The notes below the pieces were generated by a model. That model was given only the letters and a program-made list of their open reading frames with translations. It ran no database searches and had not been told where the DNA came from. Shown here piece after piece: positions 1 to 64,000 of a DNA stretch of 64,000 bases. Positions within the stretch are counted from its first letter, which is position 1. Each line of letters opens with the position of its first letter. The translations under genes and the position numbers were made by a program. Origin of the DNA: Chthonomonadaceae bacterium (GTDB taxonomy: Bacteria; Armatimonadota; Chthonomonadetes; Chthonomonadales; Chthonomonadaceae); NCBI GenBank assembly GCA_027459665.1, contig DAIDHN010000001.1, positions 1 to 64,000 on the forward strand, read 5' to 3'.

Positions 1-2279
1 GTGCCGTCGGCGTTCCAGGCGTAAGACTCGGTAAGGTTCGTGGCGCTGTCGACTACCTGCACCAGCCTGCCACCGCCATCGTAGCTGTAGGCGCCGTTGT
101 GAACCGTGACCCCGTTGGTCACTACATCAGCGCTCTTGCGGCTCCCGTCAGCGTAGTAGCTGTAACTCCCGCTGTAAGGGCGCTGACCCGTGCGAACCTC
201 GCTCAACAGGTTCCCCGCAGCATCGTACTGGTAGCTCGTCACATCCCCGCTCGGTGTCTCGGTCACCTGAGTAAGCCAACCGTTGGCGGCATACTGAGCA
301 GCATAGCCTACCACCAGCGTGTTCGTTGACTTGCTGGTGTGCGTTATGCTCACAACGCGGCCGGCAGCGTCGTAGCTGTAAACCACCTCGATCCCATTGG
401 GGTAGAGCACGGTCGAGACCTGACCATCGGCGGTATACGTCAGCGAGGCGCTCGTGTTGTCGCTCCCGTCGGTCACCTGCGTCAGCTGGTAACCGCTGTT
501 GAACGCGTTGCTTATGCGTCTGCCAGTCACATCCGTCTGCCACAGAAGATTCCCAGCAGAGTCCCAGTTCGCCTGCGTGTTCCCGCGGGGATCGGTCGCA
601 CTGATCCGCCTCCCCAAAGCGTCGTAAGTCCAGGTGCGAATGCCAGTCACGTCGGAACTCTGAACCAGTTCCCCCTCCAGGTCGTAACCCCAGCTTATCC
701 CAGGGTTGCCGGTAGTGGGGTAGCTCACAGCAGTCGTTCTCCCCCAGCCGTCCAGAGTGTAGCTGCTCACCCAGCCCAAAGCGTTCTTCTTGCCCACAAG
801 GCGGCTGCAGCTGTCGTAGGTGAAGGTGGTCGCATTCCCCAAAGGGTCGAGCGCCTCGCTTATGTGCCCCCAGGCATCGTAGCTGTAGCTCGTTACACGC
901 CCCAGCGCATCCATCGACGAGGCGGCGCTGCCGTCGGGGTTGAGGGTGAAGCTGGTCATATTGCCCAAAGGGTCGTGGCGTAGCGGGTGGTGTTGCCGCT
1001 CGCATCCGTGGCGCTCGTCACCCGGCCAAACACCCCGTAGGTGCGGCTGCTCTGGCTGCCCAGCGGGTCCTGCGTCACCAGGTTATTGCCCTGCCCATCC
1101 CAGGTGAACTGCCACACATGACCCAGCGGGGTGGTGGTGGAGATGCGGTTGTTTGCGCTGTCGCAGCTGTGGGAGGTGGTGTTGCCCAGCGGGTTCTGCA
1201 CCCCCGTCACCCTGCCCTGAGTGTCGAGTGTCCAGGTTGTCGTACTGCCCTGTGCATCCGTCCAGGCGACTTTGGTCACGGTGCCCAGGATGCCGGGAGA
1301 GGCGCCGGAGAGCTTGCCGAAGGAGCTGGGGCGGTAGTTGGGCTGGCTGACGTTATTGGCGGGGTCGGTAACGCCCTGCAGGTTGTTTGAGGCATCGTAG
1401 ACATACTGCCAGGTGCGTCCCAGCCGGTCGGTGATCTGGTTCACGTTTCCGCTCAGGTCATAGCCGAGCACGCGGGAGGGGTTCTGGCCATTGATGGCTG
1501 GGTCGTAGACCGCGGTGGGGAGGTTCTGGGCGTCGTATGCGATGGACCATGTTCTGCCCTGGCAGTCGGAGACTGAAGCAAGCTGCCCTGCCGTGTAGCC
1601 GAGGGTGATGCTTCTGCCTGTGCTGTCGGTGACGGTTGTGAGGTAGCTGCCTGAGTAGGCGAGTGTGATGGTGTTGCCGTTGGTGTCTGTGATGCTTGCG
1701 AGCATGCCCTCGGATGCTCTGAAGGCGAAGACTGTTCCGCCTTTTGCGGTGAGTGTAAAGGAGCCATCGGGGTTTTGTGTGAGCGTGTCGTAGACGGCGA
1801 CCGGCGGCGTGTAGCTGCCTGCGTTTTGTGTGTAGACTGTTTCGGTGCCGTCGGGGTGGATCACGGTTGCGTTTCCTGTGCCTGGCAGCACTGCCATTCG
1901 GTAGCTATAGCTCCATTTGGCTCCGAGGGCGAGGTTCGCGTAGAGTGTGAGTTGAAGAAGAGCGTGAACGAGAGCGCTGTTTTGCCTCCCCATGCAAAGA
2001 GGGGGAGTGCGAGCTGTGCGTTGCCGTTAGCGAGGTTTGCGTTGCCGTGCCCGATGCCGACGGATGGCTGCCAGGGCATGGGTGCTCCTGGTTGAGCGGC
2101 GAGCGGGGGCAGGCTGGATGCCTGTGCCGTCTGCTGTGATGCAGTGGAGAGTGCTGCGGTGGCTGCTGCGAGAGAGGCAGCGCCTTTGAGGAAGTCACGC
2201 CTTGTGTTCTTGCGCGAGGGCTTGGGGTCTACCCCCCCCCCCCGTGGTTGGCGTCGTGGTTGCGATCCTGTTCACTCAT
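1..2279 (-). pseudogene. RHS/YD-repeat protein, Tat-exported, frame-disrupted, 3' part outside the window
   Basis: YD/RHS repeats of the form 'YDxxGRLxxVTDxxGxxxxYxY' can be read along almost all of this stretch, so it is a large cell-surface or toxin-delivery type RHS protein cut by the window edge. The open frame is broken three times. An ATG at 2279 opens MSEQDRNHDANH and runs into a 12-G tract (2232-2243), after which the frame hits TAG. With one more G (or two fewer) it reads straight into a twin-arginine signal, RRDFLKGAASLAAATAAL, and on to VGIGHGNANLANGNAQL. A second shift lies near 1940-1955, where FFNSHSTRTS changes frame to LYANLALGAKWSYSY. A third lies near 970-980, where NTTRYA changes frame to DPLGNMTSFTLNPDG. 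The gene may be decayed, phase variable at the G tract, or carry assembly indels. Family assignment is firm; functional status is not. Confidence 0.85.
2232..2243. repeat. 12-nt homopolymeric G tract inside RHS 5' end
   Basis: There are twelve consecutive C on the plus strand, which is G on the coding strand, between codons for MSEQDRNHDANH and the Tat signal. With 12 G the frame ends at TAG. With 10 or 13 G the Tat signal and RHS body are in frame. Such tracts are classic slipped-strand phase-variation sites, and also classic sequencing-error sites. Confidence 0.8.
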
Positions 2280-2459
2280 AATAGTTTGCTCCTTCACAGG
2301 GCATGCAGAGGTTGAGTAAAGGGCAGCACATCAAATGGTGCTGCCGAGTGATTAATAAAACAGGTACAACGTATTCTACAGCAGTTGTACCAGACTGTCA
2401 ATCCTTTTTTTTCAGCGGCTGCAAGGCATGGCAAAAGAAGGGTGGGCACCCCTTTGGGC

Positions 2460-2562
2460 AGCATACTTCACCCGGCCTATGCCACGGGGTTGAAACCCCG
2501 TGCAACAGCCGCCTCGCGTGATGCCACCTCACCCCGGCCTTGCGGCCTGCAGACAGACGGCG
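2460..2562. repeat. Dispersed intergenic repeat, copy 1
   Basis: This stretch contains a short inverted repeat (ACGGGGTTGAAACCCCGT) followed by GATGCCACCTCACCCCGGCC and TTGCGGCCTGC. The same blocks recur, rearranged or inverted, at about 21120-21260 and 21820-22000. No coding content is evident. It looks like a REP/MITE-type dispersed palindromic family. Confidence 0.55.
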
Positions 2563-2612
2563 CAGCACGCACTGAAAAATAGGTTGCATCAACCCTGAAC
2601 TATTACTTTTTC

Positions 2613-2642
2613 TTGACACAACTGCCGACAATGTGCCATATT
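2613..2642 (+). promoter_or_regulatory. Sigma-70 type promoter for the metK leader
   Basis: TTGACA at 2613-2618 (perfect -35) is followed after 18 nt by CATATT at 2637-2642 (4 of 6 matches to TATAAT). The predicted start, about 2650, lies just upstream of the riboswitch at 2676. Confidence 0.55.
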
Positions 2643-2675
2643 CGGGCGTATTGTGAATAGAAAAACCAGTTTCAG

Positions 2676-2788
2676 GCTTCTTATCCAGAGTGGCGGAGGG
2701 ATTCGGCCCTGCGATGCCACAACAACCACCCGCAATGCGGGCAGGTGCTAACTCCGAGCACGGCTGCCGAGCCGGCAAGATAAGAGGC
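2676..2788 (+). promoter_or_regulatory. SAM-I (S-box) riboswitch
   Basis: The conserved S-box landmarks occur in order. A 5' P1 arm CTTATC (2680-2685) pairs with GATAAG (2779-2784). CAGAG then GGCGGAGGGATTCGGCCCTG forms the kink-turn and P2 region, GATGCCACAACAACC precedes the P3 hairpin ACCCGCAATGCGGG, and AGGTGCTAACTCC with a P4 hairpin leads to the 3' P1 arm. The element sits directly upstream of an intrinsic terminator and of metK, the usual SAM-synthetase target, so repression of metK by SAM through premature termination is the natural reading. Class assignment is by motif; fine pairing was not computed. Confidence 0.93.
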
Positions 2789-2834
2789 GTACCCGGCGAA
2801 CCGACGGTGCCTTCCGCCCCTTCGCAATGATACG

Positions 2835-2871
2835 ACCTCTTCTGCTGAGCCGAAGAGGTTTTTCGTTTTTT
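2835..2871 (+). terminator. Riboswitch expression-platform terminator
   Basis: CCTCTTC (2836-2842) pairs with GAAGAGG (2852-2858), followed by TTTTTCGTTTTTT. It lies between the S-box aptamer and the metK ribosome-binding site. This is why the metK start is placed downstream of it rather than at the upstream in-frame ATG at 2827. Confidence 0.88.
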
Positions 2872-2904
2872 GGCGAAGGGCTAATGCCCGGAAAGGACTG
2901 TGTT

Positions 2905-4056
2905 ATGTCTCGATTTTTTACTTCTGAAAGCGTTACCGAAGGCCACCCCGACAAGCTGGCCGACCAGATTAGCGACGCCATTCTGGATGAACTGCTGGCA
3001 GGAGACCCCCGTGCAAGAGTTGCACTGGAAACTTTTCTTACCCGCGGGCTGTGCGTGGTAGGCGGAGAACTGACCACCGACGCATATGTGGAAATAGCAG
3101 ATGTGGTGCGGCGCACTATTGTGAACGTTGGCTACACTCACACCGATTACGGGCTGGATGGCAGCACCTGCGGCGTAATGCTTGCCATACAGCAGCAGTC
3201 GGCGGATATCGCACTGGGAGTAGACTCTACCGATACCAGAGAACAGGGAGCCGGCGATCAGGGGCTGATGTTTGGATACGCTACCCGCGAAACCGAAAGC
3301 CTGATGCCCCTGCCTCTCACTATCGCCCATGCTCTTACTGCGCAGCTCACCGCAGCACGCCGCAGCAGCCCCGGCCTGGGCTTTCGGCCCGATGGAAAGT
3401 CGCAGGTAACAGTAGAACTGGATGCCGCAGGAAATCCTGTGCGAATAGATACCATTGTGGTATCTACGCAGCATGACGCCAGTCTTTCTCCCTGCGATGT
3501 GCAGGAGCGCGTGCAGAGCCAGGTAATCGAACCAGTGCTGGCGCAGTACCGGCAATATGTGAAAAGCGACATCAAGTACCACATCAACCCCACAGGCCGC
3601 TTTGTAATAGGCGGGCCGCAGGCAGATACCGGGGTGACTGGCCGCAAGATTATTGTAGACACCTATGGCGGAGCGGCCAGACACGGCGGCGGAGCGTTTT
3701 CTGGCAAAGACCCCTCCAAGGTAGACCGTTCTGCAGCGTATACGGCCCGCTATATTGCAAAAAACATTGTTGCCGCAGGGCTGGCCGACCGCGCTGAAAT
3801 TCAGCTGGCATACGCCATTGGCGTAGCAGAACCGGTGAGCGTGATGGTAGATACCTTTGGCACCGGCAAAACTTCTGAAGAAGAGATTGCAGCACGTGTG
3901 CGCAAGGCGGTAGACCTGCGGCCCCGCGCCATGATTGAGCGCCTCAGCCTGCTTAGCAGCAGCCGCATCAGGTATGTAGAAACAGCGCGCAACGGGCATT
4001 TTGGCAAGGCAGGCTTCCCGTGGGAGGCAACCGACCTGGCCGCTCAGCTGGGATAA
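2905..4056 (+). CDS. metK: S-adenosylmethionine synthetase
   Basis: It makes SAM from methionine and ATP in the cytosol. The protein is 383 residues, normal for MetK, starting [20 protein letters not shown]. Visible family motifs are GHPDK (ATP/methionine site), [12 protein letters not shown] (the signature GAGDQGxMFGYA loop), [21 protein letters not shown] and [19 protein letters not shown] (P-loop-like GGGAFSGKD signature). The start at 2905 is chosen because GGAAAGGA lies just upstream at 2890-2897 and because the longer in-frame start at 2827 would fall inside the riboswitch terminator region. Transcription is expected to be under SAM-I riboswitch control, and a strong terminator follows at 4071-4112. 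It is monocistronic. Confidence 0.98.
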
Positions 4057-4070
4057 CCCCCCTGCCGCAG

Positions 4071-4114
4071 AAAAACCCCCTGCTCTCCATTTTCAGGAGG
4101 CAGGGGGTTTTTGC
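4071..4114 (+). terminator. metK intrinsic terminator
   Basis: CCCCCTGCTCTCC pairs with GGAGGCAGGGGG (one bulge) across ATTTTCA, flanked by an A-run and TTTTT. It works for metK, and because of the A-run may also work for the convergent gene ending at 4128. Confidence 0.85.
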
Positions 4115-4127
4115 AGATGCCTGTTTG

Positions 4128-5324
4128 CTAGATGCCGCTGGTATCTACACCGGCTTTTTTGAGAGCATCGATATAGAACTCCGGCTTATGCGCCCCCAGA
4201 ATGTAGGCGGAGATGTTGCCGGCTTTGTCTATCACCAGGGTGGTGGGAATGCCGTTTACCCCGTACAGCGAGGTTGCTACCGATTTTTCAGCATTGCGCT
4301 CTGCAGGGTCGAGCAGTACATGCATGGTGTACTGCGGGTGGCTTTTAAGGAAGGCAAGGCACACTGTTTTTTGATCCCAGGTGTCTACCCCCAAAACCTT
4401 TACCCCTTTTGAGGCAAGCTTGGCGTGTATCTTCTCAATGGTGGGCATTACCATTTGGCAGGGTCCGCACCAGGTAGCCCAGAAATCCACCACTACCACA
4501 TGGCCTTTGAGCGAAGAGAGCGACACCATTTTTCCGCTGGCATCGGGCAGGGTAAAGTCTGGAGCGGGTTTTCCTACAAAGCGGTAGGCCAGTATTGCAT
4601 CTGAATGCTGAAACACACTGGCAGGCACTTTGACGGCATTGGCAGGCGGGGTGTAGGTGAACATGGCGGCTGGCAGAGCAGAGTTCACTTTCACATGAGA
4701 AAGCGTTTCCTGTATGGTGGCGCTGGGCGATTTCCATACTGCACCCGCTATCAGGTTGGTAGACGGGTTGATATAGATGGTTTCAGGCAGACCGTATGGG
4801 TTTTGCGCAAGCTGCAGGGTATGGCAGAGCATTCCGCCCCACATTTCATCCTTGCCGGCAGAAGCGTTTTCCAGAATTTTCTGAGACATTGTTTGAGCCG
4901 ATTTCAGCCCCATCATGCCAAGCGAGAAAATGGTTACTGTAGCCGGGCTGCTGATGAGACGGGGGGGCAGGGAAATGTTGGAAAGTTTATGCGGATCGGG
5001 GCTGCTTGCAAAGGCATTGGCCATGTTGTCGAACAGGGTGAGGGTGGTACCGTCTGCGGCAATCACGCCTCCCTGCGCTCCCATGTTTACATACAGCTGG
5101 CCCGGGGTTTGGTACTGCATGGTGAATACCATAGGGGCAGGCGCATGCATTTTTTTATTGGTGGGAACAATACTCAGTGTTTCTGTTTGCTGATATGAAT
5201 GCAGAGCAGCGTAGGCCGCCTGCACTTTATTCAGCACTGGTGAAGAGGGTGCAGCAAATGCCGTGCTGGAGAGTACCAGACCGGAAGCGAGCGCGAAACA
5301 GGTTCTTGCCTGACGAAATTGCAT
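4128..5324 (-). CDS. Secreted DUF2092-like lipid/redox protein with C-terminal TlpA-type thioredoxin domain
   Basis: This is a 398-residue protein. A signal peptide (MQFRQARTCFALASGLVLSS, cleavage after AFA) is followed by an outer-membrane-lipoprotein-sorting-like or DUF2092-like beta domain (about 30-265: repeated 'YQTPGQLYVNMG', 'GTTLTLFDN', 'ETIYINPSTNLIAG'). Next comes a TlpA/ResA thioredoxin domain (about 270-398) with the WCGPC active site and a cis-Pro loop (GIPTTLVID). ATG 5324 is preferred over 5405 because it has AAAGGGA upstream and starts the signal peptide. A periplasmic or extracytoplasmic thiol-disulfide role is inferred. It is followed downstream by the metK terminator and preceded by a shorter paralogue lacking the thioredoxin domain (5421-6227). 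Confidence 0.82.
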   Translation of the reverse strand: MQFRQARTCFALASGLVLSSTAFAAPSSPVLNKVQAAYAALHSYQQTETLSIVPTNKKMHAPAPMVFTMQYQTPGQLYVNMGAQGGVIAADGTTLTLFDNMANAFASSPDPHKLSNISLPPRLISSPATVTIFSLGMMGLKSAQTMSQKILENASAGKDEMWGGMLCHTLQLAQNPYGLPETIYINPSTNLIAGAVWKSPSATIQETLSHVKVNSALPAAMFTYTPPANAVKVPASVFQHSDAILAYRFVGKPAPDFTLPDASGKMVSLSSLKGHVVVVDFWATWCGPCQMVMPTIEKIHAKLASKGVKVLGVDTWDQKTVCLAFLKSHPQYTMHVLLDPAERNAEKSVATSLYGVNGIPTTLVIDKAGNISAYILGAHKPEFYIDALKKAGVDTSGI

Positions 5325-5420
5325 TGGTTTTCCCTTTCTATGGGTGCAGTGCAAAAAGGTGTATTGCGCTGCATGCAGCGGGACAGGTTTTCCGGCTGCC
5401 CGCACGTGTGGTGTATTGCT

Positions 5421-6227
5421 CTAGATAATCCAGTGCGCCCCTTTGGGAGGAGTGTACTGGAACAGTGAATCTGGCACCGGCTTGTTTATGCGCACATCTT
5501 CCAGCACTTCCACCGTTCGCTCACGCGAGTTGGCCACCGGGATAACCACCTTGTGAAGCAGGTGCGTGTCGGCATTAAAATAGAGAACTGCGGGCGGGCT
5601 GTCGGGCACAAGCGGCGCGGAGAAGGTATCGTACTGCACCCCGCCTTCTTTCACCACCGTTGGGTTGGAAGCCTGTACCAGCGCACTTCTGACTGCGGGG
5701 TCGGCCAGCGGGCGGTTTTGCAGCATAAGAGCTACCAGGTAAGTGCCAACGGCATCGAAATTGACGCCGTTTACGATATCGATTTTGTTGAGAGATGAGG
5801 GCGCTGCTGTGCGGACATAGGTTTGATCCTGCCCGGAGAAGTTGATGAATACACTGCCGTTAGAGATGGCCGCCGTGGCAGAGCTGTCTTCAGAACGGTA
5901 GCAGAATTTGTTGGGGCGGTCTATTGCCAGTGTGTATGCCTTGTCCATCAGAATAGCATTTTGCGAGTTGCGCTCAATTACTTCTGCAGTATGCTGATAC
6001 GACTGCATTTTGCTGTATGCGGCAGTGGCCTCGTTCACAATAGCAGCTACGGCAGGCTTGATCGGCGCATTGTCGGGCACAGAAGCGGGCGAGGCGGCGA
6101 AATGCGGGGGGGCAGGAGGCGCGCCCTGTGCCTGCGCAGTGCAAAGCGAAGCGGCAAGAAACGCACACGACAGAGCCTGTGCAAGCAGAAGCCGGCCTGT
6201 AAACTGATTGTTGGAGTGGAAGCGCAT
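5421..6227 (-). CDS. Secreted DUF2092-family protein
   Basis: This is a 268-residue protein with a signal peptide (MRFHSNNQFTGRLLLAQALS, cleavage near AQA) and a mature domain with a 'YSKMQSYQHTAEVIERNSQN...DRPNKFCYRS...VFINFSGQDQTYV' pattern. That pattern is typical of DUF2092, a LolA-like antiparallel beta fold. It ends 'LFQYTPPKGAHWII', echoing 'MFTYTPPANA' of the next gene, so the two are tandem relatives. The start at 6227 is chosen because AAAGGGGA precedes it and the longer frame to 6341 has no signal-like N terminus. Function is unknown; a lipid-carrier-like or envelope role is only suggested by the fold. Confidence 0.72.
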   Translation of the reverse strand: MRFHSNNQFTGRLLLAQALSCAFLAASLCTAQAQGAPPAPPHFAASPASVPDNAPIKPAVAAIVNEATAAYSKMQSYQHTAEVIERNSQNAILMDKAYTLAIDRPNKFCYRSEDSSATAAISNGSVFINFSGQDQTYVRTAAPSSLNKIDIVNGVNFDAVGTYLVALMLQNRPLADPAVRSALVQASNPTVVKEGGVQYDTFSAPLVPDSPPAVLYFNADTHLLHKVVIPVANSRERTVEVLEDVRINKPVPDSLFQYTPPKGAHWII

Positions 6228-6321
6228 AAAGCAGAATCCCCTTTCTGCAGTAGAGCAAACTGCTGTTCTACAGAGATATGTTGACGCGGGGCTTTTGCCC
6301 GGTATGGCAGTACTATACGCA

Positions 6322-6558
6322 TTACACGTCGGTTTCATCACCAGTTTTAGCCATATAACGTTCGTATTTGGTCAGTTCTTCCTGTAGTAATGCATACATT
6401 TCAGGGCTGGCAGTTTGTGCATCCTGCAGGCATCCCCACAAATATTCGTAGCCTTCTATGGGGCAGCCTTCGGCGGCAAATTTTCTGGCGCGGGCGCCAA
6501 TTTTGTAAGCGGTTATGCGCCTGTACTCGCACGCGTTTTGAAGATTGTTCTGCGTCAC
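6322..6558 (-). CDS. Small protein of unknown function, 78 residues
   Basis: A GTG start at 6558 is preceded by GGAGGAATGAGG, which overlaps the stop codon of the gene upstream (6563), so translational coupling is likely. The protein is MTQNNLQNACEYRRI... ending YERYMAKTGDETDV. It has two cysteines in the body (ACEY, GCLQ) and is helical-looking; no family is recognised. An ATG further upstream (6693) would overlap the neighbouring gene by 130 nt and gives an implausible basic/acidic run, so it was not used. Confidence 0.55.
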   Translation of the reverse strand: MTQNNLQNACEYRRITAYKIGARARKFAAEGCPIEGYEYLWGCLQDAQTASPEMYALLQEELTKYERYMAKTGDETDV

Positions 6559-6562
6559 TGCC

Positions 6563-9500
6563 TCATTCCTCCGGCATACTGCCCGAGTCGTTTCGATTTC
6601 CCCGCCCCCTGCCTCCCCTTCTTCTTCTTCTCTTATTCCCCGCCTCTGTAGAATTTTCCTGCAGTATTTTCTGCACCAGTGCAGCAGAGGCAACGCGCTG
6701 TTCTTCGCTTTCCGGCAGAATCATCAGCTCTTCTTCCTCCATCAGCGGCAGCTCATCCATAGAGGGCATGGGCATTTGCAGCACTGCTCGCAGTATCTCC
6801 AGGTCGGGGTTTTCAGGGGCAGGCAGCGCAGGGTCATCCAGAAACAGATCAGGCAGCAGGGTAGCTGGCTCTGGCAGAATTGGTTCTGGTTCCGGCAGTG
6901 CATCATGCTCTGTTTCAGGCTGGAAGTGCAGCGCCGTGGGGAAGCCGAGGGTTTGCAGAACACCGGTGTAGCCTGCAAAAAACCGGTGGGTTGACCCCGC
7001 ATGTGCATAAAAGCGGTATTCGCGCTCATTGCCATTCTGGCCAGAAAGCACTGTATTGCGATGCGTAAGGTCATACAGAGGCGTGTATGCAGGCACGCGC
7101 AGTACCCGGTTTCCATCCTTGCAAATGTGCATTGTCAGCCAGCCGCAGCCTTCATCCAGCACGTCTTCTGCATCGCAGTATGTATGCACTCCTGCATACT
7201 GGCATATACCGCGCAGCAGCCCCGCAGTAAGCAGCGGTTCTCCTACAAAAATGCTTTTCCAGCCTGGCATTTCTTTTACCGCAACAGAAGGCAGGCCCGA
7301 ACCGTGGTACTCAGCCAGCGCCACAGCCTCAGTGTCTTCCACATAGAACGATGGATTGAGGCGTTCGCGTGTTCCATATTCCCTGTTGCCAAGCGAGCGG
7401 GTAATCGGGTGGTTGTTATCGAGAAAATGAGACCCTATGCGCGAATTCCAGGGCTGTTGGCGCAGCAGAATGCCTACTGTAGAGGTAGCTGTTTCCAGCA
7501 TGGAACCACTGCCTGCCGCGGGTTTCGCCTCGCAGACGGCAGGCGCATACAGCCACACCAGCGTTTTGCCCCCGTTGTGCAGCTTTTCTTGAATGGCCTG
7601 TTTTTGTGCCGCACTAATCTGAAACGGGGTAAGAAACAGGTAAAGCTTTGCGTCTGTTGGGAAGTGGGGATGCAGCAGATCATTTTGCAAATGAAAGCTG
7701 CAGCGTATGCCCGCACGCTGCAGGGTTTCGCGCATTTCTGTGGTGAAACGGGAAAAGAACGCCTCTCCGCGCTGTATGTGCAGCAGGCTTTCTTCATCGA
7801 AAATGGCAACTACCTCAGGCTGTTCTGCAGGCGAAGGGTTGGCAGAGCAGAGTACAAATTCATGAATATGCTGCCATATATCCGGGCTGTCGAGCCAGCC
7901 TTCTCCCCACAGGTCCATCCATTGAACAGCAGTTCTGTGCGCCAGCGCCCTGCCCATAGCGCGCGCATGCGCCTGATGTACAGCATACTGATCGGGCAAA
8001 CGCAAATTGAAGTCATTTGAGGTGTCTTCGGCAGAAAGCCAGGTGCGCGTATCGTCTTCAGACACCCAGAGTTTGCCATGCATCAGCACCGAGTCGATGG
8101 GTGCAGGAAAAGAGGCTGCCCCTCCCGGCTGCCTGTCACGGTAGGAAGGCGGCCCGCACAGCAGATCGATGTTTCTATCCTGCAGCAGTGCGCCCAGTGC
8201 AAGGTGACCGCTGTCTCCGTGAGAAAACTCCAGGGTATAGCCGTAGCACACCGAAACGAGGCACTGGTAATGAGAGGCGCGCTTGATTACCCTGGCCAGC
8301 CCTCTAATACGGCTGGCGGCAATGGCAGAGGTGTAGAGGGCGAAATCGGTGTACTGCCTTTCAGAGCGCGCCTCGTAAAATGCCTGGTTCGGGTCGGTTT
8401 TCAGGCGTGCGGGGGGTATTTCAACGGTATGAAACTGCACATCGGCGTCGCGCCATGCCGCGCGCAGTGCCACCACGCTGCCGCGGTATCGCTCTTTCAG
8501 CCATTCACGAAAGCCATCGCGGTTTGCTGTGCTTCGGTCTGCGCCGCCCGCTGCAGGTTGAAACCATTCGCCTCTTTCCAGATGAAAGCCAAACACCCGT
8601 TCTGCCCATTCACGGCTTCTAATATGCTCTACCAGGGTTTGGAGCGAGCTTTCGCATTCTTTCCAGAAGCGTTCGCTGGCCAGCGAAGGGTCTCCTCCAC
8701 TGTCGTCGGCATATACGCAGAGTTCCGCAGGGTTTTCACGCCGCCACCCGCGTGCGGGCACAAATACAATGCGAGGCATTACAAAACCATTTGGGTCTGC
8801 CTGCAGCAGGGTTTGCAGGCGGGCATCTATCTCTTGCAGTGCGCCCGAATTTTGTGGGAGGGGGCAGGTGAGTTCTACCAGGGTGGAATGGAGGTGTATG
8901 CCTGCCTGCGCAGCCATCTGCACCTGCCGCAAAACGCGTTCATGGTTTTCTTCTGCTTCGAGGTTGCCAAAAAAGAGTGCAGACGGATAGGGAACGCCAT
9001 GTATGTGAATAATCGGGATGCCTCTGTGCTGCAGCAGATGTGCGCCTCGCGAGGTATCTATCACGGGTTCCGGCTCTGGTTCCGGCGCAGACTGAGCCGC
9101 TAGTTTCTGGGGGCTTTGCGGTGCTGGCAGCGATGGCGCTTCCTTGCGCCCCCTGCTTCTGCGGTTTCTACGGCGCCGGGCGCCCGATGCGCTCTCCTGG
9201 GCAGCTGCCTCAGCTTCTGCGCCGGGCTGGGCTTCTGCTTCCGGTTCATCTGCAGAAACGGCTGCCTCGGCAGGCGCCGTTTTCGCTCTGCTGCTTTTTG
9301 AGCGCGACCTTCTGGTTTTTGCTTTCACCGTTTCGGCTGCGGTTTCTGCGTTGTCTATAGCAGATTCTTCAGCAGCAGGCAGTACTTCTGCGGCTTCCTG
9401 CGGTGCATCTGCCGGGGCAGGTTCTGGTACGGTTTTTTTGCGCGAGCGTGCAGGCTTCGGTTTTGAGGCAGGCGCAGCAGCCGCTTCTGTTTGCACAACG

Positions 9501-9886
9501 GGCACTTCTGTTTGCACAACGGGCGCTTGCGCGGTTTCTTCTGCAACTGGCTGGGCTGCCTGCGTTTTTTTTGCAGTGCGCCTGCGCGCAGGCCGTGCGG
9601 ATGGTGCATCAGAAACAGGCTCTGGTTCAGCTCTGGCCTCTTCAGGCGCAGCAGTGGTTTCTGCAGGCGGTTTTACTGGGCTCTTGCTGCGCGCTCGTGA
9701 CCTGGCAGCAGGCGCAGGCGTATCTGCCGTGGATGCAGCGTCTGTCCCTGCAGCTTTGCTTCTACGCGTTTTGCGCGGAGCAGCTGAAGGCGGCGCATCC
9801 TCGACGCGGTTTTCCACTCCAGGGTTGCCGGCAGCCTCCTCGGGCTGTGCAGGCGCTCCATCTGGCGGGAGTTCGTCGAAACTCAT
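6563..9886 (-). CDS. GH42-like (beta-galactosidase-type) protein with long disordered basic/acidic N-terminal tail and RG-rich C-terminal tail
   Basis: This is an 1107-residue protein. Residues 1-275 are low complexity (Ala/Pro/Glu) punctuated by basic clusters (RKTRRSK, RSRARSKSP, RPARRRTAKK, RRSRSKSSR, RRRRNRRSRGRKE) and a tandem VVQTEVPVVQTE. Residues about 285-1010 look like a GH42 TIM barrel plus trimerisation domain: SALFFGNLEAEENHERVL, GFHLERGEWF, FREWLKERYRGSVVALRAAW, LWVSEDDTRTW, and FDEESLLHIQRG...AGIRCSFHLQNDLL. The C terminus is KRRRRRGGRGRGNRND. There is no signal peptide, so the protein is cytosolic. Basic/RG tails of this kind usually bind nucleic acid (as in RNase E/G tails), unusual on a glycosidase fold. 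Candidate catalytic glutamates lie in LERGEW and WVSEDD but were not verified. It lies 127 nt downstream of 10014-10496. Confidence 0.7.
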   Translation of the reverse strand: MSFDELPPDGAPAQPEEAAGNPGVENRVEDAPPSAAPRKTRRSKAAGTDAASTADTPAPAARSRARSKSPVKPPAETTAAPEEARAEPEPVSDAPSARPARRRTAKKTQAAQPVAEETAQAPVVQTEVPVVQTEAAAAPASKPKPARSRKKTVPEPAPADAPQEAAEVLPAAEESAIDNAETAAETVKAKTRRSRSKSSRAKTAPAEAAVSADEPEAEAQPGAEAEAAAQESASGARRRRNRRSRGRKEAPSLPAPQSPQKLAAQSAPEPEPEPVIDTSRGAHLLQHRGIPIIHIHGVPYPSALFFGNLEAEENHERVLRQVQMAAQAGIHLHSTLVELTCPLPQNSGALQEIDARLQTLLQADPNGFVMPRIVFVPARGWRRENPAELCVYADDSGGDPSLASERFWKECESSLQTLVEHIRSREWAERVFGFHLERGEWFQPAAGGADRSTANRDGFREWLKERYRGSVVALRAAWRDADVQFHTVEIPPARLKTDPNQAFYEARSERQYTDFALYTSAIAASRIRGLARVIKRASHYQCLVSVCYGYTLEFSHGDSGHLALGALLQDRNIDLLCGPPSYRDRQPGGAASFPAPIDSVLMHGKLWVSEDDTRTWLSAEDTSNDFNLRLPDQYAVHQAHARAMGRALAHRTAVQWMDLWGEGWLDSPDIWQHIHEFVLCSANPSPAEQPEVVAIFDEESLLHIQRGEAFFSRFTTEMRETLQRAGIRCSFHLQNDLLHPHFPTDAKLYLFLTPFQISAAQKQAIQEKLHNGGKTLVWLYAPAVCEAKPAAGSGSMLETATSTVGILLRQQPWNSRIGSHFLDNNHPITRSLGNREYGTRERLNPSFYVEDTEAVALAEYHGSGLPSVAVKEMPGWKSIFVGEPLLTAGLLRGICQYAGVHTYCDAEDVLDEGCGWLTMHICKDGNRVLRVPAYTPLYDLTHRNTVLSGQNGNEREYRFYAHAGSTHRFFAGYTGVLQTLGFPTALHFQPETEHDALPEPEPILPEPATLLPDLFLDDPALPAPENPDLEILRAVLQMPMPSMDELPLMEEEELMILPESEEQRVASAALVQKILQENSTEAGNKRRRRRGGRGRGNRNDSGSMPEE

Positions 9887-9898
9887 TCAGGTTTTCTC

Positions 9899-9921
9899 CC
9901 GGCCTCCCTGGCTGGGAGGCC
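9899..9921 (-). promoter_or_regulatory. Hairpin immediately upstream of the GH42-like gene's RBS
   Basis: On the minus strand, GGCCTCCC-AGCCA-GGGAGGCC is followed directly by GGGAGA and then ATG at 9886. With no U tract it is unlikely to terminate transcription. It could affect ribosome access or mark processing between this gene and the fatty-acid operon. Confidence 0.35.
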
Positions 9922-10013
9922 CATTTTCTATAAAGAACAAAGTGTGGCAAATGACAGTTTGCTTAATTATTGTACCTTCCGTTTCTGTGCCGAAGCACAG
10001 TCTGCGGCAGGAA

Positions 10014-10496
10014 TTAGCGTGTGGCGGCAGACTGCGCCGCCAATGCCCTGTGCAGCAAAGGCAGCATGCGCGCCGATGAAATACAGCCTGCCTGCTGCGT
10101 TACCAGCTGCCCCTGCGAAGTATAGAGCATGAGCATCGGGCCGGAGCCTGCGGGCAGCGGCGTGCGCTGGCCAGCGTGCAGAGCGCTGTTGAGGCGCACA
10201 CATACAAAAGAGCGCATCAGCGCGGTGGTGCGCGGGCTGGTGAAGGTTTCTGCATCCATTTTTGCGCACCAGGGGCTGCCTGGCAGGTAGTGCCATACCA
10301 GAAGCGGCCGGCGCTGCCGCTGTGCCAGTGTGCGGGCCGCGCGCAGCGAGGAATGCCAGGCTACATTGCCGCCCGGCTGGGGTGCGCGTATAGCGCCCAG
10401 CGCCGCCGCCGCCAGCAGCAGACAAACAGGCAGCAGTGTACTGCGCAGTTTTCTAAACGTATTCAGCAGATTGTTTTGACTGGCAGTATAGGGCAT
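10014..10496 (-). CDS. Membrane-anchored or exported thioredoxin-like protein
   Basis: This is a 160-residue protein with an N-terminal hydrophobic helix (LPVCLLLAAAALGAI) and then a thioredoxin-7/DUF255-like domain: WHSSLRAARTLAQRQRRPLLVWHYLPGSPWCAKMDAETF, TTALMRSFVCVRLN, and GPMLMLYTSQGQLV. Only the first active-site cysteine remains (PWCAKMD, no CxxC), so ordinary disulfide exchange is doubtful. It begins 3 nt after the fabF stop and is probably co-transcribed with it. Confidence 0.6.
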   Translation of the reverse strand: MPYTASQNNLLNTFRKLRSTLLPVCLLLAAAALGAIRAPQPGGNVAWHSSLRAARTLAQRQRRPLLVWHYLPGSPWCAKMDAETFTSPRTTALMRSFVCVRLNSALHAGQRTPLPAGSGPMLMLYTSQGQLVTQQAGCISSARMLPLLHRALAAQSAATR

Positions 10497-10499
10497 GTT

Positions 10500-11774
10500 T
10501 TACGACTTCCTCAGTACAAGAGAGGCGTTGTGCCCGCCAAAGCCAAACGAGTTGGAAAGCGCCACCTGCACCTCTGCCTTGCGCGCCTGATTGGGCACAT
10601 AGTCCAGATCGCACAGGGGGTCGGGGGTGGTGTAGTTGATGGTAGGCGGCAGCAGGTTTTCGTGCAGTGCAAGCGCGGTGATCATCGCCTCCAGCGCGCC
10701 CGCGGCGCCTATAAGGTGCCCCGTCATCGATTTGGTAGAGCTTACTGCCAGCTGGTAGGCATGATCGCCAAACACCTGGCGAATGGCGCGGGTTTCAGTT
10801 TTGTCGTTCACCTCGGTAGAGGTTCCGTGCGCGTTGATGTAGCCCACTTCTTCCGGCTGAACCCCTGCATCGGCCAGCGCTGCCTGCATGCATCGTATTG
10901 CGCCATTGCCGTCTTCAGGCTGACCTGTAATGTGGTATGCATCGCCGCTCATGCCGTATCCTATGATTTCTGCATAGATGCGTGCTCCGCGCTGCAGAGC
11001 CGCCTCGCGTTCTTCCAGCACAACCACCGCACCGCCTTCTCCCATCACAAACCCATCGCGGCCTGCATCAAACGGCCTGCTGGCCAGCATGGGTTCATCG
11101 TTTCTGGTAGACATGGTGCGTGCAGCACAAAAGCCTGCAATGCTCAGAGGCGTAATAGCAGCTTCCGCTCCTCCTGCTATCATGGCATCTGCCCTGCCGC
11201 TGCGAATAACCTCCAGCGCATCACCGATGTTATTTGAGCCGGTTGTGCAGGCAGTGGTAACGCAGGAATTGGGGCCGCGTGCGCCCAGCAGAATAGAAGC
11301 CATTCCCGCCCCCATGTTGCAGATGATGCCGGGAATAAGGAAGGGAGAGATACGCCCCGGCCCGCGATCTGTAAGAATGCGGAAAGATTCTTCTATAGTG
11401 CCTATGCCGCCGATGCCAGAGCCAATAAACACCCCTATGCGGTCGCGGTTTTGGTCGCATATTTCCAGCCCTGCATCCTGCACTGCCATGCGGGAGGCAG
11501 CCACGGCAAACTGCACAAACCGGTCCATTCTGCGAGCTTCCCGGCGCGTTTCAAAAAACGGCGACGGGTCCCACTCTTTGATTTCGGCTGCGATGCGCGT
11601 ATCGAAGCCTGTGGTATCAAAGGCAGTGATTTCTGATATGCCGGAGCAGCCTGAGCGGCAGGCATTCCAGATGGAATGTGCATCCAGGCCTTGTGCGGTA
11701 ACCGCGCCGAGGCCGGTGATAACCACCCTTCGCCTCTGCCGGCCGTGTATGCTGTGTATTTCCTCAGGCATCAT
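10500..11774 (-). CDS. fabF: 3-oxoacyl-ACP synthase II (KASII)
   Basis: This condensing enzyme performs chain elongation in type II fatty-acid synthesis. It is about 424 residues. The Cys-His-His triad is visible in SCVTTACTTGSNNIGDA, NAHGTSTEVNDKTET and KSMTGHLIGAAGALEAM, and the C-terminal SNSFGFGGHNASLVLRKS is diagnostic. ATG 11774 (AAGGAG 12 nt upstream) is preferred; a TTG at 11783 lies only 3 nt from the same Shine-Dalgarno. It follows acpP in the fab operon. Confidence 0.96.
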   Translation of the reverse strand: MMPEEIHSIHGRQRRRVVITGLGAVTAQGLDAHSIWNACRSGCSGISEITAFDTTGFDTRIAAEIKEWDPSPFFETRREARRMDRFVQFAVAASRMAVQDAGLEICDQNRDRIGVFIGSGIGGIGTIEESFRILTDRGPGRISPFLIPGIICNMGAGMASILLGARGPNSCVTTACTTGSNNIGDALEVIRSGRADAMIAGGAEAAITPLSIAGFCAARTMSTRNDEPMLASRPFDAGRDGFVMGEGGAVVVLEEREAALQRGARIYAEIIGYGMSGDAYHITGQPEDGNGAIRCMQAALADAGVQPEEVGYINAHGTSTEVNDKTETRAIRQVFGDHAYQLAVSSTKSMTGHLIGAAGALEAMITALALHENLLPPTINYTTPDPLCDLDYVPNQARKAEVQVALSNSFGFGGHNASLVLRKS

Positions 11775-11800
11775 GCTTTGCAATGGCTCCTTGTAAGGAA

Positions 11801-12037
11801 TCAGGCATTCGCCCGCGATTCCACATGGTCGATGATATCCTGCACCGTCTTGATTTTTTCGGCTTCATCGTCGGGTATTTCAATGTCAAACTCTTCTTCG
11901 AGGCCCATGATGATCTCCACCACGTCTAGCGAGTCTGCCTTGAGATCATCCACAATGGATGCCGGCGGCTGCACCTCGTCTGCGCTTACGTCCAGTTGTT
12001 CTACCAGAACCTTGCGCACACGCTCAAATGTATTCAT
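11801..12037 (-). CDS. acpP: Acyl carrier protein
   Basis: This is a 78-residue acidic protein, [20 protein letters not shown]. The phosphopantetheine attachment serine is in [20 protein letters not shown], the canonical DSL motif. A strong GGGAGGAGA lies upstream of the ATG. Its position between fabG and fabF is standard. Confidence 0.97.
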
Positions 12038-12096
12038 AATCAGGTCTCTCCTCCCAAAATGGGTAATAGTATTCAGAATGGCGTATTGGGCAGTCT

Positions 12097-12840
12097 CTAG
12101 AGAAAGAGCCCCCCGTCTACTGTGATCAGAATGCCCTGAATGTAGGCAGCGTCTTCCGAACAGAGGAAGGCAATCACCCTGCCCACGTCTTCAGGTTTTC
12201 CAAGGCGTCCCAACGGAATTTGCTTTCGCACAGTTTCCTGCTGTTCAGGTTTGAGCGCCCGGGTCATGTCGGTCTCTATGAACCCTGGGGCAACAGCATT
12301 TACTCTTATAGAGCGTGATCCCAATTCTTTTGCAAGCGATTTGGTAAGTCCCACCAGGCCCGCTTTGGCGGCGCTGTAGTTCACCTGTCCTGCCGCCCCC
12401 ACCGTACCGATCACGCTGCCTACGTTTACAATTACGCCCGTACGGCGTTTCACCATGAGCGGCGCCACTGCCTTGCAGCAGAGAAACGCCCCCTTGAGAT
12501 TGGTGTTTAGAACCGCGTCCCAGTCTTCTTCTTTCATGCGCAGCAGCAGCTGGTCACGTGTAATTCCGGCATTGTTCACCAGAATATCTATTTGCCCAAA
12601 CCGTTCTTTTACGGTTTGCACCATGCGTTCTACATCTGCTGCATTGTCTACGCTGGCCTGTACAATCAGAGCCTGTGCGCCTGCCGCTTCAATATCGCGT
12701 GCGGTTTCTTCTGCGGCGGCGGCATTGTTCTGATAGTTTACCACCACACTGGCCCCCTCGCGTGCGAGGCAGAGCGCAGCAGCGCGGCCAATGCCTCTGC
12801 CTGCACCGGTTACCAGGGCAGTTTTACCTTCCAGCTTCAT
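12097..12840 (-). CDS. fabG: 3-oxoacyl-ACP reductase
   Basis: This NADPH-dependent short-chain dehydrogenase reduces 3-oxoacyl-ACP. It is 247 residues. Visible motifs are the Rossmann loop [14 protein letters not shown] (VNNAGITRD), the catalytic Ser in [13 protein letters not shown] and YSAAK with Tyr/Lys. Its ATG overlaps the end of fabD by 4 nt (ATGA), so translation is coupled. Confidence 0.97.
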
Positions 12841-13790
12841 CCGCCTGCCTCCTGAATGAGCTGGCAGGCGGCCTGCAGGTCAGCGGGCTGCTGCACGGCT
12901 GCTGCCCTCGCCTGCTTGTTGATGCGGCGCATCAAACCGGTAAGCGTTTCACCTGTTCCCAGTTCTATAAAAGTGTTGTACCCGTCATTGAGGAGACGCT
13001 GCATTGAATCCTCCCACAGCACGCTTCCGCTCACCTGGCGCGTCAGCCCTCCCACCACATCCTGGGGGTCTTCAATGTAATCTGCGGTGATATTGGCAAC
13101 CACTTTCAGCTTCGGCTTTGCAAGCCTCGCTTCAGCCAGAAACGGATAAAGCGCATCCCCGGCAGTCACCATAAGGGGCGAATGAAACGCGCCGCTTACG
13201 TTGAGCGGAATCACACGTTTAGCGCCTCGTTCTCTTGCCAGTTCGCCTGCCTTTTGCACTGCCTCAGCGGTGCCCGATACAACAATTTGTCCGCCCCCGT
13301 TGATATTGGCCACGGCCGCCACTCCTGCCCCGGTGCTGCGGACATCGCGGCAGATTTCCCGTGCGGTTTCGGCCTCAATGCCCAGCAGTGCAGCCATGAC
13401 ACCCGGGCTTTGCCGGGCAGCATCACGCATCAGCTCTCCGCGCTTTCGCACCAGCAGCAGCCCCTGCTCAAACGAGAGCGCCCCGGCTGCAGTAAGAGCC
13501 GCGTACTCGCCCACGCTGTGCCCTGCAGCGGCTCCCTGTGAAACAGGGCAGACTTTTTGCAGGCATTTCCAGGCCGCAATGCTGGTGGTGTAAAGTGCAG
13601 GCTGTGCGTTTTCAGTAAGCTTCAGCTCATCTTCCGGGCCTTCGAAGCAGAGACTTGAAAGCGAAAAGCCCAGCAGATCGTCCGCTTTTTCAAACAGTTG
13701 CGCCGCTTCCTCAAATTCCTGTGCAAATGCCAGGCCCATGCCAGGCTTTTGTGCGCCCTGCCCTGGAAAGAGGAAAGCCGTTTCAGCCAT
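12837..13790 (-). CDS. fabD: Malonyl-CoA:ACP transacylase
   Basis: It transfers malonyl groups from CoA to ACP. It is 317 residues with N-terminal FLFPGQGAQKPGMG, nucleophile elbow GHSVGEYAALTAAGAL and histidine loop VSGAFHSPLM. It overlaps the end of fabH by 8 nt and the start of fabG by 4 nt. Confidence 0.97.
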   Translation of the reverse strand: MAETAFLFPGQGAQKPGMGLAFAQEFEEAAQLFEKADDLLGFSLSSLCFEGPEDELKLTENAQPALYTTSIAAWKCLQKVCPVSQGAAAGHSVGEYAALTAAGALSFEQGLLLVRKRGELMRDAARQSPGVMAALLGIEAETAREICRDVRSTGAGVAAVANINGGGQIVVSGTAEAVQKAGELARERGAKRVIPLNVSGAFHSPLMVTAGDALYPFLAEARLAKPKLKVVANITADYIEDPQDVVGGLTRQVSGSVLWEDSMQRLLNDGYNTFIELGTGETLTGLMRRINKQARAAAVQQPADLQAACQLIQEAGG

Positions 13791-14805
13791 TGCTTTCTCC
13801 TGCCCAGCGCATCACGTTGGCGGCCCAGGTAAGCCCGGCTCCAAAGCCTGCAGTAACCACAATGCTTCCCGGCTTCAGTTTTCCCTGCTGGTGCGCCTCG
13901 GTAAGCGCCAGAGGCACGGAGGCGGCAGAGGTGTTGCCATAGCGGTCGAGGTTCACGAACACCTTGTCCATGGGAATATCAAGACGTTCTGCCATGGCCT
14001 GCAGAATGCGCAGGTTTGCCTGGTGCATCACGAGCAGGTCGATGTCGGAGGTTTTCAGCCCCACTTCGCAGAGGGCTTCCAAAATGGCCTGGGGCGCCAC
14101 TTCCACACAGAATCTGTACACCTCGCGCCCGTTCATTTGCAGGCCAAACGAGCTTTCGGCCAGAATTTGCGCCGTAATCGGGCTGCGGCTTCCGCCATCC
14201 GGCAGCCACACTGCCTGCAGTTTGTCTCCGTTTGCACCCAGCACCGAGGCAAGAATTCCTTCGCTTTTCGGCACCGCCGAAATCAGCGCTGCGCCCGCCC
14301 CGTCTCCAAAAAGCACGCAGGTAGAGCGGTCGTTCCAGTTGACGTGTTTCGAGAGGGTGTCTGCGCCGATGAGCAGAATGTTGCGCATAGCGCCGCTTTC
14401 TATGAATGCGGCGGCATTGGCCAGCCCGTAGCAGAAGCCAGAGCATGCTGCTGCCAGATCATAGGCAGCGGCTCTTACGGCCCTTATGCGCTGCTGCACA
14501 ACGCAGGCGGTAGCGGGCCAGAGGTAGTCGCCAGAGGTAGTGGCGCAGAGTATAAGGTCGAGTGCATCTGCCGGCATGCCAGCCGCCTGCAATGCGCGTT
14601 CGGCAGCAAGCGCTGCCAGGTCGGCGGTAGTGGTACTGCTGCCGCTTATTCTTCGTTCTCTAATACCGGTGCGGCTGACAATCCATTCATTGCTGGTATC
14701 TACCTGTTCTGCCAGCTGCTCATTGGTCAGCACGGTTTCTGGCACGGCCATTCCCAACGCAACAATAGCTGCATTCTGGTTTCCGGCTCTATTTTTTCTA
14801 TTCAA
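13783..14805 (-). CDS. fabH: 3-oxoacyl-ACP synthase III (KASIII)
   Basis: It initiates fatty-acid synthesis by condensing acetyl-CoA with malonyl-ACP. The catalytic Cys is in AAACSGFCYGLANAA, His in MHQANLRILQAMAERL and Asn in NLDRYGNTSAASVPLAL. The start is uncertain. The reading frame runs back to a TTG at 14856 overlapping plsX by 35 nt. The TTG at 14805, with GGGAG upstream and giving MNRKNRAGNQNAAIVALGMA, better fits the family length (about 340). Confidence 0.94.
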   Translation of the reverse strand: MNRKNRAGNQNAAIVALGMAVPETVLTNEQLAEQVDTSNEWIVSRTGIRERRISGSSTTTADLAALAAERALQAAGMPADALDLILCATTSGDYLWPATACVVQQRIRAVRAAAYDLAAACSGFCYGLANAAAFIESGAMRNILLIGADTLSKHVNWNDRSTCVLFGDGAGAALISAVPKSEGILASVLGANGDKLQAVWLPDGGSRSPITAQILAESSFGLQMNGREVYRFCVEVAPQAILEALCEVGLKTSDIDLLVMHQANLRILQAMAERLDIPMDKVFVNLDRYGNTSAASVPLALTEAHQQGKLKPGSIVVTAGFGAGLTWAANVMRWAGESNG

Positions 14806-14821
14806 TGGGATAGTGTGCTCC

Positions 14822-15886
14822 CTATTCGGTAAACGGCGCGGTCTGCGCCTTTCCAATTCTGCACTTAATGTTTTCTACCAGCTGCTGCCGCACTGCAAAC
14901 TCTGCTGCGCGGCAGGCATTGGCTACCGCCTGCGCATTAGATCGCCCGTGGCCTATGATGCAAACCCCGTTTACCCCCAGCAAAGGCGCGCCGCCTCTTT
15001 CGGCATAATCTACCTTGCGGCGCAGCCCGCGCATAAGCGGCAGCAGCGGTGCGGCGGCCAGCCGGCTCCAGAGTTTGCGGGTAAGTTCTTCTCTAAGAAG
15101 GGAGAGGGTCATTTCCGCCACTCCTTCGGCGGTTTTCAGTGCGATATTGCCTACAAATCCATCGCACGCCACCACGTCTACTTCTCCCGAAAAAACATCT
15201 CTGCCTTCAGCATTTCCAACAAAACAGAATGCGTCTCTGGTTTCCAGGTTCTGACGAAACAGAGCATGTGCGCGTTTTACGAGGTCATTGCCCTTGATGT
15301 CTTCTTCTCCATTTGAGAGAATAGCCACGCGGGGTTGTGCAATTTTCAGTACTCTTTCGGCGTACACGCTACCCATGAGGGCAAATTCGTACAGGTTTTC
15401 GGGGGTACAGTCTACGGTAGCGCCTGCATCCAGCAAAACCACCAGCCCGCCTTTTCTTGTAGGGAGCGGCGTAGCGATGGCTGGCCTGTCTATACCTGGG
15501 ATGCGTCCCAGTGTGAGCAGCGATACCACCATGGCTCCGCCCGTATTCCCAATGCTGATGAATGCATCCGCTTTTTTCTGGCGCACCATTCTTGCAGCTA
15601 CCACCAGAGAGGCATCCGGTTTTTTGCGAAACGCAACCGCCGGCGCCTCCCCCATTTCTATCACCTGCATGGCAGGTTCGATGCGGACATTGGCGAGTTT
15701 TTTGGCCGAGCGGGCCATTTCTTCCTGCAGATCGGCAGGCGCTCCTACCAGTACAAACTGCGCCTGCGAACCGGCTGCAGCCTGGCAAACTCCCCGCACA
15801 ACCTCTTGCGGCCCCTTGTCTCCTCCCATTGCGTCTACTGCAATGCAGACGGGTTCATTCTGGTGAAGAGAGGGTGCAGAGGTCAC
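14822..15886 (-). CDS. plsX: Phosphate acyltransferase PlsX
   Basis: It makes acyl-phosphate from acyl-ACP for phospholipid synthesis. It is 354 residues with family motifs AVDAMGGDKGPQEVVRG, DASLVVAARMVRQKKADAFISIGNTGG, LLDAGATVDCTPENL, SNGEEDIKGN and CDGFVGNIALKTAEG. It overlaps the rpmF stop by 4 nt. The rpmF-plsX-fab order is widely conserved. Confidence 0.96.
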   Translation of the reverse strand: MTSAPSLHQNEPVCIAVDAMGGDKGPQEVVRGVCQAAAGSQAQFVLVGAPADLQEEMARSAKKLANVRIEPAMQVIEMGEAPAVAFRKKPDASLVVAARMVRQKKADAFISIGNTGGAMVVSLLTLGRIPGIDRPAIATPLPTRKGGLVVLLDAGATVDCTPENLYEFALMGSVYAERVLKIAQPRVAILSNGEEDIKGNDLVKRAHALFRQNLETRDAFCFVGNAEGRDVFSGEVDVVACDGFVGNIALKTAEGVAEMTLSLLREELTRKLWSRLAAAPLLPLMRGLRRKVDYAERGGAPLLGVNGVCIIGHGRSNAQAVANACRAAEFAVRQQLVENIKCRIGKAQTAPFTE

Positions 15887-16083
15887 TGTTCGGTAGTACC
15901 GCCTTCGCTGGCAAAGATTTCCGTTCCCTTGTAGCGTCCTGTAGAGGGGTCTACATGGTGCAGCAGGGCATACGAACCGGGCTGTTCAAAGCTGGGGATG
16001 ATTGCCGGGGTATGGGTGAGTTTATAATGAGTGCGCCGCTTGCGCGTACGCTGGTTTGAATGTCTTCTTTTAGGCAGTGGCAT
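15883..16083 (-). CDS. rpmF: 50S ribosomal protein L32
   Basis: This is a 66-residue protein that starts MPLPKRRHSNQRTRKRRTHY, the typical L32 N terminus (xPKRRxSxxRxxxRRxH). The four zinc cysteines found in some L32 proteins are absent, so it is a C-minus type. The C terminus is slightly longer than usual. It lies 3 nt after DUF177 and overlaps plsX by 4 nt. Confidence 0.93.
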   Translation of the reverse strand: MPLPKRRHSNQRTRKRRTHYKLTHTPAIIPSFEQPGSYALLHHVDPSTGRYKGTEIFASEGGTTEQ

Positions 16084-16086
16084 AGT

Positions 16087-16653
16087 TTACTGTTTCTCCT
16101 CCTGCTGCTGTTGCAGCAAAGTTTGCAATACGGCAAAAGCCGGGTTAACCGGGGGCTGCTCTGTTTCGGCTTCCTGCAGCGCCTCCCCCAGTACTTCCTG
16201 CCGGGTGCGTTTGCACTGAACGCACCGCCCTTCCTGTTCAAGTGGCACAGGGCGTGTGGGTTCTTCCAGCAGAATACACTGACGCAGCAGTTCAGTGAGA
16301 TGAAACACAGTTCCATCGAAAAGCTTCCCTGCGTCGGGGTTTTCGTCCTCTTCCAGCACCATAATGGCAGGCAGTGCGCGCGGGCCTGCGGCCTGGTGAG
16401 AAAGCTCAAAATCTTCTTCTATTTTGAACGAAACGGGTTGTTCAAAATACTCTGTACAGAGGCTGCAGGGCAGTGCCACCCCTGTTTGCACCTTGCCGCG
16501 CAACAGCAGGGTGCCGCCTGCATTGGTAAAGACAATGCGCCCGGTAAGCGGTTGTACGCATTCCAGGTCTTCGTCTACAATAGGCGGTTCCTGTATTTCA
16601 TATTCAGCGCTGCGTCCGGGTTCGTGCAGCAATTCGGCAAGGTCAAGTTTCAT
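16087..16653 (-). CDS. DUF177 (YceD) family protein
   Basis: This is a 188-residue protein of the family that almost always sits beside rpmF and takes part in 23S rRNA/large-subunit biogenesis in bacteria and plastids. The family core is visible: RGKVQTGVALPCSLCTEYFEQP with the CxxC pair, and the acidic C-terminal part LRQCILLEEPTRPV...CVQCKR with another CxxC. The four cysteines probably bind zinc. Confidence 0.88.
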   Translation of the reverse strand: MKLDLAELLHEPGRSAEYEIQEPPIVDEDLECVQPLTGRIVFTNAGGTLLLRGKVQTGVALPCSLCTEYFEQPVSFKIEEDFELSHQAAGPRALPAIMVLEEDENPDAGKLFDGTVFHLTELLRQCILLEEPTRPVPLEQEGRCVQCKRTRQEVLGEALQEAETEQPPVNPAFAVLQTLLQQQQEEKQ

Positions 16654-16667
16654 ATATTGCGTTTGGT

Positions 16668-17297
16668 TCAGCGTGCCGTTTTCTGGTCTTGGCTCAGCAG
16701 TGCGCGTCCCCTCTGTATCTGGCCGGTAGCCTTTTGCAGCACATCTTCCAGGTTGGTAAGCACCGTAAGCGCATACTGGTCTGCCCCGCGCGTAGTTTCG
16801 TGCGCCTCTTCCTCTGCACGACGTGTGGTTTCACGTGCAACCAGAAGCGCCTGCTGCACAATTTCGCTTTCTGCCACCAGAGTTTTGGCCTTTTCGCGTG
16901 CGTCCTGCAGAATCTGTTCCGCCTGCTTCTGCGCCTCTTCGAGGTGCTGTCGCGCCAGGGTTTGCGCCTGCGTGCGACCGGTTTCAAGCGACTGCTGTGC
17001 AGAGGTACGCGTCTCCTCTTTCAAGCGTGCGCATTCTGTTTTAGTTTCTTCCAGCAGGCGTGTCTGCTCCTGTGCCATCCGTGCTGCCAGGCGCATTTCT
17101 TCAGGCAGGTTGGCCCTTATTTTCAGCAGTGTAGTGAGAAATGCTTCTTCGGGAAACCCGAAAAAAATTCCCAGTGGCAGCCGGTGCGTATTCTCCACCA
17201 TTTCTTCCAGATTGGTTAACAGCTTCAATATGTCTACATCGTTGCGCGAAGGCGGCACAAAGCGCGGTGCAGAAACTGGCTCCATAGTTTGCACCAC
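16668..17297 (-). CDS. DivIVA/SepIVA-like coiled-coil protein
   Basis: The body is a short globular or helical segment (NDVDILKLLTNLEEMVENTHRLPLGIFFGFPEEAF) followed by a long coiled coil rich in E/K/Q/A (about 110-235), ending ATGQIQRGRALLSQDQKTAR. A coiled-coil septal protein (SepIVA/DivIVA-like) between coaD and DUF177 is known in Actinobacteria, so a division or polar-growth scaffold role is inferred from context and architecture. The start is uncertain. The open frame extends to a GTG at 17429 overlapping coaD, but GTG 17297/17294 or ATG 17285 lie after the coaD stop and are more likely. ATP synthase b-like proteins share the same low-complexity look. Confidence 0.6.
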   Translation of the reverse strand: MVQTMEPVSAPRFVPPSRNDVDILKLLTNLEEMVENTHRLPLGIFFGFPEEAFLTTLLKIRANLPEEMRLAARMAQEQTRLLEETKTECARLKEETRTSAQQSLETGRTQAQTLARQHLEEAQKQAEQILQDAREKAKTLVAESEIVQQALLVARETTRRAEEEAHETTRGADQYALTVLTNLEDVLQKATGQIQRGRALLSQDQKTAR

Positions 17298-17355
17298 TGC
17301 ATGCTGTACTTCTGCTGCGGCATCCTTGCGTGCAGAGGCAGCTGTCTGCGCTCCC

Positions 17356-17844
17356 TTATCGGGTGCGGGCTGCAAATTTTGCGACGAGACGTTGTTGGAC
17401 AATATCTGGTACCAGCCCTTCCACCGCACCGCCGAGGCGGGCGATTTCTTTAACGATAGACGAACTTAGATCGGAGTATTCTACCCCGGTGGGCAGAAAC
17501 ACCGTTTCAACGGCGCTGTTCAGCCTGTGGTTGGCAAGCGCCATTTGCAATTCATATTCAAAATCAGATACGAAGCGAAGCCCTTTCACAATCACCGTAA
17601 TGTTGTTCTGCTGCGCATAGTTTACCAGCAGGCCCTCAAATGAGTTTACCACCACATCGTTCATATCAGCACAGAGCCGGCGCAGCATTTCTACCCGTTC
17701 TTCTGCCGTGAAGAGCGTATTCTTCGCATTGTTGCTTGCCACCAGCACATGCACTGTATCAAACAGGCCGCTGGCCCGCCGTATAATATCCATGTGCCCA
17801 TTGGTAACAGGGTCGAAGCTGCCGGGCACCAGTGCGTTGGCCAT
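17356..17844 (-). CDS. coaD: Phosphopantetheine adenylyltransferase
   Basis: It performs the penultimate step of coenzyme A synthesis. It is 162 residues, the normal PPAT length. MANALVPGSFDPVTNGHMDIIRRA contains the (T/H)xGH nucleotidyltransferase motif, and LSSSIVKEIARLGG matches the ISSTxVR region. ATG 17844 shares one base with the recG stop codon (TGATG), fixing the start. Confidence 0.97.
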   Translation of the reverse strand: MANALVPGSFDPVTNGHMDIIRRASGLFDTVHVLVASNNAKNTLFTAEERVEMLRRLCADMNDVVVNSFEGLLVNYAQQNNITVIVKGLRFVSDFEYELQMALANHRLNSAVETVFLPTGVEYSDLSSSIVKEIARLGGAVEGLVPDIVQQRLVAKFAARTR

Positions 17845-19958
17845 CAGCTCACCGTTGCCATTTCCAGGCCCTGGCGCAGGTTTTGCAGTGCGCGCCTGAG
17901 GGCTGCGTTTTCCGGCAGGCTCAGCTGCGGGTCGCATTCTACCAGCATTTTGGCCGCTTCTCTGGCTTCGGCCAGCAGTTCCCGGTCTCTCAGCAGGTCT
18001 CCCACCCTCATTTCAGGCATGCCGCTTTGTCGTATACCATAAAACTCCCCCGGCCCTCGCAGCTGCAGGTCTTCTTCGGCAATACGAAAACCGTCTGCCG
18101 TTTGCGTCATGATTTCCATGCGCGCCTGTGCTTCTTCCGTTTTCGGGTCGGCAATCAGCACACAGTATGATGCTGCCGCGCCTCTTCCCACCCTGCCTCG
18201 CAGCTGATGCAGCTGGGCCAGTCCGAAGCGGTCGGCGTCTTCTATCACGATAGCGCAGGCATTGGGCACATCGATGCCCACTTCGATCACTGTAGTAGCC
18301 ACCAGCACATCCAGTTCGCCTGCCTTGAAGCGCGCCATCACGTCTTCTTTTTCATCGGGCTTCATGCGCCCGTGCAGCAATCCGGCCCGGTAACCGGGCA
18401 GCAGCTCTTCGCTTATTTCCTTATGCAGCGCCACAGCGCTTTTGGCCTGCAGGCTCTCGCTTTCTTCCACCAGCGGGCAGACCACATATGCCTGCCTGCC
18501 TGCCTGCAGCAATTTCTGTATGCCCTGGTACACCTGCGGTCGTTTGCTGCGAGAACGCCAGTGGGTCACCACGGGCTTGCGCCCCGGCGGCAGCTGGTTG
18601 AGCAGCGATACATCGAGATCGCCGTACAGCGTCATGGTAAGCGTACGCGGGATGGGTGTGGCAGTCATCACCAGCACATGAGGCTTCTCTCCTTTTTGCG
18701 AAAGAGCCTTGCGCTGCAGCACTCCAAACCTGTGCTGTTCGTCTACCACAACCAGCCCCAGCCTGGCAAATTCTACGTCCTCCTGAATTAGCGCATGCGT
18801 GCCTACAGCAATTCTGCTCTGCCCGCTGAACAGGTTTTGCCGAGCCTGGCGTTTTTCTTTTTCGGTGAGGCTGCCTATTGCCAGTTCTACCGGTATGCCA
18901 AGCGGTTCGAGCAGTTTGCGCATCACAATGCAGTGCTGCTGGGCAAGAATTTCTGTGGGGGCCATAATAGCTCCCTGGAATCCGTTTTGCACTGCAATAA
19001 GCAGTGCGGCAAGCGCCACCATGGTTTTGCCGCTGCCCACATCACCCTGCAGCAGGCGGTTCATCACCCTGCCCTCTGCCATATCGCCGCCTATTTCTCT
19101 AATCACTCTCTGCTGCGCACTTGTGAGTTGAAACGGCACGATTTCGCGCATGTCCTGTTCCAGCTGTGCAGCATCTACTTTCATGCGCAGGGTATGCGTC
19201 TGCTCGCGTTCGGCTGCTCTTCTCTGGGCAAGCAGGGTTTGCAGCAAAAAAAACTCTTCAAAAGCCAGCGACCGCTGCGCCTGCTGCTGATGATGCATAT
19301 CGGGCGGAAAGTGAATGACTTGCAGAGCCTGTCTGCATGGCATCAGCCCATATCTGCTGCGCACTGCATCGGGCACAATGTTTTCTATATAATCGCCTGC
19401 ACCCTGCAAAGCCAGATGCACCAGTTTGCGCAGCGTGCGCTGGGTCAGCCCTTCTGCGGCCGGATAGACTGGTACAATGCGGTTGGCAGAGAGGGTATCT
19501 CCCTGAGAACCGGGCGCTTCCCATTCGGGGTTGAGCATTTCAGGCACGAAGCCGCTGCGCTTCAACTGGCCGTACACCACAATAGGCTGCCTGCTCTGCA
19601 CCAGAGCGCGCAGCGTTTTTTCAAGGTAAGGCTGGTTAAACCAGAGCAGTACCAGCGCGTCGCCATTCTGGTCATGCAGAATGGCCCGCGTAAGCGGCAG
19701 CTTTGGTTTTGGCCGGGTAGTGGCAGCTGATACCACTATGCCGCAGAGCGTGACGTATTCGCCAGGCGCTGCGCGCGCTACAGGAAGGAATCTGGTGCGG
19801 TCCTCCCAGCGGCGCGGAATGTGCCAGAGCAGGTCTTGCACTGTAAAAAGGTTGAGGCGCGCAAACGCTTCCGCGAGACGCGGGCCTACCCCATGCATAT
19901 ACTGCAACGGCATATCCGGGCGTATGCCGGAAGTTTCGCCCATACGTCCTCCCGACAC
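17844..19958 (-). CDS. recG: ATP-dependent DNA helicase RecG
   Basis: It remodels stalled forks and Holliday junctions. It is 704 residues. The N-terminal wedge/OB domain begins at 'LQYMHGVGPRLAEAFARLNLFTVQDLLWHIPRRWED'. Walker A is LLQGDVGSGKTMVALAAL, motif II is VVVDEQHRFGVLQR (DEQH), and the C-terminal helicase motifs are TATPIPRTL, ATTVIEVGIDVPNA and QLHQLRGRVGR. It appears to head the long minus-strand run toward fabF. Confidence 0.97.
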   Translation of the reverse strand: MSGGRMGETSGIRPDMPLQYMHGVGPRLAEAFARLNLFTVQDLLWHIPRRWEDRTRFLPVARAAPGEYVTLCGIVVSAATTRPKPKLPLTRAILHDQNGDALVLLWFNQPYLEKTLRALVQSRQPIVVYGQLKRSGFVPEMLNPEWEAPGSQGDTLSANRIVPVYPAAEGLTQRTLRKLVHLALQGAGDYIENIVPDAVRSRYGLMPCRQALQVIHFPPDMHHQQQAQRSLAFEEFFLLQTLLAQRRAAEREQTHTLRMKVDAAQLEQDMREIVPFQLTSAQQRVIREIGGDMAEGRVMNRLLQGDVGSGKTMVALAALLIAVQNGFQGAIMAPTEILAQQHCIVMRKLLEPLGIPVELAIGSLTEKEKRQARQNLFSGQSRIAVGTHALIQEDVEFARLGLVVVDEQHRFGVLQRKALSQKGEKPHVLVMTATPIPRTLTMTLYGDLDVSLLNQLPPGRKPVVTHWRSRSKRPQVYQGIQKLLQAGRQAYVVCPLVEESESLQAKSAVALHKEISEELLPGYRAGLLHGRMKPDEKEDVMARFKAGELDVLVATTVIEVGIDVPNACAIVIEDADRFGLAQLHQLRGRVGRGAAASYCVLIADPKTEEAQARMEIMTQTADGFRIAEEDLQLRGPGEFYGIRQSGMPEMRVGDLLRDRELLAEAREAAKMLVECDPQLSLPENAALRRALQNLRQGLEMATVS

Positions 19959-20423
19959 TTTTCAGGTTATTGTATCAGAAGGAAGCGCGGGTTGTCAATG
20001 AAACCCTTTGCAAACCGCGCCTGTGTTAGGCAGATACTCTGCAGTCAAACAGAGGCTGACTGCCAAAACATACAGCAAACAAAGTGTGGTTTCGATGCCG
20101 AGACGCTTTTCAATTTTTCTTGTGCCGGGCGGCAATCTCTTTGTTGAATCGGGCAAGTTCAAACTTTTCCAGGCTGCTCCTCTCGTGTTACGCCCATGCG
20201 CTTACCGGCTTGCTTGCATGTACAAAATAGTACTTTATATAGGGCGCCCTTTTGGCATGCAGGCAGAGAGCAGTTAGACAGAGAAGCAGCGAGAGCCTTG
20301 CTGATTTCATGTTTTCTCCTCATTTGCGATAGGAGCCGATGCACTGTCCGGCTCCTCAATCTCAATGGCCGGGTTATGGGCTGTGCGGATCGCAGGCGGA
20401 AACAGGCGGCTTTAGAAACTCAT
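19959..20423. other. Intergenic region, no gene found
   Basis: This is the upstream region of recG. Only short, unsupported open frames occur. No RNA gene or repeat was recognised. Confidence 0.5.
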
Positions 20424-21074
20424 TCAACTCAACAGAAAAATACCAAACAGCTGTATTGCAATGAAAATGCCTGCTGCCACCCCCCCGATAGTTTTCGATA
20501 CAGCTACCTTGCATTCTCCCAGCAAATCCTTGCTGCACGAGTACAAATAGTCTGCAAGAAAGCCAGTCATCAAGCCGTCGCTCAAACTCGATATGAGAGG
20601 CTCGGGCACCTGTGCAAATTTACCTGCGTGAATATCAATGCAGCCCTGACGCGCAGATGAGACCATGTTTTGCAGCAGCGGCTTACTACGGTTCATGGCC
20701 GGATTGACAGAAAGCCGATCGCATGCCTCCGAGACTGTTTCTCCTGCCTGCAATGCCTCTGCAAGCTCGTGCGACCAGTAGAGCGTACACACCAGCAGAC
20801 CAATTCGACCAGGCAAATGACACGTAAGCAGCGTGAGCTGCCTGCGGTAAACCCAAACCAGGGTATAGGCCATTGCGCATGCGGCCATATTGCAAACGTT
20901 GATTTCAATCAACAGGCCAAACTGCATGCCCAAACACAAGAGAATGTATTGAAGCAGGCAGGTACTTATTATTAATGCGCACAAAAATATGTTCGCCAAA
21001 TACTCTGCAAACAGGTCAAACGGAATGGCATCCATCTCGTTCATATTGAACCGAAACCTCTTGAACCTCTGCAT
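20424..21074 (-). CDS. Orphan membrane protein resembling one type II secretion F (T2SSF/GspF) domain
   Basis: This is a 216-residue protein from ATG 21074 (GGAG upstream). Predicted layout: two TM helices near the N terminus (IFLCALIISTCLLQYILLCLGMQFGLL and NMAACAMAYTLVWVYR), then a helical cytoplasmic part, and a final TM at GVAAGIFIAIQLFGIFLL. The segment 'ALQAGETVSEACDR...LLQNMVSSARQG...PLISSLSDGLMTGFLADYLYSCSKDLL' fits the GspF/TadC-like pattern. No partner secretion ATPase or pilin is nearby. The reading frame extends upstream through repeat-derived sequence, which is not considered coding. Confidence 0.5.
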   Translation of the reverse strand: MQRFKRFRFNMNEMDAIPFDLFAEYLANIFLCALIISTCLLQYILLCLGMQFGLLIEINVCNMAACAMAYTLVWVYRRQLTLLTCHLPGRIGLLVCTLYWSHELAEALQAGETVSEACDRLSVNPAMNRSKPLLQNMVSSARQGCIDIHAGKFAQVPEPLISSLSDGLMTGFLADYLYSCSKDLLGECKVAVSKTIGGVAAGIFIAIQLFGIFLLS

Positions 21075-21099
21075 TGCTGGTTTGCTCCATTTTGTGGCG

Positions 21100-21262
21100 C
21101 TATTGCAGCTGCCATCGCGTGAGGCAGCCTCGCCCCGGGCATGCCACAGGGTTGAAACCCCGTTCTGACAGGCAAAAGTCCACTGTAGTGAACTAAATGC
21201 ACCATGCCGCTCAGCATGCCCACTGCCGACAGGCCGGGGTGAGGCTGGCGGCCCAGCCGCTG
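21100..21262. repeat. Dispersed intergenic repeat, copy 2 (partly inverted)
   Basis: It contains CACAGGGTTGAAACCCCGTT and, in inverted orientation, AGGCCGGGGTGAGGCTGGCG, the same blocks as at 2460-2562. Non-coding. Confidence 0.5.
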
Positions 21263-21820
21263 AGGTGCCTGCACGCCACATATCTCATCTGTACGCACCT
21301 GTTCAAGGCGATGTTGATTTGGGGGCATTGCATTCTGTATTGGTTCACTCAACTGAATTCTCATATAATATAAGTGATCCAGCCTGCCGAGTCTTGAGAC
21401 TGGGAAACAAAGCGTATGGTTATGTCTGGATGTACTGCCAGCCACATATCAATCTCATGCGCAATATCTTTTGGAGATGATTTGTATATTACATGCACCT
21501 TCATCATATCTTCCTCAATTGAAGTGAGAATGCCCGGTATTCCAAACCGGGCTTGTATCTGAGTATATAGTATGATTGGCAGGCAGGCAGAAACGAATTA
21601 TGGCACTAAGGCTTGGTACCATTGGCAACACAAGGCAGCGTATGCACGATAAGCAGCCGCAACACACATTTTATCCTGTCATAGAGTTCCGCATTGTGCC
21701 TGGCTGCTGCAGTAGCAAAGAGAACACACCCTGCTTTGCTAAATGGGTCTGGATCAGGTGCGCATAAAGCCATGGCGCCAGTTACAGATTATGGCAGCTT
21801 CAGAAAAATATGCAGCCGGC
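21263..21820. other. Intergenic region, no gene found
   Basis: It lies between two repeat copies. The composition is AT-richer than the surroundings and only short frames occur. No function is assigned. Confidence 0.4.
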
Positions 21821-22000
21821 GCCTGATGCCACCTCACCCCGGCCTTGCGGCCTGCCCCTCTCCCGGGCGTGCCTGATGGCGCTGAAAGAGGGGCGGCAGA
21901 AGGCTGGTGCAGGCTGGCAGCATAGTTCTGCTCCCCCTCTCCCAAGGAGCATAGCGACTGTCCGGGAGAGGGGGAATGACCAAAGGTCAAGGGGGTGAGG
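21821..22000. repeat. MITE/REP-like palindromic element, copy 3
   Basis: It begins GATGCCACCTCACCCCGGCC...CCCCTCTCCCGG and ends ...CCGGGAGAGGGGGAATGACCAAAGG...GGGGTGAGG, so the ends are imperfect inverted repeats of about 35 nt around a central GC-rich part. Its start matches the copy at 2520. No transposase is nearby, so it would be non-autonomous. Confidence 0.55.
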
Positions 22001-22040
22001 TTAAACAGTGAGCAAATCGCTGGTTCAACCCGGCAGCAGA

Positions 22041-23000
22041 TCAGGGCACATTGCTGCCTCGCCCAGCCACCCAGAGCTTGTACCAGTCTGTGCGGGAGAG
22101 TTGAATAGCTGCCCCGGCGGCGGCTTCGCGTATATGTTCGGGCTGGTTAGAGCCAACCAGCGGAATGATGCCTGCCGGGTGCGCCAGCAGCCAGGCGCAT
22201 GCGAGCTGAGCAGGTGTAGCGTTGTTGTAGCTGGGTGCCAGCTCTTGCATAGCGGTTAAAATGCGCTCTATGCGTTCGCGCTGAGGGTGATCGGCGGGGG
22301 GCTGCCGGCGGCCGGTGAGCCATCCGCGCCCTACCGGGCTGTAGGCAAGCGGGGTGATATTGAGTTGCATGCACATATCCAGCACGCCATCGCCGTTTCC
22401 GCCTGCCGCGCCTTCGTAAACAGGGTCGAGCCGCATGAGAGAGATTTCCACCTGGTTAGAGGCAATGGGCGCACGCAGGTACTGCTGCAGCGCAAGAGTT
22501 TGGCGGGGATAGTAGTTGGAAACTCCCACCATGCGCACCAGTCCCTGCTGCACCAGCTCATCCAGCACAGCGGCTGTGTGCGCGGGATGCGTAAGCGGGT
22601 CGGGGCGGTGCAGCTGATAGAGGTCTATGTATTCTATGCCCAGGCGTTTAAGGGAAGCATGTACCGACTGCCGTATGTATTCCGGCTGGTGTTCGTAGTA
22701 TCCTCTGCGAATGCCCACTTTGGTCGCAATAAAAATGCGTTCCCTGCTGCCCGGCACCGCCTTGAGGCATTCTTGAAACACTGTTTCACAGGCTGTGCCG
22801 CCGTAGATGTCTGCATGATCAAAAAATGTGATGCCGCACTCCAGTGCGGCCTCGAAGGATGCGATGGCGCGGCGAATGTTTTCCTGGCCAACTTCAGCGG
22901 GGTTCCAGGTACCTGCCAGCCCCATACACCCCAGCCCAATGCGTGAAACAGGCGTACCGGCAGGGCCGAAAGCCTGCAGCGGCATGGAAGCGTTTTGCAT
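22041..23000 (-). CDS. Aldo/keto reductase, YdhF-like
   Basis: This is a 319-residue NAD(P)H-dependent oxidoreductase with a TIM barrel. The family tetrad is visible: Asp and Tyr in TFFDHADIYGG, Lys in FIATKVGIRRG, and His in LYQLHRPDP. Next come GVSNYYP and the cofactor end IIPLVGSNQPEHIREAA. The substrate is unknown. It is the first of a minus-strand group with the sugar-nucleotide genes at 23044-26394, but a 43-nt gap and lack of pathway link make co-function uncertain. A decayed relative occurs at 35225-35455. Confidence 0.9.
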   Translation of the reverse strand: MQNASMPLQAFGPAGTPVSRIGLGCMGLAGTWNPAEVGQENIRRAIASFEAALECGITFFDHADIYGGTACETVFQECLKAVPGSRERIFIATKVGIRRGYYEHQPEYIRQSVHASLKRLGIEYIDLYQLHRPDPLTHPAHTAAVLDELVQQGLVRMVGVSNYYPRQTLALQQYLRAPIASNQVEISLMRLDPVYEGAAGGNGDGVLDMCMQLNITPLAYSPVGRGWLTGRRQPPADHPQRERIERILTAMQELAPSYNNATPAQLACAWLLAHPAGIIPLVGSNQPEHIREAAAGAAIQLSRTDWYKLWVAGRGSNVP

Positions 23001-23043
23001 AACATATGCTCCTTGAGCTGCAGGCCATGAAGCAGAAGAGAAC

Positions 23044-24084
23044 TCAGCAGGCCCGCAGCGGATTGACTATAATGCCATCGAATATAGCGGCATCGGTTTT
23101 TACCTTGCACTCCCTGCCCACCACGCAGCGTTCAAGATGAGTGTGGCGCATCACCACCGAGCCGTCCCAGAGAATAGAGTCTTGCACGGTAGCGCCTTCT
23201 TCCACGGCGCAGTCTTTTCCAATCACAGTGTTTTCCAGCACTTTGGCTCCTGCCAGAATACGCGAGTTGCTGCCTATAGCCACCGGGTAGCCGATTTCTG
23301 CGGTGGGGTCTATTTCCACGTTGTCCCCCACCCACACATATTTGCGCAGCTCGTGCAGGCCCATATCCACATTGACGCGCCCCTGCAGCACATCGCGGTG
23401 TGTTTGCTGGTAAATTTTCAGGTTGCCTACATCTTTCCAGTAGGCGGCGGTAAGGTGGCCGTAGAGCGGCATTTTTTGGTCGAGAAGCAGCGGGAAAACC
23501 TGTTTGCCAAACAGGTAAAACACGCCATGAGGAATGAGTTCAAAAATCTCAGGGCTGAATACATACACGCCGGTATTGGCCGTGTTTGAAAAAATCACTT
23601 CTCCCTTGGGTTTTTCAAGAAAGCGGGTAATGCGCGATTCCTCGTTCATCAACACGATGCCGTACTCGCTGGGGTCGTCTACCAGAGAGAGTGCGATAGT
23701 AGCCAGGGCTTTTTTCTCGTGGTGAGTTTTCACCAGGCGGGTGAGGTCCATATCGGTGAGGTCATCGCCTCCGATAACCAGAAAGGTTTCATCGCGAAAA
23801 AAGTCTTCCACGCGCTTCAGGCTGCCTGCATCTCCCCACAGTTGATCTTCCACCGACCATTCGATCCTCACGCCAAACCGCGAGCCATCTCCAAAATACT
23901 CTCTAATGTGATCTCCCAGATAGTGCAGGTTCACCATAATTTCGGTGAAGCCATGTTTTTTCAGAAGTTCGATCAGGTATTCCATCACCGGCCGGTTGAG
24001 GATGGGAACCATGGGTTTAGGCACATTGCGCGTGAGCGGATCAAGTCGTGATCCTACCCCTGCGGCCAGTATCATCGCTTTCAT
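23044..24084 (-). CDS. NDP-sugar pyrophosphorylase with C-terminal left-handed beta-helix
   Basis: This is a 346-residue protein. The N-terminal nucleotidyltransferase domain opens AMILAAGVGSRLDPLTRNVPKPMVPILNRP (GxGxRLxPLTxxxPKPMxP signature) with IGGDDLTDMDL as metal site. The C-terminal hexapeptide repeats (EIDPTAEIGYPVAIG, AKVLENTVIGKDCAVEEGATVQDSI) form a beta-helix. The family makes activated sugars (mannose-1-P guanylyltransferase or glucose-1-P thymidylyl/adenylyltransferase type); the base specificity cannot be read here. It adjoins a sugar aminotransferase and GalU, suggesting surface polysaccharide precursors. Confidence 0.88.
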   Translation of the reverse strand: MKAMILAAGVGSRLDPLTRNVPKPMVPILNRPVMEYLIELLKKHGFTEIMVNLHYLGDHIREYFGDGSRFGVRIEWSVEDQLWGDAGSLKRVEDFFRDETFLVIGGDDLTDMDLTRLVKTHHEKKALATIALSLVDDPSEYGIVLMNEESRITRFLEKPKGEVIFSNTANTGVYVFSPEIFELIPHGVFYLFGKQVFPLLLDQKMPLYGHLTAAYWKDVGNLKIYQQTHRDVLQGRVNVDMGLHELRKYVWVGDNVEIDPTAEIGYPVAIGSNSRILAGAKVLENTVIGKDCAVEEGATVQDSILWDGSVVMRHTHLERCVVGRECKVKTDAAIFDGIIVNPLRAC

Positions 24085-24188
24085 GGGCGCTTATTCTCCT
24101 GTACTGTAATGATTGAGTCAGCTCGATTTCATGCCGACATTTTAATGTTGCTGCATCAGTACAATGTCGGTACAAATGCGCTCTGGCT

Positions 24189-25337
24189 TCAGACAGCTGG
24201 AGTACATGCAGTAGAAACAGCGTACACTTCCTGTTGTTGCAGAGCATACTGCAATATGCAGTGCGCTACATACTCTATCTGCTCCATAGAAAGTTCGGGC
24301 ACAATCGGCAGCGAAAGCACCTCTTGCGCAGCACGTTCGGCCAGCGGGAAATCTCCCTGCCGGTAGCCCAGGTATGCGTAGGCCGGCTGCAGGTGCATGG
24401 GAAGAGGGTAGAAGACCTTGCTATCTATTTCAGCGTTTTTGAGAAACTGCTGCAAGAGGGTGCGTTCGGGGTGACGTATGGTGTACTGGTGGTAAATATG
24501 GTAATTGCCAGTTTCTGCGCCGGGCAGAATAGCGCCCGAATTTTGCAGCAGTTCGTTGTAGCGTGCTGCGTATTTGCGCCGGGTTTCATTCCACTTCTGC
24601 AGGTGTGGCAGTTTTGCCAGCAGAATCACTGCCTGCATGGTATCGAGGCGGCTGCAGTACCCAATGTGCTCAAAGTATCCGTAGCTCGACTGCCCGTGAA
24701 TATGCAGGCTGTGCAGTTTTGCTGCAATATCGGGGTTGTTTGTCAGCACCATGCCTGCATCGCCGCATGCCCCCAGGTTTTTGGTGGGATAAAACGAGAG
24801 AGTGGTGGCATCTGCCATTTCTGCAACATGCAGGCCGTTTTGCATGGCGCCTATGGCCTGTGCTGCATCTACAATAATGCGCAGGCTGTGCTTTTGCGCC
24901 AGCTGCTGCATTACCTTGCGGTCTGCCATCTGCCCAAACAGGTCTACCGGCAGAAGCGCCCTGGTGCGCGGGGTAACAGCCGCCTCTATACGCGACACAT
25001 CCAGATTGAAGGTACATGGGTCTATGTCTACGTAAACAGGCACAGCCCCCACCAGCGCGATTGCCTCGGTGGTAGCTCCAAAGGTAAAGGGCGTAGTAAT
25101 TACCTCGTCTCCCGGCTGAATACCGCATGCCTTGAGGGCAAGTACCAGCGCATCCGTGCCAGATGCCACTCCAATGCCGTACTTCACGCCGCAGAGAGAA
25201 GCAATTTCGCTTTCCAGACGCTCAACGTTTTCCCCATCAATATAGCTGCCGCTCTCCAGAACTTTCGAGATGCCGGCCTCTATTTCCCCTTTCAACGCCA
25301 GGGACTGCGCGCGCAGGTCCGCAATTGGTACCTTCAA
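24189..25337 (-). CDS. DegT/DnrJ/EryC1 family sugar aminotransferase
   Basis: This is a 382-residue PLP enzyme that aminates keto-sugar nucleotides. MKVPIADLRAQSLALKGEIE opens the family. ASGTDALVLALKACGIQPGDEVITTPFTF binds PLP phosphate, and the Schiff-base lysine is in LSFYPTKNLGACGDAGM. Its end (VYAVSTACTPAV) is slightly longer than usual. It belongs with the neighbouring pyrophosphorylase and GalU genes. Confidence 0.93.
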   Translation of the reverse strand: MKVPIADLRAQSLALKGEIEAGISKVLESGSYIDGENVERLESEIASLCGVKYGIGVASGTDALVLALKACGIQPGDEVITTPFTFGATTEAIALVGAVPVYVDIDPCTFNLDVSRIEAAVTPRTRALLPVDLFGQMADRKVMQQLAQKHSLRIIVDAAQAIGAMQNGLHVAEMADATTLSFYPTKNLGACGDAGMVLTNNPDIAAKLHSLHIHGQSSYGYFEHIGYCSRLDTMQAVILLAKLPHLQKWNETRRKYAARYNELLQNSGAILPGAETGNYHIYHQYTIRHPERTLLQQFLKNAEIDSKVFYPLPMHLQPAYAYLGYRQGDFPLAERAAQEVLSLPIVPELSMEQIEYVAHCILQYALQQQEVYAVSTACTPAV

Positions 25338-25518
25338 CCAAACCTCCCCGCCCCCCGGCTGTATACGCCGTGGGGTATGTAAGATGCGCTTCCGGTTTGG
25401 TCATGCCGGCAGCGGCTGTGTTTCACGCTGTTGAGGCGTGCTGAAATTGTCTTCTGTTTTCAGCGTACGCAGGTTTGCATTCCCTGTGACGTAACGCATA
25501 GAATATACCTGCAATCGT

Positions 25519-26394
25519 TCATGAATTGTTGCATTTCAGAATCAGTGCTGCTTCCTCTCTGAGAGCCTGGCCGTATTCCGGGTCATGCAGTGCAGTTTTT
25601 ACGAACTGGCTCAGGTACGAGCGTGCGTTGCCTATGTCCTGTCTAGCCTCTCCTGGCAGCAGCGGCACAGCCCACATTTTTCTTCCCTGCTGCATTAGTG
25701 CGTGCAGTGTATCGGGCAAATTGATTTCGCCGCGGGCATCAGGCTGTGCATACTGCAGTGCCTGCAGCACCTCTGCTTCAAGCACCCAGCGCGCCGCCGC
25801 AGCATAGTGCGAGGGGGTCTGCTGGGGCTGCGGTTTTTCTACAATGCCTCGCAGTGCAAAAGGCTCAGCGTTTTCTGCCTCTGCGGCATGCAGCGGGTCT
25901 ACCATGCCGTAGCGTGAAACCAGCGCCGGTTCCACCCGCTCCACCAGAATAGAAGCCGCTGCCTGTTCTGCCCGATGCGTCTGTATCAGGCGTGCCAGCG
26001 GCAGGCCGGCAGCTTGTGACTCTATGAGGCAGTCGCCAAAGACCACCGCTGCGGTTCTGCCTGCCAGCCATTCTGCAGCGCAGAGCAGAGCATGTCCTGA
26101 CCCTTTTTGCTCATGCTGAACCGCATAACTGCAGTGCAGCGTTTTCCCCTCTTTTTCCACCTTGTCTCCCAGCCAGGCGCGCACCATAGGTTTTTGCTTG
26201 GAAACCACAAACAGCGCCTCGGTGATTCCTGCCGCAATCATCTCTTCCAGCACATAATCAAGCAGCAGCCTGCGGCCCAGAGGCAGCATTTCTTTGGGAA
26301 GAGCGGGGGTAAGCGGTCGCAGGCGTGTGCCAAGCCCGGCTACGGGTACAATGGCGCTGGTAATGGGTGCAGATACCTTAACAGGAGTGGTCAT
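25519..26394 (-). CDS. galU: UTP-glucose-1-phosphate uridylyltransferase
   Basis: It makes UDP-glucose. It is 291 residues. The signature AIVPVAGLGTRLRPLTPALPKEMLPLG, the GHALLCAAEWLAGRTAAVVFGD metal site and RYGMVD match GalU. It is preceded and followed by about 130-180 nt gaps, so it may be transcribed separately from coaBC. Confidence 0.92.
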   Translation of the reverse strand: MTTPVKVSAPITSAIVPVAGLGTRLRPLTPALPKEMLPLGRRLLLDYVLEEMIAAGITEALFVVSKQKPMVRAWLGDKVEKEGKTLHCSYAVQHEQKGSGHALLCAAEWLAGRTAAVVFGDCLIESQAAGLPLARLIQTHRAEQAAASILVERVEPALVSRYGMVDPLHAAEAENAEPFALRGIVEKPQPQQTPSHYAAAARWVLEAEVLQALQYAQPDARGEINLPDTLHALMQQGRKMWAVPLLPGEARQDIGNARSYLSQFVKTALHDPEYGQALREEAALILKCNNS

Positions 26395-26529
26395 GATGAA
26401 ATGCGGTTGTCCTGGGGGAGCTCAATGTACTCCGGCGTCTGCGCCGAAGATTCTATTTTGCACACTATCATACCCTTTTCTCAATACAGTTAGACTGTTT
26501 ATGCTGCCGGTGGTCTAAAAAAGCCGGTT

Positions 26530-27765
26530 TTATTCATTTTTTTTCAGTCGTTCCTGCAGTCTGGGGTGAATTCGCTGCAGTATCTGTTCGGCCATGCTCT
26601 GTTTGCTTTGCAGCGGCAGCGCTTCCTGGCCGCCATCTGCCCAGTAAAGCGTGGCCCGGTTGGTATCGGTTTCAAACCCTGCATCAGGCTGCGACACATT
26701 GTTGGCCACAATCAGGTCGAGGCGCTTGGCTGCAAGTTTCGCTGCGGCGTTCTGCGCCAAATGCTCAGTTTCAGCAGCAAAGCCAACCACATACTGATCG
26801 GGTTTTCTGCCGGCAGCAAGCGCCGCAACAATATCCGGGTTTTCCCTTAGTGTAAGTGTAAGAGCGCCAGAGCCACTGCGTTTTATTTTTTGCGCGTGAA
26901 ACTCTACAGGAGCGTAATCGCTCACGGCAGCGCATGCAATAAGCAAATGGCAGGCAGCAAATACTTTTCGGCAGGCATGCAGCATCTGTTCTGCGGTTTC
27001 TACTCGTATGCACTCTACCCCTGCGGGTACAGGCAGGGCAACAGGACCGCTGACCAGCGTAACCTGCGCTCCGCTGTGCGCTGCGGCGGCTGCCAGTGCG
27101 TAACCCATTTTTCCACTGGATCGATTGCTCAGAAAGCGCACGGGGTCGAGCGGCTCACGCGTGGGGCCTGCAGTAATCAGCACATGTATTCCGCGGCCGC
27201 TTTGCACGGGCTGCAGTCTTCTTCGCACTGCCTCTACAATCTCTTCTACCGGCGCCAGTTTGCCTGTGCCCTCCTCCAGGCAGGCCAGCATTCCGCTGGC
27301 AGGTTCTATAATCTCCACGTCCCGCTCGCGAAGTGTTTTCAGGTTCGACTGCGTGGCAGGGTGCATCCACATCTGTGTATTCATGGCAGGTGCGGCCAGC
27401 AGCGGTATGCCCGCGGGCAGCGCCAGCAGGCAGGTGGTGAGCATGTCATCGGCCAGGCCATGGCACATACGCGCCAGCACATTCGCACTGGCGGGTGCAA
27501 CAAGAGCAAGCGAGCAGTTGTGCGCCACATCAATGTGCGCAATGCGCCTGTGGTGCGGTTCATCAAACAGGCCGGTAAGCACCGGGTTGCGGGTAAGGGC
27601 GCGAAACGTGGCCGGCCCTACAAACTGAGCTGCGGCTTTGGTAAGCACGACATCTACTTCCAGCCCCATTTTGCCCAGCTGGCTGCATATCTCTGCTGCC
27701 TTGTAGGCAGCAATGCTGCCGCTTACCCCCAGCAGCACGCGCCGTGCAGAATCAGGTTCGCTCAT
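26530..27765 (-). CDS. coaBC: Bifunctional phosphopantothenoylcysteine decarboxylase/synthetase
   Basis: It performs two central coenzyme A steps. It is 411 residues from ATG 27765 (MSEPDSARRVLLGVSGSIAA), overlapping the gmk end by 14 nt. In the CoaC half, the catalytic His is in HIDVAHNC, PAMNTQMW is the substrate clamp motif, and the active Cys is in LACLEEGTGKLA. The CoaB half has HVLITAGPTREPLDPVRFLSNRSSGKMGYALA. A 23-residue longer frame upstream lies inside gmk and is not used. rpoZ, often found between gmk and coaBC, is absent. Confidence 0.96.
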   Translation of the reverse strand: MSEPDSARRVLLGVSGSIAAYKAAEICSQLGKMGLEVDVVLTKAAAQFVGPATFRALTRNPVLTGLFDEPHHRRIAHIDVAHNCSLALVAPASANVLARMCHGLADDMLTTCLLALPAGIPLLAAPAMNTQMWMHPATQSNLKTLRERDVEIIEPASGMLACLEEGTGKLAPVEEIVEAVRRRLQPVQSGRGIHVLITAGPTREPLDPVRFLSNRSSGKMGYALAAAAAHSGAQVTLVSGPVALPVPAGVECIRVETAEQMLHACRKVFAACHLLIACAAVSDYAPVEFHAQKIKRSGSGALTLTLRENPDIVAALAAGRKPDQYVVGFAAETEHLAQNAAAKLAAKRLDLIVANNVSQPDAGFETDTNRATLYWADGGQEALPLQSKQSMAEQILQRIHPRLQERLKKNE

Positions 27766-28363
27766 GCGGGGCTTTCCGCCTTTCCATTTCCACAACGCTT
27801 TGCAAGCGCTGCACAGCTTCTTCCAAACAGTCATTTACAATGACGTGGTGGTATTGAGGCATTGCCTGCATCTCCTGCTGTGCCGCCGTTAAACGAGCGG
27901 CAATGCTCTCCTCCGAGTCTGTTTTACGGGCGCGCAGCCGGGCTTCCAGCTCGTTGAGTGAGGGAGGCGCAAGAAAAATGAGCAGGGCATCGGTCACTTT
28001 TTTCTGTACCTGCAGCGCCCCCTGCACCTCTATTTTCAATACAACGTCAAGCCCTTCGGCGCGCTTCTTCTCCACTCCCTCAATCGGTGTGCCGTACCAG
28101 TTTGAGCCGTACTGGGCATATTCCAAAAATCTGCCTGCGCGAATGTCTGCCTCAAACTGCTGGGGGGTAAGAAAATAGTAATCTATTCCCTCTTGTTCAC
28201 CGGGCCGCGGAGAGCGCGTGGTAGCGCTTACGCTGCGCACAACGCCCTGCATGCGGTGAAACAGCAAGTTGAGCAGCGTATCTTTTCCTACTCCAGACGG
28301 CCCTGAAACCACCATGAGCAGGCCTTTGGGGGGCAGTGAATTTTTTGTGGTCATATCAGGCAT
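27752..28363 (-). CDS. gmk: Guanylate kinase
   Basis: It phosphorylates GMP to GDP. It is 203 residues. The P-loop is SGPSGVGKDTLLN, with Asp after the P-loop Lys where Ser/Thr is commoner at that point, but the next Thr is present. SATTRSPRPGEQEGIDYYFL is the GMP-binding region, and the family ending follows. It is divergent from the inositol monophosphatase gene across 56 nt. Confidence 0.96.
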   Translation of the reverse strand: MPDMTTKNSLPPKGLLMVVSGPSGVGKDTLLNLLFHRMQGVVRSVSATTRSPRPGEQEGIDYYFLTPQQFEADIRAGRFLEYAQYGSNWYGTPIEGVEKKRAEGLDVVLKIEVQGALQVQKKVTDALLIFLAPPSLNELEARLRARKTDSEESIAARLTAAQQEMQAMPQYHHVIVNDCLEEAVQRLQSVVEMERRKAPHERT

Positions 28364-28419
28364 TATGGCATAGTGAGTTACAATATTGCAGTAGCAGTGT
28401 TAAAGAAAGAAGGCATGCC

Positions 28420-29193
28420 ATGCAAGACCAGGTAGACATAGAGTTTGTACAGCACGTAGCGAGAGAGGCCGGGGAGCGCGCGCTGCTGGCACAGCAAACG
28501 CTGAGAGAAGTGGAATTTAAGGAGGATGGGTCGTACGTAACCGAGATAGACAGAGATACCGAGCAGTTTGTGCGGCAGCGGCTGGCAGAGCGCTACCCGC
28601 ATCATGAGTTTTTGGGCGAAGAGTTTGGCGGCAGCGCGCTTACCGATGCCCCCCTGTGGGCCATAGACCCAATTGATGGAACCACCAACATGGTGAACGG
28701 CATTCCATTTTGGGGTGTATCGCTGGGTTTGACCATAGGTGGCGAGCCTGCAGCGGGGGTATTTTACATGCCATGCACCGGCGAAATGTTTAGCGGTGTG
28801 ACAGGAGCGGGCGGTTTTCGCAATGGAAAGCGGCTTCATGCACATGCTGCTGCCGAACTGCACCGCGAAACCACCCTGGGCTTTACCAGCACAGCCCTCA
28901 AAGTGCTGCCTGCACACAAACTGGAAGGCAGGGTGCGCTGCCTCGGTTCTATTGCAGGCGACATAGCCTACACCGCAAGCGGGGCGCTGAGCTGCATTAT
29001 TGGCTGCCACGAAGGAGCGTGGGACATGGCTGCCACGCTTTGCATTGCGCGTGAAGCAGGCTGTGAAATGCGCTATCTGAGCGGGGAACCAGTGCAGTTT
29101 GCCGATGTGCTGCGCGAAGGCAAAACGCGCGGGCCATTTGCTGTTGCCCCGCCGCAAACCATTGATTTGCTGCAAGCCCTGCTTCAGCCCTGA
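28420..29193 (+). CDS. Inositol monophosphatase family protein
   Basis: This is a 257-residue Mg-dependent sugar phosphatase. FLGEEFGG holds the first metal ligand, WAIDPIDGTTNMVNGIPFWGVSLG is the DPxDGT signature, and GAWDMAATLCIAREAGC is the second signature. ATG 28420 with AAGAAGG upstream is preferred over the longer frame at 28336, which would run into the divergent gmk start. The substrate could be inositol-1-P, fructose-1,6-bisphosphate or PAP; this is not resolved by sequence. Confidence 0.9.
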   Translation: MQDQVDIEFVQHVAREAGERALLAQQTLREVEFKEDGSYVTEIDRDTEQFVRQRLAERYPHHEFLGEEFGGSALTDAPLWAIDPIDGTTNMVNGIPFWGVSLGLTIGGEPAAGVFYMPCTGEMFSGVTGAGGFRNGKRLHAHAAAELHRETTLGFTSTALKVLPAHKLEGRVRCLGSIAGDIAYTASGALSCIIGCHEGAWDMAATLCIAREAGCEMRYLSGEPVQFADVLREGKTRGPFAVAPPQTIDLLQALLQP

Positions 29194-29331
29194 ACGGCCC
29201 ATGCGCCGGCTCTGCCAAAACACCACCAGGCAAACAACTGCTGTGCATAGCCGGCGCACAGGCTGCAGACCTGGCTGCACGCACTTTGCGCATTGGCTTT
29301 GCCAACGCTGAAATGGCATCTGAGCGGTGTC

Positions 29332-30486
29332 TCAAGCTGCTTTATTGTATTGCATGAGGCAATGCACATTTTCAACTTGCTGTGGCGGGTTTGCCGGACG
29401 TGCAAAATAGAAACCCTGAACATAGTCTGCACCGGCATCAAGACAAACGCCTACCTGTTCCTGTGTCTCAAGACCTTCCATAATGACCTGTATGCCCAGG
29501 TTTTTTGCAATTTGCACTACTTTGTGCAGTTCGGCACGCACAATATGGTCATCCACTGCGTTTACCACTATATCACGATCTATCTTTACGAAATCAGGCT
29601 TCAGTTCACGCAGGTATTCAATAGAAGTATGCCCTGCGCCCATATCGTCTACTGCGGTACACACCCCATGTGAACGATAGTAGTCAAGCACCCGTTTCAA
29701 ATGCGCCATATCTGCAATACGCTCGGTTTCTACGATCTCAAAAACCAGCAAGTTGAGATTTACATCATATTCATCGGCGGCCTGCATGGTTGTACGCAGG
29801 CACACTTCAGGATCATAAATCGTATTGGGCAGGAAGTTGATAAAGAAGCGCTGGCTAGAATTGCGGTAGGGCGCTGCGCTGCGTATGGCACACTCTCTTG
29901 CACGCTGGTCGAGCTGGTGCTGCAAATGAAGTTTTTCGCAAGCCTCAATAATGGGCCATGCCCCTATTACCTCGCTGGTGCCCGGCTTGCGGGCGCGCAG
30001 CAACATTTCATAGGCAAAAACAGACCCGTCTTTTGTACTCACAATGGGATGAAGCATACTGAACAGTTGATTGTTGGTTAGCACAGGCCGTACCCATTCG
30101 TACTGCATTCGCTCCAGAAAACTGGACAATGGGCGGCACCGTGCTGCAGCGCGCAGCAGGGTTTTATCGCTCACCTCGTGGTTGATAACAGATGCAGAAA
30201 CAGATTCTTTGGTCGCATTGCTCAGACCATCTGAAAGTACTGCCCCAATTGTTTCAGGCCAACTTGTTATTAAAACAGCCCCGGTATGATGTTTGGTGAA
30301 TGCTATTTGCGCTGCGGTCAGCACATTCTCTACTACTGTCTCAGCATCGTGATCCTGCGGCAGCAAAAGCAAAGAAGATTTTTCGCCCCAGGGCGCCTGG
30401 GGAACAATGTCGCACAAGGCGCACCCCTCTGCGGTAGCCGCGCAGACGCCTGGGGTATTCAAACTGGTTGTTTTACACTCATGCAC
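29332..30486 (-). CDS. EAL-domain cyclic-di-GMP phosphodiesterase with Cys-containing N-terminal domain
   Basis: The protein is about 384 residues from GTG 30486 (GGGAG 10 nt upstream); the frame continues to a TTG at 30540. The N-terminal part carries four cysteines (MHECKT, GVCAATAEGCALCDIV) and a short alpha/beta region. The EAL domain is about 150-380: FAYEMLLRARKP (EML in place of EAL), FINFLPN, FEIVETE, VDDMGAGHTSIEYL, DFVKIDRDIV, MEGLETQEQ and YVQGFYFARP. The usual metal and catalytic residues are all present, so activity is plausible. The Cys cluster could sense metal or redox (inference). No GGDEF partner was seen in the window. Confidence 0.85.
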   Translation of the reverse strand: MHECKTTSLNTPGVCAATAEGCALCDIVPQAPWGEKSSLLLLPQDHDAETVVENVLTAAQIAFTKHHTGAVLITSWPETIGAVLSDGLSNATKESVSASVINHEVSDKTLLRAAARCRPLSSFLERMQYEWVRPVLTNNQLFSMLHPIVSTKDGSVFAYEMLLRARKPGTSEVIGAWPIIEACEKLHLQHQLDQRARECAIRSAAPYRNSSQRFFINFLPNTIYDPEVCLRTTMQAADEYDVNLNLLVFEIVETERIADMAHLKRVLDYYRSHGVCTAVDDMGAGHTSIEYLRELKPDFVKIDRDIVVNAVDDHIVRAELHKVVQIAKNLGIQVIMEGLETQEQVGVCLDAGADYVQGFYFARPANPPQQVENVHCLMQYNKAA

Positions 30487-30540
30487 AGTGGTATTTCTCC
30501 CGACGGAATATTGGCTGCGGGCAAAATACACCAGCAGCAA

Positions 30541-30872
30541 AACCGCAACATGCGTAGATAATAGTCGGTAAGAACATCACATAGCTTAGTGCAGTGAGAC
30601 CGATTTGCTGGTTTTTAACCAGATTTTATTGCACCTGTACAGGCAGTTCTATGTCAGGCTGCTGCGCCGCAGCTGGCAGCATTTGAGCACAATACGAAAT
30701 AGCCAGGTCAACTGCACATCTGTTGATGAATAAACAGCTGCCCCTTGCAGCAATTTCCCGCTCCAATTTCCTGATGATGCCACGGTTTCATTTAGATAGG
30801 GCAGGATATTGGCCAGCTGCTAAAGAATTGAGGGATGTAAATTTACCTAACGAGAGCCGAGGGTCTTCAAGA
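30541..30872. other. Divergent intergenic region between EAL and hydroxypyruvate isomerase genes
   Basis: About 330 nt must hold promoters for both directions. An open frame in register with the downstream gene from 30723 has no family similarity before residue 51. No clear operator was seen. Confidence 0.4.
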
Positions 30873-31631
30873 ATGAACCAAATCAAACAGTCGCTTGCAT
30901 GGTGGTGTTTTGGCCGCACAATGAGCGCCGCCGATCTCATTGCCGCTGCAGTAAAGATCGGCTATCAAGGCGTTGAAATGGCGCCTGAGGAGTTGTGGAA
31001 GCAGATTACAGATGCTGGCCTGAAAATTGTGACCGCCGGCGGGCACCAGAGCATCCCCAGCGGTTTCAACCGCACTGCCAATCATGACCGCATAGAAGCC
31101 GAACTGCGCGTCAACCTGGAAAAAGCGGTGCAGTGGAAAATCCCCTGCCTCATAGTGTTCAGCGGCAACCGGGAGGGAATGGATGACCAGGAGGGAATGG
31201 AGAACACTATTGCCGGACTTCGCCGTGTGGCTCCGCTGGCTGAGGCGGCGGGGGTAACGCTGGTGATGGAGCTGCTCAACTCAAAAGTAGACCACGCCGA
31301 TTATATGTGCGACCGCACTGCCTGGGGCGTGGAAGTGTGCAAGGCAGTGAACTCGCCCCGCGTTAAGCTGCTTTACGACATTTACCACATGCAGATTATG
31401 GAAGGCGATGTAATTCGCACCATTCGAAGCAGCATCGAATGGATTGGCCATATGCACACAGCAGGCAACCCGGGCCGCAACGACCTGGACGATACGCAGG
31501 AACTTTATTACCCCGCTATAGCCCGTGCCATTGCCGATACCGGCTACACCGGCTATGTAGGGCAGGAGTTTATGCCGAAGGGCGACCCTGCAGCGGCGCT
31601 GGAGCAGGCATTCAAGGCATGCGACGTGTAG
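30873..31631 (+). CDS. Hydroxypyruvate isomerase family TIM-barrel protein
   Basis: This is a 252-residue xylose-isomerase-like barrel, starting MNQIKQSLAWWCFGRTMSAA. Metal/acid residues are visible in LVMELLNSKVDH, LLYDIYHMQIMEGDV, IGHMHTAGNPGRNDLDDTQELYY and YVGQEFMPKGDP, the Hyi pattern. It probably isomerises hydroxypyruvate/tartronate semialdehyde or a related keto-sugar. A terminator follows at 31655. Two decayed copies of its 3' end lie downstream (32053-32237, 35754-35872). Confidence 0.88.
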   Translation: MNQIKQSLAWWCFGRTMSAADLIAAAVKIGYQGVEMAPEELWKQITDAGLKIVTAGGHQSIPSGFNRTANHDRIEAELRVNLEKAVQWKIPCLIVFSGNREGMDDQEGMENTIAGLRRVAPLAEAAGVTLVMELLNSKVDHADYMCDRTAWGVEVCKAVNSPRVKLLYDIYHMQIMEGDVIRTIRSSIEWIGHMHTAGNPGRNDLDDTQELYYPAIARAIADTGYTGYVGQEFMPKGDPAAALEQAFKACDV

Positions 31632-31654
31632 GACTACGTGCTGTCAAACGCGAA

Positions 31655-31685
31655 AAAGGCCGAGGAGGAGACACTCGGCCCTTTC
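31655..31685 (+). terminator. Intrinsic terminator after the hydroxypyruvate isomerase gene
   Basis: GGCCGAG (31658-31664) pairs with CTCGGCC (31674-31680), preceded by AAAAA and followed by CTTTC. Confidence 0.65.
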
Positions 31686-31789
31686 AATAGTGCATATTCG
31701 CTATGCAGACCGGTATTCTCAAGAGATTCTGCCGCTGTCTGTGCGTTGTGCAGAAGCAAAACAGCGGCAGGCACGCTCAGTACCGATTG

Positions 31790-31960
31790 CCCTGCACGGC
31801 AATGCCTGCCATTGCATCATCAATTTCCTGCAGGTCGTTTTGCGCGAGTTCAACGAATGCTGCACATTTCAGCCGGGAATACAAGCGGCTCTTCGGTCAA
31901 CCGCCAATGCGCGATGTGGGCCGGTTTCGGGAGACAGCAAGAGCAAACGGAAACAGTTAG
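31790..31960 (+). pseudogene. Relic of an AraC-family regulator, copy A (3' end only)
   Basis: The readable end is SSTNAAHFSREYKRLFGQPPMRDVGRFRE, the second helix-turn-helix and tail of AraC/XylS proteins. Upstream sequence is scrambled, so only the last 50 or so codons survive. It lies directly upstream of a hydroxypyruvate isomerase relic. Confidence 0.7.
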
Positions 31961-32052
31961 AAATACTTTCTGTGAGAATCATTGCTTGTCTAACTACAAT
32001 TCCGTATGCATTTACAAGAGGGATGCAATACAATTCTCGCCATAGCGGCAAC

Positions 32053-32237
32053 ATCGAATAGATAGGCCATATACGCACAGCAGGCACCCCGGGCCGTAAG
32101 AACCTCGCTGAGAGCCAGAATATCTACTACCCAGCTATTGCTGATACCGACTACAGTGACTTCATTGGGCAGGCTTTCGTACTCAATGGCGACCCAGCAG
32201 CCGTGCTGGAGCATGCCTTCAAGGCCAGAAAGGGGCA
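32053..32237 (+). pseudogene. Relic of hydroxypyruvate isomerase 3' end, copy A
   Basis: This stretch aligns base by base with 31434-31625 of the intact gene: CATCGAATAGATAGGCCATA against CATCGAATGGATTGGCCATA, then IxHTAGTPGRKNLAESQNIYYPAIADTDY...GQAFVLNGDPAAVLEHAFKAR. It contains an in-frame TAG near its start and small deletions, so it is decayed. Confidence 0.85.
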
Positions 32238-32246
32238 GGTGATGTA

Positions 32247-33911
32247 TTGAAGATTCATGATGATGCCAGAAGCGGGAATATTGCCGGCATAGCAGCAGAA
32301 CTTGCCGCAGGAGTCGCTATAGACTGCCTTGAAAGTACTTCGAGGCAGTCGGCGCTTCACTGTGTCAGCGCCATGCCGGATGCGAGGCAGGATGTGATCG
32401 AGTTCCTTGTCAAGCAAGGCGCAGCTGTTAGCGCCCCTGTGTTTGACGCGGCCTTGCAGACCGGAAGCCTGGATACTATCAAGTTCCTTATAAACTCTGG
32501 TGCAACCATCGACGGCTCCCAAAATGGTGCATGCGGCTCCCTAACCATTGCCGCATACGGACGCGGCCATGCCGGTAACCAGACCCTAATACCTGTACTC
32601 ACACTTCTTATTGAGCACGGAGCCGATGTAAATATTGTTAGCAAATATTCTGAGTCAGCGCTGCGTGTTTTGTCATGCAGGGGTCGGTTCGATGCGGTGG
32701 AGTTTCTGCTTGGTCATGGGGCGGACGAGAAGACGCTGGCGTGGACGGATTTGATACGTGCTGTAGCGCTGGGAACTTACGAGGAGTTTGAGGCCCTATT
32801 GCTGCAATGCACGAACCTTGAACAACGCGACTATTGGGAGCGAACGCCCTGGCTGGTGAGCCTTCTTGCTGGTGATTTGAACAAGGCACAACGGCTATTA
32901 ACTGCCGGAGCACAGATCAACGAAGTGGGGCGCTGTGGACAAATCCCCATGATGTATGCGATTGAAGGGAACCATATTCATGTTCTGGAATGGCTCATTA
33001 CGTTAGGGATAGACCTTAATGCAACAGATGAATTCGGACAAACCGCGCTGCTCACGGCTACAGAATTGGGGCGCCTCCAGTGTGCTTCTCGTCTTCTAAA
33101 TGCCGGCGCAGACCGCACTAAGAGTTCTTCCAACGGAGAACGCCCGATAACAACGGTTTGTGATATACAAATGTTGAAACTTCTCACAGAAGCGGGCGAG
33201 GATCCGAGCCAAATCAGCAATGAGATGCATCACATTCTAACGGGTGCCGTACCCGGTGATCCACGTACCACAAACGAAGAATACTCAAAAGGCAAACATC
33301 GGGAATTCGGACAAGCAAATCCTCAGCGAATGGACAATGCATTCTGGAATGCAATGATACAATGTGGCTGTAGGGCCTACCACCCACGCTTTATGTTCAA
33401 CGATGAAGACGAGAGTGGACCGGTGTGGTGTTACTACCGCTACGGTCGGACGACGACGATTTTACCGGACGGGCGAATCGTGGAGATTGCAGGCGAACAT
33501 GCGGACTACTATGACCCCGATTTCTGCATTTACAATGATGTCACCGTGTTTGACGGTAAAGGCAATTTCGAGATTTGGGGATACCCGGAACACGTATTTC
33601 CTCCCACAGACTTTCATAGCGCCACGTTGATAGGCGATCACATCTACATCATTGGCTCGTTAGGTTACCAGGAACAAAGGCGTCCTGGTGAAACACCCGT
33701 ATATCGGCTTGATTGTCGTACGTTTACGATGGAGTGCATAAAAACAAGCGGAGAGATGCCAGGATGGATTAGCAGCCATACAGCCCGGTTTTCATCTGGT
33801 GCAAACTGCATCTACGTAACCGGCGGTAAAATCTATCGTGAGGGTCTTGCCCCAAACCATGCTGCCTTTGCCCTCGATCTGCGCACTTATCAATGGAGTC
33901 GTGTTTCGTAG
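32247..33911 (+). CDS. Ankyrin-repeat protein with C-terminal beta-propeller-like domain
   Basis: This is a 554-residue protein from TTG 32247 (AGGGG upstream). Residues about 1-330 are ankyrin repeats (for example VIEFLVKQGAAVSAPVFDAALQTGS, LLIEHGADVNIVS, VEFLLGHGADEK, LEWLITLGIDLNATDEFGQTALLTATELGR). After a linker, residues about 370-554 contain WCYYRYGRTTTILPDGRIVEIAGEH and repeated 'GDHIYIIGSLGY', 'NCIYVTGGKI' blocks, like Kelch/propeller blades. Both parts are protein-interaction modules; no enzyme motif was seen. Base composition differs from housekeeping neighbours, suggesting acquisition. It lies between two AraC-hyi relics. Confidence 0.75.
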   Translation: MKIHDDARSGNIAGIAAELAAGVAIDCLESTSRQSALHCVSAMPDARQDVIEFLVKQGAAVSAPVFDAALQTGSLDTIKFLINSGATIDGSQNGACGSLTIAAYGRGHAGNQTLIPVLTLLIEHGADVNIVSKYSESALRVLSCRGRFDAVEFLLGHGADEKTLAWTDLIRAVALGTYEEFEALLLQCTNLEQRDYWERTPWLVSLLAGDLNKAQRLLTAGAQINEVGRCGQIPMMYAIEGNHIHVLEWLITLGIDLNATDEFGQTALLTATELGRLQCASRLLNAGADRTKSSSNGERPITTVCDIQMLKLLTEAGEDPSQISNEMHHILTGAVPGDPRTTNEEYSKGKHREFGQANPQRMDNAFWNAMIQCGCRAYHPRFMFNDEDESGPVWCYYRYGRTTTILPDGRIVEIAGEHADYYDPDFCIYNDVTVFDGKGNFEIWGYPEHVFPPTDFHSATLIGDHIYIIGSLGYQEQRRPGETPVYRLDCRTFTMECIKTSGEMPGWISSHTARFSSGANCIYVTGGKIYREGLAPNHAAFALDLRTYQWSRVS

Positions 33912-34138
33912 TTCAACCAGGTCGCGGACGACAGTGCGAATGGGAGTAACAGAAGTGGAGAAGTTTACTTTAGCTGCGCTGGAGGCGCCACTCCGCAAAG
34001 GCGTGCGATGGCCGGCCGTTTGAACCCATTCGCACTCCCAGACGAACCTACAGTGTGCGCCGCTGCATCTTTCTCTTAGAACGCTGGTATCTCATCACTT
34101 GAGGTAATCTGGCTCGATCACTATCATCTGAGGTTATC
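33912..34138. other. Intergenic region, no gene found
   Basis: It lies between the ankyrin/propeller gene and the sulfotransferase. No repeat or RNA gene was seen. Confidence 0.35.
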
Positions 34139-35221
34139 ATGGAAGCACGTGTTTTCGCCATTGATGAGAGGCTGAAGCCAATAGTTCCGGGGCCGGTTGG
34201 GGCAGCGAATTTTAAGCTGCGAGACGAGAGCGCCTTCGATGCGTCAAGGCTGCTTAGCGAACCCAGCTTCAGCCTATACTGCCTGGATTTTGAAAACCAC
34301 TACGCCTATTTTGCAGAAACTCCTGCCGATTGCGACCTATCACGCGTACCGTTTATGTACCAGACCCAGTACCAGTTATCTACGCACCTGGTACGAATCT
34401 CCTTTGACACGCTTCATAAGCTTGCTGGTGAGGTGAATTACACCCAATCAAAACTACTGCTCATCTACTCGGTAGGTAGATGCGGCTCTACCCTGGTGAG
34501 TCGTGCGCTCAACGAGGTGGAGGGTGTCGACAGCCTGTCGGAACCCGATGCCTTCACGCAGTTGCTGCCAAATCGGGGTTCCGAAGCCCTGAGCAATGAC
34601 GAGCGTGCAGCCTTGCTGAAGAGCTGTACTGCTCTACAATGTGCCCCGGGCCTGGCGCGGGGCAAGGATGTGTTTGCGTTCAAGTTTAGAAGTGACGTGA
34701 CGCATTTAGCGCCACTCTTTTACTCCCTGTTACCTCAGGCCAAACTGGTGTTTCTCTACAGAAACGCAGAACCGTGGGCGCGCTCTAACTGGAATTATGT
34801 GCAGGTCGCCTTTCCGGGAGTGGCAGGTACCAGTGTGGATACCCCCCGCCCAGACTGGAACGGGCGAACAATGTTAGAATCTATGGCGATGCGGTGGTTA
34901 GGCCCTATGCAGACGTGCCAGGAGATGCTGAAAGAGGGAATCCCGCTATTTGTTGCCCGCTACGAGGAGCTGACTTCCCACCCTCATGAGGTACTTAGCA
35001 AGATGTTTGCCCACTGCGGCCTAGCCTCACGCACGATAGGCAGCCTGGATACTGTACTTGGGCAGGATGCGCAGGAAGGCACGGTGCTCTCGCGGGCTAG
35101 TCTAGCCACTGCGCCAACGCAGCTTTCGGCCGAAAACCTGACGGCGCTTCGAAGGATGATTGAAGAGATGGCGCCAGGAATGTCTGCTGACTACGTACTT
35201 CCTGGAACGTACATCCCCTAA
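34139..35221 (+). CDS. Sulfotransferase-family P-loop protein
   Basis: This is a 360-residue protein. SVGRCGSTLVSRAL (about 110-125) is the 5'-phosphosulfate-binding loop, and KLVFLYRNAEPWARSNW (about 200-216) is the 3'-phosphate motif with RxxxxxxxS. VARYEELTSHPHEVLSKMFAHCGL follows. It would transfer sulfate from PAPS to an unknown acceptor. No PAPS synthesis gene is nearby. The composition is accessory-like. Confidence 0.8.
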   Translation: MEARVFAIDERLKPIVPGPVGAANFKLRDESAFDASRLLSEPSFSLYCLDFENHYAYFAETPADCDLSRVPFMYQTQYQLSTHLVRISFDTLHKLAGEVNYTQSKLLLIYSVGRCGSTLVSRALNEVEGVDSLSEPDAFTQLLPNRGSEALSNDERAALLKSCTALQCAPGLARGKDVFAFKFRSDVTHLAPLFYSLLPQAKLVFLYRNAEPWARSNWNYVQVAFPGVAGTSVDTPRPDWNGRTMLESMAMRWLGPMQTCQEMLKEGIPLFVARYEELTSHPHEVLSKMFAHCGLASRTIGSLDTVLGQDAQEGTVLSRASLATAPTQLSAENLTALRRMIEEMAPGMSADYVLPGTYIP

Positions 35222-35224
35222 GAG

Positions 35225-35455
35225 CAGCAGACCTGGGCGCAGGCTTCCAATTGCGGACCAAGGGCAAAAGGTTAACTCGCACCGTCTGCGCTTGCTGCTT
35301 GTACCCAATGTTGGTAGAGAACACTACTCGACCATTGAACGGTTCCAGCGCATTGCCAGCGAGTTCCTGGTCAGTAAGAGAAGCGATAACCTCTGCGGTG
35401 TTATAGATGGTAATGCCGCGCCCGATTGCTGTTTGAACAGACGGAAGAATTGAGC
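35225..35455 (-). pseudogene. Relic of an aldo/keto reductase
   Basis: On the minus strand 'AIGRGITIYNTAEVIASLTD' and 'QELAGNALEPFNGRVVFSTNIGY' follows the family pattern 'GI-FFDTAEVYG---NEELVGEAL-PFR--V-IATKFGY'. The start and C-terminal two thirds are missing and key residues (Asp of FFDTA, Lys of ATK) have changed, so it is dead. Confidence 0.72.
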
Positions 35456-35569
35456 CGCAAGGGGGCCTCATCTAAACCGCCCATTCCTATCAACGGCACT
35501 TGCCTGTGGGGTAATATAACCCTCGGTATTCGTCCCCTCGCAGGAGACAAGGTAATTTATTAGAGTGCA

Positions 35570-35690
35570 GGCTGCTTTCACGTCGACCCGGTGCACGACT
35601 GTTTTGCAACGACGCCGCGTATTTCAGCCGGCAATAAAAGCGGTACTTCGGTCGGCGGCCAACACGCCACGAAAGCAGGTTTCGGGTTCC
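35570..35690 (+). pseudogene. Relic of an AraC-family regulator, copy B
   Basis: The bases CGACGCCGCGTATTTCAGCC, GGCAATAAAAGCGGTACTTC and GGTCGGCGGCCAAC align with the AraC relic A segment encoding NAAHFSREYKRLFGQPP, now with a stop (TAA) in frame. Copy B is followed, as in copy A, by a hydroxypyruvate isomerase 3' relic. Confidence 0.6.
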
Positions 35691-35753
35691 GTCATTGGTG
35701 AGTGGCTGACGCGAGTCACTCTATCGGTGAGCTTCCCTGCCGTGTACCAATGA

Positions 35754-35872
35754 TGAACTTTAACACCCTGCCAGTATCGTGGCACAGCCACCACATTGGG
35801 TGGCAGGCGTTCGTACCCACTGGCGATCCTGCAGCACCGCTTGAGAATGCGTTCGAGGTGTGCAACGACTAG
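35754..35872 (+). pseudogene. Relic of hydroxypyruvate isomerase 3' end, copy B
   Basis: It reads IGWQAFVPTGDPAAPLENAFEVCND followed by TAG, corresponding to VGQEFMPKGDPAAALEQAFKACDV of the intact gene at 31558-31631. Upstream bases (AACTTTAACACCCTGCCAGT) also align with the intact AACTTTATTACCCCGCTATA region. Confidence 0.75.
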
Positions 35873-35909
35873 AATAGTGCACAGCTGCCCTGCTGAAAGG
35901 AGAATCACG

Positions 35910-36323
35910 ATGAGCAAAGCGCAAGAGAATCTGCAAGCTGCCATGCAAAGGGCGATAGCGGGCCGACCGAAAGTCGGCGGCTTTCCCTACCTCGCCGAAA
36001 CGTTGAGGCAGGCGGGTGTTACCCACAACTACTGGTATTTGCCCTCCTGCCAGAGCCTTTATCTCACCGCCGATGGGCCCATCATGACGGTGGGAGCGCC
36101 GCTGGTTTCTGGGATGACGGATGTGCCCCCGTTCAACCGCGAGGCTCTGGTTGACGCGATACGCACCGACCAGGCGGGCGAAAGTAGTTTTGAGCAGTTT
36201 CTGCAAGCGAGTTGGAAAGCCGGCGTAGTTCGTTACGACGTGGACTTCTCGAACCGCGTAGTCTGCTACTATGGGGCCAGCGGCGAGGAGTACAGGGAAA
36301 CCTATCCCCTGGTGGAGCTATAG
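35910..36323 (+). CDS. DUF1398 family protein
   Basis: This is a 137-residue protein, MSKAQENLQAAMQRAIAGRP, then KVGGFPYLAETLRQAGVTHNYWYLPSCQSLYLTADGPIM, the typical DUF1398 opening, and a C-terminal part VDFSNRVVCYYGASGEEYRETYPLVEL. ATG 35910 has GAAAGGAG at 35895-35902. Function is unknown; the family is often found as small stand-alone cytosolic proteins. It is intact although surrounded by relics. Confidence 0.8.
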   Translation: MSKAQENLQAAMQRAIAGRPKVGGFPYLAETLRQAGVTHNYWYLPSCQSLYLTADGPIMTVGAPLVSGMTDVPPFNREALVDAIRTDQAGESSFEQFLQASWKAGVVRYDVDFSNRVVCYYGASGEEYRETYPLVEL

Positions 36324-37236
36324 CGTAGTTAAGCGCTAGAAGGTTATTTGCGCCGCATCACGCGCGGCTTCCACAACACAGCAGGCGCGGCGGGCCCGCA
36401 CAAACAGGACGAGAACCGGTCGATATTGCTCAGCCGTTCAAGCGTGCATGCATGGACTATTGAGTCGCAGGTGGAGTTAAACTGCACAATGCCAACGGTA
36501 TCGTACCCCATGCCTCACGGCTCAACTTACGGCAGCGTCGTAGCGCCATCGTTAGTAACTCTTTGTTGCCAATCCAAAGTAATGGTGAACGTTGCCTGGG
36601 TACATTTATACCTGCATGGATCAATTTTCGCGCGGCGAACCCGGCTGCTCCAGAGTGCACCGCGTCAGCCTCAGCGGCGGCATAGTAGCTTCCCTCTTGG
36701 GCTGCAGAGCAGCCTGTCAGGGCCAGCGTTGCTGAGCGAACCATGCCGCGAGGCGGTTTACTCTTGACAGGCAAGAACGGACCTGTAGAGTGCTTATGCC
36801 GCCGTGAAGGCATAGGGAAATCGCTACAAAAAAAATGCTCGAAGTGTCGCAAAACTCTTGGAAAATCATGACGTGCAAAGCGTGCTCAACACAAGATCAG
36901 CCACGGACACATTATTATATTATATGAGGAACCATCTAGGGTTAATCCACTCAAGTAGCAAAGAAACGCTGCACAATGCCTGACAGGTATGGCCTATTCA
37001 AATCAAAGCCATTATACCTATATGTCTATTTTATTATTGACAACTACCGGTTAGAAGCGCAACCAACGCACGATAGGCCCGTTAATGAATAGTAAATTCT
37101 GTGTCGCTGAAGTTCCTCCTTCCGTCACAAATGTTCATACGCTTGCCATTTCCTCAAATTCTCGATTGACGCGGATGATTCATGAAGGGTAAACTAACAC
37201 GCGTAGTGGAATAGGTCAGCAGAAGATACGCACATC
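36324..37236. other. Long non-coding or decayed stretch
   Basis: About 900 nt, AT-richer toward its 3' end. Open frames (for example minus 36457-36852) show no family pattern. It is likely decayed sequence between two accessory modules. Confidence 0.4.
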
Positions 37237-37545
37237 TTAGGCGGCATTTGGCCAGACCATCGCAGAATGGCGTAAAGCCTTGGGGCTTAGCCAACGTGAT
37301 CTTGCGGCTCGTGTTATGAAAGAGGACGTGCAGCCGTTCTCTCCAGAATATTTAAATGATCTTGAGAAAGATTGCCGTAACCCGCCATCCGACGATTTGA
37401 TGAGCAATTAACAACCGCCTTGACCATCGACGCAAACTTGCTCATTTTATATGCGGGAACCATTCCACCGGATATTCACAATGCTGACGTTCCGCCTGCA
37501 AAAGCTGTGGAAGCATTTACAGCGTTTCGCAGAACGACACATTAG
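37237..37545 (+). pseudogene. XRE-family (C-protein-like) regulator, no start codon and frameshifted
   Basis: Readable: FGQTIAEWRKALGLSQRDLA, ARVMKEDVQPFSPEYLNDLE, KDCRNPPSDDLMS, then a frame change near 37407, then LTTALTIDANLLILYAGTIPPDIHNADVPPAKAVEAFTAFRRTTH and TAG. This is a common stand-alone XRE family of about 100 residues. One missing base causes the TAA at 37409, and a TAG directly precedes the usual first codon, so no start remains. It sits 21 nt upstream of the methyltransferase-nuclease gene, the usual place of a restriction-modification control gene. Confidence 0.8.
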
Positions 37546-37566
37546 GTAGACCTAACGCGTAATTCA

Positions 37567-39657
37567 ATGACCATCGTACAGACTGCAAAACCTTGCCTTG
37601 TGGTTGCCCGGAATAGCTCCGCTTCGCCGGCAACCATAACCACGCCATTCCGTTTACTCGACCTCTTCACGGGAGCAGGTGGGCTGTCCTACGGCTTCGA
37701 ACTGGCCCGACGTTCGTGTGGATGCCCAATGTTCGACGTGGCTGCGGCGGTGGAAATGGACCACGCAGCCTGCGAATCGCTCCGAGCGAATCATGCTTCC
37801 CATCCTGCTAAGCATGCGTTCCCGGTTATTGAGAGCGACCTGACGCTAGCGGCAACTCACAAATATGTCCTCGATCGGATTGGGGGATCTCAAATTGATC
37901 TAATGATAGGTGGACCGCCCTGCCAGTCCTACTCCCAGATCGGAACGCGTACGGGGCGTTGGATAAACGACGAGCGCTTTCAGGATGACAGTCGCGATAG
38001 GTTATTTGAGGAGTATGTTGCACTGGTGAGAGAACTGCTACCGCGGTTCGTGGTGCTTGAGAACGTGGATGGCATTCGGAGTAAGAAGAACGCGTATGGC
38101 GAGCCTTTCCTGTCGGTCATCATTCGCAGTCTAGAAGAACTCGGGTATTCGTTTCGCATTGTTGGCTCGCCTGAGCGAAAGTACCTGCGACTAAATGCTG
38201 CCTCGTACGGCGTTCCGCAAGTGCGCAACCGCATATTCCTGGTTGGAAATCGGCTAGGACTCGATCTCATTCCGCCTCCTCCCACGCATTACGATCCAAC
38301 CACTTCGATCGGTAAGCGGAGCCCGTCGGCTCGGTGGCCGTGGCTCACCGTCTTTGATGCGATCGGCGACCTTCCTCCAGTCCTTGCCCATTACACGAAG
38401 ACCCACATGTCACCGGAACAATGGCGCTACTACAACGCCCAGAACGCCAAACGTAATGAAGGAGCCGACGAGGTTCCGTACCATCTTGAGCGCTTCCACG
38501 CCCACTACGAACAGCTTAGCCCGGCGGGTAAGGCATTCCTCGACTTCGTGAAGGCTGCCCCCGGAGAGCCACTCCGATACCACCGAGCTCGGAACCAGCA
38601 GCTATCAGAAGGAGTAAACGGTATGGAACATCTCAAGCGGGATGCAACGCGATTCGAGGTCTATGACACGGCCCACGCTGTGGCGCAGCAAAACGGGCTC
38701 ACATTCGTTGGAAAGGACGAACTAAAACAGGTTGTTCAGCATATGGAACAATCCCTGTTAAAGGAGACTCAAAATCCTGCAATGTACTATGGACTCCTCA
38801 ACGAAGCCAGGTTCAGCTATGTTGCTGCGGCATTAGGAAAAACTGTTGTCGTCAAGCGGGAGGATGCCGGGACGGTAATTTCCTCTAATACAACCATGAA
38901 AGTGCCTGATTACCGCTTAGTTGTAGCTGGAGGCGACGAGTTTTTCGTTGAAGTAAAAAATAAATACGAAAAACTGCCCAAGGTTCAACACACCTTCACG
39001 GACGCCTATTTCTCATCGCTGGAAGCCTACGCGGCAGCCTTCAGCCGTCCTTTGAAATTTGCAATTTATTGGTCGCCCTTAAATTTATGGACGCTGATTT
39101 CCGCTGACAAGTTGCCTTTTCGGAACGGCAAGCGTGCTATCGGCGTTCTTGAAGCAGCAAAAATCAACGAAATGGCTATTTTGGGGGATATGACGATAGC
39201 CACAAAGGTTCCCCTAACCTTACGGTTGTTATCTGATACGGCCGAACCTTCGACCCTATCTGCGGAAGGCGAGGCACGTTTCAAGATCGGGGGAGTAGAA
39301 CTATTTTGTGATGGCGAACGCCTAAGCGGTGAGGACTGCAAATTAGCCTGGTACATGATGCTCTACGGCCAATGGTCGGAACTTAACCAGATTCCCTACA
39401 TGGACGGTAAACGCCTTATCGCTTTAGACTACATCATTTCCCCCGAGGTGTGGGAACCGAAACAGGGCTTTGCAATTATAGGCCAATTGAGCGGAATGAT
39501 CTCCCGTCAGTTCCAACAACATACTGACCCCGATGGCAAACAAAAACTGATCCGTCCATTAGCGGAACCAGGGAAATTTGGCATTTCTATACCTGACGGT
39601 TACAAAAGCGATCGCCTTCCTCTTTGGCGCTTTACAATCGAGCCCAATTATGCATGA
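37567..39657 (+). CDS. Chimeric protein: C5-cytosine DNA methyltransferase N-terminal half fused to PD-(D/E)XK nuclease-like domain
   Basis: This is a 696-residue protein. Residues 28-230 carry C5-methyltransferase motifs: LLDLFTGAGGLSYGF (motif I), IGGPPCQSYSQ with catalytic Cys119 (IV), LENVDG (VI) and YGVPQVRNRIFLVG (VIII). Residues about 240-360 resemble the start of a target-recognition region. Motifs IX and X (the GNAVPP block completing the SAM pocket) are absent. From about residue 364 a different domain begins: E413 in NEARFSYVAAALG, D448 in MKVPDYRLVVAGG and E462-K464 in FFVEVKNKYE give a PD-(D/E)XK pattern. It may be a genuine fused restriction system, or a deletion chimera of adjacent M and R genes. 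Methylation activity is doubtful; nuclease activity is possible. A terminator follows. Confidence 0.75.
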   Translation: MTIVQTAKPCLVVARNSSASPATITTPFRLLDLFTGAGGLSYGFELARRSCGCPMFDVAAAVEMDHAACESLRANHASHPAKHAFPVIESDLTLAATHKYVLDRIGGSQIDLMIGGPPCQSYSQIGTRTGRWINDERFQDDSRDRLFEEYVALVRELLPRFVVLENVDGIRSKKNAYGEPFLSVIIRSLEELGYSFRIVGSPERKYLRLNAASYGVPQVRNRIFLVGNRLGLDLIPPPPTHYDPTTSIGKRSPSARWPWLTVFDAIGDLPPVLAHYTKTHMSPEQWRYYNAQNAKRNEGADEVPYHLERFHAHYEQLSPAGKAFLDFVKAAPGEPLRYHRARNQQLSEGVNGMEHLKRDATRFEVYDTAHAVAQQNGLTFVGKDELKQVVQHMEQSLLKETQNPAMYYGLLNEARFSYVAAALGKTVVVKREDAGTVISSNTTMKVPDYRLVVAGGDEFFVEVKNKYEKLPKVQHTFTDAYFSSLEAYAAAFSRPLKFAIYWSPLNLWTLISADKLPFRNGKRAIGVLEAAKINEMAILGDMTIATKVPLTLRLLSDTAEPSTLSAEGEARFKIGGVELFCDGERLSGEDCKLAWYMMLYGQWSELNQIPYMDGKRLIALDYIISPEVWEPKQGFAIIGQLSGMISRQFQQHTDPDGKQKLIRPLAEPGKFGISIPDGYKSDRLPLWRFTIEPNYA

Positions 39658-39686
39658 ACAGTTGCAACTCATCACCTCTACGAAGA

Positions 39687-39722
39687 AAAGCCGCCGCGTC
39701 GCGTGACGTGGCGGCTTTTTAT
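39687..39722 (+). terminator. Intrinsic terminator after the methyltransferase-nuclease gene
   Basis: AAAAGCCGCC-G-CGTC, loop GCGT, GACG-T-GGCGGCTTTTT: a 13-14 bp stem with a T tract. Confidence 0.85.
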
Positions 39723-39908
39723 TGAGATATCATCGAAAGTATTTATTTCAATGCATACAGTCTTCAGGATAAACGGAATGCATCTGGCACTGCAGCGAAT
39801 TTTAACATATTTGAATACCACAGCACGTTTTTGTTACTGTACTGCGGATATTTAGAGGGGCTAACCTCGCCGCACCGCTGTCCCAACTGAAATATATTGC
39901 CGATACTA
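39723..39908. other. AT-rich intergenic region upstream of NYN promoter
   Basis: About 190 nt lie between the terminator at 39687 and the promoter at 39909. No gene was found. Confidence 0.4.
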
Positions 39909-39937
39909 TTGACTTACGGGTGAATCGACCTTATAAT
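39909..39937 (+). promoter_or_regulatory. Canonical sigma-70 promoter upstream of NYN gene
   Basis: TTGACT (39909-39914), a 17-nt spacer and a perfect TATAAT (39932-39937). It is the best promoter match in the window. The predicted start is about 39944. Confidence 0.75.
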
Positions 39938-39950
39938 AGATTTAGAACCC

Positions 39951-39997
39951 GCCTATGTTTTAACATAGGCCGCGAAACCGCCTAAGGGCGGTTTCGC
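39951..39997 (+). promoter_or_regulatory. Double-hairpin leader of the NYN gene
   Basis: Two back-to-back perfect inverted repeats. GCCTATGTT-TT-AACATAGGC spans 39951-39970, and GCGAAACCGCC-TAA-GGGCGGTTTCGC spans 39972-39997, followed by ATTTTG. The second resembles an intrinsic terminator or attenuator. Both lie between the promoter and the start codon at 40032. Confidence 0.65.
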
Positions 39998-40031
39998 ATT
40001 TTGTATCCATCCTTTCCTCCAAAGAGCGTAA

Positions 40032-40781
40032 TTGAACATCTGGGCATACGTAGATGGTTTCAATCTGTACAACGGCGCGCTCAAAAATACGCAGCATAAA
40101 TGGCTAGACCTGCATCGGCTGATGGAGCGTCTGCGCCCGACCGACGAGATTGGAAGGGTGAAATTCTTTACCGCACAAGTGGATGCGCGTCACAACGATC
40201 CGGATCAGCCGAAGCGTCAACGTCTTTATTGGCGAGCGTTACGAACTCTTCCCACATTGGAGATCGTCGAAGGGCATTTCCTCACCAAATCGACCACCTT
40301 GCCAACCACGGGTTCGATCGATGAAATCAAAAGGTTAAAACGTGCAGGGCAGCCAACTGCCGGCGCGAAAGTGGATTGGGTAAGTGTCTATCGTTCAGAA
40401 GAAAAAGGCACGGACGTCAATCTTGCCGTTCATTTGGTTCACGACGCCCATTTGAATCGCTTTGATGCCGCAATTGTAGTGTCAAATGACTCTGACCTCG
40501 CAGGTGCAATCCGAATCGTTACCAAAGAGATCGGTAAACCGGTATTTGTCTTCTACCCCCATAGCTCGTCCCCTAGTCATGAACTTCGTAATGTGGCAAC
40601 ACGTTTTAAGGAAGTCGCGCCCGGGAACCTTGAGACGAGCCAGTTACCGTCATCTCTAACGGATGCAAGAGGAAACTTTAGTAAGCCGCCACAATGGTCG
40701 GTCAGAATTGCAGCCCGCCCGCCGTTACGACAGCGAAGGAGGCTGGAGCGAGGTCGCCCTCCTCTCCAGCCTCCTCTATGA
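40032..40781 (+). CDS. NYN (PIN-like) domain ribonuclease
   Basis: This is a 249-residue protein from a TTG start. YVDGFNLYNGALK (first catalytic Asp), KVDWVSVYRSEEKGTDVNLAVHLVHDA (conserved Glu and Asp) and AIVVSNDSDLAGAIRIV (DSDL metal site) are the NYN signature, so a metal-dependent RNase is expected. After the usual family end near PQWS, about 30 residues of basic/Pro-rich sequence (RQRRRLERGRPPLQ) follow, encoded across an inverted repeat, suggesting stop-codon loss. Its setting (strong promoter, hairpin leader, next to a nuclease gene) fits a defence or toxin role, but no antitoxin was identified. Confidence 0.85.
   Translation: MNIWAYVDGFNLYNGALKNTQHKWLDLHRLMERLRPTDEIGRVKFFTAQVDARHNDPDQPKRQRLYWRALRTLPTLEIVEGHFLTKSTTLPTTGSIDEIKRLKRAGQPTAGAKVDWVSVYRSEEKGTDVNLAVHLVHDAHLNRFDAAIVVSNDSDLAGAIRIVTKEIGKPVFVFYPHSSSPSHELRNVATRFKEVAPGNLETSQLPSSLTDARGNFSKPPQWSVRIAARPPLRQRRRLERGRPPLQPPL
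40737..40775. terminator. Inverted repeat between convergent NYN and DUF899 genes
   Basis: AGGAGGCTGGAG (40737-40748) and CTCCAGCCTCCT (40764-40775) form a perfect 12-bp repeat with a 15-nt loop. It is probably a bidirectional terminator although no T tract follows. It lies inside the last codons of the NYN frame. Confidence 0.5.
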
Positions 40782-40826
40782 TAGCGCAGTGGGTTGAGCG
40801 CTGTGCCGGTTAGCTCACGCGGCTAG

Positions 40827-41552
40827 TCAGTCCTCGTACCGGTCGTGGTAGCGCATCCAGTCCATAGGGCTTTCCTCGTTCCTACCCATGGGCGTAAGGT
40901 CGATGAAGTTGTAGGCGCCAATCAGCAGATCCAGCCCGCGTTCGTAGGTGGAGTAGGTGCGGTAGAGGGTGCCATCCGTCTCCTTATAGAACACGGAGAG
41001 GCCGGGCTGCTCCTGGCCTTTGAGCTTCTGCTGGGTGTGGTTATAGAGCACCGTGCCCTTTTCAAGATCCTCTGGATGGAAGGAGGCCTGGAAGTCGTAG
41101 TTGAAGTCGGTACCGCCAGAGGAGTACCAGGGAAACGTCCAGCCCATACGCCGCTTGTACGGCAGCAGTTCTGCCAGCGGTGCGCGGGAAACCGCAGCGT
41201 AGGCGATATCGTGGTGCTCGAAATGCATGCGGGCAGCATCCACGTGGTCACTCACAAACGAACAGCCCGGGCAGCCCTCTTCCCAGCCAGGGCCGAACAT
41301 GAAGTGGTAGACGATTAGCTGGCTTTTGCCCTCGAACAGGTCGGACAGTGAGCGATTGCCCTGCTCACCTTCAAAGGAATAACTCTTTTCAACCTTCACC
41401 CAGGGCAGGTCCATGCGCTCCCTGTTGATCTGGTCGCGCATGCGGGTGAGCTCTTTTTCCCTCGCCAGGAGCTTCTGGCTTGCTTCCAGCCACTCCGCCT
41501 CGCTAACAATTTTATGCCCGCTGGTTGGCGCACTGGTAACTGTTGACTCCAT
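40827..41552 (-). CDS. DUF899 thioredoxin-like family protein
   Basis: This is a 241-residue protein. The family's opening 'KIVSEAEWLEASQKLLAREKELTRMRDQINRERMDLPWVKVEK' and core 'YHFMFGPGWEEGCPGCSFVSDHVDAARMHFEHHDI' with CPGC are clear. Such proteins are peroxiredoxin/thioredoxin-fold cytosolic proteins of unknown substrate, commonly co-encoded with AHSA1 and ArsR-type genes, exactly as here (41573-42381). Confidence 0.9.
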   Translation of the reverse strand: MESTVTSAPTSGHKIVSEAEWLEASQKLLAREKELTRMRDQINRERMDLPWVKVEKSYSFEGEQGNRSLSDLFEGKSQLIVYHFMFGPGWEEGCPGCSFVSDHVDAARMHFEHHDIAYAAVSRAPLAELLPYKRRMGWTFPWYSSGGTDFNYDFQASFHPEDLEKGTVLYNHTQQKLKGQEQPGLSVFYKETDGTLYRTYSTYERGLDLLIGAYNFIDLTPMGRNEESPMDWMRYHDRYED

Positions 41553-41572
41553 ATTTCAAACCTCCTTTGAGT

Positions 41573-42055
41573 CTAGCCGACAGGGGCCATCAGCTCGGAT
41601 GTGAATGCGACCAGACCGCCCAGGCAGGAGAGCCATCCCTGCATGTGCCGATTGCGAGACTCTGCGTCCTCCAGAAGAGCGTGGGTAAGCGTCAGCTCCG
41701 TCTTGCCCTCTAATGTGGATAACGCAACAGTCACCTCGCTGGGGGCGCTCGTATCAGTTGCACCGCAACCATTCCAGCTGAATTTAATGAGCGTATAGGG
41801 GTTCAACGTGAGATATTCGCCCGCAACGGAGTGGGTTTCGTTGTCGACATGGATGCTCAGCGCAAACTTGCCGCCTACCCGCACATCCATCTCGTTTACC
41901 ACACAGGTGGTTTCTGGTGCCGGCGCAAACCACCTGGCAACCTCGGTGGGGGTGGTCCACGCTCTATATACTCTCTCAGCAGGAGCGTTCAGCACGCACT
42001 TAAGCTGCACGCAGGTGTCACCAAGCGGCTTGGCGGTGATATCTAGATTGTTCAT
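41573..42055 (-). CDS. SRPBCC/AHSA1 domain protein
   Basis: This is a 160-residue protein, starting MNNLDITAKPLGDTC. VFNAPAERVYRAWTTPEE-like text appears as CVLNAPAERVYRAWTTPTEVARWFAPAP. The lid region GEYLTLNPYTLIKFSWNG and the C-terminal helix GWLSCLGGLVAFT fit the family, which binds small hydrophobic ligands. ATG 42055 overlaps the ArsR stop (ATGA), so translation is coupled. A longer frame to 42127 lies inside arsR. Confidence 0.88.
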   Translation of the reverse strand: MNNLDITAKPLGDTCVQLKCVLNAPAERVYRAWTTPTEVARWFAPAPETTCVVNEMDVRVGGKFALSIHVDNETHSVAGEYLTLNPYTLIKFSWNGCGATDTSAPSEVTVALSTLEGKTELTLTHALLEDAESRNRHMQGWLSCLGGLVAFTSELMAPVG

Positions 42056-42381
42056 GGGTTTTCCTCCAGGTAACGGCTCAGTGCCATTAAGCGATCTGTC
42101 CACATGCGGGTTGTGTCGGCCAGCCATTCCTGCGCAACCTCCAACCGGTCTGGCTCCAGACGGCAGTATCGCACCCTGCCGCGCTTTTCGGTTTTCACAA
42201 TGCCACTGTTCTCCAACACCGCAATATGCTTCATCACTGCCGGTATGGTCATGTTGAACGGGGGCGCTAGATCCCCCAGGGCCTTCTCGCCATCCAGGAG
42301 AGCAGTCACCACATTCCGGCGGTTCGGGTCTGACAGTGCGAAGAACAGTTTATCCAGATCATCTTCAGAACACTTTACCAT
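42052..42381 (-). CDS. ArsR-family transcriptional regulator
   Basis: This is a 109-residue winged helix: LFFALSDPNRRNVVTALLDGEKALGDLA, then FNMTIPAVMKHIAVLENSGIVKTEKRGRVRYCRLEP (recognition helix and wing). It lacks the CVCD metal motif of ArsR/SmtB. In this gene order it is the SdpR-like subgroup that controls the linked AHSA1 gene. Confidence 0.92.
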   Translation of the reverse strand: MVKCSEDDLDKLFFALSDPNRRNVVTALLDGEKALGDLAPPFNMTIPAVMKHIAVLENSGIVKTEKRGRVRYCRLEPDRLEVAQEWLADTTRMWTDRLMALSRYLEENP

Positions 42382-42611
42382 TTGGTTAAGTATACCACAG
42401 AAATTGAAGTGTTTATGAACCGCATAATAAACAAGTTCTCAAATAGTTCTCACGATTTCTTGTGGCCCTGTGGCCCCCGTGGGTTTGGTGGGGCCGGATG
42501 ATGTAGACTTTGAGTATATCTTTGCAACTTTGTCAGATTTGTCGGTGTCAACTGAATTGAACCCAAATGGAACAGCGAAGATGAAGCGAGAGGGGTCTAG
42601 GGGTAGAAAAA

Positions 42612-43808
42612 ATGGACGAGCAGGAACAAGACACAGATAAGTCCTATAAAAAGCTGTTGGGCTATTTCAAGCAAGATGTTCTTGCAAGCTATAAGAGCCA
42701 ACCGGACAAATATGTAGTTGAGACAGACTTCTTTGAAGGTCGCATTAGGCTGACAAAGGATTATGCTGCTGAGTTAATTAAGCTCGACAACACACAAGAG
42801 ATGATCGATGTACGGTTCGGTTACCGCACTCTAAAAAGCGGCGAACTTGCGATTGCCGCATATATGCCCGACTTAGTGGGCAATCCTGGAGGACCTAGAT
42901 CCCAGGCACATCAAGATGTTTGGCTGGGCTTTCTAATCGAATCACCTGAGTGGACAGCAGAACTGGATGATCGCTTTAGTCTCTGGGTACAAAGATATGT
43001 TGAGGGTGATTGGAATGTAGAGAACGGCCCATTGCGACAACTGGAAGACGTAATCCAGACGATCAGCGCGTTAACCGCTAAAGAATTAGGATGCTCGCTA
43101 TTTAAGTTTCCGAAAAATCCTGCCTTGAATTTTCCATCGGCTCAAAATACCCATCAATATCAAGACGCCCATCGAGAACTATATGGATATGTGATAGATG
43201 GCCTAGACAAGTCATGCATAGACCAGGTCGCATCTCGGGCAGGCGGCGCACAAAAATCCAGTGGTAAAATGACCGTTCAGGCTTTGCAGCAAGCCTTACC
43301 ACAGATGCCCTCAACAAGGCTATGGCGAGCATTGGAAACCGTCAGCGAACAACGCATAAAAGCCGTACACGCGGTTCGTCCCGCCGCGACAAAGTTCCAA
43401 GCATTTGAGCAGTTCAACCAGGACGTCGAAGCTGTACTTGACGGGCTGCGAGACCTATTAACCCATTTAGAAGGAGTACTGAATATGAATGGCGAGCGCG
43501 CAAGAGAGAGGCAGACAGCTCAGAGTGGCTTGCCAAAGATCGACCAGAATCCGGACCGCGCGCCGATGGAAAATTACTCTATCAACCAGATCCAGCGGGC
43601 CGTAGGCAAGACAATAGAACGGGTGGAGTTCGGATTTGAAGAGCGGATCCAAGAGGTTCATGAAAGTGAAGTAATCATCTTACACTTTACGGACGGTTCA
43701 GTTTTAGGTATTTCAACAGGATCGAATTCCGTAAACCTTTCTTCCGAGTATCAAGGGTTACAACCCGAGGACTTTCATGTTGACTTTATGTTGCACTGGT
43801 TCCCGTAG
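42612..43808 (+). CDS. Protein of unknown function, 398 residues
   Basis: I do not recognise a family. The protein is acidic and soluble, with an N-terminal part (SYKKLLGYFKQDVLASYKSQPDKYVVETDFFEG...IDVRFGYRTLKSGELAIAAYMPDL), a helical middle (DLLTHLEGVLNMNGERARERQTAQ) and a C-terminal beta domain INQIQRAVGKTIERVEFGFEE...EVIILHFTDGSVLGISTGSN. The C-terminal block has the look of a small ligand-binding or repeat domain. GAGAGGGG precedes the ATG loosely. The lower GC and accessory setting suggest acquisition, possibly a defence gene; this is speculation. Confidence 0.7.
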   Translation: MDEQEQDTDKSYKKLLGYFKQDVLASYKSQPDKYVVETDFFEGRIRLTKDYAAELIKLDNTQEMIDVRFGYRTLKSGELAIAAYMPDLVGNPGGPRSQAHQDVWLGFLIESPEWTAELDDRFSLWVQRYVEGDWNVENGPLRQLEDVIQTISALTAKELGCSLFKFPKNPALNFPSAQNTHQYQDAHRELYGYVIDGLDKSCIDQVASRAGGAQKSSGKMTVQALQQALPQMPSTRLWRALETVSEQRIKAVHAVRPAATKFQAFEQFNQDVEAVLDGLRDLLTHLEGVLNMNGERARERQTAQSGLPKIDQNPDRAPMENYSINQIQRAVGKTIERVEFGFEERIQEVHESEVIILHFTDGSVLGISTGSNSVNLSSEYQGLQPEDFHVDFMLHWFP

Positions 43809-43929
43809 CACGTTCGCTTTCGGAAAGCCTTTCGAGTACCCTAACCGTCTCTAAACCGTTCGCTTGTGATTCGGTTTCTCACTCTTATCAAACGGGCTTG
43901 AAGATAGGGGCTTAAATGTTTCATTTTCC

Positions 43930-43979
43930 GTCTCGAAATCAAAAATGTACAACTTGACGGAAATAACGAGTTTTGAGAC
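43930..43979. promoter_or_regulatory. Possible recombination (res-like) site upstream of the resolvase fragment
   Basis: Arms GTCTCGAAA (43930-43938) and TTTTGAGAC (43971-43979) form an imperfect inverted repeat around an AT-rich core, 30 nt upstream of the resolvase start. Serine resolvases commonly act at such sites next to their own gene. This is inference. Confidence 0.3.
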
Positions 43980-44011
43980 TGTTTAGTAAATGATGCCCGA
44001 AGGAGAACAGA

Positions 44012-44055
44012 ATGTTGATCGGCTACGCCAGAGTTTCCACCCAGGACCAGAACCC
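44012..44055 (+). pseudogene. Serine recombinase (resolvase/invertase) N-terminal fragment
   Basis: ATG 44012 with AGGAGA upstream reads MLIGYARVSTQDQNP, the invariant resolvase N terminus with the catalytic Ser (ARVST). After 14-15 codons, sequence switches abruptly to antisense hip-locus sequence, so only the stub remains. It marks the edge of a rearrangement. Confidence 0.85.
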
Positions 44056-44372
44056 TCCTCCTGCTTGCGGGTCAGCACCTCACGTGCCTTTTGGTTGCGA
44101 AAGTCGACAAGAGTAGAGGAATATATGCTCTCACTATCCAGGAGCCTTGCTACCTCGTCAGGGGAAATGCATGCGTCTAAATCTTCAAAGAGACGAAGCG
44201 CAGGATCGAGAAGTTGGGAATAACCGCTTTTTAGCCAGACAGGATCGTATGCGAACGCGAAGATCTCCCTGGCGCGAGCGGGCGTGACGGTGAGCGCTCC
44301 CAACACGGTCGCCTTGTCCAACCCCTCCCAGTCCGCCCAGACCTGAATGCTCCGTTGGACTGGCGGCCTCAT
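44056..44372 (-). pseudogene. Truncated HipA-like toxin remnant
   Basis: Overlapping the hipB-like stop, MRPPVQRSIQVWADWEGLDK, then ATVLGALTVTPARAREIFAFAYDPVWLKSG...LLDPALRLF matches the HipA N-terminal beta domain (IQVWAD...G.L......G.E.FSFEYD..WL). After about residue 65 (ISPDEVARLLDSESIYSSTLVDFRNQKAREVL) the family match ends, and the kinase core is missing. The frame then runs into the antisense of the resolvase stub. It is a dead toxin fragment. Confidence 0.65.
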
Positions 44373-44716
44373 GATGCCTCCGGCCCGGTCACAGCCTCCG
44401 AGGTCGCATCGGCGGCCTGCTTACGGCGTGGGGCGCGGCGCTTTACGGTGAGGTCGGCATCCTGAAGTTTCCGGCCCAGTTCATCGTCGTGGGCCAGTCT
44501 GTCCAGGTCCTGCTCCAATCCCAGGCAGAAGAGAACGCTGGCGTACGCGCCAAACGACACGGCAGGGTCCCCGCGCTCGATCGCCTGCAGCGTGGGGCGA
44601 GTGATACCGGCGCGCTCGGCAACCTGCGCGGCGGAGAGTTTTCGCCGCAGCCGGGCCAGGCGCAGGTTCTCTCCCACAGCGGTCAAGCGGCGCTGCAGGG
44701 AGGGTAAGAGTGTCAT
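44369..44716 (-). CDS. HipB-like XRE antitoxin/repressor
   Basis: This is a 115-residue protein from ATG 44716. RRLTAVGENLRLARLRRKLSAAQVAERAGITRPTLQAIERGD is a clear XRE helix-turn-helix. The C-terminal half (KLQDADLTVKRRAPRRKQAADATSEA) is basic and flexible. A second ATG at 44731 lies within the operator arm and is less likely as start. It overlaps the hipA-like remnant by 4 nt (ATGA), the usual hipBA coupling. It probably represses its own promoter. Confidence 0.85.
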   Translation of the reverse strand: MTLLPSLQRRLTAVGENLRLARLRRKLSAAQVAERAGITRPTLQAIERGDPAVSFGAYASVLFCLGLEQDLDRLAHDDELGRKLQDADLTVKRRAPRRKQAADATSEAVTGPEAS

Positions 44717-44728
44717 CGCATTTCGTCC

Positions 44729-44788
44729 CATAATGAAAAATACTATACCATTAATTGGGCTATATTGCAAATTCTATTTTTCATTATG
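44729..44788. promoter_or_regulatory. Inverted-repeat operator flanking the hipB-like promoter
   Basis: CATAATGAAAAATA (44729-44742) and TATTTTTCATTATG (44775-44788) are perfect 14-bp inverted repeats 32 nt apart, one at the start codon side and the other upstream of the -35. This is a layout expected of an autoregulated HipB-type repressor that loops or bends the promoter. Confidence 0.7.
44742..44770 (-). promoter_or_regulatory. Promoter of the hipB-like gene
   Basis: On the minus strand TTGCAA (44770-44765), a 17-nt spacer and TATAGT (44747-44742). Confidence 0.6.
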
Positions 44789-44794
44789 ATTTCT

Positions 44795-45113
44795 TTATCT
44801 GCTCTCATCCGAGCCTGCCTCGGCCAGTAGCCGCTGAAGACGTGCCCAGCGATTTCGATATGTCCGGGCTTCTTCGGCGGCGTTGTGCCCCACTGCGGGG
44901 CAATCAAGCAGCGGTGTGACCGCGTCCAGCGCGGGAAGCAGTGCGCGGCGTGTGGTTCCGATTCGATGACCGCGTACCGGCAGGGTCCGTGCTGAAGCCG
45001 CTGCCAGGAAACGGGTACCCCCAAGCCTAACCGGCCGGTATCGCCGAAGATAACGCTCCGAGGTACTGTTCCAGAGCTGCCGCAGGGCAGCCCTGGAAAC
45101 CAGTGCGCACCGG
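44795..45113 (-). other. Possible degraded open frame, no start codon
   Basis: On the minus strand about 100 codons stay open after the xylanase stop and end at TAA (44795): LVSRAALRQLWNSTSERYLR, then RYRPVRLGG and later EEARTYRNRWARLQRLLAEAGSDESR. It has an R/L-rich helical look, no ATG and no recognised family. It could be a remnant of a transferred gene or chance. Confidence 0.25.
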
Positions 45114-46370
45114 CTATTTCGAGCGGTTGTACTCTTTAGCCACGCGAATCACCGAGTAGAACGCCGGTTTGGGCTGGTCATTGCCGTCAAACAGAAGTGG
45201 TTTGCCGGCAGCGCGCCAGGAAACGGCATCGTTGACATCCCAGAAGGTAACGAGTTTTACCAGCTTGTGCTTCATAAACACTCTAAAGAGATTGGCGTAT
45301 TGATTGGCCAGAAGCCGGTTGGCATTATCCACAAGGCCGCCTTTGGTGGTACCTGCGTTGTTTGCAACATCGGCTCCGGTGTTGCGCTGGCCGGCCGCTG
45401 CCCCGTTCACATCCAGTTCTGTGATATGGATAGGCAGGCCCAGAGTTTCCAGGTCTGTAAGTTCCTGGTCTTCCTGCGCATAGCTTGGGTAGGAGACGCT
45501 CACGTGAGTCTGTGTACCAATGGCCATAACCGGCACTTTCTCGGCCAGAAGGTGCTTCACGAGGGCCATAAACTTGTGACGTTTCACCGGGTTTTCCAGG
45601 CCGTAGTCATTCAGGCGAAGAATCGCTGCGGGGTCGGCTTCGTGCGCATACTCAAATGCTTTTGCAACAAAGTCTGGCCCGATAATCTGGCGCCACAGCG
45701 AGTTGCGCAGTATGTTTGGCCCTCCATCTGAAACGCATTCATTCACCACATCCCATATCTTTATTTTGCCTTTGTACCGGCCTACCACTGTATCAATGTG
45801 CTCGCGCATCCGCCTGAGTAACTGGTCACGCGTGGCGAACGGGCCGGTAAAGCCAAAAAATCGGCCAAAGCCCCTGGGGGCGGGCGGTGGCTCGTTTACA
45901 TGGTTCGGGGTAATGGGCGTGCCGGCAGCGGTAGCTCCGGCGACCTTGTCTGGTCCGGCGAACACCCAGTTGGGAGTTTGCCCGTGCCAAACAAGAGTGT
46001 GCCCCACAATCAGCATGTGGTTTTTAAGGCCGAATGCCACGTACGCATCGGCCGGGCCGAAATTATAGCCATTCGGGCCGGGCTGCGGCTGAATGGAGGC
46101 CCATTTCAGGTCGTTTTCGGGGGATATCTGGTTGAACTGCTGTTTAACCAAAGCAATGTCTTTATCCACAAGCGCCTGCGACCTTCTGAAAAAGGGGTTT
46201 GCTTTACCAGTGGCCACAGACGTGTTTATGGCCACTCCTACATAAAAGTGACCTTTGAAAGCTGTTTTAAGTGAAGGAATGCCGCCAGTCTGTGCTGCAG
46301 AGTTTGCAGAAAGCAGAACCAGTACAGAGAGCAGGGAGGTTGATGTGTGGTTTATGAGAGCAGTTTTCAT
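45114..46370 (-). CDS. Secreted endo-1,4-beta-xylanase, GH10
   Basis: This is a 418-residue protein with a signal peptide (TSLLSVLVLLSANSAAQ). GH10 barrel motifs: FNQISPENDLKWASIQP, GHTLVWHGQTPNW, acid/base Glu in IWDVVNECVSDGG and nucleophile Glu in PIHITELDVNG. The end VTFWDVNDAVSW matches the WxxxDxxSW loop. It cuts xylan chains outside the cytoplasm. It is paired with the GH51 arabinofuranosidase directly upstream (62 nt). Confidence 0.95.
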   Translation of the reverse strand: MKTALINHTSTSLLSVLVLLSANSAAQTGGIPSLKTAFKGHFYVGVAINTSVATGKANPFFRRSQALVDKDIALVKQQFNQISPENDLKWASIQPQPGPNGYNFGPADAYVAFGLKNHMLIVGHTLVWHGQTPNWVFAGPDKVAGATAAGTPITPNHVNEPPPAPRGFGRFFGFTGPFATRDQLLRRMREHIDTVVGRYKGKIKIWDVVNECVSDGGPNILRNSLWRQIIGPDFVAKAFEYAHEADPAAILRLNDYGLENPVKRHKFMALVKHLLAEKVPVMAIGTQTHVSVSYPSYAQEDQELTDLETLGLPIHITELDVNGAAAGQRNTGADVANNAGTTKGGLVDNANRLLANQYANLFRVFMKHKLVKLVTFWDVNDAVSWRAAGKPLLFDGNDQPKPAFYSVIRVAKEYNRSK

Positions 46371-46432
46371 GTGATGTTTAGAAGGCCTTTCTTGAATTGG
46401 ATGGCGTTGTACGTTAGGCGTGTGAATGTTGA

Positions 46433-48508
46433 TTACCTTGCCGGAAACACATAGATGTTCACACTAAACCGCGGCAGTGTGAGCATGCCTGTGACTGAAT
46501 TTACCGGGTATTTGGTGATTTTCGCGTCCCTGCCGTTGGCGTGAGCAGATGCTAACCGCCATAGCATGCCATGATTAGCCAGCTTTGCTCCTGAGACTTG
46601 GAGGTTAATCGACTGCTCAACGTTTGTGGGATTGAGAACTGCGATTGTGAGTGTATGGTGGTCGCTCGTCCATGCCGCTGCAACATCCAGGGGGAAGGTA
46701 GGGCTGCCCGCATTCTTTACCGGCTGCTCGCCGCCTGGCGGCTCTGTGGGTGTGGGCTGCGGAGAGTTGCCAGTAACCACAACCGGTATTGTTCCGAAGT
46801 GGTCTCTATAGATCTTGAAGACCAGCCCATTGCTGTTTAGCGTATCTCCCGATGGAGTGGGTTTCAGCAGGGAGGTGGCGAATGTGTAGGCGGCCAGTTT
46901 GAAAATGTTGGTATGCCTAAACATCTCCTGAAACACCCATGCGTAGGATGGATAGACCGGATAGCGGCCATTGCCGCTGTACGCCCATTCATCAATGCTG
47001 AGCGGCCTGGGATGCGTAACCAGTTTTGGAAACAGCTTTTCGTACTCTTTATACTCCTCGTACTTAATGCGAATGTGATTTGCAGGACGCCGCATCCAGT
47101 CGGTAACGGGTTCGTTGGGATCGTTGGGTACTTGACGCCCCAGCGCCAGGCTGAAGTGTGTATTGCCGTAGTTATAGAAGTGCTCACTCATCATGTCGAA
47201 ATAGTTGAAGCATTTCGAGAGCAGCATTCCGTCCCAGTCTTCTGGCGAAAGGTATTTCGGAACAAGGTCTGGCCCAAGCGCCAATGACTCTTTCGAACCT
47301 GTCATGGTGTCTGGCATGGCGCCGCTCGCAATGAGAACGATGGAGGGATCAACCTTTCGCATATCCTTGGCAAACTCGTTCTGTTTGTACATATACTGAT
47401 CGGGCTTCATTGCGCCAAATTGATAAGTTATCCCCCACATCTCATTGCCAATGCCCCAGAAGCGCACGTCGTAAGGTTTGGGATGACCGTTCTCCGCCCG
47501 CCACTTGCCCATTGGCGTATGAATGGAACCGTTGATGTACTCCACTTCCTGTGCGGCAGACCAGGCATCACCCAGCCCGGCATTCACCGTGATATAAGGC
47601 TTCACCCCAATGAGTTTGCAGAATTTCATAAACTCATCCAGCCCGATGTCGTTTGGTTGCAGGGCATTCCAAACAGGATCCCAGGTTGGCGGACGCTTGT
47701 CGGGGTCGCCAACGGTATTGCGCCAGTCATATGCAGATACGAAGTTGCCGCCGGGGAGGCGGTAAACGCCGGAATGCAGGCTTTTGAGCGCGGCAATGGC
47801 ATCGGGGCGGAATCCATCGATATTGTCAGAAGGCATCAGGGATACAGCGCCGATATGAAATGAACCAGTTCCCACGCCGACAACCTCGAACTTGGCGGAG
47901 CCGGTTCTAAGCGCTTTGAATGAGAAGAGAAACTTCCTGTAGTGCAAGCCCACCCTGCCTAGTGGAACGATTTGGACAGTGGCATCTGGCCCGGTGCCCC
48001 AAACCACGTTGACTGCCACTTTTGCTGTGGGGTCGCCGGCAAGTTGGATACGGCCGCTGTACGATGTGCCCTGGGTAAACTTCACACCGGTTTGGACGAT
48101 CCCTCGGGGGGCTGTTCCATTGAGTTCTACGAGCGGTGTGTGGCCGCCTACAAATGGATTGCGGGTGTCCATAACAACGCTATCCGGCGGTCCTATCGGA
48201 TTCCAGCGCCCCGGCCCCGCGCTGCGCATTCCTCTAAATCCGCCTCCAAACCGCGCTGCCGCAGGGTTTTCAGGGGGGGGCGGCTGAACGGCATAATAGA
48301 ACTTTCTGTCGTCCAGCATTTCGCTCCATAGGCCGTTATACACCAAACTTCCCAACTGCTCAATGAACTGCCCATACAGGTATGGAGAGATAGGAGCCCT
48401 GACTGCGGAGGCGTCAACATGAGCGGTAACAGTTTGGCCCATTGCCGGCATTTGAACATTGAGTACGAAAACTGTGAAAAGCAGCAATACAATCCGGGAT
48501 GTTTTCAT
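46433..48508 (-). CDS. Secreted alpha-L-arabinofuranosidase, GH51
   Basis: This is a protein of about 691 residues, signal peptide MKTSRIVLLLFTVFVLNVQM. PISPYLYGQFIEQLGSLVYNGLWSEML opens the GH51 domain, the acid/base Glu is in FWGIGNEMWG, and the nucleophile is in LSIDEWAYSG. The C-terminal beta domain holds TLTIAVLNPTNVEQSINL. It removes arabinose side chains from arabinoxylan, complementing the GH10 enzyme. ATG 48508 is used; GTG codons at 48517-48526 are alternatives because AAAGG lies close to them. Confidence 0.94.
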   Translation of the reverse strand: MKTSRIVLLLFTVFVLNVQMPAMGQTVTAHVDASAVRAPISPYLYGQFIEQLGSLVYNGLWSEMLDDRKFYYAVQPPPPENPAAARFGGGFRGMRSAGPGRWNPIGPPDSVVMDTRNPFVGGHTPLVELNGTAPRGIVQTGVKFTQGTSYSGRIQLAGDPTAKVAVNVVWGTGPDATVQIVPLGRVGLHYRKFLFSFKALRTGSAKFEVVGVGTGSFHIGAVSLMPSDNIDGFRPDAIAALKSLHSGVYRLPGGNFVSAYDWRNTVGDPDKRPPTWDPVWNALQPNDIGLDEFMKFCKLIGVKPYITVNAGLGDAWSAAQEVEYINGSIHTPMGKWRAENGHPKPYDVRFWGIGNEMWGITYQFGAMKPDQYMYKQNEFAKDMRKVDPSIVLIASGAMPDTMTGSKESLALGPDLVPKYLSPEDWDGMLLSKCFNYFDMMSEHFYNYGNTHFSLALGRQVPNDPNEPVTDWMRRPANHIRIKYEEYKEYEKLFPKLVTHPRPLSIDEWAYSGNGRYPVYPSYAWVFQEMFRHTNIFKLAAYTFATSLLKPTPSGDTLNSNGLVFKIYRDHFGTIPVVVTGNSPQPTPTEPPGGEQPVKNAGSPTFPLDVAAAWTSDHHTLTIAVLNPTNVEQSINLQVSGAKLANHGMLWRLASAHANGRDAKITKYPVNSVTGMLTLPRFSVNIYVFPAR

Positions 48509-48996
48509 AGTATGCACCGATACCACCTTTCTGTAATGAGGCGCTTGTTTTCATAGAGGTAAGCTTTCTCAAAAGCATGATGTCCATGCGTCTCCCATGA
48601 GTTATGTAAAAGAAACATGGAGTTTTGTTGCAGCCAGAGGGGTCAGCGCTTCTCTGACCTTATCGCAGAGACTGGCGAAAGCATTGCCGGTTTATGAGGT
48701 CGGCCATTGGATTGCAGCCGCGTGAAACACGCCGCTCCTACAGACCAACCCTGACACGCTACACCGCCGACACTAAGCGATGCATGATAGACCAAGCGTT
48801 TGGCATTTGTGATTTTACCCGCAAACAAACCAGAATTCCTACAAAAAAGCCAGAATTATTTTATACAATTACTTATTCATGTTTTTACAAAGTGCTGCAG
48901 TAGCAATTTTATACTGTGAACCAGATTCAAATACTCGCAAACTATTTGCCGCCTGTTGCGTGCAAATGCAGAGAGGCAGGCGGCAAATTTAAACAG
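48509..48996. other. Intergenic region, no gene found
   Basis: This region contains the GH51 upstream region. A stretch at 48710-48740 (GCCGCGTGAAACACGCCGCTCC) is a small hairpin. No longer coding or RNA feature was recognised. Confidence 0.4.
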
Positions 48997-50688
48997 CTAC
49001 TTGCGCCCCGTATGCGCCGGGGGCAGTTCCTGCCGGGTTACAATAGGCACATACCCCACTGCAAACTGTTTTGGCGGGGTCACAATCAGGGCAGGATCGA
49101 TGTCTGCCAGCCTGCCGAAAGCAGGCGGGGGCAGGTAGTTGCGTGTACGCAGCCAGCGCCGCTGCAGTTTCTCCACCCGTTTCTGCATTGCCTCGCGTTC
49201 TGCGTCGGTCATGCCGGCGTGCAGCATAGCAGGCTGATTGTCAAATTTGTACCAGTAATACGTCAGCACGGTGCCGTCTCCCAGCCGCGCATGAAACGGC
49301 CCTGCCGCCGGGCCGGGGTTTTTCCATACACTGCCGGGGGTATCTGGCGCAATGAAAGGCTTGCCGGGCGGTTCAACCGGCCTGCCCCATTTTATCTTTT
49401 GCAGCCCGGTTTCTTTTGGCACAAAGCCTGCTGCCACCGGTTCCCAGCGCGCCTTTTTTGTTCCATCTGCAGGCTGCAAACGGTAGTATTCGGGCAGGGT
49501 AACCAGAGAATTTCTCTCCTTCACCATGCCTCTCTTCCAGAGATACCCATAGGTATGTGCGTTGAACACCACGGTTTTTGCAAAGGCAGACCAGTCCACC
49601 GGGGCTTTGCTCTCTTTGCCTCCGCCTGCATCTATTCGTATTTCCCAGGTTGCATAGCCCTGTCCGGCAAAATTGCGCTGCAGCGCTCCCTGCTGGTTCA
49701 CAGCGCCCGAAGCAGGCCGTCCTCCTGCAAACCAGGCAGCGACGGCATCCCACAGGGCGGTTTTGCTGTACACTGTGTCCTGGTGCACCAGGGCAGAACC
49801 GCCTTCAAAATTGAGAGGAAAATGCGTAGGCGCTACCCTGGCATACCAGTTGCCCTGCGCATCCTGGGCAACCCGGCAGGGTATGTACTGCGTTTCCATC
49901 TGCACAGCCCGGTTGGGGTTGGCTGGCCGCGTATCGAGTAGTTTGCCTATGAGGTTGGGATATTTTATTCCATTGTGCGCCCAGTAGTAAGGGGTAAAAA
50001 AAGCAACCGGGCCTTTGAAGTTGCCCGTGTTTAGAAACAGGGTCCAGCAATTGTTGCCAGATGGAATGTGCTGTTTGCCCAGCACGCCAGGCGCGCCAGC
50101 CAGCGGCAGATTGAGGTACCCGTACCCCACCAGGCCTCCCTTTGCGCCCTGCCTGATATTCAGACCATCGGGTGGAAAAAGCAGCCAGGGGCTGAGCTGC
50201 GCCACTCCATACTGCCCCCTGGGGTTCTTCCAGTTTCCGGCGCCGCTTCCCGGGCCGTCAGCTATCTCGTTGAAGTTGGGGCCAACGCCCCCCATAATGA
50301 ACTTGGGGGTTTCGGTAGCAAAGCGGGTAACTCTCCACCAGCCAAGCCCGCCTTCTACATCAGAATACATGTGTTTGGGCGCAGCGCCATGGTAGTGTGC
50401 AAACATCCAGGTGCCCGGCAGGCCGCTTTGAAAGCTGCGCCCCGGGTAATACTGCTGCAGCGGCCAGGCAGGCACGTAGAGAGAAAAGCCCTCGTTGTAG
50501 ATGTCTGACACACGCCCAGGAATGGGGACAATGAGATAGCCGGCCTCGTATGCAGGCGGATCGGCATGAGCAGAGAAAGCGATGACAGCCGTCCCGCAGG
50601 CAGCCAGACAGGCACAGCCTGCCAGCCGCCTGGCCAGAGCGACTATGCGGTAAAACTTCTCAACGGCATCACAAGGGTACTTCATCAT
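48997..50688 (-). CDS. Large secreted protein of unknown function
   Basis: This is a 563-residue protein with an N-terminal hydrophobic signal (LAGCACLAACGTAVIAFSAHA) and an otherwise soluble, aromatic- and Gly-rich body. Repeated Trp/Tyr-rich stretches (GGLGWWRVTRFATETPKFIMGGVGPNFNE, PVAFFTPYYWAHNGIKYPNLIG, TYYWYKFDNQPAMLHAG) suggest a beta-rich extracellular domain, possibly carbohydrate binding. No catalytic motif is recognised. The C terminus contains ERLQKRV-like helical text (AMQKRVEKLQRRWLRTRN). It is neighboured by hemicellulases, so a plant-polymer role is possible but unproven. Confidence 0.7.
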   Translation of the reverse strand: MMKYPCDAVEKFYRIVALARRLAGCACLAACGTAVIAFSAHADPPAYEAGYLIVPIPGRVSDIYNEGFSLYVPAWPLQQYYPGRSFQSGLPGTWMFAHYHGAAPKHMYSDVEGGLGWWRVTRFATETPKFIMGGVGPNFNEIADGPGSGAGNWKNPRGQYGVAQLSPWLLFPPDGLNIRQGAKGGLVGYGYLNLPLAGAPGVLGKQHIPSGNNCWTLFLNTGNFKGPVAFFTPYYWAHNGIKYPNLIGKLLDTRPANPNRAVQMETQYIPCRVAQDAQGNWYARVAPTHFPLNFEGGSALVHQDTVYSKTALWDAVAAWFAGGRPASGAVNQQGALQRNFAGQGYATWEIRIDAGGGKESKAPVDWSAFAKTVVFNAHTYGYLWKRGMVKERNSLVTLPEYYRLQPADGTKKARWEPVAAGFVPKETGLQKIKWGRPVEPPGKPFIAPDTPGSVWKNPGPAAGPFHARLGDGTVLTYYWYKFDNQPAMLHAGMTDAEREAMQKRVEKLQRRWLRTRNYLPPPAFGRLADIDPALIVTPPKQFAVGYVPIVTRQELPPAHTGRK

Positions 50689-50892
50689 CTCGTTCTCCTT
50701 TACAACAGCTCCATTGCGCTGCGCTCTGGCTGAAGCGGGGCTGCACTGGATGTGAGCAGCATACGACTGGCTTCATCCAGACCTGCCCGACTTTTTGGTA
50801 TGGGCATATGGATGCTTGTCTGTATTGAGTTGTTCTGTACCCTGCGGTAAAAATCCTCTGCAATGCATGCGGCCGTGCATGCAGCACAGGCA

Positions 50893-52317
50893 TCAGCCTT
50901 CCTTTTCGCTGGCTCTCAGCATTTCCTGCGGGTTTTCCCTGCTGCCTGCAGCAGAGCGCAAAAGCTGCTCCATTCTGTTTTCCACCCCCGAAGCGCGCAG
51001 CAGCAGCTGTTCGTGGCTGTTTTCCGCTGCCGCCTGCGGCAAAAAGAGCAGGCAGTGCCGGGCGGCATCCTTCAGGGTGCTGCTCACGGGTGCAGCGGCA
51101 GGCAGCGCGGCCAGGCGCTCTACAGGCGCCAGCGCTTCATGGTCTCCAATCTGCTCCAGCGCCTTCAGCAGCGCCAGCGCAAGTTCGGGGTGCAATTGCG
51201 CTTCTCCTGGCTCAAGCGCTCTGTAAAGCGCAGCCCGCTGGGTGGTATTGAGCAGTGAAACATCGCGGCTAGTGAGCCGGGGCAGAAGCCGTGTAAGTCC
51301 GCGCCGTGCCAGGTACTGTGCATACGGTTCCGGCCAGCCCAGGGCGTCTGCCAGCGCGCCCACCACGCTTCGGTCTTCTGAAGCCGACAGCGCGCGCAGC
51401 TGCCCTACCTCACGCCGCTTCAGGGTAATGCCATGCATCCAGAACGGAGCGGCTGCCAACAAACTTGAGGGCAGCAGCAGCCACAGCCTGCCTGTTTTAA
51501 TGCTTTCTGCACACCCAATGAGGCCGGCAGGCGTAAATACCAGGGCGCCAGCCAGCAGAAACTGCCAGCGCAGGCCATACCGGGTAGATGCCGCTGTATG
51601 GCGTGCCCGTTCTTTTTCTGAGGCCGCAGCAGGCTGCTGTTGGCACATCTCATTGCGAGGCTCTTCATTGTTTGCCGGCCGCTGTAAAAAAAAGAGCTGC
51701 AGCTGTGCCAGGCGCGCAGCCCGGCGCAGGCGCGGGTACGGTGAAAACCGGGCGATATGGCGGGCAGGCGCTGCAGCCTGCTGCTCCCCCATGCGGGCCA
51801 GTGCAAGCAGGAGCGCGGCGGCGTAATCGGGATAAAGCACCCCTTCCCAAATAGAAAGCGAGCGGCCCAGTTCTGTGCAGAACTGCGGTTCCAGCGGATT
51901 TTCAGGTTCAATGCCTGCAAACAGCCGCTGCAGCTGCAGCCTGGCAACAGCGCGCACGCGTGCATTGGGCCAGTGCAGCAGCTCGGCAAGAACGCTTCTG
52001 TTTGCCAGGCAGGCATTCTGGGTGTAAAATGCCGCTTGCGAGGCGGTCAGTCTGTTGCAGAGCATATGAAAAGAAACAGAGGTAATCAGCAGCGCCAGCG
52101 CAGTCCAGTTTAGTTTGGCATATACAAAAAGGTCAAACAGCAGGCCAAACAGCAACAATGGCTCTGCCGCCCGCCAGAGCCAGGGAATTGGCCCGGTGCG
52201 CGTACGGTGCGCCTCTATCTGCGCTGCCAGCTGCTCAGCTTCTGAATTTTGCTGTGAAGTGTTATGAAGAGCAGGCTGTTTTCTATTCAGCCTGCGGTAT
52301 GTTTCTGGCAGATGCAT
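50893..52317 (-). CDS. Multi-pass membrane protein with HEAT-like helical segments
   Basis: This is a protein of about 474 residues from ATG 52317, which shares a base with the upstream gene's stop. There are two hydrophobic pairs (ALLLITSVSFHML region, and RWQFLLAGALVFTPAGLIGCAE...LWLLLPSSLLAAAPFWMHG). Between and after them are helical repeats (NRSVLAELLHWPNARVRAVARLQLQRLF; ALAEALGW-like, ELALALLKALEQIGDHEALAPVERLAAL; RASGVENRMEQLLRSA) resembling HEAT or armadillo scaffolds. No family is recognised. It is third in the ECF-sigma operon. Confidence 0.65.
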   Translation of the reverse strand: MHLPETYRRLNRKQPALHNTSQQNSEAEQLAAQIEAHRTRTGPIPWLWRAAEPLLLFGLLFDLFVYAKLNWTALALLITSVSFHMLCNRLTASQAAFYTQNACLANRSVLAELLHWPNARVRAVARLQLQRLFAGIEPENPLEPQFCTELGRSLSIWEGVLYPDYAAALLLALARMGEQQAAAPARHIARFSPYPRLRRAARLAQLQLFFLQRPANNEEPRNEMCQQQPAAASEKERARHTAASTRYGLRWQFLLAGALVFTPAGLIGCAESIKTGRLWLLLPSSLLAAAPFWMHGITLKRREVGQLRALSASEDRSVVGALADALGWPEPYAQYLARRGLTRLLPRLTSRDVSLLNTTQRAALYRALEPGEAQLHPELALALLKALEQIGDHEALAPVERLAALPAAAPVSSTLKDAARHCLLFLPQAAAENSHEQLLLRASGVENRMEQLLRSAAGSRENPQEMLRASEKEG

Positions 52318-53777
52318 CAGCGCACCACCTGCCAGAGAGAGTAGTGCAGGGGCGACCAGCCGGCCCGCTGCTGCCAGCACTGCTGCACCTTTTTGTTTAG
52401 GGCAGGATATTGCAGCAGGTATTTTTTACCGCCGTTTGCTCTCTGGTAATTCCATGGCGTTCCCGTTTCTGCAAGCAGACTGGAGGGTAACTGTGCAAGA
52501 TAGCGCGGAACCAGCTGATTTAGACGGGCTGGGTAGCAGCCGTACTTTGCGCGGTATGCCTGCAAGGCAAACTGCAGCATCATTTTCTGTACAAACTCTT
52601 CTCTCATCCCGTACTCATAAATAGACGCGGGAATGTTGTAATTGTAAAACGGCTGCAGGGTAGAAGGAAGAGGCAGGCGCATTGCCAGGCAGACATTGCC
52701 CGATTTGCAGGCGCGCAGAACGCTTTTCCAGTAATTTTTCTCTTGCAGCACTGCTGTTTTTCTAGAATGGGTGAGCTGGTAGAGTATATAGGTAAGAGGC
52801 AGCTTGATATTGGCCAACAGCGAGAGCCTGCCCGTCTGCACCACAGGCGGCCCCAGCATTTCTGATATTTGTGCGGGATTAGACCATAGCTTAGTATAGA
52901 GCAGTGAGATTCTTTGCAAATCGCGATGGCGCATTTTTTGCAGATGGTTCTGCAGCAGGTAATGGTACTGCAACAGGTTTTGCAGCTGACTGGCAGCCCG
53001 CACCGCCTGTTTTTCGGTGAGATGCGGCAGCAGCTGGGCAAACAATCGTGATTCGCCCGTATATGGCAGCGTATTCCAATGTATTTGCAAAGCTTTGCTC
53101 AGCACCTGCTCTTCTGCTGCGCTTCCCCACCTGCCTTCGTCTATAAACAGCTTTTCCTGCAGGCGCAGCAAATCATCGCCATAAGGAGCGCCTTCGGCCT
53201 CTTCCGTTTCATTGAGTGCAGCGGGTGCATGGGCATCGTTTACACGCGTTGAAATGGCGAGTGCAGGCAGAGCAGCAGAAGGAGAACAGAGCGACGCTGC
53301 AGCCGCAGATTTAAGCAAAGCAAGTACCCCTGCATTGGCCTGCAGCAGCTGGCGCAGCTCGGATTCGGAATGAAACTGCCAGCGTATCATAAGCTGCAAC
53401 AGCGGTGCATTGTCTGCCCCAAACTGCAAGCCGCCTGCTTCCCAAGCCGGATGTTTCAAGTTCACCATTGCTGCCCGGTGTATAAGCGACAGGTACTGAA
53501 TGCGTGTAAAAGCCCTGTCGTACAACGAATTCTGCATCGCAGTGAGTGCAGGGTATGGCTGCGGTGGCAAATCAGTTTGTGCCGGCAGTTTGGGCGGTAG
53601 GTTGAGCCAGCCAAGGTAGCCGGCAAGGCAGGCGGCCCCGGCAAGTGCAGTCTTTCTGCCAGAGAGACGGCGTTTGCGCACTTTAAGCGGGTGCGCCTGC
53701 TGCAGGTCTTGCAGCAAACGGTTTCGCAAACCAGGAGAAACCGGGCTGCTGCGTAGAATTTTCTCTCCCTTGTGCAT
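52317..53777 (-). CDS. Membrane-anchored protein of the ECF-sigma operon, possible anti-sigma factor
   Basis: This is a protein of about 486 residues from ATG 53777 (just after the sigma stop). A short cytosolic N terminus (HKGEKILRSSPVSPGLRNRLLQDLQQAHPLKVRKRR) precedes one TM helix (TALAGAACLAGYLGWL), then a large extracytoplasmic helical part. The C-terminal AYRAKYGCYPARLNQLVPRYLAQLPSSLL resembles the tail of pseudopilin-like or DUF-type proteins (YxxxxGxYPxxLxxLxPxYL). Its position directly after an ECF sigma factor makes an anti-sigma role plausible, but no ZAS zinc motif is present. Confidence 0.6.
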   Translation of the reverse strand: MHKGEKILRSSPVSPGLRNRLLQDLQQAHPLKVRKRRLSGRKTALAGAACLAGYLGWLNLPPKLPAQTDLPPQPYPALTAMQNSLYDRAFTRIQYLSLIHRAAMVNLKHPAWEAGGLQFGADNAPLLQLMIRWQFHSESELRQLLQANAGVLALLKSAAAASLCSPSAALPALAISTRVNDAHAPAALNETEEAEGAPYGDDLLRLQEKLFIDEGRWGSAAEEQVLSKALQIHWNTLPYTGESRLFAQLLPHLTEKQAVRAASQLQNLLQYHYLLQNHLQKMRHRDLQRISLLYTKLWSNPAQISEMLGPPVVQTGRLSLLANIKLPLTYILYQLTHSRKTAVLQEKNYWKSVLRACKSGNVCLAMRLPLPSTLQPFYNYNIPASIYEYGMREEFVQKMMLQFALQAYRAKYGCYPARLNQLVPRYLAQLPSSLLAETGTPWNYQRANGGKKYLLQYPALNKKVQQCWQQRAGWSPLHYSLWQVVR

Positions 53778-53793
53778 TGCGCTTTCAATGTTG

Positions 53794-54363
53794 TTAGACC
53801 ACGGGTACACTGGGCACTCCTTCTGCGCCTTCAACAGCGGCATTGTTCTGCGGCATTTCTTCTGAAAGCGCGGCCCTCAGCTTTTGTCTTGCCGCCGCCA
53901 GCCGCGATTTGAGAGTAGGAACAGGTATCTCCAGCAGAGAAGCCGCTTCTTTTGCGCTCAACTGCTGCACAGCGACCAGTAAAAAAGCCTGCAGCTGCTG
54001 TTCTGGCAGCGCAGCCATCGCCTGCTGCAGGGCCAGCGCCTCCAGGCCGGCAGCAGGCAGTGTGAGCAGAGAGGCAGGAGCGCATTCCAGCGGCACTGCC
54101 TCCGGCTGCTTCTGCTTCCAGGCTGAATACTCGCGCAAAGCTATGCGGTAGAGCCAGGTAGAGAGCCTTGCCTCGCCGCGAAAGTTTTCCAGGGCTTTCC
54201 AGGCTGCTGCAAAGGTTTGCTGCACCAGGTCTTCTGCGGCCTCGGTATTGCGGGTAAGCTGATAAAGCAGGCGGTAAATGGGCGGATACCAGGTATCTAC
54301 CAGCCATTCGCCGCTGCCTTTGTCTCCCTGCAGTATTTTTTGCACCCGCGTTTTTTCCCGCAA
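53794..54363 (-). CDS. ECF-subfamily RNA polymerase sigma factor
   Basis: This is a 189-residue protein. Region 2: WYPPIYRLLYQLTRNTEAAEDLVQQTFAAAWKALENFRGEARLSTWLYRIALREY. Region 4: LPEQQLQAFLLVAVQQLSAKEAASLLEIPVPTLKSRLAAARQKLRAAL. The layout is a normal ECF. It is first in a three-gene minus-strand operon with the two membrane proteins at 50893-53777. A terminator of the sbc operon lies upstream (54436-54471). Confidence 0.95.
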   Translation of the reverse strand: MREKTRVQKILQGDKGSGEWLVDTWYPPIYRLLYQLTRNTEAAEDLVQQTFAAAWKALENFRGEARLSTWLYRIALREYSAWKQKQPEAVPLECAPASLLTLPAAGLEALALQQAMAALPEQQLQAFLLVAVQQLSAKEAASLLEIPVPTLKSRLAAARQKLRAALSEEMPQNNAAVEGAEGVPSVPVV

Positions 54364-54435
54364 CGGTTTCTCCCAGTTCAGCCTGTTTCAATTATTTAGA
54401 GGGCGCAGCAGAGTGAAATGGATGAGGTACATGCA

Positions 54436-54471
54436 AAAAACTCAGGCATGGTCTTCATGCCTGAGTTTATA
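54436..54471 (-). terminator. Intrinsic terminator of sbcD-sbcC operon
   Basis: AAACTCAGGCATG (54438-54450), loop GTCTT, CATGCCTGAGTTT (54456-54468): a 13-bp perfect stem. On the minus strand it is followed by TTTTTT, so it ends transcription from sbcC. Confidence 0.9.
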
Positions 54472-54487
54472 AAGCCAACTGTTGTGC

Positions 54488-57052
54488 TCATGCTACGCGC
54501 ACATGCGACCCCGCATTGTCTTTTGAAATCTCTATGCGGCTGCTAAATGAATCTTTCAGGTCATCTATGTGGGTAATCACCAGGATTTTGCTGAAGTCAT
54601 CTTTGATGCTTTCAATTACCTCTATCAGTTTCTCCCTCCCCTTGCCATCCTGCGAGCCAAATCCTTCGTCCAGAATCAAGGTTTGCAGTTTCGCTCCCGC
54701 GCGGTTGGCAAGAAGACGTGAAAGCGCGATGCGCAGTGCGAAGCTTACCCGAAATGCCTCTCCTCCGCTGTATAGCTCGAAGGGACGGGTTCCGTTGCGG
54801 TCAGATATTCGAATGTCAAGTGTTTCCACATCGGTTTTGGCTGTTTTGCTCTTTGCAGTAGTAATCAGCTCTACTTTCATTTCTCCGCCTGTCATTCGTT
54901 CCAGCAGGTTATTGGCTTCCTGTTCCAGTTCGGGCAGTGCATTTTCTATGATCTGGGCCTGCACTCCGTTGCGCCCAAATATGCGGGCAAGCTCGGTATA
55001 GTTGTTGTATTCTTCCCGTTTTTTTTCCATTTCGCCGCGCATGTTTTCCAGGCGCTGTTTGCTTGCTTCTGCATGCTGCAGGCCGCGTGCCGCCGCGCCC
55101 TGGTCTCTCTGAACCGCATCGCTTTCTTCTCGCAGTTTCTGTATAAGCTGCTGTATCTCTGCCAGGGCCTGCCTGGTTTGCGGCAGGTCTTGCTGGCCTT
55201 TTTGCAGCGCCTCTTTGCTGCTTCTGAGTTCGGCGATTTCTTTTTGCATCTGCAGCTCTCTTGCCTGCAGCCGTTCAGTCTGTTTTTCGGCTTCAGTGCG
55301 TCCCGTTTCTGCCTGCTGCAGCCGCTGGTAGCGTGCCTCTCCTTTTTCCAGGTTGGCAATTTTGGCCAGTATCGCGCTGTGCTGCTGATAGTCGCGCTCC
55401 AGCTGCACCAGCTCTTTATCTACCTGCGCCAGCCGAATGCGTTTGGGCTGCGCGAAAGCGCCGCTGCTCAACTCGGTTTGCAGGGCTGCTATTTCTGCCG
55501 CCATAGCCAGGTGCTGTTTTTCTACCCCTTCCAGCGCCTGCAAACGCTCTTGCACACCCTGCAGCTGCACTGCAATTTTTCTGGCCTCGCGGTCTTCTTC
55601 CTCTCTCTGCGCTGCCGCCTGCCGCGCTGCATTTCTCTGTTCACTGGCTATTTTGCCTTCTGCAATGAGTGCAGTAATGCGGCCTTTTATTTCTTGCAGC
55701 CGCTCTTGGCGGGCGCGCACCACTCGCGTACGCTGGGCACTGTCGAGCGATGCGCCGCAGGTTGGGCATTCCGCCCCCACACTTTGCAGCAGCTTGAGCA
55801 GCTCTTCCTCTTCTACCTGCTGCTTTTTTTGTGCCTCATGTTCAGATTTTAGTGTTTGAAAAGCCTGCTCTGCACGAGTTAGCTCATCGGCTGCCTGCTT
55901 CAATTCTTCTGCAGCATGTGCCAGGCTGCTCTGCTGCTGCTGCAAAGCCTGCTGCTGCCTGCGCTGCTGCTCCAGCTCGCTGCAGTCCTGCTCCAGGCGG
56001 GTCAATTCGCTTCGTTTGAGGCTGAGTACCGATATTCGTTTGTTTTCTTCCTGCTGCACATGGTTTTGCAGCTCTGTCTGCTCCTGTTTTACATCGCTGC
56101 GCTTCTGCACCGATTCTGCGAGTGCATCGCGCTGCTGCCGTGCCTCCAGCAGGTAGGCATGGTCGCGCTCTATTGCCTCGCGTTCCTTCAGCAGCTGTGC
56201 ATATTCCTGAATGCGTTCGCGAATCTGACGCGCCTCTTCCTGAACCTCCTGCAAGCTATTTGCCAATTTCTGTATCTGCACATCACCCTGCTTTTCCTGA
56301 TCAGCCAGCCCCTGAAGCCGGGTAAATTCAGCCTGCTTCTGTTTCTGGGCGTTTTCCTGTTCAAGCAAAGCGGTTTTAGCGCTGTTCATACGGTCTTTCA
56401 AATCAGCCATCTGCTGCTTGAGTTCTGTAATGCCTGCCACGCTGTCGTCCAGCAGGTTTTTTTCCCGCTCCATTTCAGTTAGTTCTGATTGGGCAGCACG
56501 AGCCTCTTCACGAGCCATTTCGGCAAGTCGCTCGTACCGTTCCAGCCCCAGAATACTGCCCAGGGTTTTTTTGCGCTCGCCGGGGGTAAGGCGCGCAAAC
56601 AGGTCGGCCTGCCCCTGCTGCAGGTAGGCAGACTGCAAAAAGGTTTCGTAGTTCATATGCAGCAGGCGCTCTACCTGCTCGGCAACATCCCTGCTTTTGC
56701 TCCCGCGCACCTGCCATTCGCCAGCCGCATCCCGCTCTTCCAGCGCCCAGGTACCGGCTTTGCCCCGCCTGCGTGTGCGGGTAACACGGTATCGGCTTTC
56801 GCCCAGATCAAACACAAAACGCACTGCCATATCATCGGTTCCCAGCCGAATCAGGTCGTCTTCCCCGGCGGCGCGAGTGCTTGAAACACGCGTTTTGCCC
56901 CACAGCACCCAGGTAATGGCATCCAGCAGCGCCGATTTCCCGTTGCCATTGTCACCGCATAAACAGGCTACATGCAGGTCTTCAAACGGTACTTCCTCGT
57001 TGTGGTCACCATAACTCATAAAGTTTTTCAGCAAAAGTTTTACAGGTATCAT
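54488..57052 (-). CDS. sbcC: Exonuclease SbcC (Rad50-type ATPase)
   Basis: This is an 854-residue SMC-like ATPase, partner of SbcD in cleaving DNA hairpins and protein-blocked ends. Walker A is CLCGDNGNGKSALLDAITWVLWG. Long coiled coils (about 165-410, 460-690) flank the zinc hook AECPTCGAS. The signature LYSGGEAFRVSFALRIALSRLLA and Walker B LQTLILDEGFGSQDGKGRE complete the head. It lies 2 nt after sbcD. Confidence 0.96.
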   Translation of the reverse strand: MIPVKLLLKNFMSYGDHNEEVPFEDLHVACLCGDNGNGKSALLDAITWVLWGKTRVSSTRAAGEDDLIRLGTDDMAVRFVFDLGESRYRVTRTRRRGKAGTWALEERDAAGEWQVRGSKSRDVAEQVERLLHMNYETFLQSAYLQQGQADLFARLTPGERKKTLGSILGLERYERLAEMAREEARAAQSELTEMEREKNLLDDSVAGITELKQQMADLKDRMNSAKTALLEQENAQKQKQAEFTRLQGLADQEKQGDVQIQKLANSLQEVQEEARQIRERIQEYAQLLKEREAIERDHAYLLEARQQRDALAESVQKRSDVKQEQTELQNHVQQEENKRISVLSLKRSELTRLEQDCSELEQQRRQQQALQQQQSSLAHAAEELKQAADELTRAEQAFQTLKSEHEAQKKQQVEEEELLKLLQSVGAECPTCGASLDSAQRTRVVRARQERLQEIKGRITALIAEGKIASEQRNAARQAAAQREEEDREARKIAVQLQGVQERLQALEGVEKQHLAMAAEIAALQTELSSGAFAQPKRIRLAQVDKELVQLERDYQQHSAILAKIANLEKGEARYQRLQQAETGRTEAEKQTERLQARELQMQKEIAELRSSKEALQKGQQDLPQTRQALAEIQQLIQKLREESDAVQRDQGAAARGLQHAEASKQRLENMRGEMEKKREEYNNYTELARIFGRNGVQAQIIENALPELEQEANNLLERMTGGEMKVELITTAKSKTAKTDVETLDIRISDRNGTRPFELYSGGEAFRVSFALRIALSRLLANRAGAKLQTLILDEGFGSQDGKGREKLIEVIESIKDDFSKILVITHIDDLKDSFSSRIEISKDNAGSHVRVA

Positions 57053-57054
57053 GG

Positions 57055-58299
57055 CTACAGTTCTGCCTCCTCGTTTTCCAGTCGCTGCATCAGGGGTTCT
57101 GCTGCCTGCATAAGTACCTCTTTTCTGTTTTTCAGGCCGTTGTGGGCTTCCAGGTAGCGCTCAAGGGCCTGACGCGGAGAAATGGTTTCGGTAAGCATTT
57201 TGTTGCGTATAGCGGCATCTTTGCGTACCCTGCGTGCTATAGAGAAGTCGGAGGCAATGGCAAGAACCTCCCGCACCTCGCGGTCGCGTACCAATGACCG
57301 GCGGCTTTCACCAATGCTGTAGGTAAGACGCACAATGCTGCCCCGCAATTCATGGCTGCGCACTTCGGCCAGAATGCGCTCGGTTGGGTCATCGCAGTCT
57401 GCATCCACTACGATGTCTATGAATTTTCTGCCGGTCTCCAGCGGAATAAATTTGTACTTTGTTTTGCCCGGCGCAATGTCGGCCAGCACAAACCCTTTGG
57501 TTTCATCCGCCTCGCCAAAGTCGATGGTATCGGGGCTTCCAGAGTAAACAACAGGCGGCTGCTTGCCTGGGTTCAGGTTTTGATGACGGTGAATGTGCCC
57601 CAGCGCAACATAGTCCCAGGCAGGATTGATAAGCGCTTCAAGAGGAACGCGCGGTTCGGCGGTATCTGAAAGGTAGCCCGACTGCCACTGAGAGAGGCGG
57701 GCGCCTTCTGCCCAGAAGTGACCTGCCAGCAAAGTGGGAAGGCGGGGCTGCTGCTGCAGCTGCTGCGCTATATCGGCAAGCCAGGAACAATACTTTTTTT
57801 CCAGCATTTTCTGCACAGCAGGAATATTTCTTTCTGCTGTTTCCTGTGTGCCCAGCGCGGCGCGGCTCAAATAGGGCAGAGCGGCTATGCGCAGCGGCCC
57901 GTTTTTGGTCTCAATCAGATGCAGCCCGGGTTCGCGCAGCACCAGTGTGTTGGGCACGCGCAGGGTCTGGTAGATGTCTATGGCGCTCGCCCTGCCCTGG
58001 GTAATGGGCATGTCGTGGTTGCCCATAAGCAGCACAACCGGCACGCCGGCCTCGGCCAGTGTGCGAATGCAGTCTGCAAACTCTCTCTGGTCGGTCTGGC
58101 GCGGATCGCGGGTTTTGTACGCATCTCCGGCAAAAACCGCTGCATCAGGCTTCTCCTTCAAAGCCAGTTCAATTGCGTGCAGGAGGGTGCGCTTAAAATC
58201 TACCAGCCGCGTATTCAGGCCGGCGGCATCGGTTTTTCCATGGGCCTCTACTCCAAAGTGGGTGTCGGCAAAATGCATTACGCGAATTGATTTGTTCAT
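57055..58299 (-). CDS. sbcD: Exonuclease SbcD (Mre11-type nuclease)
   Basis: This is a 414-residue manganese-dependent nuclease. Phosphoesterase motifs in order: FADTHFGVEAHG, VFAGDAYKTRDP, LLMGNHDMPITQG, LLAGHFWAEGA and ALGHIHRHQNL. It forms a complex with SbcC, encoded directly downstream. Confidence 0.96.
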   Translation of the reverse strand: MNKSIRVMHFADTHFGVEAHGKTDAAGLNTRLVDFKRTLLHAIELALKEKPDAAVFAGDAYKTRDPRQTDQREFADCIRTLAEAGVPVVLLMGNHDMPITQGRASAIDIYQTLRVPNTLVLREPGLHLIETKNGPLRIAALPYLSRAALGTQETAERNIPAVQKMLEKKYCSWLADIAQQLQQQPRLPTLLAGHFWAEGARLSQWQSGYLSDTAEPRVPLEALINPAWDYVALGHIHRHQNLNPGKQPPVVYSGSPDTIDFGEADETKGFVLADIAPGKTKYKFIPLETGRKFIDIVVDADCDDPTERILAEVRSHELRGSIVRLTYSIGESRRSLVRDREVREVLAIASDFSIARRVRKDAAIRNKMLTETISPRQALERYLEAHNGLKNRKEVLMQAAEPLMQRLENEEAEL

Positions 58300-58465
58300 A
58301 TCAGTATACTGTTGTGTACTTTCCGGTTTTAACCATGCTGTTTTCCGGGTGGATATTTTTGCTGAAAAAGAGGCGAGTCACATCTGTGCATCGACACGCG
58401 TCTAACAGTAGCATACCGCAACAGAAGCGCAAAAGCGTTTCTGACCAACAAAGGAGATTTTGTGT

Positions 58466-59212
58466 ATGAGATCTGCAACACTTGCCAGCGCACTGGTACT
58501 AATCACCCTGCTGTACGGGCATTCTGCACTGGCTGCCAAACCGGCCGAAATGCCGCAAATTACTGTACAAGGCGACGGCGTTATTACTGCCAAACCCGAT
58601 CAGGTTACCATAGAACTTGGGGTAGAAACCCATGCCAAAACGGCGGCAGAAGCTGCCAGGCAAAATGCAGCAGAGGCAGACAGCGTAGAAAAAGCCATGA
58701 AAAACGCAGGGGTGACCGCAGATGATATGCAAACCATAAACTACAGCGTAAACCCCGAATACTCTTACCCAGGCGGCAAGGCTGTGCTGATGGGGTATCA
58801 GGTGAGCAACATGGTTCGTCTGCGGCTCACAAATCTTTCGCTGCTGGCAAAAGTGCTGGATGCCGCCACTGCCTCGGGTGCCAACCAGATAAGCGGCATT
58901 GAATATGGTTTGCAACACCCTGAAGCCGTGCAGGAAAAAGCGTTGAAGGCGGCCATTGCCCAGGCGCACCAGCGCGCACAGCTGATGGCTTCTGCGGAGA
59001 ATATGCGCCTGCTGATGCCTTATCGCATCAATGCCTTGACTGGCTATACCCCGCCCCCCATGCCCATGATGCGCATGGCAGTAAGCATGGCGGCGAATGT
59101 TCCCTCTACCCCTATTTCACCGGGTCACCTTAAAATTACCGCCAGCGTAACCGTTGTGTACCTGATGGCCCCGGAGGCGGTGCTCCATACACCCGCCACA
59201 CACACCAGATAA
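58466..59212 (+). CDS. SIMPL (DUF541) domain secreted protein
   Basis: This is a 248-residue protein with signal peptide MRSATLASALVLITLLYGHS (cleavage near ALA) and a SIMPL domain. ITVQGDGVITAKPDQVTIELGVETHAKTAAEAARQNA is the family opening, TINYSVNPEYSY(PGGK)...GYQVSNMVRLRLTNL the core. ATG 58466 has AAGGAG 9 nt upstream. SIMPL proteins act in the envelope (often with stress tolerance). It is followed by a strong terminator. Confidence 0.9.
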   Translation: MRSATLASALVLITLLYGHSALAAKPAEMPQITVQGDGVITAKPDQVTIELGVETHAKTAAEAARQNAAEADSVEKAMKNAGVTADDMQTINYSVNPEYSYPGGKAVLMGYQVSNMVRLRLTNLSLLAKVLDAATASGANQISGIEYGLQHPEAVQEKALKAAIAQAHQRAQLMASAENMRLLMPYRINALTGYTPPPMPMMRMAVSMAANVPSTPISPGHLKITASVTVVYLMAPEAVLHTPATHTR

Positions 59213-59233
59213 ACCCTTGTGCGCCCTTTCTGC

Positions 59234-59279
59234 ACTGCCCGGCCTCCGCAAGAAATATGCCTGGCGCCGGGCAGTTTTT
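59234..59279 (+). terminator. Terminator after the SIMPL gene
   Basis: ACTGCCCGGC (59234-59243) pairs with GCCGGGCAGT (59266-59275), followed by TTTTT. The convergent hydrolase gene ends at 59291. Confidence 0.8.
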
Positions 59280-59290
59280 ACCGGCAGCAA

Positions 59291-60355
59291 TCAGGGTCGC
59301 TGCTTGTTTACAGAGGCGGCAAACTGCAGTATGGCGGCGGCAGTGCGGGCAGGACGGCTCACAAATGGAAAATGGCCGCAGCGGTTTAGCACAATAAGCT
59401 GAGACCCTTTTATTCCATGATGCGCTTTTTCAGCCATGGCAGGGGTGATCACGCCATCCTCTTTCCCGTTAATAATCAGGGTAGGAACTCTTACTTTACC
59501 CAGCAGGCCAGTGTCGTCGCGGGTAAGCAAATGGTCATTTTGGTACAGCCCAAGTGCAGGGGCATTGGCCGGATACAGCGCCTCGGCAGGCACATGGTAC
59601 GGTGCTGTCGCTTTTGATATTTCCGCCTGAAACTTTGTAAAGGCGTTGGCCTGCCCGGCAGGAAAGTAAAGGTTAGCCGGCCCCATTGCCAGCTGGAATT
59701 CGCTCGCCATTCTGACCGGGCTGGAAAGCGGTTCTTTTGCAGTCTGATTGAGAATGTGCAGCAAATAGGCACCCTGCGACTTTTGCGCTGCACTGCCCTG
59801 CTGCATCTGCTCAAAACGAAGATGGCACTGCTCTACAATAGACTGCTGCATGGCGGGCCATGAAATCACCCCATCCATGTCAATAAACCCAAGCGTCTGC
59901 TCAGGGTAGCGGGTTACATACTCCAGCCCCAGCATCCCGCCCCAGGAATGGCCCAGCACAAACCATTTCTTTACCTTCAAAAAGCTGCGCACGCCCTCAA
60001 TGTCCTGTATCATATTGGCGATGGTATATCCCTTCAGCCGTTTTAGGTCGGGCGACTGAAACGGACTGGGCGGGCTGTCGCGCTGCGAAAGACCGCAGCC
60101 TCGCTGGTCGAGGTAGATTACGTTCAGGTTTTTTTCAAGCGCCGGCCCCCAGGGATAGAACATGAATGAGGAGAACCCCGGACCGCCGTGCAAAATAAGC
60201 AGGTACGGGTTGGCAGGGTTGCCCCCTCTCACTCTAAAATGAAGCACAGTGCCATTGATGGGCACTCTGTAATCGTTGTCCAGCGCATAGGCGGGGTGAA
60301 GCAGAGAGATGAAGCAGACAGCAATACAGAAACGCAAAAGCAAACTAAAGCGCAT
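59291..60355 (-). CDS. Exported alpha/beta hydrolase, proline-iminopeptidase-like (S33)
   Basis: This is a protein of about 354 residues from ATG 60355 (GGAGG at normal spacing). Signal peptide MRFSLLLRFCIAVCFISLLH ends near YALD. LILHGGPGFSSFMF (HGGPG oxyanion), LGHSWGGMLGLEYV (nucleophile Ser), NGKEDGVITPAM (Asp) and CGHFPFVSRP (His) give the triad. The family hydrolyses N-terminal proline or related esters/amides; the substrate is not fixed by sequence. Confidence 0.88.
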   Translation of the reverse strand: MRFSLLLRFCIAVCFISLLHPAYALDNDYRVPINGTVLHFRVRGGNPANPYLLILHGGPGFSSFMFYPWGPALEKNLNVIYLDQRGCGLSQRDSPPSPFQSPDLKRLKGYTIANMIQDIEGVRSFLKVKKWFVLGHSWGGMLGLEYVTRYPEQTLGFIDMDGVISWPAMQQSIVEQCHLRFEQMQQGSAAQKSQGAYLLHILNQTAKEPLSSPVRMASEFQLAMGPANLYFPAGQANAFTKFQAEISKATAPYHVPAEALYPANAPALGLYQNDHLLTRDDTGLLGKVRVPTLIINGKEDGVITPAMAEKAHHGIKGSQLIVLNRCGHFPFVSRPARTAAAILQFAASVNKQRP

Positions 60356-60519
60356 CACAACCTCCAAAACAGAAAATGCAGGATAATACAAATACGCAAT
60401 CAGCTGCACAGCAGGTTCGCTTCTGTGCGGTTTGATTGTACCAAAAACCGGTAATTCTACAGTCGGCCAATTGTTTATCTATCTGTTACAATAACACCGC
60501 CAGTATTTCTGGCTGTTTC

Positions 60520-60544
60520 ATGTACAGAAGTATGCATTGTACAT
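60520..60544. promoter_or_regulatory. Inverted repeat upstream of the choice-of-anchor gene
   Basis: ATGTACA (60520-60526) and TGTACAT (60538-60544) form a perfect 7-bp inverted repeat, and a third half-site ATGTACC lies at 60561. This is a possible operator; it sits 50 nt before the gene start at 60593. Confidence 0.4.
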
Positions 60545-60592
60545 TTCCACGCAGATTGACATGTACCAGATTATAAGGAGAAAGAAATCGCT

Positions 60593-61549
60593 ATGAAACT
60601 ATCCGGCCCTCTTGCGGCTGCCCTGTTTGCAGCTGCCCTTGCTCTGCCTGTCGGCGCTTCCGCCAATGACCTCGGAACTGCCAACCAGTTCAATGCATTT
60701 ATTTTCAACAATGCTACTGCCCCTGGCGGCCATTCTGAAGGCGCTGTGGCTGTAGGCGGCAACTGGACGAAGATGGGCTACACGGTAACCCAGCAGCAGA
60801 TTGAACCCACCCTCGGCACAGATACAAACATTGGCATTTACCTGGGTGGAAATCTTTCTCTTTCAGGCACTGCCACTGCAAACAGCAGCTCCAATGTATA
60901 TGTGCAGGGAACGTATACTAAAAACGGAAACAACTTCAATCTAAACGGGGGCAAGCTCTACAATCAGCCGCTTTCCGATTCAGGAGTGTTTCAGTCTCAG
61001 CAAACATACTCAAGCAGTCAGTCCAGCTCTCTCGCTTCGTTAGCAGGCAACAGCATCAATATGAGCGACCCAAACAACTGGAAAATCGACGGTGGCAATC
61101 TGAACAATGCGCTGGAGGTGTACACGGTAGCAGGCAGCCAGCTGGGCAGCAATGTAACCCTCAACCTGAGCAATTTCAACTCTACCGATACCCTGCTCAT
61201 CAATGTTACCGGCGGCGGCAGCATAAACTACAATGTACAGCTAAATGGTTTTTCCGACTCGAAAATCCTCTGGAACTTTGGCAAGGCATCTACTGTGAAT
61301 GTCAACCGCCAGTTTGACGGCTCGCTGCTTGCTTACGCAGCCACAGTAAATCAGTATGCCAACATTCAGGGAACTCTGATTGCCAACAACTGGAATGCCT
61401 ACAATTCTTCAGAGCTTCACTTTGGCACATCCTACCAGTTTGCCGGCAATCTGCCGCCTGCTGCACCGGAGGCGAGTTCTATTTTCGGCATGGCTGGTTT
61501 GCTTGCTGCAGGTGGTTTGAGCCTGCGCCGCAAGCGCCGCACCGCCTAA
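60593..61549 (+). CDS. Choice-of-anchor A family protein with PEP-CTERM-like sorting tail
   Basis: This is a 318-residue protein with signal peptide MKLSGPLAAALFAAALALPV (cleavage near ASA). The domain NDLGTANQFNAFIFNNATAPGGHSEGAVAVGGNW is the choice-of-anchor A opening. The C terminus is a short sorting signal: PAAPEASSIFGMAGLLAAGGLSLRRKRRTA, a PEP motif-like segment, TM helix and basic end as in PEP-CTERM proteins. An exosortase is expected elsewhere in the genome (none in this window). It may be an extracellular matrix or surface adhesin protein. Confidence 0.85.
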   Translation: MKLSGPLAAALFAAALALPVGASANDLGTANQFNAFIFNNATAPGGHSEGAVAVGGNWTKMGYTVTQQQIEPTLGTDTNIGIYLGGNLSLSGTATANSSSNVYVQGTYTKNGNNFNLNGGKLYNQPLSDSGVFQSQQTYSSSQSSSLASLAGNSINMSDPNNWKIDGGNLNNALEVYTVAGSQLGSNVTLNLSNFNSTDTLLINVTGGGSINYNVQLNGFSDSKILWNFGKASTVNVNRQFDGSLLAYAATVNQYANIQGTLIANNWNAYNSSELHFGTSYQFAGNLPPAAPEASSIFGMAGLLAAGGLSLRRKRRTA

Positions 61550-61564
61550 AACCGTCATCTCTAT

Positions 61565-62026
61565 TCAGCCTCTGCCCCCCTGCAACAGGGAAACGGCAGG
61601 GGCTGTTTTGTTTTGCAGCGAAAAAAGCAGAGCGCACTTTTCCAGGTGCGGGCGCACATGAAACAGCGGGATCATGGTAAACGCAGCAATCTGCAGCCCT
61701 CCCCAGGCAAACGGGCCGGCAAGCAGCAGCGGCTCTTCTGCCGCCTCGTCCTGTGCAATAACCTGCAGAGCAGTGTCGAACGCATGCTGTATAGTTTCGG
61801 GCAGCGCAGAGGTTTGCGCGGCATCACCCTCAAGCAGCACCTGCAAAGCTGAATTCATTTGCAGCAGTTCTCCGTTCGGGTTCACCCAGCATGCCGGCTG
61901 CTCCATCTGCATCAGCAGCTGATCAAGCGTATTCTGCAGGCAGACTGTTCTGCGTGCAGCATGTTCGGCGGCAGCCTTGCGCTGCACTGCCTCCCGGTTT
62001 TGTTTTTGCTGATCTGGCATATGCAT
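61565..62026 (-). CDS. Small PAS-like domain protein
   Basis: This is a 153-residue protein. MEQPACWVNPNGELLQMNSALQVLLEG is the PAS core pattern (WVNPxGxLLxxN), followed by an alpha-helical region and LLAGPFAWGGLQIAAFTMIPLF at the C-terminal half, which may be a membrane-associated or extended PAS strand region. There is no output domain. Its ATG directly follows the stop of the zinc-ribbon gene (no gap), so the two are probably co-translated. Confidence 0.6.
   Translation of the reverse strand: MHMPDQQKQNREAVQRKAAAEHAARRTVCLQNTLDQLLMQMEQPACWVNPNGELLQMNSALQVLLEGDAAQTSALPETIQHAFDTALQVIAQDEAAEEPLLLAGPFAWGGLQIAAFTMIPLFHVRPHLEKCALLFSLQNKTAPAVSLLQGGRG
61568..61609 (+). terminator. Terminator after the choice-of-anchor gene
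   Basis: GCCTCTGCC (61568-61576) pairs with GGCAGGGGC (61595-61603), with one wobble, then TGTTTTG. It overlaps the end of the convergent PAS-like gene. Confidence 0.55.
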
Positions 62027-62509
62027 TTACGTTCCGCCCAGGCCACCGCCCAAACCACCTCCCAAACCGCCTCCGCCTGCACCCTGATTGTGGTGCAGCA
62101 TACCTGCCGCTACCCCCAGCATGCTCTGCAAAAAAGGCACCATCGCTGCAAAAGAGGCCCAGAGCAGCAGCACGTGAAATACCATGGCGATGCTGCTCCA
62201 GAGAATGCAGAACCGCCCCATTTCCTGCCTGTCACGCTCGTTGAGCATAAGAAACACCCAGCCTACTGGCAGCCCCACATAGGGCATGGTAATTGCCAGC
62301 CAGAGTGCGGCGCGCCGTGCTGCTGCATAGTCGCCACCGGCAGCAAGCGGCACTGGCACAGGCTGTGAGTAGACAGGGCCGCGCTCTGCTGCCACTGGGC
62401 GGGCAATAGCGCCGGCAAGAGATGCCTGACACCTCCAGCATACAGAAACCGTGTCAAAATTGTTCGCTCCGCAGCGAGGGCATATGGTTCTGCCGGCGCT
62501 TTGTGTCAT
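62027..62509 (-). CDS. Zinc-ribbon membrane protein with glycine-rich tail
   Basis: This is a protein of about 160 residues from ATG 62509 (AAGGAAGG upstream). CPRCGANNFDTVSVCWRCQAS is a CxxC-CxxC zinc ribbon, followed by TM helices (AALWLAITMPYVGLPVGWVFLML, FCILWSSIAMVFHVLLLWASFAAMV) and a C-terminal tail of GGGGLGGGLGGGLGG. It could be a small DUF4870/zinc-ribbon membrane protein. It is translationally linked to the PAS-like gene. Confidence 0.65.
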   Translation of the reverse strand: MTQSAGRTICPRCGANNFDTVSVCWRCQASLAGAIARPVAAERGPVYSQPVPVPLAAGGDYAAARRAALWLAITMPYVGLPVGWVFLMLNERDRQEMGRFCILWSSIAMVFHVLLLWASFAAMVPFLQSMLGVAAGMLHHNQGAGGGGLGGGLGGGLGGT

Positions 62510-62610
62510 GGTTTTTCCTTCCTTTTGCAGGTATGCGTTGTCAAAACAGACCACGCGCACTGCAAAATGCATCTAAACTTTCTGTTTTGTGTGAAAAATC
62601 ACATAAAGAC

Positions 62611-62640
62611 TTGACTTATGGTCAGTTTGTTCGCTATTAT
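62611..62640 (+). promoter_or_regulatory. Sigma-70 promoter for the repeat protein
   Basis: TTGACT (62611-62616), an 18-nt spacer and TATTAT (62635-62640), 37 nt before the ATG at 62677. Confidence 0.6.
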
Positions 62641-62676
62641 GTACGCAATAAAGGATACTTCAGGGTACAAATTGTT

Positions 62677-63294
62677 ATGAGTGTGACACGCCGATGGAGT
62701 CTTGAAACCATCGCACTGGAAATACTAAGACGCTATCAGGCAGGTGAAGACCTCTGTTATTCCACCATTTCCACCCACGACACCGCTCTGTTGCGTGCCT
62801 CCATGAGATATTTCGGTTCGTGGCGCAACGCAGTTGAGGCAGCCGGCCTCAACTATGAAGATGTAAAACGCTACAAAACCTGGACATCTGAGCGCATTGT
62901 AAACCGTATACGCGAACTGCATGCCCAGGGAGCAGACCTGAGCTGGAGGCACATCAGCACCCGCCTCGACCCCCAGCTGGCTGCAGCGGCAACCAAGCGC
63001 AAGCACTTCGGCTCATGGCGCAGCGCCATAACAGCGGCCGGACTGGATTACAACCATATACGCAGATACCGCGAATGGACCCCGGAACGCATTACCCACC
63101 GTTTGCAGGAGCTGCACCGCCAGGGCGTAAGCCTGAATGCACGGCACATTGAAACTTACGATATTACCCTGCTGACAGCGGCCCGCAGACGTTTTGAAAG
63201 CTGGGACCATGCGCTTACTGCAGCCGGCCTGGACTATCGGGAAATTGTACTGCGTGCGCCTTTTCAGCGGCGCAGCAGAAAAACCTCCCGCTAA
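62677..63294 (+). CDS. Homing-endonuclease-associated-repeat (HNH_repeat) protein
   Basis: This is a 205-residue basic protein of three tandem repeats of about 60 residues with consensus 'WT.ERI..RI.ELH.QG..L..R.I...D..L..AA.R.FGSW..A..AAGLDY' (FGSWRNAVEAAGLNYEDV, FGSWRSAITAAGLDYNHI, FESWDHALTAAGLDYREI). These repeats are known as the DNA-binding repeat linked to HNH homing endonucleases, but no HNH domain is attached here. It probably binds DNA as a stand-alone array. The frame reaches 62422, but ATG 62677 begins the repeat region. Confidence 0.8.
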   Translation: MSVTRRWSLETIALEILRRYQAGEDLCYSTISTHDTALLRASMRYFGSWRNAVEAAGLNYEDVKRYKTWTSERIVNRIRELHAQGADLSWRHISTRLDPQLAAAATKRKHFGSWRSAITAAGLDYNHIRRYREWTPERITHRLQELHRQGVSLNARHIETYDITLLTAARRRFESWDHALTAAGLDYREIVLRAPFQRRSRKTSR

Positions 63295-64000
63295 TCCTCC
63301 TCGTTTCCATACTTTTCGCGAATACCGGCCACCACCGCCGGGTCTGCCAATGTGGTGGTATCACCCATCACACGCCCCTCTGCAATGTCTCTCAACAGGC
63401 GCCGCATAATCTTGCCTGAGCGTGTTTTGGGCAGGTCTGCGGTAAGAATTACTTCTTCCGGCCTGCAAATAGCCCCCAGCCGGTGAGACACAAACTCTTT
63501 CAGTTCCGCCCCCAGCTTATGAATGGCGTCGTGGTCGGAGGGCAGTGGCGCGCTTTGCTCTTTTACAATAACAAAAGCGACAGGCGTCTGCCCCTTGATT
63601 TCGTGCGATTTGCCAATCACTGCCGCCTCGGCCACGGCAGGATGTTCGATGAGCGTAGACTCCATTTCCATGGTAGAGATATTGTGACCGGCTACCAGCA
63701 TAATATCGTCTACCCTTCCCAGCAGCCAGAAGTTTCCTTCCTGATCGCGCAAGGCTCCGTCTCCTGGAAAGTAGAGGCCCTGGAATTTTGACCAGTAAAC
63801 CTGCTGATACCGGTGGTCATCTCCCCATAGTGTGCGCAGCATAGAGGGCCACGGCTTGCGAATCACCAGTATTCCCTTGTGGTCGGGGGGCAGTGATTTG
63901 CCGTTTTCATCTACCACATCGGCCACAATGCCGGGGAACGGCCGTGTTGCGCTGCCGGGGCGAGTGGAAACCAGGCCGGGCAGCGGTGTGATCATGATAG
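63291..64000 (-). CDS. acs: Acetyl-CoA synthetase, C-terminal part (5' part outside the window)
   Basis: The C-terminal part of the ANL adenylating enzyme: PGIVADVVDENGKSLP, GLYFPGDGALRDQEGNFWLLGRVDDIMLVAGHNISTMEMESTLIEHP (the GRxDDxxxxxGHxxxTxExE hinge), and DLPKTRSGKIMRRLLRD with the conserved acetylatable Lys. It forms acetyl-CoA from acetate, CoA and ATP. The 5' end is beyond the window. Confidence 0.95.
   Translation of the reverse strand, partial: IMITPLPGLVSTRPGSATRPFPGIVADVVDENGKSLPPDHKGILVIRKPWPSMLRTLWGDDHRYQQVYWSKFQGLYFPGDGALRDQEGNFWLLGRVDDIMLVAGHNISTMEMESTLIEHPAVAEAAVIGKSHEIKGQTPVAFVIVKEQSAPLPSDHDAIHKLGAELKEFVSHRLGAICRPEEVILTADLPKTRSGKIMRRLLRDIAEGRVMGDTTTLADPAVVAGIREKYGNEED

Follow-up and report, generated by a model that had tools for sequence, protein, structure and literature searches.

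A rearrangement, most simply a deletion, very probably fused a truncated C5-cytosine DNA methyltransferase gene to an unrelated stand-alone nuclease gene in the window (the whole 64,000-nucleotide stretch of Chthonomonadaceae bacterium contig DAIDHN010000001.1 that was analysed). The product is a single open frame of 696 codons on the forward strand (37567-39657), with no internal stop or frameshift in its methyltransferase part. The first-pass annotation had described C5-methyltransferase motifs I, IV, VI and VIII followed by a PD-(D/E)XK region, with motifs IX and X absent, and this description was confirmed. The features of the locus are:

37241..37408, forward strand: remnant of an XRE-type helix-turn-helix (HTH) regulator (PF01381 HTH_3, E 1.6e-6, 28.5 bits, cut-off 23), preceded by an in-frame stop and without a start of its own
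37396..37545, forward strand: probable continuation of the HTH regulator in another frame after a frameshift, closed by a stop codon and weakly similar (E 0.06) to a helix-turn-helix regulator
37567..38610, forward strand: truncated C5-cytosine methyltransferase, residues 1-348, carrying motifs I-VIII and the first part of the target-recognition region
38602..38622, forward strand: join, with methyltransferase homology up to residue 348 and nuclease homology from Met353
38607..38614, forward strand: putative Shine-Dalgarno-like AGAAGGAG, 8 nt before the ATG at 38623, proposed from the sequence
38623..39657, forward strand: PD-(D/E)XK nuclease gene of the stand-alone type, 344 aa, recognised from end-to-end homologues, conservation, a model and a match to the Hjc fold
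38803 (E413), 38908 (D448), 38950 (E462) and 38956 (K464), forward strand: catalytic codons of the nuclease, from position and conservation
39697..39720, forward strand: terminator-like hairpin 3' of the open reading frame, a weak call (five such sites found against 3.9 expected)

The methyltransferase half and the seam

The first half shares with the C5-cytosine DNA methyltransferases (PF00145, Dcm/HhaI/HaeIII type) motifs I, IV (GGPPCQS), VI (ENV) and VIII (QVRNR), as well as the Rossmann core, but the window protein, unlike them, ends inside the variable region, without motif IX or X. The presence of motifs I, IV with its catalytic Cys (Cys119, codon 37921-37923), VI and VIII was borne out by Pfam and by pairwise alignments with two complete relatives found in viral contigs, L135 and L054. 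PF00145 was matched over residues 28-305 and profile positions 1-228 of 324 (E 5.7e-39), indicating that the last 96 positions, which hold motifs IX-X, are missing. L135 (478 aa) is 51% identical over residues 13-348 and L054 (440 aa) is 38% identical over residues 29-348, and residue 348 was the last aligned position for both. The two relatives run on for more than 120 residues past this point, with motif IX (VREAARIQSFPDD, PREAARIQSFPDD) and motif X (RQIGNAVPP); in the L135 tail, motif IX is VREAARIQSFPDDY and motif X is FRQIGNAVPPLLA, and the L054 tail is alike. The shared stop, together with the longer tails of the relatives, places the truncation point at residue 348 and indicates a loss of roughly 120-135 codons from the 3' end of the window gene; the absence of motifs IX and X claimed at first pass therefore stands, since the Pfam match stops short and the full-length relatives carry both.

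In the structural model of this half, the Rossmann core (residues 27-250) was confident and the rest was poor, with pLDDT of 28-60 in most blocks, which fits a stump that lacks the small domain and motif X. In the multiple alignment A6 the end of this half was pulled out across the columns of motif IX, and the A6 model had a pLDDT of only 28-56 there. Structural ranges reaching the motif IX part of HhaI were for that reason set aside, and the pairwise alignments with L135 and L054 were used as evidence instead. A stump whose SAM pocket lacks its motif X part, and from which most of the DNA-reading domain is gone, is very probably no working methyltransferase; this half is probably inactive, and its methylation would have been lost. 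A reading of the translations by eye places the complete relative in the L054 contig (1500-4900) between a Vsr-like ORF, which it directly follows, and an ORF resembling a GHKL-type ATPase.

The methyltransferase homology ceases at most 12 nt from the nuclease start codon. The switch between the halves, initially put at about residue 364, was accordingly moved to residues 349-353 (nt 38611-38625), following the homology limits of both halves. The ATG at 38623 is preceded by AGAAGGAG, suggesting that the nuclease gene can be translated from a start signal of its own. Across the join the GC content falls from about 0.58 to about 0.49, and the contrast in codon texture remarked on earlier is real, with GC at codon positions 1/2/3 of 0.64/0.46/0.60 in the N half and a lower 0.55/0.39/0.51 in the C half. 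Repeats marking an excision or insertion were looked for at the seam and none were found.

Directly upstream of the long frame, an HTH regulator pseudogene (37241-37545, forward strand) is spread over two frames, and the whole locus has the look of a methyltransferase cassette in decay. This neighbour also bears on whether two contigs or strains were wrongly joined at the seam during assembly, as the compositional shift and the draft state of the genome (118 contigs) might suggest. Such an artefact is very improbable, however, given that the join is exactly in frame and falls within a 21-nt interval beside a ribosome-binding site, that the decay of the adjoining HTH gene fits a real process of decay, and that the contamination estimate is 0.04.

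Other genes were observed downstream in the window. An NYN-domain protein is encoded at 40032-40781 on the forward strand (Pfam NYN, E 1.1e-11; PADLOC candidate defence model HEC-09, E 2e-41), and a 398-aa protein at 42612-43808, also on the forward strand, had no match in Pfam, NCBIfam or PADLOC. On the reverse strand, 43983-44770 holds a 133-aa HTH protein and then a 129-aa ORF without Pfam match, a pair that by eye resembles a HipB-like regulator and a HipA-type fragment.

The nuclease half and its stand-alone relatives

Residues 353-696 were matched by 42 plasmid records with at least 80% of their length covered, at 11 loci in GTDB genomes, at 8 loci in viral contigs and in 2 records of E. 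coli phage PhiR11_1. The genome-locus search was run with a 5-member alignment, an 11-member alignment being too diverse, and single-protein pattern scans with either half retrieved no relatives, so that alignments were needed. The homologues include a family annotated as 'hypothetical protein' on Providencia, Proteus and Rhizobium plasmids and in PhiR11_1, with end-to-end homology at about 30-40% identity; there, in contrast to the window, the protein has a gene to itself, usually coding for about 345-358 aa, with no in-frame methyltransferase before it. When the full 696-aa protein was the query, the closest matches started at residue 350 or 353. The stand-alone relatives as a whole, from plasmids, prophages and chromosomes, open with M[KE]R[IL]-x-R-N/D-P. 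Most have about 340-358 aa and the longest 393, and the stretches that extend them upstream in frame are short and never a methyltransferase. The two halves of the window gene are thus of separate ancestry.

No C5-methyltransferase ORF was present near the nuclease relatives in the loci examined, for which about 6 kb were fetched per side, and no homologue of the C half was present in 134 other loci, mostly methyltransferase loci. The first-pass annotation had reasoned that a C half found alone beside complete methyltransferases would favour a deletion chimera; the half does occur alone, but beside a C5 methyltransferase in no relative examined. Its proposal that a deletion had joined adjacent methyltransferase and restriction genes in frame was consequently kept for the in-frame joining of two genes, which the separate full-length relatives and the position of the seam at the nuclease start codon support, and abandoned for the nuclease as the cognate restriction gene.

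The C half belongs to a PD-(D/E)XK family that can be recognised although it has no name. E413, D448, E462 and K464 lie where they had first been placed and are conserved in the family, in which they correspond to E61, D96, E110 and K112 of alignments A1 and A3; in alignments of 11 and 12 members, D448 and E462 were invariant, E413 nearly invariant, and K464 invariant or nearly so. The nuclease model, built from 12 sequences, had a mean pLDDT of 87.0 and a pTM of 0.84. VIA-align gave Archaeoglobus Hjc (2wcw) as the best match (Z 13.9, rmsd 2.4, 121 aligned), covering model residues 55-192, with the C-terminal 150 barely probed; other Hjc structures came next, the SPARDA nuclease domain and RecU lower, and Foldseek agreed. 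Both hallmarks of the superfamily were therefore found, the acidic residues and E-x-K in order and the core alpha-beta nuclease fold, and the half shares this core and the catalytic E/D/ExK order with Hjc, RecU and the SPARDA nuclease domain. It differs from Hjc in having about 50 extra residues before the core and about 150 after it, which form helical N-terminal and beta-rich C-terminal additions around the Hjc-like core; sequence similarity to Hjc is marginal, and the half is known here from its sequence and a model.

Sequence libraries returned marginal matches only, to Hjc or to phage Holliday-junction-resolvase models. The window protein had no Hjc match at all, and one relative reached only E 0.003-0.004, short of the curated cut-off. 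PADLOC assigned no family to any of the 12 members tested, and none of Pfam, NCBIfam, PHROGs and PADLOC recognised the family convincingly. No description of this family, or of a methyltransferase-nuclease fusion of this sort, was found in the literature.

The plasmid relatives are located in variable regions with differing neighbours. In three phage contigs the nuclease gene is single and lies between conserved phage genes, one of which looks tape-measure-like by eye. Stand-alone relatives are the single cargo gene of an E. coli phage (L032, 2003-5859) and of three related prophage contigs (L036, L037 and L040, around 6001-7050), and these four are candidates for phage defence. No conserved partner gene was detected beyond closely related plasmid or phage backbones. 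Their occurrence as single cargo on plasmids and phages makes a single-gene nuclease cargo with a role in defence or competition the likeliest, and the nuclease probably serves mobile elements as a DNA-cutting factor, encoded by one gene, for defence or competition.

The fused architecture was absent from all plasmids, phages, viral contigs and genomes searched, although its recurrence in unrelated genomes had been proposed as the mark of a true fusion family. No plasmid or phage record covered 80% of the 696 aa. With cut-offs of E 0.001-1e-10 for the C half and of 1e-35 for the N half, 100 relatives and 291 genomes of the phylum gave neither half outside this genome; the other C5 methyltransferases of the phylum resembled the N half much less (best E 5e-27). 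Both catalytic sets are intact within one uninterrupted 696-codon frame, as they would be in a genuine family of single-chain restriction-modification enzymes combining a C5-methyltransferase half devoid of motifs IX-X with a PD-(D/E)XK half. The lack of recurrence, and a seam that lies both where the similarity to a complete relative breaks off and at the start codon of the stand-alone relatives, leave such a family with little credence. We consider it similarly doubtful that the fusion is functional in another sense, with a truncated methyltransferase that no longer methylates and still binds DNA, steering the attached nuclease; if true, this would be a newly born single-chain DNA-targeting nuclease.

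The missing tail and the origin of the joined frame

A precedent for a methyltransferase cut inside the variable region is M.AquI, which is split there and carries motifs IX-X in its smaller subunit (PMC3404938); in this genome, by contrast, no small subunit with motifs IX-X was found, and the stump runs into a nuclease. No motif-X-like GN[AS] block occurred near the gene in any of the six frames of the window, the L054 tail with motifs IX-X matched nothing in the window or the rest of the genome (best E 0.18), and PF00145 was detected in the genome at this locus only, the draft being 99.86% complete. These results do not support trans complementation of the M.AquI type, and a split enzyme whose distal variable region and motifs IX-X are encoded elsewhere is the least probable explanation. 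The single-chain restriction system complemented in trans that had been envisaged at first pass is likewise unsupported: the architecture recurred nowhere in the collections searched, and no motif IX-X piece was found in the draft genome.

Under the favoured reading, a deletion would have taken away the final quarter of a once complete C5 methyltransferase gene, with motifs IX and X and the remainder of the target-recognition domain, along with whatever lay behind that gene. The stump would then have been joined, at most 12 nt before its start codon, to the unrelated nuclease gene, in a frame that chance alone would preserve in 1 of 3 cases. Such a deletion would have left the ribosome-binding site and start codon of the nuclease in place, and translation most likely still begins at the ATG at 38623, our presumed internal start, possibly with some 696-aa run-on product. 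Insertion or recombination could have led to the same product. No close relative showing the ancestral arrangement was found, as no sampled genome of the family or phylum has either half closely, and it is for this reason that we only infer the deletion. Weighing against this reading, the 696-codon frame is clean; either the event was recent or selection has kept the frame.

As judged from its sequence, the nuclease half appears intact, keeping a ribosome-binding site, a start codon, full length and the catalytic residues, and it probably works on its own.

The locus is best seen as ordinary gene decay next to a member of this unnamed PD-(D/E)XK family. It serves as a caution that gene decay can leave an intact 696-codon frame with two sets of catalytic motifs, an ORF that automatic annotation could label a fused restriction enzyme. 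If any item is worth following, it is the nuclease family itself, whose members travel singly as cargo of conjugative plasmids and prophages and have a conserved Hjc-like active site.
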